Part shown: piece by piece, positions 1 to 35,601 of the stretch | Position numbering within the stretch: the first letter of the stretch is position 1 | How the letters are laid out: each line of letters begins with the position of its first letter | Source of the DNA: a virus | Direction: 5' to 3' (one strand) | Length of the DNA stretch: 35,601 bases | IMG/VR virus record: IMGVR_UViG_3300005467_000029 | Location: 1-35,601 of that record | Made by a program: the position numbers and the translations under genes | Notes under the pieces: model-generated | Seen by the model: the letters and a program-made list of their open reading frames with translations, nothing else | Databases searched by the model: none | Told to the model about the DNA's origin: nothing

Positions 1-1316
1 GGAGCGAAGTCCAATGTACCCAGCGTGCGTGTGCCGACGACATAGGGTTGTGGGGTATAGCGCCAGTACCAGCCCTCGCGGGTGGCGCAGCGAGTCCAGA
101 CATCAAGGCAGGTTGGCCCTGGATCGGTGCCAAATCCGAGCGAGTGCACGGAGGCGCTGAAGGCGCCCTTGGCGAACATGGCCGCGCTGGAGGGCCCGTC
201 GACGCTGAAGCGGGTCATGTGGACGAGGTTGGTGTAGTAGACGGTGGCCGTCCCGCTGTTTGGGACCGTAAACGCGATCACTGGGTAGCGCAGCGCCGTG
301 CCGGGGACATAGGTCGTGCGGTTCACGCCGACCACCTTGCCATTGACGAAGAACGTCAATGTCGCCGTTCCGTTGCTGTTTCCGCCGGTCGTAATCAGGA
401 CCCCGATGGTGAAGGGCACGAATCCATTCGGGTCATCAACGTCCTGGAGAGCGCTGAAGAAGCCCTGTGCCGATGCCACGCCGCCCGCAAAGCCGTTGAT
501 CTGCCCGCTGAGCGCGTAGCGGCCGCCAGTGTCCTTGTAGACGGATGCGAGCCCCATCATGCCGTCGTTGAGATTGGCGTTGTTGTTAGTGATTCCGATC
601 CCGATCCCACCGGCCTGCGTGCCGTCGGCAGATGGAGTCAGCCGCCCGGTGACCTCGACATAATGGGAATGCCATCTATCGGCCGCGGCAAGGCCGGTCT
701 TAGCAATCAGGATGGCGCCGGTTCCCGTCGAGCAAGAGACCACGTTGAAGCCATCGTCAGTCGTGCCCGACCAAGTGCCGGCAGTGAACCCAGGCTGACT
801 GGCCGACGTGTAATTGCTGGGCGTGAACGGGTTGAATGTATCGGTCCATCCGACCTCGTTGGTGCCCATGAAGGACTGGATCTGGTTGGAGGTGACATCG
901 TTGCTGAGAAGTTCGCCTGGGAACGGCCGGGTGAAATTGGCCCAGGCCAGGTCGGTATTGCCGGTCAGCTGGAACACATCTCCGCCCTCGCCCTCGCTCT
1001 TCTCGATGGCCCGGATCATCCCTGCCTGATAGAGCTTCCCGAGCGAAGCTCCGTCCGGGCTGATGTACGCCTCGACGCGCTGCGCCAGGTCGAGCTGGTC
1101 GTAGATCGGCTTGGCGGCCAGGTATTCCTTGGACCCGGGTGGGAAGAGTGGAAGGGTGAAGGACCCCACCGCAGCGCTCGAGGGCTGGCCTGGCTGCATT
1201 GCCGTTATCGTCCACGAGCTCTGGTGTGGATGCGGGAGGTCGTTGGTGATCTCGGAGCCATTCGGGCCGGTGATTACGACTCGGTAGCGTAGAAGTCCCG
1301 GGATCCCGACTGGCAT
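1..1316 (-). CDS. Large tail protein, probable tail tip or receptor-binding region (C-terminus cut by the window edge)
   Basis: An ATG at 1314-1316 directly follows the TAG of the preceding LamG protein (TAGATG), and the frame stays open to base 1, giving at least 438 residues. The first 90 residues look like a phage tail domain (MPVGIPGLLRYRVVITGPNG). The middle and end are Gly/Ser/Thr- and aromatic-rich beta sequence resembling a concanavalin-A-like jelly roll, for example RWHSHYVEVTGRLTP and a later FFVNGKVVGVN. It is the last gene of the tail module, downstream of tape measure and LamG protein, where siphoviruses keep minor tail and host-recognition proteins. That role is inferred from position and composition; no catalytic motif is visible. 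The window end may lie close to its stop, since the visible end (about TRTLGTLDFA) resembles a closing beta strand, but the stop codon itself is not seen. Confidence 0.75.
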   Translation of the reverse strand, partial: MPVGIPGLLRYRVVITGPNGSEITNDLPHPHQSSWTITAMQPGQPSSAAVGSFTLPLFPPGSKEYLAAKPIYDQLDLAQRVEAYISPDGASLGKLYQAGMIRAIEKSEGEGGDVFQLTGNTDLAWANFTRPFPGELLSNDVTSNQIQSFMGTNEVGWTDTFNPFTPSNYTSASQPGFTAGTWSGTTDDGFNVVSCSTGTGAILIAKTGLAAADRWHSHYVEVTGRLTPSADGTQAGGIGIGITNNNANLNDGMMGLASVYKDTGGRYALSGQINGFAGGVASAQGFFSALQDVDDPNGFVPFTIGVLITTGGNSNGTATLTFFVNGKVVGVNRTTYVPGTALRYPVIAFTVPNSGTATVYYTNLVHMTRFSVDGPSSAAMFAKGAFSASVHSLGFGTDPGPTCLDVWTRCATREGWYWRYTPQPYVVGTRTLGTLDFA

Positions 1317-3869
1317 CTAGGGCTGGAGCCAACGAACACCGCGGTCGAACAGGAACTGCTGGAAGATGTCCTGCGGCCCGGTCTTGGCGGCCGCGCGTGT
1401 TGCTGGGAGCAGCGCGATCTCGTCGAGGTGGAGGTAGGTGGCCACGCTTCCGGCGTTGAAATGTGCGGTCACCTGGGCAGCGGTCAGGGCGTAGTTGTAG
1501 AACGCGACCTCGTCGATTGATCCGTTGAAGAAGTTGATGTCCGTCCCGTTGCTGTTGTTGCAGCCGATTCGCCCTGAGTTTGCCGTTGCTTGGATGTTCG
1601 CCGCGGCCGCGGTCGGGCCGGCCACCAAGCTAGCGTCGACATAGAGATTCAGATTCGCACCGTCGTAGGTCCCCACGATGTGGTGCCATGCCGAGGTTGA
1701 GATGGCGCTCGTAGCGATGATGCTCGTGGTGCCGTCGTCGACCTTTGGCTTGCCAGTCGTATCGATCCAGATCCGGGCGCAGCCATGCGCGACGTTGCCA
1801 TCGCCATAGCTCGCGATGATCTCGTTGGTGCTGAACGCGGCGGCATTGACCCAGGCCTCGAGTGACCACGCGCCCGCCCCGGTGGAGAGACTGGTGATTG
1901 GAATCGCACCGACCTTGGCGCTCGATGCAGAAGCGAGTGTGACCGCCTTGTCGGTGTTCTGGCCAATCCCGGTCACCCCATAGGTGATGCCAGACCCTGT
2001 GTAGGTGCCGTTGCCGTTACCCATCGCATCCGTCGCGACGGTTCCACTCGCCTCGCCGAGGCGGTAGTAGTGAACTGGGGCGGTGAAGGCATAGATCGCC
2101 GCCGGCGTGGCTACCGTGGTCAGGTAGATCTCCTCGGCCAGCAGAAACTGGTCTGTGGCCGAGCCCGTTGCGGTGGTGGCAATGGAGTTCAGCAGCCAGC
2201 GAAAGACGTTGTCGACCACCGGCCCGTTCGCAATTCCCGCTATCTTCAGCCTGGCGGACGCGTTGGCCAGCGAGCAGCGTGCGCGAATGGCCGGAAAATA
2301 TGTGTCTCCATTCGCCAATCCCGTCCCTGTTTCCGTTGTGGATATGCCGGTGGCGGTTGGCGGCTGATTCCCCTGGGCCCGCACAACCGTGCCTCCGGAA
2401 GAAGCCGCGTCGGCCGCCGTTGAGGTCGTGCCGACCGCCGTTGCCGCGGTGGCGAGGAGCTGCAGGTTAGCGGGGCTGGATGATCCGCTGACCCCATATG
2501 GGACAGCGAAGAAGCCGTAGGAGCGCTGAGCATTGATGGCGAGCGAGGTCGTGTCGCCGAGGCCGACGTTGGCATTGTTGGCCCCACCGCCGGGCTGGGA
2601 TGTGCCCGGCTTGTTCTGGTAGAGGAAACCCGCGATGAGCGGATATGTAGTGCTGGTGATGAACGCAGCTCCGTACCCGTAATCGGTGGCGACGACCGGG
2701 GCGGTTTCGCTGATCGCGTTGTCGCCGGCCTTCATGGAGTTGAACTCGATCTTGTACGTGGCGGGAAGTTGGAGGATCAGCGAGCTGGCGGTGACCGATG
2801 CCTGCGAAAGCGGGCGCAGGTCCGTGCGCACCTCGTAATGGCCGCGCTGCAAGCGAAGGATCACCTGCTGAACCTGGCTATCCGATCCCGCCGAGATCGT
2901 CGACATTGCCGCCTCTTCGGGACCAACGCGAATCAGCGAGTAGGAGCGCAGGCTGCTGTTGGCGGCGCCATTGCTCTGGAGGATCAGGGTTCCATACTGC
3001 TGCCAGCCGACGCTGGCCGCCGACGTGTTCCAGAGATATGCCAGGCAGAGGTTGGTCTGCCCGGTCTGAAAGAGCAGGAGTTGTAGCCCGTTCGTAATCA
3101 CGCAATCGCCGACGAAGTCGTGATCTGTTCCGAAGAGCTCAACCCAGTTGGCGTTGACGAACAGACCGCTGGCCGCCGAGGGGACCGGATTCGTGCCGGT
3201 GTTGATAGTGTCGTAGACATGGACTCCGCCCTTCCATGTACTGGCGAGGGTGGCGCTGAGGATGAAGTGCTCCGGAGACGCGGCGGGAGCCGAGATACAG
3301 GGGATCGCGCCCTCACCGCCGATGCGTGTGAATGATGCCTCCAGCGCCGTCGCGCCGAGCGGGAGCGCAACGAGGTTGATGCCTGCGCCGGTGTAGTTCG
3401 TGGACAGCCCGGCGCCCGAGTACCAGAGCGCCATTCTGTGCGGGGCCGCGGGGGCCACGAAGGTCACCGTCATCGAACAATCGACGATCCCCGTCACGAC
3501 ATAGTTGGCGTAGTCAGGACGGAAGCCGTCAATGGTGTACCAGCCGTCATGTAGGTCAACGGCATTGAGCGCGGCACCTGGTTGCGCTGTGGCGCTCCAC
3601 TGGATATAGCAGGGCTGGAGGTCGCGGTTGGCGGCCAGTTCCTCCACCTGTTTCAGCAGGTATTGAGTGGCCAGCTGGCTGTTTGCCGGCGCCCCGCCGA
3701 TCGCCTGCCAGCCAATGAGACGGAAGCCGACGGTCTGTTTGCGCGATAGCGCTCCGCGCGGCCAGACGGCTGTGTCGTAGCCTTCGATAAGGACTTCGCC
3801 GATCATCTGACCGAGGTCCGGAGCCAGCCACGGGTGGCTGCCGCCTAGGTCGAGCTGGTTCACGATCAT
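1317..3869 (-). CDS. Minor tail protein with C-terminal LamG (concanavalin-A-like) domain
   Basis: 850 residues. The ATG at 3867-3869 overlaps the tape-measure stop (ATGA); the frame is open further upstream, but that part lies over the tape-measure gene and reads as low-complexity Arg/Pro sequence, so the internal start is preferred. The N-terminus (MIVNQLDLGGSHPW) resembles distal-tail type proteins that follow the tape measure. Residues about 595-808 form a LamG/Laminin_G_3 domain: HYYRLGE opening, GAWSLEAWV strand, HHIVGTYDGANLNLYVD, and a closing GSIDEVAFYNYALTAAQV. Such domains bind glycans or proteins, so host-surface binding is likely but inferred. The central 300 residues are Ala/Thr/Gly-rich beta sequence. 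It lies between the tape measure and another large tail protein in one operon. Confidence 0.85.
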   Translation of the reverse strand: MIVNQLDLGGSHPWLAPDLGQMIGEVLIEGYDTAVWPRGALSRKQTVGFRLIGWQAIGGAPANSQLATQYLLKQVEELAANRDLQPCYIQWSATAQPGAALNAVDLHDGWYTIDGFRPDYANYVVTGIVDCSMTVTFVAPAAPHRMALWYSGAGLSTNYTGAGINLVALPLGATALEASFTRIGGEGAIPCISAPAASPEHFILSATLASTWKGGVHVYDTINTGTNPVPSAASGLFVNANWVELFGTDHDFVGDCVITNGLQLLLFQTGQTNLCLAYLWNTSAASVGWQQYGTLILQSNGAANSSLRSYSLIRVGPEEAAMSTISAGSDSQVQQVILRLQRGHYEVRTDLRPLSQASVTASSLILQLPATYKIEFNSMKAGDNAISETAPVVATDYGYGAAFITSTTYPLIAGFLYQNKPGTSQPGGGANNANVGLGDTTSLAINAQRSYGFFAVPYGVSGSSSPANLQLLATAATAVGTTSTAADAASSGGTVVRAQGNQPPTATGISTTETGTGLANGDTYFPAIRARCSLANASARLKIAGIANGPVVDNVFRWLLNSIATTATGSATDQFLLAEEIYLTTVATPAAIYAFTAPVHYYRLGEASGTVATDAMGNGNGTYTGSGITYGVTGIGQNTDKAVTLASASSAKVGAIPITSLSTGAGAWSLEAWVNAAAFSTNEIIASYGDGNVAHGCARIWIDTTGKPKVDDGTTSIIATSAISTSAWHHIVGTYDGANLNLYVDASLVAGPTAAAANIQATANSGRIGCNNSNGTDINFFNGSIDEVAFYNYALTAAQVTAHFNAGSVATYLHLDEIALLPATRAAAKTGPQDIFQQFLFDRGVRWLQP

Positions 3870-5425
3870 GTGCGTAGAGCTCCTTGAATCGCTCTCTGCG
3901 CTGCCCGGGCTGCAGCCTGGGGATCGGTGACCCCATAGATGTAGGTGTTGACGTTGTAACCAGGGACTGGCTGGGAGGAGGGGCCCGGGCCCGGGGAAGT
4001 GTCTGAGTATACGGGCCCGTGGGGGCCAGGGCGGAACGAGCCGCTCGTGGTGCCGCCGACCTTGCGCACCAGGTCGTCCCATGCGCTGCCCAGGTCGCCG
4101 ATCCAGCCGATCGCGTCCTTGACCAGGCTGCCCCAGTAGATGATCCCGGCGTCCATGTGCGCCCACCCGCTATCGCCGCCCGAGTCGCTCGTGCGCATCG
4201 TCTGCAGCATGTCCGCGACACCGCCGGTGATATCCGCTAGGGCCCCCTCGAGGGCCGGACCATTCTGATTACTGAGACGCTCCCACTCGATCGAGAGTTT
4301 GTTGTGCGCTTGCGCCAGGTCGCTAACATCACCGCGGGAGCCTTTTATTTTCGGCTCGAGCTGGGCGAGGATCTCGTTGAACTGGTTGCCGCCGGCATTG
4401 ACCTCGCCCTGCGCAACTTGGAGCTCCTGCTGCGCGGTTTTGTTCTTCAGCGTGGCATCGGTATCGCGGGCTCGGAGATCCTGGAGGCGGAACAGCTGGC
4501 TCTCGGTTGGGGCATAGCCCTGATCGCGGAGGCGGATCGTCTCCTCGTAGAGTGCTCGATCGGCTGCCGCCTTCTCCTTGCTCGCGATGGTGGCCTCGCG
4601 CTGAGCCTTCTCGAGGTCCTTTTGTGGGTTGACGACCTCTTTGATCGCAATCCCGAGATCGCCCAAGGCACGCGTCTGCCCGTTGTGGGCAAGGATGAGA
4701 TCATTGGTCGCTGTGGTCAGGTCGATGTGCTTCGCCGCGGCAAGGTCGATCGCATCGTTGATCAGCCGGTACTGATCCGACATCGAGAACCCTGCGCGGG
4801 CCAAGGACGCGAAGGCGTTCTCGGTCTCGTACATGTTCGGGAGTAGCCGCTCGTTATCGGTGATGAAGGCGTCGATCGCCGCGGTCGGGACCTCTTTGCC
4901 CAGTGATGCATAGGCGGCCGCGAGGTTGCGTTGCGCTTCCTCCTGCTTGCCTGCGTTGTCGACCATCGACTTGCCCATCTCGACAACCGCGCCGCCACCG
5001 ATGAGTGCAGCTCCGATCCCAATCCCCAGCGCCCCGCCCGAGCCCATAACGCCGCCTAACGCAGCGAAGCGGTCAAGCACATGCGCGCCCTCGCTGCCCA
5101 TCGCACCCATCGCGCGTGCAGCGTTCGACGCCTCCGATGTGATGTCGCGCTCAGCGGTCGCAAACTCCTTGCTTGAGAGCTGGAGCTTGGCGTAGTGCTC
5201 CTCCTGCGCCGTCAGAGCCCCACCGTAAGTCGTCGTGTAACCGCTGACCGTCTGGAGGACGTCCGCGTGCTCTTTGTGTGCCGTCGTCAGGCCGCCTACC
5301 TGCGTCGCGGTTGACGTCGCGATGGTGCCGGTGTTGGCGAGGATCTGGTTGACGGCCTCGGCCTCGGCCTGGCCCGTCGCCCTGATCTGGAGAACTATGT
5401 CCAGCAGCTCTTCATCGGTCGCCAC
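3866..5425 (-). CDS. Tail tape measure protein
   Basis: 519 residues, starting with GTG at 5423-5425, whose first G is the last base of the TAG ending the frameshifted tail chaperone (TAGTG). Features seen: long helical, Ala/Gln/Glu-rich N-terminal part; a hydrophobic Gly-rich segment about 121-148 (GGALGIGIGAALIGGGAVV), the membrane-active stretch common in tape measures; a helical region 260-345 rich in Lys, Glu and Ala; and a C-terminus with an N-T-Y-I-Y-G strand and an RAAQRAIQGAL helix typical of tape-measure ends. Gene order (tube protein, chaperone G/GT, this gene, LamG tip protein) fits exactly. Tape-measure length sets tail length in siphoviruses; 519 residues is short for the family and implies a short flexible tail (inference). 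Confidence 0.9.
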   Translation of the reverse strand: MATDEELLDIVLQIRATGQAEAEAVNQILANTGTIATSTATQVGGLTTAHKEHADVLQTVSGYTTTYGGALTAQEEHYAKLQLSSKEFATAERDITSEASNAARAMGAMGSEGAHVLDRFAALGGVMGSGGALGIGIGAALIGGGAVVEMGKSMVDNAGKQEEAQRNLAAAYASLGKEVPTAAIDAFITDNERLLPNMYETENAFASLARAGFSMSDQYRLINDAIDLAAAKHIDLTTATNDLILAHNGQTRALGDLGIAIKEVVNPQKDLEKAQREATIASKEKAAADRALYEETIRLRDQGYAPTESQLFRLQDLRARDTDATLKNKTAQQELQVAQGEVNAGGNQFNEILAQLEPKIKGSRGDVSDLAQAHNKLSIEWERLSNQNGPALEGALADITGGVADMLQTMRTSDSGGDSGWAHMDAGIIYWGSLVKDAIGWIGDLGSAWDDLVRKVGGTTSGSFRPGPHGPVYSDTSPGPGPSSQPVPGYNVNTYIYGVTDPQAAARAAQRAIQGALRT

Positions 5426-5927
5426 TAGGAAGCCCTCCTCCGATTCAAGCTAGCCAGCATGTGGAGGACGACTATTCGGTCCTCAGCCCGCAAAGCGCTC
5501 ACCGTGTACGCCGGGAAGTAGCGGATCAGCTCGACTTCTGTTCCGATGAGGGAGGCTGGTCGCTTTCCAGTGAGGACTTGGGCGATGCGGGCACGAAAGG
5601 GTTTGCGACATCCTCGCGATGCTCGAAGCGATGTTTCGCGTAGTCGTAGAGGAATGCGCCGTCCTCTGGCTCGAGGCGGTCGAGCGATTCCGGTTGCATC
5701 GGCAGCGGACTTCCGCTCAGCCCAATCGTTCCGTCTCCAGCCAGAAAGAGACTCCAGCCCTCGATCAGCTGGAAGATGCGCTGACGTTTAACTGCATGGA
5801 GCGCCTGGCCCTGTCTTTGGGCAGCCAGCGCAGCGGATTCGACCGCCATCTCGTCGCCCCAGAGGATCTTCCGCCGCATCTTCACCCAGCCCACGCCAGA
5901 CGGCAACTGAAGCTCGTCTAGTTCCAT
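5425..5927 (-). CDS. Tail assembly chaperone, -1 frameshift product (gpGT-like)
   Basis: Reading frame 0 from the ATG at 5925-5927 to Asn109-Pro110 and then slipping back one base at the heptamer AAACCCT (5598-5604) gives a 167-residue protein ending at the TAG 5425-5427. The extension has 57 residues, begins FRARIAQVLTGKRP and continues with protein-like sequence (EVELIRYFPAYTVSALRAED). Two points support translation: its stop overlaps the tape-measure GTG by one base, and it accounts for the otherwise empty gap between 5426 and 5525. In lambda-like and many other siphoviruses a minor frameshifted chaperone binds both tape measure and tail tube subunits; that role is inherited from the family. 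Confidence 0.8.
5526..5927 (-). CDS. Tail assembly chaperone, unshifted form (gpG-like)
   Basis: 133 residues, ATG two bases after the TGA of the tail tube gene (TGATATG at the junction). The protein is mixed helical with an acidic middle (RLEPEDGAFLYDYAKHRF) and a Ser/Pro-rich C-terminus that reads like poor coding sequence, as expected when the useful continuation is in the -1 frame. Place between tail tube and tape measure is the standard position of the chaperone. Sequence similarity in this family is weak, so the call relies on synteny plus the slippery heptamer. The two products share residues 1-110. Confidence 0.8.
   Translation of the reverse strand: MELDELQLPSGVGWVKMRRKILWGDEMAVESAALAAQRQGQALHAVKRQRIFQLIEGWSLFLAGDGTIGLSGSPLPMQPESLDRLEPEDGAFLYDYAKHRFEHREDVANPFVPASPKSSLESDQPPSSEQKSS
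5598..5604 (-). promoter_or_regulatory. Programmed -1 ribosomal frameshift site (A AAC CCT, followed by TTC)
   Basis: In the mRNA the zero-frame codons are AAC (5601-5603) and CCT (5598-5600) preceded by A, a canonical X XXY YYZ slippery heptamer. The next zero-frame codon is TTC, so C CCT TTC overlaps it as a second X XXY YYZ heptamer, giving AAACCCTTTC. A -1 slip leads directly into the open frame ending at 5425. I see no strong stimulatory stem-loop by eye just downstream. Confidence 0.8.
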
Positions 5928-5928
5928 A

Positions 5929-6882
5929 TCAGTAAGTCGTGGAACGTGGGTTGACGACGATTGCTTTGAAGACGCCTGCGTCGGTCGCGTTGTATGCGGC
6001 CTCGAAGCTGAGCGGGAGCTTCACGTAGTCTCCGCTGCGGTCGATCGGGCCCTTGGTGAAGATGAGCTTCGTGTTCTGCAGCGTGAGGGTGTTCGTGCCG
6101 CTTGTGAACAGCAGCGACGACGTCGGCTGGGTGTTGTTGAGCATGTAGAGGAACTCCGTCTCGTCGTTGGGCTCGACATCCGCCTGGCCAACGATCTCAA
6201 TGCCAGCAACGTTGATGGCGGTAGGGCCCTGCTGGTTGTTGCCGCCGAAGATGATCGTGTTCTTCTGCTTGACCGTGAAGGTCATTCCCATGACGCGGGC
6301 ATTGACCTGTCCGGCGAGCGTGAGCTGCGCCTGATAACCCTCAAAGAACGGCTGCGTTGAGTAGGCTGCCGCAGGCTTGGCGACCAGCGTTGATGGCTTG
6401 CCGAAACCCTTCGCGGAGAGAAGGAGGTCACCCTCGACGGTGTACTTGAGCGTCACCTCCTCCAAGTAGCAGCCCGTGTACTGGCGCGCCTGGCCGGTTG
6501 CACCGAGAGAGCTGAAGTCGGTCAGCGTATAGGAGTTCGGAACCGAGTCAAGCTCGGTAAGCGTGTGGGTGTACGGGTTGGTCCCTGTGACAACATCGGT
6601 GCCCAGAATCCCGAACAGGAAGTGGCCGGAGTCGTCGGGGTAGAACTTCATGTCGGGCAGCTCGAATTGGGTTGAGATCACGCCCTGCTGGATCGTGTAG
6701 ATCCGCGCTCGCTTGCCGCGGTTGCCCTTGTCGTACAGCCACTTCGGGGCGTCTTCGAACTTCGGCTTCTCGACCGGGAAGTAGGCGGCCGTGGCGACAG
6801 CGATGCCCCACGAGCCGATGGGCTCTTTGCCGAGGCCGATCTGGGTCTGGAACGTGGGCTGGGGCGTGAGGTTGAGCGGCAT
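5929..6882 (-). CDS. Major tail (tube) protein
   Basis: 317 residues. The ATG follows a strong Shine-Dalgarno sequence GAAGGAGG with a 10-base spacer, one of the best in the window, as expected for an abundant virion protein. The sequence is rich in beta strands with few Cys, typical of the tail-tube fold: an N-terminal arm (MPLNLTPQPTFQTQIGLGKE), a PYTHTLT strand, a YTGCYLEEVTLKYTVEGDL strand pair, and a C-terminal LPLSFEAAYN. Phage tube proteins polymerise as hexameric rings into the tail tube. Neighbours on either side (tail terminator upstream, chaperone downstream) are those of the standard siphovirus tail module. Assignment is by fold-like composition and order rather than a single signature motif. 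Confidence 0.85.
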   Translation of the reverse strand: MPLNLTPQPTFQTQIGLGKEPIGSWGIAVATAAYFPVEKPKFEDAPKWLYDKGNRGKRARIYTIQQGVISTQFELPDMKFYPDDSGHFLFGILGTDVVTGTNPYTHTLTELDSVPNSYTLTDFSSLGATGQARQYTGCYLEEVTLKYTVEGDLLLSAKGFGKPSTLVAKPAAAYSTQPFFEGYQAQLTLAGQVNARVMGMTFTVKQKNTIIFGGNNQQGPTAINVAGIEIVGQADVEPNDETEFLYMLNNTQPTSSLLFTSGTNTLTLQNTKLIFTKGPIDRSGDYVKLPLSFEAAYNATDAGVFKAIVVNPRSTTY

Positions 6883-6892
6883 GCTGGGATGG

Positions 6893-6900
6893 CCTCCTTC
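6893..6900 (-). promoter_or_regulatory. Strong Shine-Dalgarno site of the tail tube gene (GAAGGAGG)
   Basis: The minus-strand sequence GAAGGAGG lies 10 bases before the ATG at 6880-6882. The 60-base gap between the preceding stop and this start is one of the longer ones in the late region, giving the tube gene independent initiation instead of the stop/start overlap used by most neighbours. Confidence 0.7.
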
Positions 6901-6942
6901 GAGGTGTGGTGATGGGCGACAAGCGATCGCCGCGGCAGCGGC

Positions 6943-7446
6943 TTAGTACTGAGTGATGATTTCCTTCGCGGTCAGCGTGATGCGAGCGCGGAAGAGGATC
7001 CGGCCTTGCACAGTCTCCATGTCGGGATCGAGGATTTCGTGCTCGATCTTTTCGCCGATGTGCGTGAGGGTGCTCGCCTCGCTCGTTTGAGGATCCGTCA
7101 GCGTCGCCGGCAGCGGAGTGAAACTCGCCTGTCGGAACACCTTCTTGGTGTTGTCGACGAAGACGGAGAAGTCGTCCGCATCGAGGTCCGGATCCTTGCC
7201 GTTCGCAACGATCAGGAGCTCGATGGTCCAGTCGAGGCGCTTCTTGCCGATGCCGCGAGCCCCGGCCTCACGCACCTCGTGGGAGCTCATTCGGCCGATC
7301 TGGAGGACGATGTGAGAGCCGAGGACTTCACGCTTCAACATCTCGCGATGGGCGGTGAAGCTCTTGTAGCGCCCGGTGCCGGTCGGCAGCACCTCGTTGG
7401 TCGTCAGCTGCGTCTGCACGTATGAGCGCAGCGCCAGCTCGGTCAT
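6943..7446 (-). CDS. Tail terminator / tail completion protein
   Basis: 167 residues. The ATG at 7444-7446 overlaps the upstream stop (ATGA). Mixed alpha/beta sequence with a small first helix (MTELALRSYVQTQL), a central strand DWTIELLIVANGK and a C-terminal strand RILFRARITLTAKEI. It sits between the gp10-like protein and the tail tube gene, the canonical position of the tail terminator (lambda gpU-like) that caps the finished tube and joins it to the head. No diagnostic motif is visible, so the call is by synteny and size. Confidence 0.7.
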   Translation of the reverse strand: MTELALRSYVQTQLTTNEVLPTGTGRYKSFTAHREMLKREVLGSHIVLQIGRMSSHEVREAGARGIGKKRLDWTIELLIVANGKDPDLDADDFSVFVDNTKKVFRQASFTPLPATLTDPQTSEASTLTHIGEKIEHEILDPDMETVQGRILFRARITLTAKEIITQY

Positions 7447-7901
7447 CTGCCCATCAGTGACGCGCCGGCCGCGCGCACCAGGTCGCGGATGCCCGAGATG
7501 GAGCGGTCATAGGCCCGCTGCACGAAGTTGTTTGCCTTCGCGCCTGGGTGGTGGACATGAGCGACGCCGGATCCCTCGAAGAACAGGAACCGCTTGTCCG
7601 ACTTGCCGGAGTAAAACCCGGCCCAGATGTCGTGTTCCTTGGTGCCCTTGGTCACAAAGTGTGTTTTCCATGGACCGTGGAAGCGAAGCTTGACCGTCTC
7701 GCCGTCGGCGCTGGTCCGATAGCCGATCGCTTTCGCCATGGCGCCGGTGCGCTGAGGGGCCTCCCGGCGAAGAGCTGCCCGAAGGAGCTGGCCTGACTCG
7801 CTCGCCACATGGCGCTGGACAGCGCGGAGGCCGAGTCTGATCGCGTCGACGCGCTGAACCGCGCGCTCGCGTCCAGTGACCGTGACGCTGACTTGCTCCA
7901 T
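7443..7901 (-). CDS. HK97 gp10-like tail/connector component
   Basis: 152 residues; the ATG (7899-7901) comes one base after the TGA of the 41-codon gene upstream. The N-terminal helix is followed by REAPQRTGAMAKAI, the R-T-G-x-(L/M) pattern characteristic of the HK97-gp10 family, then a strand carrying HFVTKGTKEH and a C-terminal helix with FVQRAYDRS. Family members act at the head-tail interface between adaptor and terminator, which fits this position. Basic and compact. The family assignment is based on the recognisable P-x-R-T-G motif and overall layout. Confidence 0.8.
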   Translation of the reverse strand: MEQVSVTVTGRERAVQRVDAIRLGLRAVQRHVASESGQLLRAALRREAPQRTGAMAKAIGYRTSADGETVKLRFHGPWKTHFVTKGTKEHDIWAGFYSGKSDKRFLFFEGSGVAHVHHPGAKANNFVQRAYDRSISGIRDLVRAAGASLMGR

Positions 7902-7902
7902 T

Positions 7903-8028
7903 TCAGGCCCTGGTCACCTTCACGGATCGTTTGGGTCGTCTTCGCGAAACGCCAGCGCGGCGCGCTTTGTGCCGCAGCACCTTGCGCTGGTGATGGACCG
8001 CCGCATGATGAGCGAGACGTCGAGCCAT
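7903..8028 (-). CDS. Small, very basic protein (41 aa), probably a virion or nucleic-acid-binding peptide
   Basis: The ATG at 8026-8028 overlaps the TGA of the adaptor gene by one base (TGATG), has GGAGG eight bases upstream, and its TGA lies one base before the next ATG, filling the gap between two phage genes exactly. The 41-residue product contains about 16 Arg/Lys and 5 His and no acidic residues (start MARRLAHHAAVHQ, end RPKRSVKVTRA). I do not recognise a family. The composition suggests binding to DNA or acidic virion proteins (inference). It is short enough to be missed by usual length cut-offs. Confidence 0.6.
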   Translation of the reverse strand: MARRLAHHAAVHHQRKVLRHKARRAGVSRRRPKRSVKVTRA

Positions 8029-8912
8029 CAGGGGATCCTCCGAAATCTTTGCAAAACGTATTCGGCTTTCGCCCAGGCGTCGCCGTCAAATCCTGAGCCC
8101 GTCGTGCCATGGACGTTGCCGCTCGAATCCATTTGGACGGCGTCCTCACCGCGCACGCGCGCGATGGCCAGGCAGGTCCAGATCGCCCCCTGCTTGAGGT
8201 CCGACGGTAATGCCGAGATGCCGACCGGATTGATCGCAGAGACCGTGTGCGTGTTCGCGAAGATAGCGTGGAAGTGCGTGGCGTCATCGACCGATATAAC
8301 GGTGACCACTTCCGTGTTGGCGCCGTCATAAACCGTCAATTGGTTGCCGATCGCCCCCGCTGTCGTGGTGAGGCCGGTAGTCGTATCCACTGTTGCCTGC
8401 TGATTACCGATTGTCGAGATCGAGGCCTGCAGCAGCATGTTGGGCCAGCCATTGACGTAGACGCCTTTGATCAGCCCGGGCGTGTTGCGCAGCCAGGTCC
8501 AGTCTTGTGAGAAATCCGCCAGCCGATTGAGCCGGAAGTCCTCGCCATAGATGAGGACGTTGGCCGCAGTCAGCGAGTTGTAGGTGAGACCTGCACTGCC
8601 TACGGGCGTGGTCGCCCACTGCAGTGACGTCACCGACAGGATCGGGAAACGGTCCGTCTTGAACCATAACCAGCCATAGGTGTCGACCCAGGTCTTGACG
8701 GATCCGCTGCCGAGGCGCGCGACCTCGGTGTCGATGGTGGCGGTCGGATCCTGATCGAGGTAGCCGCGGACAATGCCGGATGCGCGATCGATCACATTCG
8801 CCTGCTCGATCGCTTCGATCGCCGACGTCGTTCCGAGCTCAGAAATGTCGGACCAGCTAAAACCGGTCGGCGATTCCTGCAGCTCGAGACCGGTGATCAG
8901 CCGCTGGGTCAT
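8028..8912 (-). CDS. Head-tail connector (adaptor, gp6-like) protein
   Basis: 294 residues. The ATG (8910-8912) directly follows the TAG of the upstream small gene. The N-terminal third is helical (SAIEAIEQANVIDRASGIVRGYL), as in gp6-like adaptors where helices pack against the portal. The central part is beta-rich with Thr/Ala (TTTGLTTTAGAIGNQLTVYDG), perhaps an inserted domain that makes the protein longer than the usual 100-200 residues. The end returns to an adaptor-like helix (WAKAEYVLQRFRRIP). Position between capsid-associated genes and the gp10-like gene supports a head-completion role. Confidence 0.65.
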   Translation of the reverse strand: MTQRLITGLELQESPTGFSWSDISELGTTSAIEAIEQANVIDRASGIVRGYLDQDPTATIDTEVARLGSGSVKTWVDTYGWLWFKTDRFPILSVTSLQWATTPVGSAGLTYNSLTAANVLIYGEDFRLNRLADFSQDWTWLRNTPGLIKGVYVNGWPNMLLQASISTIGNQQATVDTTTGLTTTAGAIGNQLTVYDGANTEVVTVISVDDATHFHAIFANTHTVSAINPVGISALPSDLKQGAIWTCLAIARVRGEDAVQMDSSGNVHGTTGSGFDGDAWAKAEYVLQRFRRIP

Positions 8913-9125
8913 CTACTCGACCTTCGCCTTGGCCTTTCCGCCGGAAACTGGCTTCTCCCATCGCAGGGTCTCGAGGTTGAAGACCTGGCCAGCTGGCTTG
9001 AGCGGGGTCAGTAGCGGGTTGTGGAGCTCGATAGGCGACTCGAACTCCGCGCCCGGCTCGACCAGCTCGACGTTGGCGTCGGGGATCGACCGTGGCGTGT
9101 CGTAGTCGTTGCGATAGCGAGGCAC
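8913..9125 (-). CDS. Small conserved-position structural-region protein, unknown function
   Basis: 70 residues with a GTG start (9123-9125); the reading frame ends TAG immediately before the adaptor ATG. The sequence is Pro/Glu-rich (NVELVEPGAEFESPIEL) with a lysine-rich end (GGKAKAKVE). Nothing diagnostic. Similar short proteins between capsid and adaptor genes are common in siphoviruses. No function is claimed. Confidence 0.6.
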   Translation of the reverse strand: MPRYRNDYDTPRSIPDANVELVEPGAEFESPIELHNPLLTPLKPAGQVFNLETLRWEKPVSGGKAKAKVE

Positions 9126-9134
9126 GCCCGCTGA

Positions 9135-9491
9135 CTAAGCCTCGGCCGCGGGGTTCTGTGCTTTCTTCGCGGTGCGCTTCGCCGGCTTGCGCGAGGCCTT
9201 CTTCGTCTCCGCCTGCTTGGAGGCCTCCGGATCAGTCGCGGGCTCGGAAGCGGGCTTGCCGCTGTCGTCATCCGCGGTCCCGGCTGACTCGAAGCCATGC
9301 TGGCCGACCAGCCGGTCGTGCTCGTCCTGCGTGACCTCGAAGAGTCCGTTCTTGTTGGCCTTCAGCGTTTTGCCGTCGAAACCGATTTGTGTCGCGCTGT
9401 GGGGCGCGAGCTCGGTTCTGATGACCGCGCCTTGGCTGTCCCGCACGTATTGCTCCGGGCGGGGCGCGCGGACGAAGTGTCTTTTGCTCAT
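9135..9491 (-). CDS. Capsid-region protein with lysine/alanine-rich C-terminal tail
   Basis: 118 residues. I chose the ATG at 9489-9491 because it overlaps the zinc-ribbon stop (ATGA) and has GGAGG about 11 bases upstream; the frame is open further up, but only across the upstream gene. The first 70 residues look folded (VRAPRPEQYVRDSQGAV, then TKNGL-type turn and DEHDRLVGQHGFES). The rest is low complexity: acidic DDDSGKP, then repeated K-K-A/K-P-A-K steps resembling a histone H1 tail. A disordered basic tail suggests contact with DNA or capsid interior (inference). No family recognised. Confidence 0.6.
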   Translation of the reverse strand: MSKRHFVRAPRPEQYVRDSQGAVIRTELAPHSATQIGFDGKTLKANKNGLFEVTQDEHDRLVGQHGFESAGTADDDSGKPASEPATDPEASKQAETKKASRKPAKRTAKKAQNPAAEA

Positions 9492-9787
9492 TGGACGAAA
9501 ACCTCCGTTGATGAGATGTCTGCACCACATACAGGACAGGTGTCGTTATCTGCGAAGTTGAGGCGGCCGCACGAGCAGCTCTTCAAGGCCTGCGGTGGGC
9601 GAAACAGGCTGATCGCCTTTGAGGGCAGCACACGGAGGCCTGCGGCGGCCAATGCGTGGGCATAGCCAGGGTTGTCGTCGATCACGACCGCCCCCCCTCG
9701 CTCCTTCGGTTCATAGACCCTGCTGCGATCTGGCGTGTCCAGGCCGTTGCAGCCAGGCGGGAGTTCGAGGCGGACTGGTTGTGACAT
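9488..9787 (-). CDS. Zinc-ribbon protein downstream of the major capsid gene
   Basis: 99 residues with AGGAG ahead of the ATG (9785-9787). The N-terminus (MSQPVRLELPPGCNG, ERGGAVVIDDNPGYAHAL) is followed by a C-terminal zinc ribbon with C-x-C-x(9)-C-x2-C spacing (SCSCGRLNFADNDTCPVCG). Similar small proteins with a D-D/N-P-G-Y-A motif are frequent next to phage capsid genes; their role is unknown. It is the first gene after the capsid terminator hairpin, so its expression probably depends on read-through. Confidence 0.65.
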   Translation of the reverse strand: MSQPVRLELPPGCNGLDTPDRSRVYEPKERGGAVVIDDNPGYAHALAAAGLRVLPSKAISLFRPPQALKSCSCGRLNFADNDTCPVCGADISSTEVFVQ

Positions 9788-9809
9788 CAGACTCCTTTTT
9801 GGAAAGAGA

Positions 9810-9836
9810 GGAGGCGGCCCCCGATGAGCCGCCTCC
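9810..9836 (-). terminator. Intrinsic terminator-like hairpin after the major capsid gene
   Basis: In the RNA a perfect 9-bp stem GGAGGCGGC / GCCGCCTCC with a 9-base loop lies 14 bases after the capsid stop, followed by the pyrimidine-rich run TCTCTTTCC. The T tract is short, so termination may be partial. That would raise capsid mRNA relative to the connector and tail genes downstream. Confidence 0.65.
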
Positions 9837-9850
9837 GGAGAAGCTGCGAG

Positions 9851-11488
9851 CTACTGGATGGTCGTGCCAGCGCCGTAGGAGTTCTTGATCCTGCGGATCC
9901 AGGCATTGCCGGCCGGGTAGTACCCGATCAGCGCGCCATACGCGATGACCGAGTTGCGGTAGTTGACATCGATGACCGGCCAGTCGATGCCCAGGTAGTC
10001 TTGGACCAGCATCATTTCCCAGACGTTGGGAATGTTGCTATTCGGGAACGGAAGAGTGCGGCTCAAGAGGGCGAGGCTGCCCGCCTTGAACCACGGCTCG
10101 ACGTTGAGCGGCATGATCAGGTTGTTGGCGGGGTTGAGGATGCCGCTGACGGTCAGGCCGAGCGTCTCGCCGACGGTCGTGTTCGCGTTGTCGAGGACGA
10201 CGCGGTAGCCGGAGGCGTTGGTGCCGTTGTTGAGGACCTGGTCCTTGATGCGCTGGCGGATGCGCGCCGTGGTCCAGGCCTCCTGGAGGAAGACCTTGAA
10301 GTTGTCGAAGCGGTCGACGCAGGCGTTGTCGATGTCGGCCAGCGACAGATCGGTGTCGAGAGCCTTGTTGTAGAAGCTCGAGTCGGCGTCCAGGGTACGG
10401 AACACACCCAGGAAGTCGTTTGCGCTATTGGTCGTGTCCACGGTGGGAACCGTCGCGCCCGTGGTGGGCAGCGCGCCGGCGAGCTCGAAGAGCTTGTAGC
10501 CGGTCGTGCCCGCGAAGAAGCGCGAGCCATCACCAGGGTCGGCGGCCCCGGTCGAGACATAGATGTTGAAGGCCTCCGCCTGGCCGTTCGTGGTCGCCGG
10601 CGTGATGGTGACCAGCACGTCCTGGGCGCCGGAGGGCGCCGCCGACTGTGCCGCCGAGCCTGCGGACTCGCCGATCATGGTCACCTGGGTGGCCTTGACG
10701 AAGACGTTGGTCGTGACGCCGGTCAGGGCCGCGAAGCCCGTCGACGGCGTCTGCGCGGCCACCGCGATGGTGGGCGCACCGAGGGCCGCCGTGCGGCCGG
10801 ACCACAGCATGCGGTCCTCGCCCATCATCATCGCCTGCAGGGTGCTGAGCGCGGCCAGCTCGCGCAGGTCCTGGAAGCCGCGGGCTGCGAACTGAGCGAT
10901 CATCGACGCGCTGGAGCCGAGACCCAGGGCCGCGAAGTTGGTCGTGGCGTCGGCTGCCGCGTAGACGATTTCCGGAGGCAGGTTCAGCGTGACGCCGTTC
11001 TGCGTCAGCTGAGGCAGCTCCGCCATGGAGATGCGAAGGTTGCCCACGCCTCCCTGGCCGGAGTTCGAGATGCCCTGGATGACCTTGTAGTGCACGGCGG
11101 TGCCGATACCGTCGGTCCGAGGCATCGAGTTGCGAAACGGCGAGAGGACGGGGAACGTCTTCTTGGCGGGGACCTGGAGGTAGTACATCGCCAAGCTCGT
11201 CGACAGCGGCGAGGTCAGCGTGATCTCCTTGCCCATGTCCGCCAGGACTTTCTGGATGGCGATCAGGTCTGAGGCGATCCCAGACGATCCCATCAGCGCT
11301 CCGACCAGCGGCCGGAGGGGCGGGGCGATCGTCTTTTCGACGTCCGCCATCGGGGTTTTGAAGGCTGAGCGGTAGGCCTCTTCGGCCTCGACGAGGAGGG
11401 TGGCCTTTTCGACGTGCTCACCGAAGACTCGGGAGGCGTCGTCCAGCACGCCGACCTTCGCCAGCTCAGCGCCGAGCGGGGTTCTCAT
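9851..11488 (-). CDS. Major capsid protein (HK97-fold)
   Basis: 545 residues, ATG at 11486-11488 preceded by AAGGAG. The helical N-terminal 90 residues (about 1-75, EKATLLVEAEEAYRSAF) resemble a delta or scaffold-like segment; beyond that comes a long Ala/Thr/Gly-rich beta region (about 245-360) that may be an inserted surface domain, then a C-terminal capsid-like part with VFLQEAWTTARIRQRIK and YPAGNAWIRRIKNSYG. Being upstream of the terminator, downstream of the protease-scaffold gene, and the largest head gene apart from the portal supports the call. The family is typically 300-400 residues, so this is a long version. Confidence comes mainly from order and composition. Confidence 0.8.
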   Translation of the reverse strand: MRTPLGAELAKVGVLDDASRVFGEHVEKATLLVEAEEAYRSAFKTPMADVEKTIAPPLRPLVGALMGSSGIASDLIAIQKVLADMGKEITLTSPLSTSLAMYYLQVPAKKTFPVLSPFRNSMPRTDGIGTAVHYKVIQGISNSGQGGVGNLRISMAELPQLTQNGVTLNLPPEIVYAAADATTNFAALGLGSSASMIAQFAARGFQDLRELAALSTLQAMMMGEDRMLWSGRTAALGAPTIAVAAQTPSTGFAALTGVTTNVFVKATQVTMIGESAGSAAQSAAPSGAQDVLVTITPATTNGQAEAFNIYVSTGAADPGDGSRFFAGTTGYKLFELAGALPTTGATVPTVDTTNSANDFLGVFRTLDADSSFYNKALDTDLSLADIDNACVDRFDNFKVFLQEAWTTARIRQRIKDQVLNNGTNASGYRVVLDNANTTVGETLGLTVSGILNPANNLIMPLNVEPWFKAGSLALLSRTLPFPNSNIPNVWEMMLVQDYLGIDWPVIDVNYRNSVIAYGALIGYYPAGNAWIRRIKNSYGAGTTIQ

Positions 11489-11527
11489 GGTGGTATGCGT
11501 CTCTCCTTCTTGGGATGTGGGGTGTGA

Positions 11528-12913
11528 CTATTCGGCGATGCCGTGCTTGGTCTTGAGCTTCGCCAGGACGCGGCGCGCCGACTGCGAGACCGCGACGTCG
11601 TCGCTCTTGGTCATCTCGGCGTACTTGTTCATCTCGGCGAGCACCTCGATGGGCACATCGCTGGGATCGACCACCGAATTGACCGGATGCGACTTCTCGA
11701 TCGCGCGCAGGCCTGCCGCTTCCGGATTGATGACCGGACCGCCGGGCTGAGCACGCTTGCCGAGCGTCTCGACCGTCTTCTCGAGCTCCTTGGCGGCGAA
11801 TGCGTCGCTGAGCACCTCTTTGAGCACCTGGGTGTGCTCCTTCAGGAGCTCTGGCAGCATTGCCTTGAGCTTGTCAGGGACGATGACGGACTTGACCTCA
11901 TCCTCGGTTACGAACTTCGTCTCGGGAACGACGACGGCGGGCTTGACGGGTTCGACGAGTTCGCTGATGACGGGCCTGCCCGAGAGCTTCTCGCCATCGG
12001 GCTCAGCCACTTTGGGTTCATCGGGGATGGCGATCTTTGCCTTGTGATCCTCGGCGGCCTTCTTCAGTGCCTCGCTGACGCTCTTGTAGAGGCCACGGCG
12101 CATCGCCTTGTCAGTGAGGGCCGCCATCTCAACGACCATCGTTGAGTATGCCTCGTCCGCCTCAGACCAGATGAAGCCATCGAGCGCCTGTAGCGCATCG
12201 ATGAGGTAGCGGAGTTGATACGTATTGCCGGACTCGGCCTCGCCCGCCTCTTGAGCGATGAGCTGGCGGATGGCGGCGCGAGCCGCTTCGAGAGGGGCGT
12301 TGTGAATCGCCTCGTCGCCGGTCAGTGCCTTTTCGGTTTCGGCGACGGACTCGGACGTCTTCTCTTCATCAGGCTCAGCGACTTTGTCGGTATCGGTCTC
12401 GCTGAACTCACCGAGCTCCTCGCCGACCTCGATCGCTGAGTCCGCTGCCTTTGCGACTGTGAGCACCGAATCGGGATTCGCCGGCCGGTCCGCGAGCGAG
12501 ATCTCTACCCACGAGCCTCCGACGATGCGGCCGTTCGGGGCCTGAGCGTCCTTGATGACCTTGATGGGGTTGCCCGGGACGCTCTTCGCGCCGAACGAGA
12601 AGCCGGTGTAGATCTTCTCGTCGAGCTTTGCGATGGCGACCGGATCCACCACCTTGGCCGTGAGGCTGATGGTCTTGTTCGGATCGTCAAGCTGGAGGTC
12701 CAGACCCTTTCCGACGGCATTCCGTGAATGCTGCTCGCGGACGTTTGCGATGTCGAACCACGCCTGAGCTTCCTTCTTCGCCCAGCCGTAGTCGGCGATC
12801 TGACCATCCAGGTCGAGCCGCTCGGTCGAGACCGTGCCGGTGACCAGGCGGTGCCCCTCCGGGGTCTTGTCGACCTTGACGATGGGGAGAAAGAAGCTGG
12901 CGATTTTGGACAT
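11528..12913 (-). CDS. Prohead protease fused to scaffold (XkdF/U35-like)
   Basis: 461 residues; ATG at 12911-12913 with AGGAGG upstream. Residues 1-150 are a herpes/HK97-type serine protease: TGTVSTERLDLDGQI, QHS with catalytic His62, TGFSFGAK with catalytic Ser106, and WVEISLADRPANP, the signature end of XkdF-like domains. The remaining 300 residues are helical, Glu/Lys/Ala-rich, with conspicuous A-E-P-D-E repeats (160-190 and 305-320) and a final helix MTKSDDVAVSQSARRVLAKLK. This is the layout of a fused scaffold. The protease would release itself and cleave scaffold and capsid precursor during head maturation. It lies immediately upstream of the capsid gene. Confidence 0.85.
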   Translation of the reverse strand: MSKIASFFLPIVKVDKTPEGHRLVTGTVSTERLDLDGQIADYGWAKKEAQAWFDIANVREQHSRNAVGKGLDLQLDDPNKTISLTAKVVDPVAIAKLDEKIYTGFSFGAKSVPGNPIKVIKDAQAPNGRIVGGSWVEISLADRPANPDSVLTVAKAADSAIEVGEELGEFSETDTDKVAEPDEEKTSESVAETEKALTGDEAIHNAPLEAARAAIRQLIAQEAGEAESGNTYQLRYLIDALQALDGFIWSEADEAYSTMVVEMAALTDKAMRRGLYKSVSEALKKAAEDHKAKIAIPDEPKVAEPDGEKLSGRPVISELVEPVKPAVVVPETKFVTEDEVKSVIVPDKLKAMLPELLKEHTQVLKEVLSDAFAAKELEKTVETLGKRAQPGGPVINPEAAGLRAIEKSHPVNSVVDPSDVPIEVLAEMNKYAEMTKSDDVAVSQSARRVLAKLKTKHGIAE

Positions 12914-12960
12914 CAGAGAGGCCTCCTGTGTTGGAGTGAATTACTGGATCGAGGCTTGGA

Positions 12961-13674
12961 TTACGGACGTTCCCAGTAGCCGATCTCGACCTCCCACGAC
13001 GGCGCGGTCGTGGCGTTCGCGATGTTCCACTGGTAGAGCAGGAACGAATGGCCGGGGGCGATGATGATCGGCCCGCAGGGAGCGGGATAGATCGCGGTCG
13101 CGGCGCCGTTGGTCGCGCCGGCAGGCGTGTCCATGTTCTCGGCCTTAATGAAGACCTCATCGCCGACGACCCAGCAGGGCGCGGCCTGCGTCTTGATGAT
13201 GTCGCGGCCGAGCAGGCGAACGTTGGCACTCGCCGCAGCAGCCGTCAGCGCTCCGAACTGGATCGTCGCCTGCGAGTTGTTGGCCACGCCGGTGTTCACG
13301 TTGTTGCCGGTCAGCTGGGAGCCGCCGGACGAGTAACGGAGGATCGTGTCGAGGGCAATCCCCATATGCGCCTGCGTCGACGTCGCACCCGCGACCGTGT
13401 TCATCAGCTTGATGTAATCGAGGTAGACCTTCACGGTGCTCGCGGCTGGGTTCTGGATGATCAGCAGCGGCGTCGTCGCAACGAAGGCGGTCACGATGCC
13501 AGCTGCGATGCCCGTGCCGAACGTGGGATTGGTCGCCCGGTAATACTGCCCAAGCGAGGCGCGGCCATACCTCGGACTCTCGAGGAAACCGCCCGAGGCT
13601 ACCAGCGTGTTGCGGACCTCGTCGAGGACGGATCCTCCGCTGAACACAGAGATCAGGTCTTTCAGTGTGGCCAC
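12961..13674 (-). CDS. Head structural protein, possible decoration or capsid-associated protein
   Basis: 237 residues, GTG start (13672-13674) with AGGAGG 12 bases upstream. After a short N-terminal helix (LKDLISVFSGGSVLDEV) the chain is dominated by strands and small residues: LLIIQNPAASTVKVYLDYIKL, PGHSFLLYQWNIANA, WEVEIGYWERP. I do not recognise a named family, though proteins of this kind occur beside capsid protease genes in metagenomic phages. Beta-rich, Cys-poor content and location between portal and protease genes suggest a virion surface component. Function unproven. Confidence 0.6.
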   Translation of the reverse strand: MATLKDLISVFSGGSVLDEVRNTLVASGGFLESPRYGRASLGQYYRATNPTFGTGIAAGIVTAFVATTPLLIIQNPAASTVKVYLDYIKLMNTVAGATSTQAHMGIALDTILRYSSGGSQLTGNNVNTGVANNSQATIQFGALTAAAASANVRLLGRDIIKTQAAPCWVVGDEVFIKAENMDTPAGATNGAATAIYPAPCGPIIIAPGHSFLLYQWNIANATTAPSWEVEIGYWERP

Positions 13675-13704
13675 GGGGTGAGCCCTCCTGGTGGAAGTTC
13701 TGGA

Positions 13705-13968
13705 CTAGGCCGCGAGCTGCAGCGCGATGTATTCGTCCTGCGTGATGACGCCACTCGCCAATAGCGCAAGGAGCCGGAAGTCGCGGACCTCACCTGCCAG
13801 ATCGATCACAGCAGGCTTCGCAGCGACCGGGATCTGCTCTGGCGGTTGCGGCTTGTGCCGGACCCGGATGTATGTAATGTCGGTCCGGCGGATGATCTTG
13901 AGGACGCCCGAGCCCTGGATGTTGCTGTCAAGGGCCGCGACATCAGCCGCCGAGTTCTTCGCTGCCAT
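13705..13968 (-). CDS. Small head-region protein with SHOCT-like C-terminus
   Basis: 87 residues; ATG 13966-13968, three bases after the stop of the upstream gene. N-terminal half has strands (SGVLKIIRRTDITYIRVRHK). The end, DFRLLALLASGVITQDEYIAL, resembles the short C-terminal SHOCT pattern (L-x2-L-x3-G-x-I-T-x-x-E-Y/F), a helix pair seen at the ends of many oligomeric proteins. No other motif. Role unknown, likely structural given the context. Confidence 0.55.
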   Translation of the reverse strand: MAAKNSAADVAALDSNIQGSGVLKIIRRTDITYIRVRHKPQPPEQIPVAAKPAVIDLAGEVRDFRLLALLASGVITQDEYIALQLAA

Positions 13969-13971
13969 GGC

Positions 13972-14394
13972 CTATTGCATCGTGGTGGTGAGTTGGTCGA
14001 TGTTGAAGGAAAACGTGTCGCCGGCGACGATATTCTGGACCGGGCTCAGCTGGCCGAAGCCAAGGAAGTTGCCGCCCGACGCCGCGTCGTAAAGGACCAC
14101 GTAGGTGACATTTCCCCAGCCGACGCCGGTCGCTTGCGCGAAGGCCACCGCGAGTACGTTCGACTGCCGCTCGCCGGTGGGTGGCTGTCCTGGCGTCGTG
14201 TGCCAGTGAGATGTGTCGTTGGTGACCGCGACCCGCCCATATCCATTCGCCGCTGAGGGCTCGGTGACATTGGTGCCGTCCGGGTTCGGCGTCGTCGTCG
14301 ACAAGCCGACGAAGATAGTCGCCGGGGGGGTGAACGCGGTGTTTCCGAAGATCAGCTGGTTCAGTTTGTTGAGCAGATAGTTAGAGAAGGCCAC
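13972..14394 (-). CDS. Phage structural protein with head-fibre/decoration-type fold
   Basis: 140 residues, GTG start at 14392-14394, three bases after the portal TAG. The opening MAFSNYLLNKLNQLIFGNTA followed by PATIFVGLSTTTPN and, later, NGYGRVAVTND and VTYVVLYDAASGGNFLGFGQL is a pattern I recognise from a widespread family of short phage structural proteins found beside head genes. The C-terminus ends in beta strands (GDTFSFNIDQL). Its precise location in the virion is not settled, and decoration or fibre function is inferred. Confidence 0.65.
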   Translation of the reverse strand: MAFSNYLLNKLNQLIFGNTAFTPPATIFVGLSTTTPNPDGTNVTEPSAANGYGRVAVTNDTSHWHTTPGQPPTGERQSNVLAVAFAQATGVGWGNVTYVVLYDAASGGNFLGFGQLSPVQNIVAGDTFSFNIDQLTTTMQ

Positions 14395-14397
14395 GGC

Positions 14398-17241
14398 CTA
14401 CTCAAGCTCGATCTTGGTGACCTTACCGTCGGGCATGGTGATCTTCTTGGTCTTCGGCTCGGCGGGCATCTCGAGGTGTACATCGACCTGCGCCGGCGGT
14501 GGAGCTGCCACCTGGACATTGGGCGCAGCCACGTGGTTGTGGATCACAGGCGCCGGCGGCTGCGGCCGATTCGCCAGCGCATGAATGCTCTCAGCCAGTA
14601 CGACCGCGTCCGATTTCGGAGCGTCGGCGACAACCGCCCGCTGAAGTGCCTCACCGAAGGCGGCGCGGATCTCATCTGGCCGCGCTGCCCTGGTCAGAGC
14701 TGCGGTCAGGCCAACCTTGACGCCTGGCGGGATGGCAGCCGACTCGAAAGGCACCGCCGGAGACCGGCGCGCCTTGAAGGCCTTCAACGCCTTGGTCTGC
14801 CACTTCCGGAGATCATCGAAGAGCGACTTCTTGCTCTTCTCGTCGTCGACCTCTTCGGCATATTCGTCGGGAATGCCCCACTTGCCGTCTTCCTTGGCGA
14901 AGACCATGAAGCCGCCCGGCCCGACCTCGTCCTCTGAAACCAGCGTCTCTGTGTTGACCTTGGTGCCTTTCATGCCGGCATCGAACCAGGCCTGTGCGGC
15001 TCGCTGGTTGCGCATGTGGGAGACAATCACCACGAACTGGTCCGGTGCTTTCTCCGCATCAGCGAAGGCGTCCTTGAGAGCGGGGATATAACGCTCGAGG
15101 AAGTCGTTGTAGGACTCTCCGCCTGGCGCCGCTTTGTCCGGCTTCTCAGTCATCAGCTCGATGATCTGGTCGAGTGAGTCCTGGACCGGTTTCCCCTGGA
15201 AATCGCCGAGGTTCCATGGCTTGAACCGCTCATCCACGGTCGCCTCGACGTCGACCACCTTGGCGATCGCCTCCGCGGTATCGCAGCTGCGCTTGAGGTC
15301 GCTGCAGTAGAGCTTTGCAACCGCGGCGCCCTTGAAACCTGCGGCGAGCTGCTTGGCGTCCTTCTTGCCCTGGGCTGAGAGGTCGGGATCCAGCCAGCCG
15401 CGCAGCAGGCCTTCCTCGTTGTTCTTGGTGGATCCGTGCCGACACAGGATGACTGTCGGGACCTTTGCGGTCGCCTCGATCACGCGACGGAGCGCGTCTG
15501 AATCGAGGTTGAGGACGTTGCTCTTCGGATCACGCAGCGTCGACTCATTCGCCTTCTCCAGCTGAGCGACCTTGGTGGCATCGCCTGGGGGTGGCGCAGT
15601 GCCGCCCGGATTTGCGAGCGGATCGTCGTCCGGTTTCTCAGCCGCCCTGCTACGGCTGGCGCCGGTGAAACTCTTGCCTCCAGCTGCCGGGCTCAACGGC
15701 GAACCATCACGATTCAGGCCAGCCAGCTGTTTCGACACGGCGTCGATGTCCTTGAGCAGGACGGGGCCCTGGCGGGTGACGACGATCAGCTCGTTTGCGT
15801 TGGGTTCGTTGCTCGGCGGCAAGCCAAGCTCACCACGGTGCTCATTTGAGGTTTTCGTCGCGTTCTGAAATTCGATCTGGAACTGCTGCGCTTTCTTGAC
15901 CGCGTCCTCGATCTCATCGAAGAGGAAACGGAAGATCAGGTCCGGGCTCTTCAGCCAGGTGGCGAGGACTTCGTTGTTGATGACCTCAATCCACCCTGTG
16001 ATCGGACGCAGCGATTTGCGGTAGAGGACGTTCTCTTGCTGTTCACTCCAGCCCGTGCCACCGAGGCCTGACTTGGGATCCAGCCCGAGCTCGGTCGGGG
16101 TGACGTCGAAACCGATGCAAGTGATCTTGGCCAACCATTCGTCGAAGAGCACGACGCCCGTGCCTTCTCCGACCAGCGGACGCAGTTGGGTGAATGGACC
16201 AGGCGAGAACTTCACCCGGTGCTTCCAGGCCATGTCGCCCGCGAGCATCGAGTTCCAGGTTTCTTCGGCCTCGTGCCACTGCTTGGCGTCCCACTCCTCC
16301 GGAACCTCAACGAGGCCCGCGGGGAGCGTGCCCTCAGTGAAATAGGAGGTCCAGTACTGCTGGCGCTTCAGCGCGAGGTTGACGTTGACGATGATCTGCT
16401 CGATGTTTGAGAAGCCATATGGACTGTCTGAGCTCGGGTTGTAAATCTCGTAGTAGAGCTCGTCGCCAGCGAAGTACGGCTTGATGAGGACGTCGTCCTG
16501 CGCCATCGGTGCGCCGGCCAGGTCGAGGGATGTCGAGTCGGCGAGCATCTCGGCGCGCGGGATCCCGTAGAGGATCTGCTGGTACGCCGGAAGCGGTGGC
16601 ATTGGCCTGGCGCCGCGGATGTCCAGGAGCGGCTTGATCGTCGTGCCGTCGAGGATTTCGAGAGCGAACAGATCGGATCCGTTCGCACCTTTGCCGGGCA
16701 ACCAGGTCGGGTGCGGATAGATGGCCAGGGCGTCGACGACGAAGACTTCCTCGAGCAGCGTCTTGATCCAACCGTCCCAGCGACGACCATTGATCCGATC
16801 GGGATACTCGAAGAACGCGGTCAGCGCCTTCTGCCGATCTGGCTCGAGCTTCTGCTCGGGGTCGCGCGGCGTGATCTCCCAGCGCATCGAAGCAACCTCT
16901 TGCCGACGGATCTCGATGCAGCGGCGCGCAATGTCGTAGACCTTGGCCAGCATCCGGAGCGTTCGGAAGTCGACGAGCTTGGTCGATCCAGGCGTAACGC
17001 TGAGGTTGGTGCCGACTGGATACTGCCAACGCCTCGGCATCGAAACGCCGCGACGAGCCGGATCGAGCGGCTGCGCCGGTAGCGGCACGCCCGGGCCCAT
17101 CGAGCCCATCCACGGGTTCTCACCGGGCGCTGGTGCGAGTGAGCCAGCCGCGAGCAGCTGCGCCTGCGCCGTCATGTCACGGGTCGGCGCGCCCGGGTTC
17201 CAGTTGGCGAGCGCCTTCTTGTACTCGGCAGCCAGCGTCAC
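14398..17241 (-). CDS. Portal protein with an inserted histidine-phosphatase (phosphoglycerate-mutase-like) domain
   Basis: 947 residues, far above the 400-550 usual for portals; GTG start overlapping the previous stop (GTGA). Residues about 70-500 are the portal core (YDIARRCIEIRRQEVASMRWEI would be over-long to quote in full; key parts are RCIEIRRQEV 107-116, PYGFSNIEQII 274-284, PTELGLD 382-388). A Pro/Gly/Ser linker (505-590) leads into residues 595-785: VILCRHGST with R601-H602-G603, SDLKR with R651 and the TA of DTAEAI, PWNLGDFQG, GGESYNDFLER, and VSHMRN with H742. These are the phosphate-pocket residues of the histidine phosphatase superfamily. The usual proton-donor Glu of mutases appears replaced by Pro675, so a phosphatase is likelier than a mutase. 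The end (FDDLRKWQTKALKAFK, VPFESAAIPPGV) matches the conserved C-terminal tail of long portals, so the enzyme sits inside the protein instead of being added to its end. Confidence 0.9.
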   Translation of the reverse strand: MTLAAEYKKALANWNPGAPTRDMTAQAQLLAAGSLAPAPGENPWMGSMGPGVPLPAQPLDPARRGVSMPRRWQYPVGTNLSVTPGSTKLVDFRTLRMLAKVYDIARRCIEIRRQEVASMRWEITPRDPEQKLEPDRQKALTAFFEYPDRINGRRWDGWIKTLLEEVFVVDALAIYPHPTWLPGKGANGSDLFALEILDGTTIKPLLDIRGARPMPPLPAYQQILYGIPRAEMLADSTSLDLAGAPMAQDDVLIKPYFAGDELYYEIYNPSSDSPYGFSNIEQIIVNVNLALKRQQYWTSYFTEGTLPAGLVEVPEEWDAKQWHEAEETWNSMLAGDMAWKHRVKFSPGPFTQLRPLVGEGTGVVLFDEWLAKITCIGFDVTPTELGLDPKSGLGGTGWSEQQENVLYRKSLRPITGWIEVINNEVLATWLKSPDLIFRFLFDEIEDAVKKAQQFQIEFQNATKTSNEHRGELGLPPSNEPNANELIVVTRQGPVLLKDIDAVSKQLAGLNRDGSPLSPAAGGKSFTGASRSRAAEKPDDDPLANPGGTAPPPGDATKVAQLEKANESTLRDPKSNVLNLDSDALRRVIEATAKVPTVILCRHGSTKNNEEGLLRGWLDPDLSAQGKKDAKQLAAGFKGAAVAKLYCSDLKRSCDTAEAIAKVVDVEATVDERFKPWNLGDFQGKPVQDSLDQIIELMTEKPDKAAPGGESYNDFLERYIPALKDAFADAEKAPDQFVVIVSHMRNQRAAQAWFDAGMKGTKVNTETLVSEDEVGPGGFMVFAKEDGKWGIPDEYAEEVDDEKSKKSLFDDLRKWQTKALKAFKARRSPAVPFESAAIPPGVKVGLTAALTRAARPDEIRAAFGEALQRAVVADAPKSDAVVLAESIHALANRPQPPAPVIHNHVAAPNVQVAAPPPAQVDVHLEMPAEPKTKKITMPDGKVTKIELE

Positions 17242-17579
17242 GTATTGAAGCTCCCGTCCGTGATCTCACCGTTCTGAATGAAGCCGTGCCATCCGCCGGG
17301 TTCAAGGCAGTTGATCGAGGGCGAGACGGTAATGTCGGGGGCCTCGCCAGTGACGTCCCACCGACGGTTCTGCTCGTCACCGGTTAGCGTGCACCAGAGC
17401 CGGTTCCATTCCGGATCCGGATTCCGGTGCGGGAGGACGATCAGCCAGCCACGCTCGCCATGACAATCACAGCGCCACATCGCGCCGGTCGGTAGTTCGT
17501 GCGTCTGGACTCGCCGGCCATCCGCGAGAGGAAAGAGACCATCTTGGTCGCGTTTGACGATGAAGAGTCGCGTGCTCAA
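17238..17579 (-). CDS. DUF6527-like small protein upstream of the portal
   Basis: 113 residues. The TTG start at 17577-17579 overlaps the TGA of the upstream 44-residue gene (TTGA), and its own TGA overlaps the portal GTG. The sequence shows the DUF6527 outline: W-R-C-D-C near residue 35, a WLIVLPHRN strand, WDVTGEAPDITVSPSI and WHGFIQNGEITD at the C-terminus. Such proteins are common between terminase and portal in phages, and relatives occur in bacterial ubiquitin-like conjugation operons, where I recall them being considered peptidases; that link is from memory and not shown here. Conserved Ser96-98 region and His within WHG could be a reactive pair (inference). Confidence 0.6.
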   Translation of the reverse strand: MSTRLFIVKRDQDGLFPLADGRRVQTHELPTGAMWRCDCHGERGWLIVLPHRNPDPEWNRLWCTLTGDEQNRRWDVTGEAPDITVSPSINCLEPGGWHGFIQNGEITDGSFNT

Positions 17580-17710
17580 TTCAGCTGCTGTTTCTGCTCG
17601 AGCTCAGGCTGCTCAACTGGGCGTTCGGTTCCCGGCTGCTCGTCGTCCGGGACCTCGAACTCTTCGTCGGCCAGCGGCGGGAGCGGCGGCATCTCGTGAG
17701 GGAGCGGCAT
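17576..17710 (-). CDS. Short acidic Pro/Glu/Gln-rich peptide (44 aa)
   Basis: ATG at 17708-17710; TGA at 17576-17578 overlaps the TTG start of the DUF6527-like gene, which argues that this frame is translated. The product is almost all Pro, Glu, Asp and Gln (PLPPLADEEFEVPDDEQ, then RPVEQPELEQKQQ), so probably disordered. GGAGG lies 15 bases before the ATG, rather far; a GTG one codon earlier is an alternative. The first 98 bases overlap the end of the upstream zinc-protein gene in another frame, which makes a frameshift relationship between them possible. No function recognised. Confidence 0.45.
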   Translation of the reverse strand: MPLPHEMPPLPPLADEEFEVPDDEQPGTERPVEQPELEQKQQLN

Positions 17711-17951
17711 CACTGTCAGTCGTTGCCTCCTCGATTGCCTTGAACAGCTGCGGCCGCGGGAAGTACTTCGTGCGCTCGATGCGGGTCCGAGCGCGCCGCC
17801 GGCCAGCGCCATCAAGGCCAAATTCGTAACGGATCTCGCGCTCTTCGACGAACGGACAGACCGTCAAGAATGGGTGGGGTAGACCGCAGATCCCGCAGCG
17901 AAGCTCCTCCATCTGGCGGTCTTTCGGAGTCAGCTTCGGTGTCTCGCTCAC
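17613..17951 (-). CDS. Small zinc-binding protein between terminase and portal
   Basis: 112 residues, GTG start overlapping the terminase stop (GTGA). The N-terminal half holds CGICGLPHPFLTVCPFV (C-x2-C-x-x-P-H-x6-C), a small metal site, followed by EEREIRYEFGLDG and a basic helix with TKYFPRPQLFKAIEEA. From about residue 80 the sequence turns into Arg/Ala/Gly repeats that look like out-of-frame reading, exactly where the 44-residue peptide gene begins in a different frame. The functional protein may be only the first 75-80 residues, or the true product may shift frame. No named family. Confidence 0.6.
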   Translation of the reverse strand: MSETPKLTPKDRQMEELRCGICGLPHPFLTVCPFVEEREIRYEFGLDGAGRRRARTRIERTKYFPRPQLFKAIEEATTDSDAAPSRDAAAPAAGRRRVRGPGRRAAGNRTPS

Positions 17952-19645
17952 TTGCTGACCTCCGCTGCTCGCTTGTCGCTGATGTAGTCGAGGAAGCCCT
18001 GGTTCTTCTTCTCAGGCACACGGAGGACCTGGTCGAGCGCCATGATCGCGGCAACGATTCCGTCAATACGATCGGCCGAGGCCTTCTTGTCGGGTCGGAT
18101 GTTGCCGTTGATGTCGGAGCGGGTGACGGTGTTGTTCGCCATCCACTTCACAACCGGATTTCCATCGTGCCGCAGCCTCTTCGCGATCACGAGGCGCTGG
18201 AGTTCCTTGGTCGGATCCGTCAATCGGGTCAGCGTCTGCGGAACCTCGATCATCTCGAAGCCGTCCTGCTTGAGCTGCCCCACCAGCTGGGTCGCATTCC
18301 AAGGGTCGAAGCCCATCTGCTTCAAGCGGGGCAACCGAGCGCGCCACTCGCCGATGTCCTTGCGCATCCGGTCGTAGTCAGTTACATCGCCGTCCGTCGC
18401 GGTAATGAAGCCTTGCTTGACCCATTGGCGATAGGGCACGCGGTCGCGACGCTCGCGCTCGGCGATGCCTTCCTTCGGTACCCAGAAATGCCAGGCGAAG
18501 GAATAGGTCCCGTCGTCCTCGGGGAAGACCAGCGCCATGCCGGCAAGGTCGGTTGTCGAGCTCAGGTCGAGGCCGCCGAAGACTGCATGAGCCTTCAGCG
18601 CACCAAGATCGACCGAGGCAGCGCAGGCTGCCCACTCATCGGGCTTGAGGTACTTCGCCCCATCCATCGAGGTCCGGATCCCGAGATGGAGGCGGAGGAA
18701 CTTCGCTTGGTCGGTCGGTGACTGGCGCGCCTCGAGCGCGGCCGACTCCATGAATGCGCGGGTGGGCGATATGCCGTAGCCGGGGTTGGCCTTCTTCCAT
18801 GTCCGCTCGACGAACGGATCGTCATCCTCATCGGCGGCCCAGATCACGCCGTAGACGGTGGGATCCTCAAGTACGCCGGCGGCGAGGTCCTCGAGACGTT
18901 CGCGACGCTTGGCGTAGATCGTCTCCGGCCGCCCATCGTCTGCGGTGGTGATCACCACGATCAGCGGCTGCCGCCGCGAGCCGGTGCCCGACTCGACCGC
19001 GTGCAGCAGGTCGGGCTTCTTGTGGACGTGGAGCTCGTCGACGATCGCGCCATGGACGTTGGCGCCGTGCATCAGATCGGCCACGCTGGCCACCACCGCG
19101 AAGAAGCTGGCGGTCCGCGGGTGCACGATGCGATTGGCGAGTGCTCGCACGTGGGGCTTCAGAGCTGGCGCCTGCTCGGCGAGCGCCTTCACCGGGTCGA
19201 AGCAGAATCGGGCCTGGTCCTTGCCAGCGGCGAGCGCATATACCTGCGCACCGGGCTCGTCGTCAGCAGTCGTCAGGTCGATCGCGATTCCGCCGGCGGT
19301 CGTCGTCTTGCCGTTCTTACGCGGCACGTCCATCGTGGCGCGCCGGATGATTCGGACGAGCTGGCCATGGTCGTCCTCGCGGACCCAGCCAAAGACCGGA
19401 GCGATGAAGTAGGCGACCTGCCATGGATCCGGCTTCAGCGGCCGCCCGGCCCACTCACCCTGGGTGTGCCGCAGATGCGAGAAAACTCTCAGCACGTGGT
19501 CGACTCGAGCGGGATCGAACTTCGCCCTGTCGGCGCCGACTGGCTCCGGGGTCTTTATCTTCGGCGGGCAGTCCGGGAACGGGATGCCGCGGGTCTTGAG
19601 AAACCAGCGGACCTCTTCCGAGATGCGCGGATCGATTCGGCGCAC
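17948..19645 (-). CDS. terL: Terminase large subunit (DNA packaging ATPase-nuclease)
   Basis: 565 residues, GTG start three bases after the small-terminase TAA. ATPase: Walker A VPRKNGKT at 107-114, a deviant form usual in the Terminase_1 group, and Walker B IVDE with D203-E204. Linked motif VITTA at 231-235 fits the coupling motif. Nuclease: FGGLDLSSTTDL with D360, FDPWNA with D447, and RIDGIVAAIMAL with D528, the three acidic positions of the RNase-H-like domain. The enzyme cuts concatemers and pumps DNA through the portal. Complete length and all motifs present, so it is expected to be functional. Followed by small genes and the portal in one coupled operon. Confidence 0.96.
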   Translation of the reverse strand: MRRIDPRISEEVRWFLKTRGIPFPDCPPKIKTPEPVGADRAKFDPARVDHVLRVFSHLRHTQGEWAGRPLKPDPWQVAYFIAPVFGWVREDDHGQLVRIIRRATMDVPRKNGKTTTAGGIAIDLTTADDEPGAQVYALAAGKDQARFCFDPVKALAEQAPALKPHVRALANRIVHPRTASFFAVVASVADLMHGANVHGAIVDELHVHKKPDLLHAVESGTGSRRQPLIVVITTADDGRPETIYAKRRERLEDLAAGVLEDPTVYGVIWAADEDDDPFVERTWKKANPGYGISPTRAFMESAALEARQSPTDQAKFLRLHLGIRTSMDGAKYLKPDEWAACAASVDLGALKAHAVFGGLDLSSTTDLAGMALVFPEDDGTYSFAWHFWVPKEGIAERERRDRVPYRQWVKQGFITATDGDVTDYDRMRKDIGEWRARLPRLKQMGFDPWNATQLVGQLKQDGFEMIEVPQTLTRLTDPTKELQRLVIAKRLRHDGNPVVKWMANNTVTRSDINGNIRPDKKASADRIDGIVAAIMALDQVLRVPEKKNQGFLDYISDKRAAEVSK

Positions 19646-19648
19646 GGC

Positions 19649-20113
19649 TTACTTGAACGGGTTGTCGTCGTCACCCGATGGACCCTTCGATGCGAGCTTC
19701 GATTCGGACGCCGGCGACAGACCGAACTCCGCAGCTGCGGACCGGTATGAACGCTCGGCCACCTCAGCGATTGCGACCGCGGGATGCCTACCGACACCCT
19801 GCGACGTCTCGATGGTGAGGCCCTCCTTCTCGATGATTGATTGCGCGGTCTTCCAGCGAGCCCAGATCTCGCATAGCATCACGAGCGAGCCAGCGTCGAT
19901 CGGCTTCAGGATCTCGAGACGCTGGAGCTCGTCGACGATCAGATCCCAATGGTCGCTCGCAAGGTCAGAGAGATCGGCCGGCTTGGTTGGCGGCAACCGG
20001 AGGAAACGCGGCGCTTCGACCAGCTTGCGGCCACCCGAGTCGCGCCCTTCGCCGCGACCCTTGAGCAGCTTGAGTTTGAGCGGTGCGCTCTTCCGACCTG
20101 CACTTGCTGGCAC
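19649..20113 (-). CDS. terS: Terminase small subunit (P27-like)
   Basis: 154 residues, GTG start at 20111-20113, seven bases after the HNH stop. The N-terminus is basic (MPASAGRKSAPLKLKLLKGRGEG), followed by the P27-family helix pattern: PPTKPADLSDLASDHWDLIVDELQ shortened here to its core SDHWDLIVDEL, then DAGSLVMLCEIWARWKTA, and a late helix with SYRSAAAEFGLSP. That last segment (L/Y-R-x-x-A-x-E-F-G-L-S/T-P) is a very reliable mark of small terminases. It recognises the packaging site and activates the large subunit. HNH, TerS, TerL order matches many HK97-type phages. Confidence 0.92.
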   Translation of the reverse strand: MPASAGRKSAPLKLKLLKGRGEGRDSGGRKLVEAPRFLRLPPTKPADLSDLASDHWDLIVDELQRLEILKPIDAGSLVMLCEIWARWKTAQSIIEKEGLTIETSQGVGRHPAVAIAEVAERSYRSAAAEFGLSPASESKLASKGPSGDDDNPFK

Positions 20114-20119
20114 CGCAGA

Positions 20120-20446
20120 TCACCCCCGTATCGCAGCGAGCGTCTTCGCCGAATGGTGCGCATGGCAAAGGCCCTGCAGGTTCGACCGGATGTCCTTGCC
20201 GAGCGGCTTCGGCACTATGTGGTCGACGTCGGTTGTGCGCCGATAGCAACCAGTCACTCGGCAGAACGGTTCTTCGCGGAGCACTTGGGCCCGCAGGCGC
20301 AACCACCTAGGCGACCCGTAGCCGCGCTCAGTTGCTGTCCCGCGCGCCGCTTCATATTCCTGAAGATGAATCTGGCATTTTCCACCGCGAACTGCCAGCC
20401 CGGGGCAGCGAGGGGTCGAGCAGGCGGTCGGATGCCGTCTACCCAA
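20120..20446 (-). CDS. HNH endonuclease of the packaging module
   Basis: 108 residues with a TTG start (20444-20446); no ATG or GTG is available in frame before an in-frame TGA near 20520. N-terminal C-x4-C-x(9)-C-x2-H-like residues (C9, C14, C24, H27) come first, then the HNH core: C62 and C67, VDHIVP with D75-H76, N89 in RSNLQGLC, and C94-H-A-H97. Beside terminase genes such proteins are needed in some HK97-like phages for specific cleavage during DNA packaging. It is the first gene of the packaging/head operon after a 72-base gap. Confidence 0.88.
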   Translation of the reverse strand: MGRRHPTACSTPRCPGLAVRGGKCQIHLQEYEAARGTATERGYGSPRWLRLRAQVLREEPFCRVTGCYRRTTDVDHIVPKPLGKDIRSNLQGLCHAHHSAKTLAAIRG

Positions 20447-20518
20447 GAGGGGGTCTGCATTCTGAGATGAAATGTGTCGTGCTGAGACGCGGTCTAGTGA
20501 ATCGCGATCGCAATGTTT
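20447..20518 (-). promoter_or_regulatory. Gap upstream of the packaging operon, possible late promoter
   Basis: At 72 bases this is one of the longest non-coding gaps in the window, and it stands before HNH-TerS-TerL. On the minus strand TTGAAA (20517-20522) overlaps the end of the upstream gene and is followed after 17 bases by a poor -10 match (CACTAG), so a host sigma-70 promoter is only weakly supported. The palindromic GCGATCGC lies inside. A phage-specific promoter read by the sigma-like proteins at 21896-22745 is conceivable but not shown. Confidence 0.25.
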
Positions 20519-20893
20519 TCAAGGGGTTTGCACGCCGCTGGCCGGCCACTGCTTGCGAAGCAGATCCCCCGTCTGTGCGACGAGGATCCTGCCATCAAGA
20601 CTCTCTGCTCTACCGCGAGCTTCGTGCAGCAGCGCATTGAAGAACTCGATCGCCTGCGCTCCGCTGAGTAGTGCATGCACCTTGCGGTTGATGCGAGTGG
20701 CCAGGTGGGTGATCTGCTTGTCGTTGTGGCTGGCGCCGACCCTGAGGTAGCGCCGGCGCTTGGCCCACAGGCGACGGTACTCAGCGAGGTCTGCGCTGAC
20801 TGCTTTGCGTACAAGGCATTCGATGCAGACGGCGCCGCGTGAGTGGTCGGTGTCCGTCGGCCTGCCGCAGCGGGTGCAGTTGAGGGCAATCAT
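20519..20893 (-). CDS. Small zinc-ribbon protein, function unknown
   Basis: 124 residues. ATG at 20891-20893 overlaps the stop of the KOW-like gene (ATGA); the frame is open further upstream, but that part reads as Arg-rich shadow sequence over the neighbouring genes. N-terminal C-x2-C-x(13)-C-x2-C ribbon (NCTRCGRPTD ... AVCIECLV), then a basic helix RRLWAKRRRYLRVG and a C-terminal segment AIEFFNALLHEARGRAESLD. Such ribbon proteins near the early/late boundary of phages often bind nucleic acid or RNA polymerase; for this one nothing more can be said. Confidence 0.65.
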   Translation of the reverse strand: MIALNCTRCGRPTDTDHSRGAVCIECLVRKAVSADLAEYRRLWAKRRRYLRVGASHNDKQITHLATRINRKVHALLSGAQAIEFFNALLHEARGRAESLDGRILVAQTGDLLRKQWPASGVQTP

Positions 20894-21084
20894 GAGGACC
20901 TCTTGCGACGCTTGGCGATCGCCTCGAGCTCGAGGTCGTGGGGCTTGAAGACCGCGCGCCAGCGAGTGGGCACTTCGACGTCCACGACTAGGTCGCCGTT
21001 CCTCGTGGCATCGACGATGACGCCACTGAACCCTGCGTACTCGTCCGTTGGAGCGATCACTGTCACGCGATCGCCGATGGTCAA
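20890..21084 (-). CDS. Small SH3/KOW-like protein
   Basis: 64 residues from the TTG at 21082-21084, which overlaps the TGA of the small membrane gene upstream (TTGA). A longer open frame exists but its first part covers that gene and is not protein-like. The sequence reads GDRVTVIAPTDEYAGFSGVI, then DLVVDVEVPTRWRAVFKPHDLEL: the compact beta barrel with central Gly of KOW/SH3-like modules. Basic tail KRRKRSS. Single barrels of this type bind RNA, DNA or ribosomal partners. Start choice rests on the coupling signal. Confidence 0.6.
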   Translation of the reverse strand: MTIGDRVTVIAPTDEYAGFSGVIVDATRNGDLVVDVEVPTRWRAVFKPHDLELEAIAKRRKRSS

Positions 21085-21224
21085 CGGGGCGGGTGCGTCT
21101 CCAGGAACCGTGGCTGGCCATGGTGCTCGGCCCACGCGACGCCCACCACGCTCGTCACCAAGAGCAGCGCGACGAGGCCGAGCTCCCAGCGGTGCCACCA
21201 GCGAGCCAATCGCCTCTCGTTCAA
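21081..21224 (-). CDS. Small single-pass membrane protein (47 aa)
   Basis: TTG start at 21222-21224 overlapping the TGA of the 140-residue anchored protein, and TGA at 21081-21083 overlapping the next TTG: both ends are coupled, strong evidence for a real gene too short for most callers. Product: positively charged start (MNERRLARWWHRW), one hydrophobic helix about 15-31 (LGLVALLLVTSVVGVAWA), then a short His/Pro-rich tail (EHHGQP). Predicted N-in topology. Could be part of a lysis or superinfection-exclusion set with the adjacent membrane genes; not assignable from sequence alone. Confidence 0.55.
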   Translation of the reverse strand: MNERRLARWWHRWELGLVALLLVTSVVGVAWAEHHGQPRFLETHPPR

Positions 21225-21643
21225 TGGGCTCGGTCTGAATCGATGCCGCTGACGTGGCCGGTGGAGTCGACCCAGATGATGATCAGCACCGGACCGACTG
21301 CCTTGCCGCTCATCTCGTAGAGATAACCGCCGTCTCCGGTCGCGCCGATGAGGCTGACATGGTCTCGGCCACGCGCCTGGGCTACGCGCTGCAGGCCTGC
21401 GTCGCCGTCGTAGCCACCAAACGCCGCGGCCTCTTGCTCGCTTCCGGCCAGGCAGTTGAAGCTGCCGGCAACGAGTGACTTCGGACTGCTGATCGCTTCA
21501 GCTACCAGCTGCGCGCAGTGTGGGACCGGAGGAGGCGGGAGAGCGAGGAAGCCAACCGTGCCTAGGATCGGAACAACCAGCGCCGCGGTCAGCGTGATGC
21601 GAGCCGCGGTGCGGATCCAGCCCAGCTTCAGGCTCCAGGTCAC
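21221..21643 (-). CDS. Membrane-anchored protein with an extracytoplasmic domain
   Basis: 140 residues; GTG start at 21641-21643 overlapping the upstream TGA (GTGA). A hydrophobic segment at about 15-36 (ITLTAALVVPILGTVGFLAL) preceded by Arg and Lys, then PPPPVPHC. The rest, outside if N-in, contains GSFNCLAGSEQEAAAFGGYDG and a strand VGPVLIIIWVDSTG. Two Cys (43 and 69 or so) could form a disulfide. I recognise no domain. Position next to a 47-residue membrane protein suggests both act at the envelope. Confidence 0.6.
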   Translation of the reverse strand: MTWSLKLGWIRTAARITLTAALVVPILGTVGFLALPPPPVPHCAQLVAEAISSPKSLVAGSFNCLAGSEQEAAAFGGYDGDAGLQRVAQARGRDHVSLIGATGDGGYLYEMSGKAVGPVLIIIWVDSTGHVSGIDSDRAH

Positions 21644-21906
21644 AGCTTCTTCACCCAATCAGGGAGTGGAATTGCGTCGGCCGACACGACCACTTGCGCT
21701 GACTTCGGCTTGAGGACACCCGCGGCGTCGATGTGCTGCCACAGGTGCATGAACCCGCAGTGGAAGCAGTTGCTCACGATGTTCCAGACCGGCGCCTGGT
21801 AGCGCACGATCACCATCACGCCGTCGGCCTTCGCTGTTCCACATTTGGGACAGGTCACTGCATCGACGGCCGCGCAGATCTCGTCCGGCCAGCGCTCACG
21901 TTCCAT
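21640..21906 (-). CDS. Zinc-ribbon protein, unknown function
   Basis: 88 residues; ATG 21904-21906, overlapping the end of the sigma-region-2-like gene by 11 bases. Four Cys form a ribbon: C19-x2-C22 (TCPKCGTAKADG) and C47-x2-C50 (NCFHCGFMHLW). Between and around them are strands (MVIVRYQAPVWNIVS, AQVVVSADAIPLPDW). One of about ten small Cys-cluster proteins in this window. Function not recognised. Confidence 0.65.
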   Translation of the reverse strand: MERERWPDEICAAVDAVTCPKCGTAKADGVMVIVRYQAPVWNIVSNCFHCGFMHLWQHIDAAGVLKPKSAQVVVSADAIPLPDWVKKL

Positions 21907-22252
21907 CGGGCGCGTCCTCCAGGCTCAGTGGTCTCTGATCGAGCACATCCGTGCTGCGGTAGGCGGCGTCGTAGGCAAGGCCTTTCATGCACTTGGCCAG
22001 CCAGACATACATCGCGCCACCGGAGATGAAGCGCCGGCGCTGACTCAGCCAGTGCACGACGGCGTCATGCACGAGCTCTTCAGGCCGGAGCCCGTCGACG
22101 TCGTAGCGAGTCAGATAGAGTGCCGCGGCCTCAAGGAGGGCGGGGTACAACAGTGCCAGGGCGGAAATTGCGTCGCTGCTGCGATTGCCCTCTACAGACA
22201 AGAACGTAGGGTGATCGGGTTTGATCTCGCCAAGTGATACCTCAGCTATCAC
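21896..22252 (-). CDS. Sigma-70 region-2-like protein (candidate subunit of a split sigma factor)
   Basis: 118 residues from a GTG at 22250-22252, overlapping the stop of the upstream region-4-like gene by 11 bases; the open frame continues upstream over that gene but reads as shadow. The pattern from about residue 35 matches ECF sigma region 2: YPALLEAAALYLTRYDVDGL, then LRPEELVHDAVVHWLS (the L-V-Q-E-A-F-like helix), MYVWLAKCMKGLAYDAAYRS (the Y-x-W-L-x-x-I helix) and RPLSLEDA. There is no region 4 in the chain. The gene just upstream supplies a region-4-like helix-turn-helix. Alternative: an unrelated helical protein. Confidence 0.5.
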   Translation of the reverse strand: MIAEVSLGEIKPDHPTFLSVEGNRSSDAISALALLYPALLEAAALYLTRYDVDGLRPEELVHDAVVHWLSQRRRFISGGAMYVWLAKCMKGLAYDAAYRSTDVLDQRPLSLEDAPDGT

Positions 22253-22745
22253 CAAGAAACTCTTTGAGGTGTTGCTTCGCCTTGGCGAGGCGCTCCATGA
22301 GAGAGCTCTGACTGACGCCCAGTTGCACGGCCGCCTCGCGGGTGCTGATGGGCGGATCGCCGTAGACCAGACGCATCGCCAGCAGTTGGGGAACGGTGAG
22401 CCTCGCGCGCTCATACAGTTCGTTGCGACCGGCTGCGTTGGAGGCCAGCTCCTCGAGCCATTGCTTCCGAGAGTCGTGGTCGGCCTCATCTTCGCGCTCG
22501 GCCTCGGCAATCCACTCCTCCGTCGCGATGATGAACGGCCGAGCGTTGCCCAAGAGCCACGCGCGGACGACAGCTTCAGCAACACGCACTTGGCCTTGGA
22601 TGACATCGCCCGCCGGCGTCAGCACCACAGGTTGGCCCTTCTCGCGGCTGCCGGGATCTACGTATGAGTGGCGATCGTCGAGGTTCGGGAACTCCAGCCG
22701 GTCGAAGTACTCAACGTAGGCGAGCGGCTGGCGCTGCTTCGTCAT
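22242..22745 (-). CDS. ParB-like N-domain with sigma region-4-type helix-turn-helix
   Basis: 167 residues; ATG at 22743-22745, within the end of the RuvC-like gene (35-base overlap). Residues 40-72 (VLTPAGDVIQGQVRVAEAVV, then PFIIA) resemble the ParB/sulfiredoxin N-domain pattern, in which D-G-x-I-x-x-G-x-x-R-x-x-A is typical. Residues 118-162 match sigma region 4: VPQLLAMRLVYGDPPISTREA, VQLGVSQSSLMERLAKAKQHL. It therefore may be a DNA-binding regulator or, together with the region-2-like protein downstream, the two parts of a phage sigma factor. Which of these is right cannot be decided by eye. Confidence 0.55.
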   Translation of the reverse strand: MTKQRQPLAYVEYFDRLEFPNLDDRHSYVDPGSREKGQPVVLTPAGDVIQGQVRVAEAVVRAWLLGNARPFIIATEEWIAEAEREDEADHDSRKQWLEELASNAAGRNELYERARLTVPQLLAMRLVYGDPPISTREAAVQLGVSQSSLMERLAKAKQHLKEFLGDS

Positions 22746-23331
22746 GTGCTGCCTCCATTGCAGGATCGATGGGGAGGGACGCTTGGTTTCCACGGGAAAG
22801 TCGGGGTTTCCGAACCTTTGGCTCTGGCTTGTCAAGGCCGAGCTCTTGCCGGCGCCGGCACATCGCCACGGCCCACGCATCGAGCGTGTCCTGCGACGAG
22901 TACTCGATGCCGTAGCGCTTGTAGAGCTCGACCGCGGCGTTCTTCTTGCTCAGCGCACCGTTGCCGCAGAGAACTTTCTTCCAGGTACCGGGCGCAATGA
23001 TGTGCAGGGGGATCCGGGCTTGATGGATGGCCAGCTTGATCACGCCGCCGAGCTCACCGATTGCGAACGCGCGCGTTGAACCTTGTGGCGAGCCATAGCT
23101 GTAACCCTCGATAGCAACTTCGTCGAGGCGGTTGTCCCTGATCGTTCGGCGGATCCACGCATCAAACATCTGGAGGCGCTCGGTCGCGCGCAGAGTTGTG
23201 CTGCCGACTGAGCCATGCCAAATCACGGCGCATCCCAACGGCAGCTCGGGAGTGGTTGGCTCGAGATTTTCAAGCAGCGCATAACCCGTCGATGTCAACG
23301 ACAGGTCGAGGCCGAGGATCCGCAGCGTCAC
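22711..23331 (-). CDS. RuvC-like Holliday junction resolvase
   Basis: 206 residues from a GTG at 23329-23331 that overlaps the upstream TGA (GTGA). The acidic catalytic set of RuvC is complete: D9 in ILGLDLSLTSTGYA, E75 in VAIEGYSYG, D148 and D151 in SQDTLDAWAVA. The helix LGGVIKLAIHQARIPLHII and PGTWKKVLCGNGALSKKN are also typical of RuvC and its phage relatives. Resolvases of this kind clear branched DNA before packaging. The last 45 residues are a basic tail (PKVRKPRLSRGNQ) without structure. A longer frame reading upstream lies over other genes and is not used. Confidence 0.88.
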   Translation of the reverse strand: MTLRILGLDLSLTSTGYALLENLEPTTPELPLGCAVIWHGSVGSTTLRATERLQMFDAWIRRTIRDNRLDEVAIEGYSYGSPQGSTRAFAIGELGGVIKLAIHQARIPLHIIAPGTWKKVLCGNGALSKKNAAVELYKRYGIEYSSQDTLDAWAVAMCRRRQELGLDKPEPKVRKPRLSRGNQASLPIDPAMEAAHDEAAPAARLR

Positions 23332-23576
23332 GAGGGTGGACCCGTGCCCTCGAGAAGCCGACGCCACCATTTCGACTCCATCCCCTTCACGGCGAACTCC
23401 ACCAGGTCGAAGAACACCGCGATCGCCAGACACAGAAAGGCTATCGCTATGGCGATAGGGTTTCTTGTGACCAGCGCCCACACGATGACCGCGTCGTAGA
23501 GCAGCCAGTACGCGTATGGGATACGCCGGCGCACCCATTCCAGTTTGCGGAGCCAGAGGTTGAGCGGGAGGCTCAC
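23328..23576 (-). CDS. Small two-helix membrane protein (82 aa)
   Basis: GTG start at 23574-23576 overlapping the stop of the replication-type HNH gene (GTGA). Residues 21-37 (YAYWLLYDAVIVWALV) and about 40-62 (PIAIAIAFLCLAIAVFFDLV) are hydrophobic helices joined by a very short turn (TRN); the N-terminus is basic (RKLEWVRRR) and the C-terminus is Lys/Arg-rich (KWWRRL). Such hairpin proteins resemble class II holins in outline, but the gene is placed among replication genes, so another membrane role is just as likely. No family recognised. Confidence 0.6.
   Translation of the reverse strand: MSLPLNLWLRKLEWVRRRIPYAYWLLYDAVIVWALVTRNPIAIAIAFLCLAIAVFFDLVEFAVKGMESKWWRRLLEGTGPPS
23441..23458 (-). 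other. Short perfect hairpin inside the small membrane-protein gene
   Basis: CTATCGC (23441-23447) and GCGATAG (23452-23458) are perfect inverted repeats with a 4-base loop. It lies in the code of the second membrane helix (Ala-Ile repeats), which may explain it, so any regulatory meaning is uncertain. Confidence 0.3.
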
Positions 23577-24583
23577 TTGAGCCTCGATAGATCGCCTGCG
23601 ACTGGTGGCGGCCGCCAGGCCTTCGGTTTGCCGGCATCAGCGCGGTGATCATTCTCGACGCGAAGCGATTGCGTGAAAAAAGCCAGCGAGCTGGGCGTCA
23701 TCGGGGGCTTCTGCTGTTTTGCCCATTCGATCTGTGACTCCATGCGCTCGATGATGTCATCGACTCCGAGGTAGGCATAGCTCACGATGAACTCGTCACA
23801 GAGCGCGACTTCGAGCGGGCTGAGCGTGCGTTTGAGTACGTCTTCGCTCACTCGCCTGGCCAGTTGGAGACTCAGGTCGTCAGCGTGGCCGTTCTGAACC
23901 GCATCAGAAAGCGCCTCACGGACTCCATGCGTTGCCTTCTTGGATGCATTACCGGGTACGGGTACGGGTTCTGGTTCGGGATCCGCGCGCGCGTGAGTGG
24001 CAACCGGCGGCCTTGTTTCACGTGGTGTTTCACCTGGATAAGTCAGGCGTTTCACATGGTCAGATGTCCACTTCTCGGCATTGCACCGCTTATGGAGGAC
24101 TCGAAGGTTCGAAAGGTCGTGAGAGCCACCTTTCGAAACCGGCACGACGTGGTCAACAACCATTGGCTCTGTGAGTTCCTTGCCGCACCATCCACAGGTC
24201 ATGCCGTCTCGCCCCAATAAGAAGGCCTTTGCTCCGGATGCCTCCTCACGTTTTGTAATCGAGTTCGCCAGCGCCTTCCTTTGCCGGTGCGCCTGGACTC
24301 GTGCTGTCGATTTCGCTGGCAAGCCTTGCTCGAATTCATGGATCGCGTATCCACCCTGAACCTCATCCCACATCCGGGCTTCCACGAGCTCGGCGATCAC
24401 TCGAATCGGCTTCCGTAGGCCGCGCACGAAGCCCTCGGCTTCGGCGGTGGTCATGAAACCGGTGGGGTCGACCATGTCGGCGCAGTAGGACCAAGAGAAC
24501 ACCCAGACCTTGAAGGCGGCATCACTCGATTCGCGCGCCTTAGGGTTGCGATGCAGCTTGTCGTCGAGCTTGATCCAGGTCAG
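23573..24583 (-). CDS. Replication-type phage protein with HNH nuclease domain; apparent CTG start
   Basis: 336 residues if translation starts at the CTG at 24581-24583, which overlaps the upstream TGA (CTGA) and lies 7 bases after GGGAGG. The first residues then read TWIKLDDKLHRNPKA, SSDAAFKVWVFSWSYCAD: the conserved start of a family of phage replication proteins. A GTG start at 24500-24502 would remove 27 of these residues. N-terminal winged-helix-like region 1-95, then HNH: C130-x2-C133, D144-H145 in VVDHVVPVSKGG, N159 and H165-x-x-C167. A linker rich in Pro/Glu/Val (about 190-205, from repeated GGTACG bases) precedes a helical C-terminal region with SPLEVALCDEFIVSYAYLG. Probably loads or organises the replisome; the HNH role is unclear. 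Confidence 0.75.
   Translation of the reverse strand: MTWIKLDDKLHRNPKARESSDAAFKVWVFSWSYCADMVDPTGFMTTAEAEGFVRGLRKPIRVIAELVEARMWDEVQGGYAIHEFEQGLPAKSTARVQAHRQRKALANSITKREEASGAKAFLLGRDGMTCGWCGKELTEPMVVDHVVPVSKGGSHDLSNLRVLHKRCNAEKWTSDHVKRLTYPGETPRETRPPVATHARADPEPEPVPVPGNASKKATHGVREALSDAVQNGHADDLSLQLARRVSEDVLKRTLSPLEVALCDEFIVSYAYLGVDDIIERMESQIEWAKQQKPPMTPSSLAFFTQSLRVENDHRADAGKPKAWRPPPVAGDLSRLK
24015..24059. repeat. Three direct copies of GTTTCAC[G/C/A]TGG, parS-half-site-like
   Basis: Copies at 24015-24025, 24027-24037 and 24049-24059 differ only at the eighth base. The first sits in TGTTTCACGTG, the left part of the bacterial parS consensus TGTTTCACGTGAAACA; the right half is not mirrored. All are inside the HNH gene. 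The phage encodes a ParB-like protein at 30582-32000, a possible binder. Another single copy (TGTTTCACC) is near 26342. Confidence 0.4.
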
Positions 24584-25419
24584 ACGAGTGCCTCCCGGAG
24601 CTGCTCTTGAACGTTGGCGAGCTCAGCCTTCAATGCGTCGCGCTTCTGCAGCAGCTTGACCACGTTGGCATACGGGGTCGCCGAGATTCCATTGGACGAT
24701 GCAACCGGCGCCTGGGTCGCCTTCGGTGCCCGCTTCGAGCTCCTGCGCTTCATGGTGGGTGCGGGGTTGAGACCGCGCGCTGCCGCGCGCTCAGCCTTTT
24801 CGATCGGCTCACAGGTCGAGCAGTAGCCGCCGTAGATTCCTGTGGCTGCAAACTCAGACGCGGGCTTGTCCTCACCACATCGCTTGCAATGCTTCAGCCG
24901 CGTGACCGACAGCGCCACCGTAGTGTTCGCTGAGGGATTGGTGGTGGTCGATTCGACTACTGTGTTCACGAGTTCCTCCTTGGTGGCGGCGGGCTTCTGA
25001 CTGGAACGCTGGCGCAGGAGTCGCATTTCGGTCTCCTCGGACTTCTGGATCTGCTGGCGCTTCTCAAGGGCACGCTGGTCGCTGGCTGCACGCACCGACT
25101 CGTTGTCCCTGTGCGCATAGCGCCGGTACTGCGCTCCGGGCTTCTTGGCCGCGGCCGGGTCGGTCCGGATGCCTTCGTAGTCAGCAGTCTTGGTGCGCCA
25201 CTCCACCATCGCCGGATCCACGAGGACCTGGTCGAGGCGCGCGGTGATGCGCTCGTACTGATCGGTCGTCGACGCGAGAACCGCGGTGCGCTCAAGGACA
25301 GCCGTGCAGATGCGCGGGTCTTCCATGTAGAGCGCTGGGAATGGCACGATCGGCTCAACAGGCGGCTGCTTAGTCGAATTCTCGGCCAGCAGGAAGCTCA
25401 GCGGCACTCGCTCGTTCAC
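24580..25419 (-). CDS. Helical protein with a zinc ribbon, unknown function
   Basis: 279 residues; GTG start at 25417-25419 (GTGA overlap). Ordered as: an N-terminal Pro-rich stretch, a helical part 36-70 (AVLERTAVLASTTDQYERI), a basic linker with HRDNESVRAASDQRALEKR, a ribbon C178-x2-C181...C200-x2-C203 (HCKRCGEDKPASEF, GYCSTCEP), an alkaline low-complexity stretch (KRRSSKRAPKA), and a final coiled-coil helix 255-278 (VVKLLQKRDALKAELANVQE). A DNA-binding role alongside the replication protein downstream is plausible. Not recognised as a named family. Confidence 0.6.
   Translation of the reverse strand: MNERVPLSFLLAENSTKQPPVEPIVPFPALYMEDPRICTAVLERTAVLASTTDQYERITARLDQVLVDPAMVEWRTKTADYEGIRTDPAAAKKPGAQYRRYAHRDNESVRAASDQRALEKRQQIQKSEETEMRLLRQRSSQKPAATKEELVNTVVESTTTNPSANTTVALSVTRLKHCKRCGEDKPASEFAATGIYGGYCSTCEPIEKAERAAARGLNPAPTMKRRSSKRAPKATQAPVASSNGISATPYANVVKLLQKRDALKAELANVQEQLREALV
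24591..24596 (-). promoter_or_regulatory. Shine-Dalgarno GGGAGG deciding the CTG start
   Basis: On the minus strand GGGAGG is followed by exactly 7 bases and then CTG (24581-24583). There is no ATG, GTG or TTG in that frame between an upstream in-frame TGA and 24502, so the conserved N-terminal residues can only be made from CTG or another non-standard codon. Confidence 0.55.
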
Positions 25420-25721
25420 CGCCCGACCTTTTCCCGCGAGCCATCAGCTCGGACCACATGGGTGACATAGCCAAAGGTGGGATGGACCTCAACATCGACG
25501 ATGCGGTCGAGGACCTTGACGGAGTCCATCGCGGCGATGAGCTGGTCGCACATCCGGAAGACCCGCTTGCTCAGCGTCTTGTCGTCCGCCTGGCCAGCGC
25601 GGCATGCCACGACGATCAGGTCGTGGGTGCTGATCTGCAGCCAGCGCAAGAGGTCGAGTCGGGTGTCCATGACGGCGTCGTCCTGCCGGCGGAAATACCG
25701 CAGCTGCTCGCGCTTGTTCAC
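25416..25721 (-). CDS. Small conserved-position protein, unknown function
   Basis: 101 residues with GTG at 25719-25721 overlapping the upstream TGA (GTGA). The first part is helical (KREQLRYFRRQDDAVMDTRL, DLLRWLQISTHDLIVVACR), the second beta-like (IVDVEVHPTFGYVTHVVRAD). Longer frames reaching upstream would cover the adjacent gene. No motif identified. Confidence 0.55.
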   Translation of the reverse strand: MNKREQLRYFRRQDDAVMDTRLDLLRWLQISTHDLIVVACRAGQADDKTLSKRVFRMCDQLIAAMDSVKVLDRIVDVEVHPTFGYVTHVVRADGSREKVGR

Positions 25722-26062
25722 AGGCGGACCTCGCGACGACCGCGGCCGTCGTACACATCGAGATAGCCGATGCCGAGGCTGACGACCTTGCACGACCAGC
25801 ACGTGCCGCAGGGTTCAGCGCGGTGGCCTTCGGGCCATCCCTTCGCCTTCTTGCCGATACGGCGCCCATTCGGCCACGCAAAGAAGCCGCCGGTGCCGTC
25901 CTGCACCGGTTTGCCCTCCTCGTTGACGAGGATGAGTCGCCGGCCGTTTAGCGTGTGGCGTTCGCCGAAGCACTCGAAGCTCATGTCGTGCATCAGGTCG
26001 CGCAGCTCGCTGAGAGCGAGGATCTCTGCGGAGGCGGCTTTCATTACCGTCTCGATCGTCAC
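25718..26062 (-). CDS. Small protein with C-x2-C-x2-C cluster, unknown function
   Basis: 114 residues; GTG at 26060-26062 overlaps the upstream TGA. N-terminal helix (AASAEILALSELRDLMHDMS) then strands with NGRRLILVNEEGKPVQDG and a basic FFAWPNGRRIGKKAKGW patch; near the end EPCGTCWSCKVVSLGIG has three Cys. It may bind a metal, but the fourth ligand is not evident. Unknown family. Confidence 0.55.
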   Translation of the reverse strand: MTIETVMKAASAEILALSELRDLMHDMSFECFGERHTLNGRRLILVNEEGKPVQDGTGGFFAWPNGRRIGKKAKGWPEGHRAEPCGTCWSCKVVSLGIGYLDVYDGRGRREVRL

Positions 26063-26370
26063 AGCGCGACCTCCATCTGCTCTTCCTCACCGCGACTGGC
26101 TAGCCTGATCGCATCGTTCCGGATGTCGATGAATGCGCTGATGGCAATGACACGAGCTTCCCGCAGCGGTCCGGTCGGCTTGCCTTCAGCTCTGGCTTTC
26201 AGGTAGGCGCGCTCGCATCGCTGCCACGACCTGTAGGCGCGCCAAATCCTGTACTGCAGGCCGAGGTCGACGCGAGCCCAGTGAGCTCTGCACATGAGCC
26301 ATGGGTCGCCTCGTTTCGTGGTGCCGAGGGGCCGGCCACAGTGTTTCACCGGACAAACGCGATCGCTCAT
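26059..26370 (-). CDS. Small basic zinc-finger-like protein
   Basis: 103 residues; ATG 26368-26370 overlapping the upstream stop (ATGA). The N-terminus carries C6-x4-C11 (VCPVKHCGRPLG) and C27-x2-H30 (LMCRAHW), the order of a small treble-clef-like site. A helix rich in Arg and Trp follows (YRIWRAYRSWQRCERAYLKAR) and a last helix (VIAISAFIDIRNDAIRLASR). Probably nucleic-acid-binding by composition. The family is common in phages but unnamed to my knowledge. Confidence 0.6.
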   Translation of the reverse strand: MSDRVCPVKHCGRPLGTTKRGDPWLMCRAHWARVDLGLQYRIWRAYRSWQRCERAYLKARAEGKPTGPLREARVIAISAFIDIRNDAIRLASRGEEEQMEVAL

Positions 26371-26543
26371 GTGATCCGCCCCTCGTCATCGAGGAAATCC
26401 GCCGCCCGGCGCAACCGACCCGCTGCGGTGACGTGGTGACGACGCTGCATGACCGGATCCGGTTCGAGGTCAGCCCGTTCGACGTCGCGACGCGCAAGCC
26501 GCATTAGCTCGAGGGCGATCTGGACGCGCTCTTCTGGCGTCAT
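26367..26543 (-). CDS. Small helical protein (58 aa), unknown function
   Basis: ATG at 26541-26543 overlapping the stop of the protease-like gene (ATGA); the upstream extension of the frame is over that gene. The product is two amphipathic helices: TPEERVQIALELMRLARRDV and RRHHVTAAGRLRRAADFLDD. Nothing more can be said. Confidence 0.55.
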   Translation of the reverse strand: MTPEERVQIALELMRLARRDVERADLEPDPVMQRRHHVTAAGRLRRAADFLDDEGRIT

Positions 26544-27034
26544 GTCGTTCGCGCAACCTGGTCTGGCCGCGGCGCGATGAACTGGTCGGCCCACCCGGTC
26601 CATTTGAATGGCTCGGCGTCATATTCAGGCGTGCCGACTGCGTCAGATGGATCCCACACCATGTGATCCCGGTACATGACGACGACGTGCCATTCACCCG
26701 GAAGCCGCTTGCTCTCGACCGTCGCTAACCAGTAGCCGGGTAGCACGAATCCCGAGAGGTCGCCTACGGAGATCCACTTGCCGTCGGCGCCAATGAGCAA
26801 TTGATCATCGCCGCGAAGGAACTGGTGCATCCAGAGCTCAAGGTGATAGCCCTGCTTGCGCAGCCACCCGTTGGCAAGGTCGAGGTGGTAATAACCCGTC
26901 TGGCCTTCGATCTGGACGAAATGCGGTACCTCCTCGTACTCGCGCTCGAGCACGCTGGCGATGCAGCACTTGAAGCAGTCGCCGGGATTCCCGTCTTCCT
27001 TCGTGCCGAGCATGCGCTGCTGGATCCTCTTCAC
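26540..27034 (-). CDS. Papain-fold (C39-like) cysteine protease
   Basis: 164 residues; GTG at 27032-27034 overlaps the HerA-like gene stop. Start of the domain is NPGDCFKCCIASVLE with a nucleophile candidate C20 on a helix, then VPHF, a GYHLELW strand, GYWLATVESKRLPGEWHVVVM with H116, and VWDPS with D128. The Cys-His-Asp order and the H-V-V-x...D-P motif fit the C39/BtrH-like papain fold. Peptidase or amide-transfer activity is expected; its target is unknown. Known phages carry similar genes in early regions without a defined role. Confidence 0.65.
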   Translation of the reverse strand: MKRIQQRMLGTKEDGNPGDCFKCCIASVLEREYEEVPHFVQIEGQTGYYHLDLANGWLRKQGYHLELWMHQFLRGDDQLLIGADGKWISVGDLSGFVLPGYWLATVESKRLPGEWHVVVMYRDHMVWDPSDAVGTPEYDAEPFKWTGWADQFIAPRPDQVARTT

Positions 27035-28830
27035 GAGATCGCCTCCATAAAGGAGTCAGGCACGCGCCGCGCACCACTCTCAACCAGGCCGAGCTTTCGG
27101 AGCTTCGAGAGGATTACGCCCATCGTCGAGGCGTCAGGTGAGTAGCCGGTCCGCTCGCAAAGCTCCTGGTGGCTCAGAGCGTCCGGATACGCATCGATCA
27201 GAGCGCGCAGCACCTTGCGCTCGCCCTCTCCGATGCGCGGATGCCGCAGCCAATGCTCGAGGAGCTCCGGACCGCTTGGAAGCTCCTGAACCCCGCCGGC
27301 GGCCGCCAGGCCTGCGTCCGTCGCCCTGACAGGCTGGCCAGGCTCGACAAGCCCAGACCGCCGCAGATTAGAAAGGATGACGCCGAGCGTCGAGGCCTTG
27401 GCTGAGTAGCCGGCGAGGAAGGCCACGTCCTTCTGTGCGCGCCCATCCGGCCACTGCGACAAGACGGCGAGCACCTTGCGCTCACCGACGCCGAGCTTCA
27501 GGTCATCTGGCACCGTTTGGTGACCATTTGGTGCCACCGGAGGGACAGGCTGCGCCTCACCCGCAGGACGTGGAGCATTCGCGCGCCGGAGGTCCACGCG
27601 CTCAGCTGCCATGCCTGCGCCGGCCCCTACAGCCGGCTGCACGGCCCGTCCCTTCAGCGGGGCGGTACGGTTCTCGCTCTTCGTTCGGATCGACTGCGCG
27701 AGCTCAGTGATCAGGTCCGCCTCATTCTTGATGGCGATCGCGCGTCCGATAACCGCGCGGATTTGCTTCTCATCGACCGGCACTGGCACGAGGCGCTCGA
27801 CGATCTTCTCGACCTCGCGGACCTCGACCTGAGGCTTTGCATCTTTGATGCGTTGCTGCAGCTGGCGCTCGAGCTCCTGGATCCGCTTGCGTAGCTCGCG
27901 CGGGTCGTCAGCCTTCTGCTTCTCTCGTGCGGCCGCCATCGCTTCGCCGAGCTGCTCGAGGTCGACCGCGGCCAGCACAGGTTTGATGACCTTGTGGCCG
28001 GCAGTGATTTCAGTGGTCGTCGTGTCCAGCGTGTTCCGGTAGCGGAACTTGAGGCGCTGCAGGGATGGATCCGCGTCGGGCTGATAGAAGTAGGCGGTCC
28101 CGACCGGCAGCTTGGCAAGGTGGGTGAGGATCTCCTTGCGAACGTCCTCTGGCGCGTTCTCGCCCAGGTATTCCTGCATGGCCTTGCGGTCCTGGGTACC
28201 GACGATCTGGAAGAAGGCAGTGATGTCGGCGCCGTTGCGGAGGTCGGTGTGCATCTTGGCCGGCCGCCTGGTCGCGGCGATGAAGCCGATCCAGTAGTTG
28301 CGGCCCACGGTGTAGAGCCGCTTCATGGCGCCGAGCATTTCCTCCTCACCCTTTCCAGGGGAAAGTGGGACGTACTCGTGTGCCTCCTCGAGCATTAACA
28401 CCCGGGCGCTGCCTCGCTGCTCCTTCTCAGGCCCGCGCCGGTAAAGCTGATTGGCAAAGTCGGTCATGAACCTCGTCCGCTGGCCACCGGTCCAGGGCTG
28501 AGTGACGATGACCATGTAGAGGCCGCGGTCGAGGAAGAGGTCAGCCAGGAGCGCCCCGTTCTCGGGATAGATGGGGACGTCGGCGTGGAGGCCACCGAAG
28601 ACGATGAAGGGCAGGCCTGCGCTCTTACCGTCGCGGGCACTCTTAATGCCGTAATGAATGTCGGCCGGGTCGACGATGCAGGTTGGGATGCCCGCGGCAT
28701 AGAGCTCCTCGGCGAGCACCACCTCAAGGTTGGACTTGCCGGATCCGCCCTTGCCAAACAGCAGAAAGGTCTTATTGGCGACGCCGATGGGCAGTGCCAG
28801 GTCAGGCGAGATACGCAGGACCTTGCTCAC
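27031..28830 (-). CDS. HerA/FtsK-like P-loop ATPase with two C-terminal winged helices
   Basis: 599 residues; GTG at 28828-28830 overlaps the upstream TGA (GTGA). Walker A GKGGSGKS at 26-33, Walker B VLMLEEAH at 144-151, followed by arginine-finger-like RLYTVGRNYW and ATRRPA (a T-R motif after strand 4, as in HerA). A coiled-coil helix with many Gln/Lys/Glu is at about 296-350, and a Pro/Ala linker at 395-440. Two similar winged-helix modules end the chain, 448-498 (GERKVLAVLSQW, YSAKASTLGVILSNLRRSGLV) and 535-586 (GERKVLRALIDAY, YSPDASTMGVILSKLRKLGLV). HerA proteins are hexameric DNA translocases. The NurA nuclease partner is not present nearby. Confidence 0.82.
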   Translation of the reverse strand: MSKVLRISPDLALPIGVANKTFLLFGKGGSGKSNLEVVLAEELYAAGIPTCIVDPADIHYGIKSARDGKSAGLPFIVFGGLHADVPIYPENGALLADLFLDRGLYMVIVTQPWTGGQRTRFMTDFANQLYRRGPEKEQRGSARVLMLEEAHEYVPLSPGKGEEEMLGAMKRLYTVGRNYWIGFIAATRRPAKMHTDLRNGADITAFFQIVGTQDRKAMQEYLGENAPEDVRKEILTHLAKLPVGTAYFYQPDADPSLQRLKFRYRNTLDTTTTEITAGHKVIKPVLAAVDLEQLGEAMAAAREKQKADDPRELRKRIQELERQLQQRIKDAKPQVEVREVEKIVERLVPVPVDEKQIRAVIGRAIAIKNEADLITELAQSIRTKSENRTAPLKGRAVQPAVGAGAGMAAERVDLRRANAPRPAGEAQPVPPVAPNGHQTVPDDLKLGVGERKVLAVLSQWPDGRAQKDVAFLAGYSAKASTLGVILSNLRRSGLVEPGQPVRATDAGLAAAGGVQELPSGPELLEHWLRHPRIGEGERKVLRALIDAYPDALSHQELCERTGYSPDASTMGVILSKLRKLGLVESGARRVPDSFMEAIS

Positions 28831-29021
28831 TTCGCAGCCTCGCAACCGCGAAGGTCGAAATAGTCGACCTGCACGAGCTTGCCGTCCTCAGTCTTGACGC
28901 GGCAGCTGTCGTCGGCGAGGTGCTCAAGCGTGCCAACGAGCTCGCGATCGCCGCGCAGCTGAAGGCGCACATCCATGCCAAGAAAGGTTCGAAGCAGCCG
29001 TTGCCAGAAGGATTCGGTCAT
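28827..29021 (-). CDS. Small Sm/SH3-like protein
   Basis: 64 residues; ATG 29019-29021 overlapping the upstream stop (ATGA). After a short helix (ESFWQRLLRTFLG) the core is five strands: MDVRLQLRGDREL, VGTLEHLADDSC, RVKTEDGKLVQVDYFDL. The D-V-x-L-x-L-x-G-x-x-x-x-G-x-L pattern recalls Sm-like barrels, which bind RNA. The assignment is by pattern only. Confidence 0.5.
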   Translation of the reverse strand: MTESFWQRLLRTFLGMDVRLQLRGDRELVGTLEHLADDSCRVKTEDGKLVQVDYFDLRGCEAAK

Positions 29022-29338
29022 GGCTCACCGTCTCCAGGACCTGGGAGGTGGATATAGGCATCAGGCACCAGGTGCTCCTCGCAGAGCCAGGCGAGATGAC
29101 CGTCATCCATACCGAGTGAGTGCGGATCATCCGGCCAGACGCGTTGGAGGCCGACGCCAGGCTTCCCGCAGACCACGCAACCGCGGTCGACGTCGTTCTG
29201 CTTGCGGCCGCACCTGGTGCAAGTCCAGCGACCGCTGACGACGCCGGCGGGATGCATGAGATCGGATGGCGTCCCACAGAATCGGCACGGCTCGTCAGTG
29301 AGAATCCAACGGCCCTTCGCGTCGATGACTTGGGTCAT
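29018..29338 (-). CDS. Two-ribbon zinc protein, unknown function
   Basis: 106 residues; ATG 29336-29338 overlaps the HNH gene stop (ATGA). Eight metal ligands are visible: C18-x2-C21 (PCRFCGTPSD) with C40-x2-C43 (TCTRCGRKQ), and C54-x2-C57 (GCVVCGKPG) with C86-x2-H89 (WLCEEHL). This gives two zinc sites. The C-terminus is Pro/Gly-rich. Related short proteins are frequent in actinobacterial and metagenomic phages without known function. Confidence 0.6.
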   Translation of the reverse strand: MTQVIDAKGRWILTDEPCRFCGTPSDLMHPAGVVSGRWTCTRCGRKQNDVDRGCVVCGKPGVGLQRVWPDDPHSLGMDDGHLAWLCEEHLVPDAYIHLPGPGDGEP

Positions 29339-29796
29339 GCCGACCACTCCTTCGAGTAGTCGCGCGCTTCAATGCCGTTGAGTGACAGCAGCGGCAGGCC
29401 TCGAGGCGCCGCGTATTCGTTGTAGTCGGCCACGTGGTGCGCCATCCACGGCGAGTGGTCGAAGGCCCACTCCTGGTAGAAGCTGACGCGGTGCTCGATT
29501 TTCAGATGGCAACGCTGGCAGAGCGGCGCGAGATTCCAGTGCTGCAGGTTCCTCTTGTTCTTGTCGAGGTGGTGGACTGTCAGGCCCCAGCCGTCAGCCA
29601 TGGTTCCCGAGTGCGGGTGGCCGCAGCGTTCACACTTCCAGCTGGCGATCGTCTTGACCAGCCACGCGACGCCCGGCCACTCAGGCGGATAGTCGCCCTT
29701 GTTCGCGCGCTCCCGCTCGATGGTGGCTGCGAGGCCTCCAGGGATATGCGCGGGTACCTGGACCGGCCAGACGACGACCAGCTCTGAAACCGACAA
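29335..29796 (-). CDS. HNH endonuclease
   Basis: 153 residues from a TTG at 29794-29796, chosen because AGAGAGGA lies 8-9 bases upstream and it gives the start SVSELVVVWPVQVPAHIP. A TTG at 29815-29817 is the alternative (7 more residues) but has no Shine-Dalgarno. HNH core: C55-x2-C58 (KCERCGHPHS), H75-H76 in LTVHHLDKNKRN, N88 in WNLAPLCQRCH, C93-x2-C96-H97. The preceding helix (ATIERERANKGDYP) and aromatic WPGVAWLVK are typical of the family. Such HNH proteins cut DNA, sometimes as homing enzymes; no sign of mobility is visible here. Confidence 0.85.
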   Translation of the reverse strand: MSVSELVVVWPVQVPAHIPGGLAATIERERANKGDYPPEWPGVAWLVKTIASWKCERCGHPHSGTMADGWGLTVHHLDKNKRNLQHWNLAPLCQRCHLKIEHRVSFYQEWAFDHSPWMAHHVADYNEYAAPRGLPLLSLNGIEARDYSKEWSA

Positions 29797-29868
29797 GCGG
29801 TGAATCCTCTCTTTCAATGACCGACGGCAGCGACTCTTGGCGGGACTCGCTTGGCGTGACGAAACAGA

Positions 29869-30168
29869 TCAGCTGGCTTGGCTCGTGACCTCCTGGCGCT
29901 GTTCGATACTGAGGGCGCGCAGTTGCTCAAGGGGATCGATATATCTGGCGCCGGCTGCGGTGAGCATGTAGTGCACGCTGATCGGACTGATGACCTCGAC
30001 ATGGCGCTCGATCAGGCCTGCGTCCTCGAGCTCGCGCAGCCTTAGCGTCAGGACCCGATCGCTGATTCCGGGGATGCCCTGCAGGAGCCAGTTGAAGCGC
30101 TTTGCCCCTGCGTCAAGGCCGAGCAGGATCTCCGGGGCCCACCGCCGCAAGATGAGGTCGTTCAACAT
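29869..30168 (-). CDS. HxlR-like winged-helix regulator
   Basis: 99 residues; ATG at 30166-30168 overlaps the upstream stop by seven bases. The chain has the HxlR pattern: RRWAPEILLGLDAGAKRFNWL, GIPGISDRVLTLRLRELEDAG (recognition helix), LIERHVEVISPISVHYMLT (wing), then an amphipathic last helix (LEQLRALSIEQRQEV). HxlR proteins bind DNA as dimers. No Cys sensor typical of some members is present. Target is unknown; possibly the phage's own promoters. Confidence 0.75.
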   Translation of the reverse strand: MLNDLILRRWAPEILLGLDAGAKRFNWLLQGIPGISDRVLTLRLRELEDAGLIERHVEVISPISVHYMLTAAGARYIDPLEQLRALSIEQRQEVTSQAS

Positions 30169-30491
30169 CGGACGACCTCCATCTGTCTCTTTTCCGCGCA
30201 CCTCGAACAGAGGTCGACCATCGAACCCCGTTCGCTCGAGTCTGTCCACTCGCAGCCGCCTTCACAGGCGTTGTCGTCCATGCATCCACAATCAGCGCAC
30301 CGCGGACCGGCGATAGACCACATTTCGAGGCAGCTCAGTGCCTTCACGACCTCGTCCGGTGGGACGCCCGTCCAATGCGCGATCTGCTCGGCCTCCGCCT
30401 TGATTTCTTCAAGAGCCTGCAGGCCGGCGCCCGCGAATGCCCGCTCGACTTCGGACCAGCTTGCCTCGATGCGGGGAGGAATGCTAGCCAC
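30162..30491 (-). CDS. Cys-cluster protein (zinc-binding), unknown function
   Basis: 109 residues; GTG start at 30489-30491. N-terminal helices (SWSEVERAFAGAGLQALEEI) then seven Cys: RCADCGCMDDNAC (65, 68, 70, 76), GGCEW (80) and LCSRCAE (95, 98). The C-x2-C-x-C-x5-C-x3-C motif recurs in many phage proteins, often with a long helix like this one. It probably binds two metals. No enzymatic motif. Confidence 0.65.
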   Translation of the reverse strand: MASIPPRIEASWSEVERAFAGAGLQALEEIKAEAEQIAHWTGVPPDEVVKALSCLEMWSIAGPRCADCGCMDDNACEGGCEWTDSSERGSMVDLCSRCAEKRQMEVVRC

Positions 30492-30585
30492 GCCTGGCCC
30501 TCCTGAGCCGACGCACTGTGTGGACCAGCGCGATGAACAGCAGGCCTGCGATCGCCAGCACGAGGCCGAAGAGCAGGGTGCTCAC
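30484..30585 (-). CDS. Tiny single-pass membrane protein (33 aa)
   Basis: GTG start at 30583-30585 overlaps the ParB-like gene stop (GTGA); the TAG at 30484-30486 overlaps the next gene by eight bases, so the frame fills the gap exactly. The product is one hydrophobic helix (TLLFGLVLAIAGLLFIALV) followed by an Arg-rich tail (RRLRRARRG), a C-in orientation. Below typical gene-calling cut-offs but well supported by coupling and composition. Role unknown. Confidence 0.55.
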   Translation of the reverse strand: MSTLLFGLVLAIAGLLFIALVHTVRRLRRARRG

Positions 30586-32000
30586 TTCTTCGCTGCCTTC
30601 TCGAGCGCCTTGAGCTCGATGTCACTCAGCTGCACCCCGACCTGCTTGAACCACGCGGCGACTGCCAGCGCATGCGGCATGTCCCCGCGGTCGAAGTAAT
30701 AGCCACCCGCCTGCGAAAGCACCAGGTGCGCGATCGCGTCCTCACCGATGTTGATGGCAACGACGCCGGCCGCACGCCTAAGATTGACATCCGACCGCTC
30801 GCAGTAGTCTGCAACGATGGCGGCGGCATCCTTGCCCTTCGGAATCTCCAGGCCGAGCACGAGAGCCATGGCCTGTGGATGGGACCGCCGCACGAAGGTC
30901 CAGAGGGCGAGACTCTCAAGCTCCGCGTCGTTTCGCTTGAGCAGCTCTCGGAGAGCCGGTAGACGCGATTCCTGCGCCTCGCTTATCTGCTTTTCGACAG
31001 CGTTTACCTGGCGCTGGCGCTCCTCGTAAGGGTCGCGTTTGCTGTCGGCGATCTTCTTCTTGAGCTTCGCCGCTTCCTCCTTCTCCATGTGCGAGGTCGG
31101 GTCCGTGCAGAGGTAGACGATCTTCGGCTCGGTCCACATATCCCCGCCCACCACCGCGGCCGCGTGGCAGTCGAACTCCGCGTGCTGCTTCGGCGTCATA
31201 TCTACGCGGCCCTCGCGGGAGTACTCGCTCATGGCCTTGCCGAGCTTCCAGGGCTGCCCAGGTTCACCCCAGCGGTAGCTGCCCTGGGCGCTGAGGATGG
31301 CCACGCCGTCCTCCTTCAGGCGGCGTTTTAGATCAGCCTTCTTCTTGGCCCGCTCGGTCTTCTTAGCCTCCTCCCTCGCGCGATCGTCGAGGTTCCTGAG
31401 CTGGTACGGCGCGGCATTTTCGAGCTTGCCGTACATCTTCTCCACGTGCTTGATCGCCCGGTCCTGATGCTCGGGTCCGTACTTGGCCAGGCCGATCGCC
31501 GAGTCGATCGGGATGGTGCCGGCCGCGAGCAGCTTTGCCGTTAGCGGGCTCAGGTTGGTCAGGGCGAGGCGCTTAGAAATGTGCGCCTCGCTGCGGCCGA
31601 CCTTGGCAGCGACCTCTTTCTGCTTGAGGCCGAGCTCGAGCAGACGCCGATAGCCGTCCGCCTCCTCGAGGGGATCAAGATCCTTGCGGTGCAGGTTCTC
31701 GACGAGCAGCGCCTCCAGGCGCGCCTTCTCATCAAGCGACCTGACGATGACCGGGATATCTTTCAGGCCGGCCTTTCGCGAAGCTTCCAGCCGGCGCTCG
31801 CCAGCGATCAGCCTCAGCTTGCCTTTGCCGTTCGGCTCCCAGACGATGAGCGGTTGGAGCAGGCCAACCGACTTGATCGAGGCCGCGAGTTCGGTGAGAT
31901 CACCGAGTGAGCGGCGGTTGTTGAAGCCCGACTCGACCTCGATCGACTTGATCGGAACGATGCGATAGATGCCCGCCACGGCAGGCTGAGTGGCTGCCAA
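30582..32000 (-). CDS. ParB-like DNA-binding protein
   Basis: 472 residues from a TTG at 31998-32000, four bases after the upstream TAA; the longer frame overlaps that gene. ParB N-domain: NNRRSLGDLTELAASIKSVG, LLQPLIVWEP, GERRLEASRKAG at 67-78 (the CTP-binding box G-E-R-R-x-x-A), and VENLHRKDLDPLEEADGYRRL at 100-120. HTH at about 127-146 (KEVAAKVGRSEAHISKRLAL). The C-terminal half is a long helical and beta extension, unusual for ParB, with several Cys (CHAAAVV, YLCTDP). No ParA is in the window, so a partition role is not implied; ParA-less ParB proteins of phages may act as regulators or in DNA condensation. Confidence 0.85.
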   Translation of the reverse strand: MAATQPAVAGIYRIVPIKSIEVESGFNNRRSLGDLTELAASIKSVGLLQPLIVWEPNGKGKLRLIAGERRLEASRKAGLKDIPVIVRSLDEKARLEALLVENLHRKDLDPLEEADGYRRLLELGLKQKEVAAKVGRSEAHISKRLALTNLSPLTAKLLAAGTIPIDSAIGLAKYGPEHQDRAIKHVEKMYGKLENAAPYQLRNLDDRAREEAKKTERAKKKADLKRRLKEDGVAILSAQGSYRWGEPGQPWKLGKAMSEYSREGRVDMTPKQHAEFDCHAAAVVGGDMWTEPKIVYLCTDPTSHMEKEEAAKLKKKIADSKRDPYEERQRQVNAVEKQISEAQESRLPALRELLKRNDAELESLALWTFVRRSHPQAMALVLGLEIPKGKDAAAIVADYCERSDVNLRRAAGVVAINIGEDAIAHLVLSQAGGYYFDRGDMPHALAVAAWFKQVGVQLSDIELKALEKAAKK

Positions 32001-32004
32001 TTTA

Positions 32005-32370
32005 TTAGCGCCTCTTCCGACCGGCGGCCGCGGCCTCGCCGACCAGGTGGACCTCGGGCTTCGGGTCGTCGCCGGCGTCATCCGGATCCGGCTCTGTTGC
32101 AGCCAGGGTCTCGTCCTTCTCGGTCAAGTCGCTCGGGTCGGTGGTCTCGACCTTCTCGACATGCCCATTTGCGTCGACCGTGGCGACCTGGTCAATCTCA
32201 TCCTCGAAGGCGAGCCGCTCCTGATGCCAGCCATCGCTCGTCCGCGTGATGGTGATGGTGATCGTGTGATCCTTCAGGTCATCGGTGGTGGCCATGCGCT
32301 TGATGTTGAAGCCGCCCAACTTGGCCACCTGGCCGATCGCCTGCTTGACGTCGTCGTCTCTGATGCTCAT
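32005..32370 (-). CDS. Acidic-tailed small protein, unknown function
   Basis: 121 residues; ATG 32368-32370 with GGGAGAAGGA upstream. The N-terminal part is folded (VKQAIGQVAKLGGFNIKRMA, HTITITITRTSDG, RLAFEDEIDQVATV), followed by a strongly acidic stretch (TTDPSDLTEKDETLAATEPD, PDDAGDD). The tail may interact with DNA-binding proteins such as the ParB-like neighbour. Not recognised. Confidence 0.55.
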   Translation of the reverse strand: MSIRDDDVKQAIGQVAKLGGFNIKRMATTDDLKDHTITITITRTSDGWHQERLAFEDEIDQVATVDANGHVEKVETTDPSDLTEKDETLAATEPDPDDAGDDPKPEVHLVGEAAAAGRKRR

Positions 32371-32392
32371 TCCTTCTCCCTTGTTGCTGGCG

Positions 32393-33052
32393 TCACGCCG
32401 CGCGCTTCTTCAGCTGTTTGTCGAGGTCCCAGGCGCGACGAAGGCACACGAACATCTCGAAGCCATCATCGAGACGCGGAAAGTGGTGGTGGTGGAAATC
32501 GCCGTTCTCTTTGGCGAACCGAAGGAGGTGGAAACCACCCTCGAGCGGCTGGTCGGGAAAGTTCTCCTCCCACAGGGCACCGTAGGCGGCGATTTGGATC
32601 AGGTAATCCGAATAGGTTGCATTCGACGTCTTCCAGTCAGGAAGGCACAGATGTCCGCGGATCTCGCCCAAAGCATCGATCGTCCCTCCGAAGCGATGCT
32701 TCTCAGAAACCAGGCGGACCTCGGTGGTCAGAACGCGCAGGCTGGTCTGCTCCTCCCACGTCAGATACGAATGAAACGCGGCCTCGGCCCTGACGAAATC
32801 GGACTCGCTCATCTCGGCTGGCCGCTCAACCGCGCCCCGGTGATGGATGTGGTGCTCGACCATGAGGTGGGCGAGCGTGCCGATGTCGGCGGCGACCTTG
32901 CTCGTCTCATACAAAGACGCAGCCCCGCTCCTGCCCTGCGCAAACGCCCACTGCATGAGGCCCCCGGATTCCTTGAAGCGGCCCAGGATCGTTGTCACCC
33001 CCGGAACCTTGGCGCCGTCGCTCAGGAAGTAGCCTTCCTTCGGTGTTGGCAA
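32393..33052 (-). CDS. PD-(D/E)XK exonuclease (Cas4/RecB-nuclease-like)
   Basis: 219 residues; TTG start 33050-33052. Motifs in order: GTLAH at 58-62, E111 in TTEVRLVS, GTIDA with D126, PDWKTS with D139 and K141, and LIQIAAYGAL with Q153. This is the full active site of the RecB-like superfamily. A final basic helix (RRAWDLDKQLKKR) follows. The gene is directly behind the zinc-binding recombination-candidate gene, the arrangement seen for exonuclease plus annealing protein pairs in phages. No Cys cluster for an iron-sulfur centre, unlike true Cas4. Confidence 0.85.
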   Translation of the reverse strand: MPTPKEGYFLSDGAKVPGVTTILGRFKESGGLMQWAFAQGRSGAASLYETSKVAADIGTLAHLMVEHHIHHRGAVERPAEMSESDFVRAEAAFHSYLTWEEQTSLRVLTTEVRLVSEKHRFGGTIDALGEIRGHLCLPDWKTSNATYSDYLIQIAAYGALWEENFPDQPLEGGFHLLRFAKENGDFHHHHFPRLDDGFEMFVCLRRAWDLDKQLKKRAA

Positions 33053-33053
33053 C

Positions 33054-34082
33054 TCAGGCCTTCTCGTTCAGGTGCTCACAGGTGAGCCCGCATTGCGTCT
33101 GATGCTCATGGTTGATTCGTGCGGTCAGCGCGTCGACGCTGGACGTTTTGAGCAACGCGAGGATCCGCTTCTCATCCTTCATCACTGCCAGTGGCTTCGG
33201 CAGGGCAGTGGCAAGCCAGATCAATCTGGCTATAGCCTCCTCTGAGTTCTGCGCCGCAGCTGGCGGCTGTGCGGCTGCCGGCTGAGCAACTGCACGTGGC
33301 TGGCCCTCGTCCCTCGAATCAGCCGGATCTTCCTGGCCGTCCTCGATGTCCTGAGTGAAGATGTCAGAGCAGCCAGTGGCGACGAGCGTGGCCGCGACCA
33401 TCGCGCGCTTGTCGGCCATCTTCAGGATCGTGTTCGCCTGATCGGCGACGTCCTTGTTAGCGACCTGGCCGACTTCCTGCTTGGTTATGCGAGAGTCGTC
33501 ATCCGTGAATTTCTCTCCGCAACCACCCTTCTTCTTCCAGCAGAGCCAGCCGCCACCGAACTCTGCCTTGCCGCGAATGATGGTTGCCTCGCCGCATTCA
33601 GGACATACGCGCGCGGCATTGCGGTAGCGGTACTTTTTTTCCCAGCTGGAGCAGCTGCCCTCAGCCCGAGCAATGAAGACTCGGTCCTCGGGATTCGGTC
33701 CCACCTGGCGCCAGATGATGCAGGCGCGACGGTACTGAATGAAGGGTTCCCCGCCATGGTGTTCGCCGGTCCAGTCCTCCGCCGGCGGCGCCGCATCGAT
33801 CAATTCCGGACGCAACCCCATCGAGGACAAGAGCAGCTCCGCACCAGGCTTGAGCAATGCTGGCTTATCACCGGTGCCGGGGATGACGCCGTAGTGCTCA
33901 TCTTTGCGCATCACCCGATCCATGAATTCGCGCTTCTGCTTGACGACCTCGACTGCATCGTCGACGCTGATCGCAAAGCGCGGAGTCCATTCCTGAATCG
34001 CCGTACCGTTGACCGGCTTCAGTGCCAGCGTGCCCCTTGTTTCAGCCCCCACGACCTCCCCCTCTAATGCCTCGTCGGTCAT
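33054..34082 (-). CDS. Conserved phage zinc-binding protein, candidate recombination factor
   Basis: 342 residues; ATG 34080-34082 overlaps the preceding stop (ATGA). The motif order KDEHYGVIPGTGDKPALLKPGA, GSCSSWEKKYRYR, CPECGEATIIRGKAEF and NTILKMADKRAMVAATL is a family I recognise as widespread in phages and prophages. Zinc ligands C160, C163, C181, C188. A Pro/Ala/Gln linker (about 258-282) is followed by a helical C-terminus. The family has no settled function; adjacency to a PD-(D/E)XK nuclease suggests an annealing or DNA-binding role in recombination. That is inference only. Confidence 0.75.
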   Translation of the reverse strand: MTDEALEGEVVGAETRGTLALKPVNGTAIQEWTPRFAISVDDAVEVVKQKREFMDRVMRKDEHYGVIPGTGDKPALLKPGAELLLSSMGLRPELIDAAPPAEDWTGEHHGGEPFIQYRRACIIWRQVGPNPEDRVFIARAEGSCSSWEKKYRYRNAARVCPECGEATIIRGKAEFGGGWLCWKKKGGCGEKFTDDDSRITKQEVGQVANKDVADQANTILKMADKRAMVAATLVATGCSDIFTQDIEDGQEDPADSRDEGQPRAVAQPAAAQPPAAAQNSEEAIARLIWLATALPKPLAVMKDEKRILALLKTSSVDALTARINHEHQTQCGLTCEHLNEKA

Positions 34083-34849
34083 GCGGCCTCCTGGCCGCAA
34101 GCAATCATCCGGTCGAGCAGGTCGAGAGCGCTGGCCTGCATCTCTGCGCGGAGGTCTTTCAGCAGCTCGTCGTAGCCCGGCCGCATTTCGGCGTACACGA
34201 AGCTGTACGTGGCGTCGTACACGCTCTGATTCGCTGGCTTGTTCTTGATCGCCTCGACGATCTTGGGAGCAAGGTCGGCTGCCCCGGCTGCCCCGGCTGC
34301 CCCGGCTGCCCCGGCTGCCCCGGCTGCCCCGGCTGCCCCGGCTGCCCCGGCTACTAACAAGTTCCGAAGCTTCTCTGCGAGCTGCGCTCGCCGATCGCTT
34401 CGGAACTTGTAGGCCACGTCCGCTGCGCTTCTCAGAGCATCGCGCGCGGCAATCGAGGTCTCCGTGTTGACGACCTGGAGCAGCTGCTCCAGGCGTTCCG
34501 CTTCCTCGGTCCAACCGGCACGCCGGAATGCCTTCGGCACGGCAACCCGGGTGCACCAATCAGCCGCCAGGTATGCCCGGCGCCGCTCGACTTCCTTGGG
34601 AGCAGCCGTCCCGACCAGCTTGACGATGTAGGGTTTGAGCATCTGACGGTCGGTGTCGTTCAGCGAATCGTTCCAGCGCCGCATGAAGGCGGCAATCACG
34701 CGGCTCGTGCACTTCGGCGAGTCCGACCAGTCCTCGCCGGCGACATAGGCGACAGCCTCCATCACGCAGAACTGCGAGTCAGGCTGATGTGAACCCTTGA
34801 GCAGGACCAGCTTCTCGAGGTCGAGGTCGCGCACGATCGTCGTGGTCAT
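34079..34849 (-). CDS. Conserved phage protein with an (Gly-Ala-Ala)8 linker
   Basis: 256 residues, ATG 34847-34849 just after the upstream TAA. Opening MTTTIVRDLDLEKLVLLKGSH followed by CVMEAVAYVAGEDWSD and VIAAFMRRWNDSL is a pattern I recall in actinobacterial and phage proteins of unknown function. Residues about 168-191 are eight Gly-Ala-Ala units made by a tandem DNA repeat; they divide the protein into a main domain and a C-terminal helical part (YDELLKDLRAEM). Cys100 and His21 sit near the family-conserved patches. The linker length could vary between isolates. Confidence 0.7.
   Translation of the reverse strand: MTTTIVRDLDLEKLVLLKGSHQPDSQFCVMEAVAYVAGEDWSDSPKCTSRVIAAFMRRWNDSLNDTDRQMLKPYIVKLVGTAAPKEVERRRAYLAADWCTRVAVPKAFRRAGWTEEAERLEQLLQVVNTETSIAARDALRSAADVAYKFRSDRRAQLAEKLRNLLVAGAAGAAGAAGAAGAAGAAGAAGAADLAPKIVEAIKNKPANQSVYDATYSFVYAEMRPGYDELLKDLRAEMQASALDLLDRMIACGQEAA
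34277..34348. repeat. Tandem repeat, 8 perfect copies of a 9-bp unit (GGCTGCCCC)
   Basis: Eight identical 9-bp copies with no mismatch, followed by a partial GGCT. The unit length keeps frame and encodes Gly-Ala-Ala on the minus strand. Perfect identity at synonymous positions means recent expansion by slippage or a constraint on the DNA itself. No spacers, so not a CRISPR array. Confidence 0.9.
34357..34410. repeat. Perfect 14-bp inverted repeat around a 26-base spacer
   Basis: ACAAGTTCCGAAGC (34357-34370) and GCTTCGGAACTTGT (34397-34410) are exact reverse complements. The left arm starts nine bases after the 9-bp tandem repeat ends. Both arms encode protein (the chain around residues 148-165), so it could be chance, but a 14-bp perfect match at this spacing is unusual. 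Possible RNA hairpin or site for a protein dimer. Confidence 0.7.
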
Positions 34850-35272
34850 TTAAATAGCCTCCGATTCAGATTGAGAGACGGTTCCTGCTTTGCGGGCATC
34901 GACGATCCGTTGCACGCCACCGTTGGCGAGCAGCTCGTTTCGGGCGTGAGGGAAACCGGCTGCCGTCGCGTCCTTTGAGAGCGTCCGACTCTGTGTATCG
35001 ATGAGTTCCGACTGTTCCGTAAAGTCAGCGCGGATCTGAGCGCGGACCTCTGCCTTCTGCGCGTTGCGCTCCTCGATGTCGGCAAGATGGCGCTGGGCCG
35101 AGCGGAGGTCTTTGCGAGCTCCGACTTCGTCAGCGCGATCGAGCTCCTCCTGGGTGTCGAGGAACTTCAACAGCCGGACCTCGCGGGTAATGAACTCCCG
35201 TTGTTCGCCGGCGAGGAACAGCGCCTCCTCGGCCAGCTGCAGGACCTGCCGCTTGGCAGTCGTGTTGTTCAT
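34850..35272 (-). CDS. Helical coiled-coil protein, unknown function
   Basis: 140 residues; ATG 35270-35272 overlapping the preceding stop (ATGA). Almost entirely helical and charged: LQLAEEALFLAGEQREFITR, LDTQEELDRADEVGARKD, QRHLADIEERNAQKAEVRAQ. Likely a coiled coil. No motif. Neighbours are also uncharacterised. Confidence 0.6.
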   Translation of the reverse strand: MNNTTAKRQVLQLAEEALFLAGEQREFITREVRLLKFLDTQEELDRADEVGARKDLRSAQRHLADIEERNAQKAEVRAQIRADFTEQSELIDTQSRTLSKDATAAGFPHARNELLANGGVQRIVDARKAGTVSQSESEAI

Positions 35273-35517
35273 TTGCTAGCGACCCTCGGTTCATCAGGTC
35301 GATCCCAGCCTTCGCCGAACCAGCGCGCGGCAGTGAGCTTTTCTCGGACCACCGAAACGTCGTGCACGCTGATCTGACTCACGAGCTGTGCGATTCCCTC
35401 TTCAGCCTCGGCAGAAGCCGTCGCGGTGTTGACTGGAAATTCACACTCGATCGTGAGCTTGACGATCGACGTGACGCCATCGGGGATCAGATGCCACCTG
35501 ATCGAGATCTCGCTCAT
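35269..35517 (-). CDS. Small protein, unknown function
   Basis: 82 residues; the ATG at 35515-35517 overlaps the stop of the upstream partial gene (ATGA), which favours it over a start four codons earlier. Beta-rich start (EISIRWHLIPDGVTSIVKLT) and a helix with AEAEEGIAQLVSQIS. No motif seen. Confidence 0.6.
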   Translation of the reverse strand: MSEISIRWHLIPDGVTSIVKLTIECEFPVNTATASAEAEEGIAQLVSQISVHDVSVVREKLTAARWFGEGWDRPDEPRVASK

Positions 35518-35601
35518 TTCGCATCCCACCTTTCATCGCAGCCACCAATGGGCCGGGCGGGATCGCAGTGGAATGACGGCTTCTGATGGCCGTGCTTGAA
35601 G
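35514..35601 (-). CDS. Partial gene: C-terminal 28 residues only
   Basis: An open frame enters from the window edge and ends with TGA at 35514-35516, overlapping the next ATG. The visible residues include HGHQKPSFHC and GGCDERWDAK. Too short to assign. The two Cys and three His in this tail hint at a metal site, as in many of its neighbours. Confidence 0.5.
   Translation of the reverse strand, partial: FKHGHQKPSFHCDPARPIGGCDERWDAK

What the first reader, a model, noticed from the sequence alone, without database searches (positions are those of the whole stretch)
14398..17241. Portal protein with a complete histidine-phosphatase domain spliced into it
Seen: residues 595-785 of a 947-residue portal contain all hallmarks of the histidine phosphatase superfamily: R601-H602-G603, R651 in SDLKR, GGESYNDF, and H742 in VSHMRN. 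The portal core lies before it and the conserved portal C-terminal tail (FDDLRKWQTKALKAFK ... VPFESAAIPPG) lies after it, joined by linkers, so it is an insertion. Known: the superfamily uses the RHG histidine as a phosphoryl acceptor; portals are 12-mers, so each virion would carry 12 copies. Inferred: an enzyme displayed by the portal, on the capsid-inner crown if the portal C-terminus is arranged as in known portals. It might act on nucleotides, phosphoproteins or host signalling molecules during assembly or entry. I know of no described phage system of this kind.
Basis: partly seen in the sequence, partly recalled or inferred. Interest (0 to 1): 0.9.

Follow-up and report, generated by a model that had tools for sequence, protein, structure and literature searches.

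The report
Phage portal carrying a built-in phosphatase
The ring protein through which this virus packs its DNA carries a complete phosphatase domain; the domain belongs to a phage-enriched family attached many times independently to portal and capsid-protease proteins, which suggests phages load the enzyme into their heads to act on the host.

Summary
The minus-strand ORF at 14398-17241 is a 947-aa portal. Residues 597-751 match the histidine phosphatase superfamily (PF00300, E=2.9e-33), and a confident model matches solved histidine phosphatases. It is not a misassembly: a second contig (L002, 79% identical) has the same fusion with the active-site residues kept. A third relative (L009) reads straight from the linker into the start of the tail motif, so the domain is an insertion. 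In other members of this portal family, including cultured Arthrobacter phages, a NUDIX hydrolase sits in the same slot.

The domain belongs to a phage-enriched subfamily (motifs W-N-x-G, GGES[FY]N): 80 or more IMG/VR loci, about one convincing locus in 84,980 prokaryote genomes. It is fused to three portal families and, repeatedly, to XkdF-type prohead proteases. Nearly all members lack the Glu that serves as proton donor in PhoE, while the nucleophile His and second Arg are invariant.

Portal-fused enzymes (2H, NUDIX, InPase, PBECR) were already predicted as injected effectors; the histidine phosphatase is an undescribed addition as far as I could find. Best reading: a head-loaded effector dephosphorylating a small host molecule. 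Substrate and delivery are untested. New variant of a known kind.

The parts
14398..17241 (-). portal-histidine phosphatase fusion gene, 947 aa, GTG start
15727..16974 (-). portal core (about residues 90-505)
   Evidence: PF04860 105-472 and PHROG 2662 67-578; solved portal by profile and fold
15460..15726 (-). flexible Pro/Asp-rich linker before the domain (residues 506-594); 63% identical to L002
   Evidence: pLDDT 33-37 for residues 521-580
14872..15459 (-). histidine phosphatase domain (residues about 595-790)
   Evidence: PF00300 597-751 E=2.9e-33; AF2 pLDDT above 90 over most of the domain; Foldseek to solved histidine phosphatases
15433..15441 (-). R601-H602-G603, nucleophile motif; His in 46/46 representatives, Arg in 41/46
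15289..15291 (-). R651, second phosphate-binding Arg, 46/46
15211..15219 (-). P675-W676-N677: subfamily motif at the position of the PhoE proton-donor Glu; Pro 27, Thr 11, Glu only 2 of 46
15112..15123 (-). GGES 707-710, subfamily motif (also part of the search pattern)
15016..15018 (-). H742, second His, 42/46
14638..14829 (-). conserved tail after the insertion (LRKW..KALK ... PFESAAIPPG, residues about 805-868)
   Evidence: 81% identical to L002 over 806-877; start of the motif seen in L009; counterpart in NUDIX-bearing portals
17948..19645 (-). terminase large subunit, upstream in the same direction
   Evidence: phrog_9 E=1.1e-155
13972..14394 (-). small head protein directly after the portal
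   Evidence: phrog_240 E=3.4e-20
11528..12913 (-). probable head maturation protease
   Evidence: weak phrog_9427 E=1e-3 and position
9851..11488 (-). probable major capsid protein, assigned by position only
   Evidence: phrog_13692, unknown function, E=3e-64

Best explanation
SHOWN by sequence: a phage-enriched subfamily of branch-1 histidine phosphatases is inserted in this portal between core and tail motif, and homologues are independently attached to other portal families and to prohead proteases. INFERRED: fusion to proteins that are built into the inner side of the capsid loads the phosphatase into each virion. It is then delivered with the DNA, after release from the portal by head-protease cleavage in the flexible linkers, or acts from the portal at entry. 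There it dephosphorylates a small nucleotide-like or metabolite phosphate of the host, for example a defence or stress signal, through a phosphohistidine at H602. The NUDIX hydrolase found in the same slot of sister portals suggests that the slot holds interchangeable small-molecule phosphohydrolases.
For: Domain and fold. Independent conserved copy. Empty site. Purifying selection on the domain (dN/dS about 0.27 against 0.07 for the core, NG86). Fusions to PF04860, PF06381 and PF06074 portals and to XkdF PF14550; portal label needs four changes on the tree. One fusion to a protein with polyvalent-protein domains (LPD23, IrrE-like peptidase). Solo genes beside terminase, portal, head-tail adaptor and major head genes. 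NUDIX in the same slot: in 11 of 28 records the only NUDIX match lies in a portal-sized frame. Portal, MuF and protease fusions of other nucleotide enzymes were predicted injected (PMC9503650, PMC5512222). Prohead proteases can cut portals: SPN3US gp81 loses a 254-residue propeptide (PMC10052503). Phage enrichment.
Against: The portal itself is not known to be ejected, and no cleavage site was shown. The proton-donor Glu of PhoE is replaced (Pro675). A few members also lack the first Arg or second His. About 12 copies per virion is few. No substrate evidence exists: no close match to a family of known substrate (all NCBIfam phosphatase hits far below cut-off). Solo copies near packaging genes may simply be late-expressed enzymes.
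Confidence: 0.42

Rival explanations
1. Assembly-phase enzyme: the phosphatase works in the infected cell or the procapsid, acting on a phosphoprotein, terminase-associated nucleotide or metabolite during head assembly or packaging, and is not delivered to the next host.
For: Linkage to terminase, portal, protease and head genes; fusion to prohead protease, a transient assembly component.
Against: Sporadic: among 28 searched relatives of this portal only L002 has it; replaced by NUDIX or nothing in sister portals.
Confidence: 0.25
2. Pseudoenzyme or binding module: with the PhoE-type acid lost, the pocket binds phosphate groups (DNA backbone, nucleotide or phosphoprotein) without turnover.
For: Pro or Thr at the PhoE Glu position in 38 of 46 representatives, Glu in only 2; some members lack the first Arg or the second His.
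Against: Nucleophile His and second Arg invariant in 46/46; proton donors vary across the superfamily (PMC12051542); the motif W-N-x-G is itself conserved, as expected if catalysis was re-tooled.
Confidence: 0.2
3. Neutral or recently acquired passenger domain tolerated in a disordered linker.
For: Linkers are predicted disordered and the domain diverges faster than the core; empty-site relative.
Against: dN/dS about 0.27 and all active-site residues kept against L002; GC similar to the core; repeated attachment of the same subfamily to head proteins.
Confidence: 0.08

Closest known systems
Phage polyvalent proteins and portal/MuF-fused effectors (2H, PBECR, InPase; Iyer et al. 2017, PMC5512222)
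   Same: Enzyme domain fused to portal, MuF or other head proteins; predicted packaged and injected
   Different: No histidine phosphatase described there (word 'phosphatase' absent); here a single enzyme in the portal, no second effector found
NudE-like NUDIX fused to MuF, portal or capsid protease (PMC9503650; compare Arthrobacter phages Mufasa8 and Sonali)
   Same: Same portal family and same slot between core and tail motif in Mufasa8, Sonali, L033, L034, L036; phosphohydrolase class
   Different: Different fold and chemistry (metal-dependent NUDIX against metal-free phosphohistidine); those portals also carry a C-terminal MuF domain that the window portal lacks
PhoE / CobC / glucosyl-3-phosphoglycerate phosphatase (branch-1 histidine phosphatases)
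   Same: Fold, RHG, second Arg, second His; best profile match PhoE 1ebb/1h2e E about 5e-26, best fold match 4qih
   Different: Proton-donor Glu replaced by Pro or Thr; W-N-x-G motif; fused to head proteins; scores far below curated cut-offs for CobC and all other NCBIfam phosphatase models

Membership tests
Histidine phosphatase superfamily, branch 1 (PF00300) | profile match over the curated cut-off | tested here: met
   115.6 bits against 21.7
Histidine phosphatase superfamily, branch 1 (PF00300) | catalytic His in RHG plus second Arg and second His | tested here: met
   R601 H602 R651 H742; conserved in L002
Histidine phosphatase superfamily, branch 1 (PF00300) | acidic proton donor at the PhoE Glu position (varies between families of the superfamily, so not strictly defining) | tested here: not met
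   Pro675; proton donors are reported to vary between families, so this does not exclude membership
Histidine phosphatase superfamily, branch 1 (PF00300) | fold | tested here: met
   AF2 model; Foldseek E about 1e-13, TM 0.75-0.81 by target length for the best matches
Histidine phosphatase superfamily, branch 1 (PF00300) | enzymatic activity | not testable with these tools
   needs assay
Phage portal protein | sequence and fold match, next to the terminase gene | tested here: met
   PF04860 itself just under its cut-off (37.8 against 39.1)
alpha-ribazole phosphatase CobC (TIGR03162) | score above equivalog cut-off | tested here: not met
   78.2 against 162.9 bits
Polyvalent / portal-fused injected effectors | enzyme domain fused to a virion head protein | tested here: met
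Polyvalent / portal-fused injected effectors | two or more disparate effector activities in one polypeptide (polyvalent proteins proper) | tested here: not met
   one enzyme only in the window portal; met in relatives L048 and L055
Polyvalent / portal-fused injected effectors | packaged in the virion and injected | not testable with these tools
   needs proteomics or delivery assay

The most novel reading that the evidence does not exclude
A previously undescribed, phage-enriched histidine phosphatase subfamily with a re-tooled active site is repeatedly docked onto portal and prohead-protease proteins as a modular slot cargo (interchangeable with NUDIX), is packaged in the capsid and disarms a phosphate-bearing host signal at entry.
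Probability: 0.3. Interest if true: 0.82.

Novelty: new variant of a known kind. Interest (0 to 1): 0.6.

Why it matters
If the domain is active, a core structural protein of the virion doubles as an enzyme carrier, and portals have a slot that phages load with different phosphohydrolases. That makes a testable route to find which host phosphate compounds are worth destroying at entry, and it gives a defined subfamily (motifs W-N-x-G and GGES[FY]N) to assay against known nucleotide-signal defences.

Tried and rejected
Assembly error: rejected by L002. Chance motif match: rejected by profile, fold and 46-sequence conservation. CobC or phosphoglycerate mutase identity: scores far below cut-offs. 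Cultured phages with the same portal-phosphatase fusion: none found in 50,697 phage records; most hits to the domain lie in unannotated short or fragmentary records, and one Pseudomonas phage has a separate gene away from the head genes. BFVD viral structures: no portal fusion among the listed matches. First genome-contig scan found nothing; the second found 5 loci, of which only L123 groups with the phage subfamily. Terminase distance test: 12 of 13 within 7 kb, but p about 0.05 under random placement because contigs are short, so weak. The full-length model is of low confidence outside the core and the domain.

Full report
OBSERVATION. The window is an IMG/VR linear virus record of 35.6 kb. 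The ORF at 14398-17241 lies on the minus strand and reads 947 residues from a GTG. Residues 597-751 match PF00300 at E=2.9e-33; residues 67-578 match PHROG 2662 portal at 2.7e-54; PF04860 matches at 1.7e-9, just under its cut-off. The gene lies in an ordinary head module: terminase large subunit upstream, small head protein, probable protease and probable capsid gene downstream. A profile of the portal family reaches a solved portal, 8q7d, at 5.6e-24, and Foldseek of the full-length model puts solved portals first. The phosphatase model is confident (mean pLDDT 85.5 over 276 residues; 94-98 in most ten-residue blocks of the domain) and matches solved histidine phosphatases.

NOT AN ARTEFACT, AND AN INSERTION. 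Contig L002 from IMG/VR has the same fusion at 79% identity, with R601, H602, G603, R651, P675, W676, N677, E709 and H742 unchanged. dN/dS (NG86) is about 0.07 in the core and 0.27 in the domain: purifying selection on both, with faster change in the domain. L009, 75-78% identical in the core, passes from the linker (..NPEDDPNAEPTDEKAVGE) straight to DLRRWRDKALK, the start of the tail motif, without the domain. The contig ends there, so the rest of its tail is unseen.

THE SLOT. In the same portal family, Arthrobacter phages Mufasa8 and Sonali and IMG/VR loci L033, L034, L036 and L038 carry a NUDIX domain between core and a tail motif that aligns, loosely, with that of the window, followed by a MuF region. 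L013, L020, L028, L029 and L030 carry NUDIX after the MuF-like region. In 11 of 28 records the only NUDIX match of the record lies inside a portal-sized frame, and PF00300 was found only in L002 among those 28. So the C-terminal half of this portal family holds different phosphohydrolases or none.

A PHAGE-ENRICHED SUBFAMILY. A six-sequence profile of the domain found 80 IMG/VR loci, the cap of the tool, and an 11-sequence one found 55, partly the same. Two scans of 84,980 genomes gave 5 loci, of which only L123, a 3.7-kb contig of an archaeal MAG, groups with the phage sequences. The patterns differed slightly between collections, so this is a strong contrast and not a calibrated ratio. Among 46 representatives the nucleophile His and the second Arg are invariant, the first Arg is kept in 41 and the second His in 42. 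The position of the PhoE proton-donor Glu is Pro in 27, Thr in 11 and Glu in only 2; Trp-Asn follows in most. PMC12051542 names the glutamate of PhoE as proton donor/acceptor and states that donors vary across families. The four cellular sequences in the tree set carry Glu there (read by eye). Conservation of GGES, and partly of PWN, is imposed by the search patterns.

REPEATED FUSION. The subfamily is fused to PF04860 (window, L002), to Phage_portal_3 (L053, L054), to Portal_Mu (L062, L097) and to the XkdF protease PF14550 (L044, L045, L086 and kin; L134 and L157 by phmmer). It is also part of large multidomain proteins such as L055 (LPD23, IrrE-like peptidase) and L048 (radical SAM, GNAT). 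The tree needs four changes for the portal label, but its deep branches are weak, so I claim several attachments and not a count. Neighbours of 23 solo genes include terminase, several portal families, head-tail adaptors and major head proteins; terminase lies within 7 kb in 12 of 13 records with a match, though short contigs make that weak.

COMPARISON WITH KNOWN SYSTEMS. Iyer et al. 2017 (PMC5512222) describe 2H, PBECR and InPase fused to portal or MuF, and PMC9503650 describes NudE-like NUDIX fused to MuF, portal and the capsid protease; both predict packaging and injection. Neither mentions histidine phosphatases, and text searches of the open library found no report of the fusion. Most subscription papers were not searchable. 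The window is therefore a new variant of a known kind.

MECHANISM. Shown: domain, insertion, conservation, recurrent head-protein fusion. Inferred: packaging, release or display, and action on a small host phosphate compound. Prohead proteases can cut portals, as in SPN3US (PMC10052503), so release is possible, but no cleavage site was shown here. I put this reading at about 0.42, assembly-phase action at 0.25 and a non-catalytic binding module at 0.2.

Noticed in passing
L003:2134-5136 (NC_049478.1, Arthrobacter phage Mufasa8 gene 3): Annotated 'MutT/NUDIX hydrolase' but it is the portal with a NUDIX domain inserted and a MuF domain at the end.
   Followed up: yes
L028, L029, L013 portal ORFs: Portals of 1414-1557 aa with MuF-like, NUDIX and further C-terminal regions; L029 also seems to hold a 2H-phosphoesterase-like stretch (by eye only, not profiled).
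   Followed up: partly
L044, L045, L102, L113, L120: Subfamily members in which the Arg of RHG is Ser or Glu; L091, L101, L109 and L112 lack the second His: possible inactive or altered versions.
   Followed up: no
L047:2176-3060: Solo phosphatase between terminase and portal genes with a C-terminal Cys-rich stretch matching an iron oxidase model (NF041615) at 2e-7, below its cut-off.
   Followed up: no
L048:1-9138: 3046-aa protein with radical SAM, GNAT and histidine phosphatase domains.
   Followed up: no
L046:2-3041: Phosphatase at the start of an ORF whose C-terminal part resembles a podovirus portal tail by eye, directly after a probable portal ORF; no Pfam support.
   Followed up: partly
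L002:2224-2293: The portal C-terminus of L002 departs from the window after residue 877; either a real difference or a frameshift.
   Followed up: no
34276-34352: Perfect 9-bp tandem repeat (8.6 copies) coding a Gly-Ala-Ala run in the ORF 34079-34849.
   Followed up: no
27031-28845: A second packaging-like P-loop ATPase with a weak terminase PHROG match (phrog_2666, 1.4e-13).
   Followed up: no
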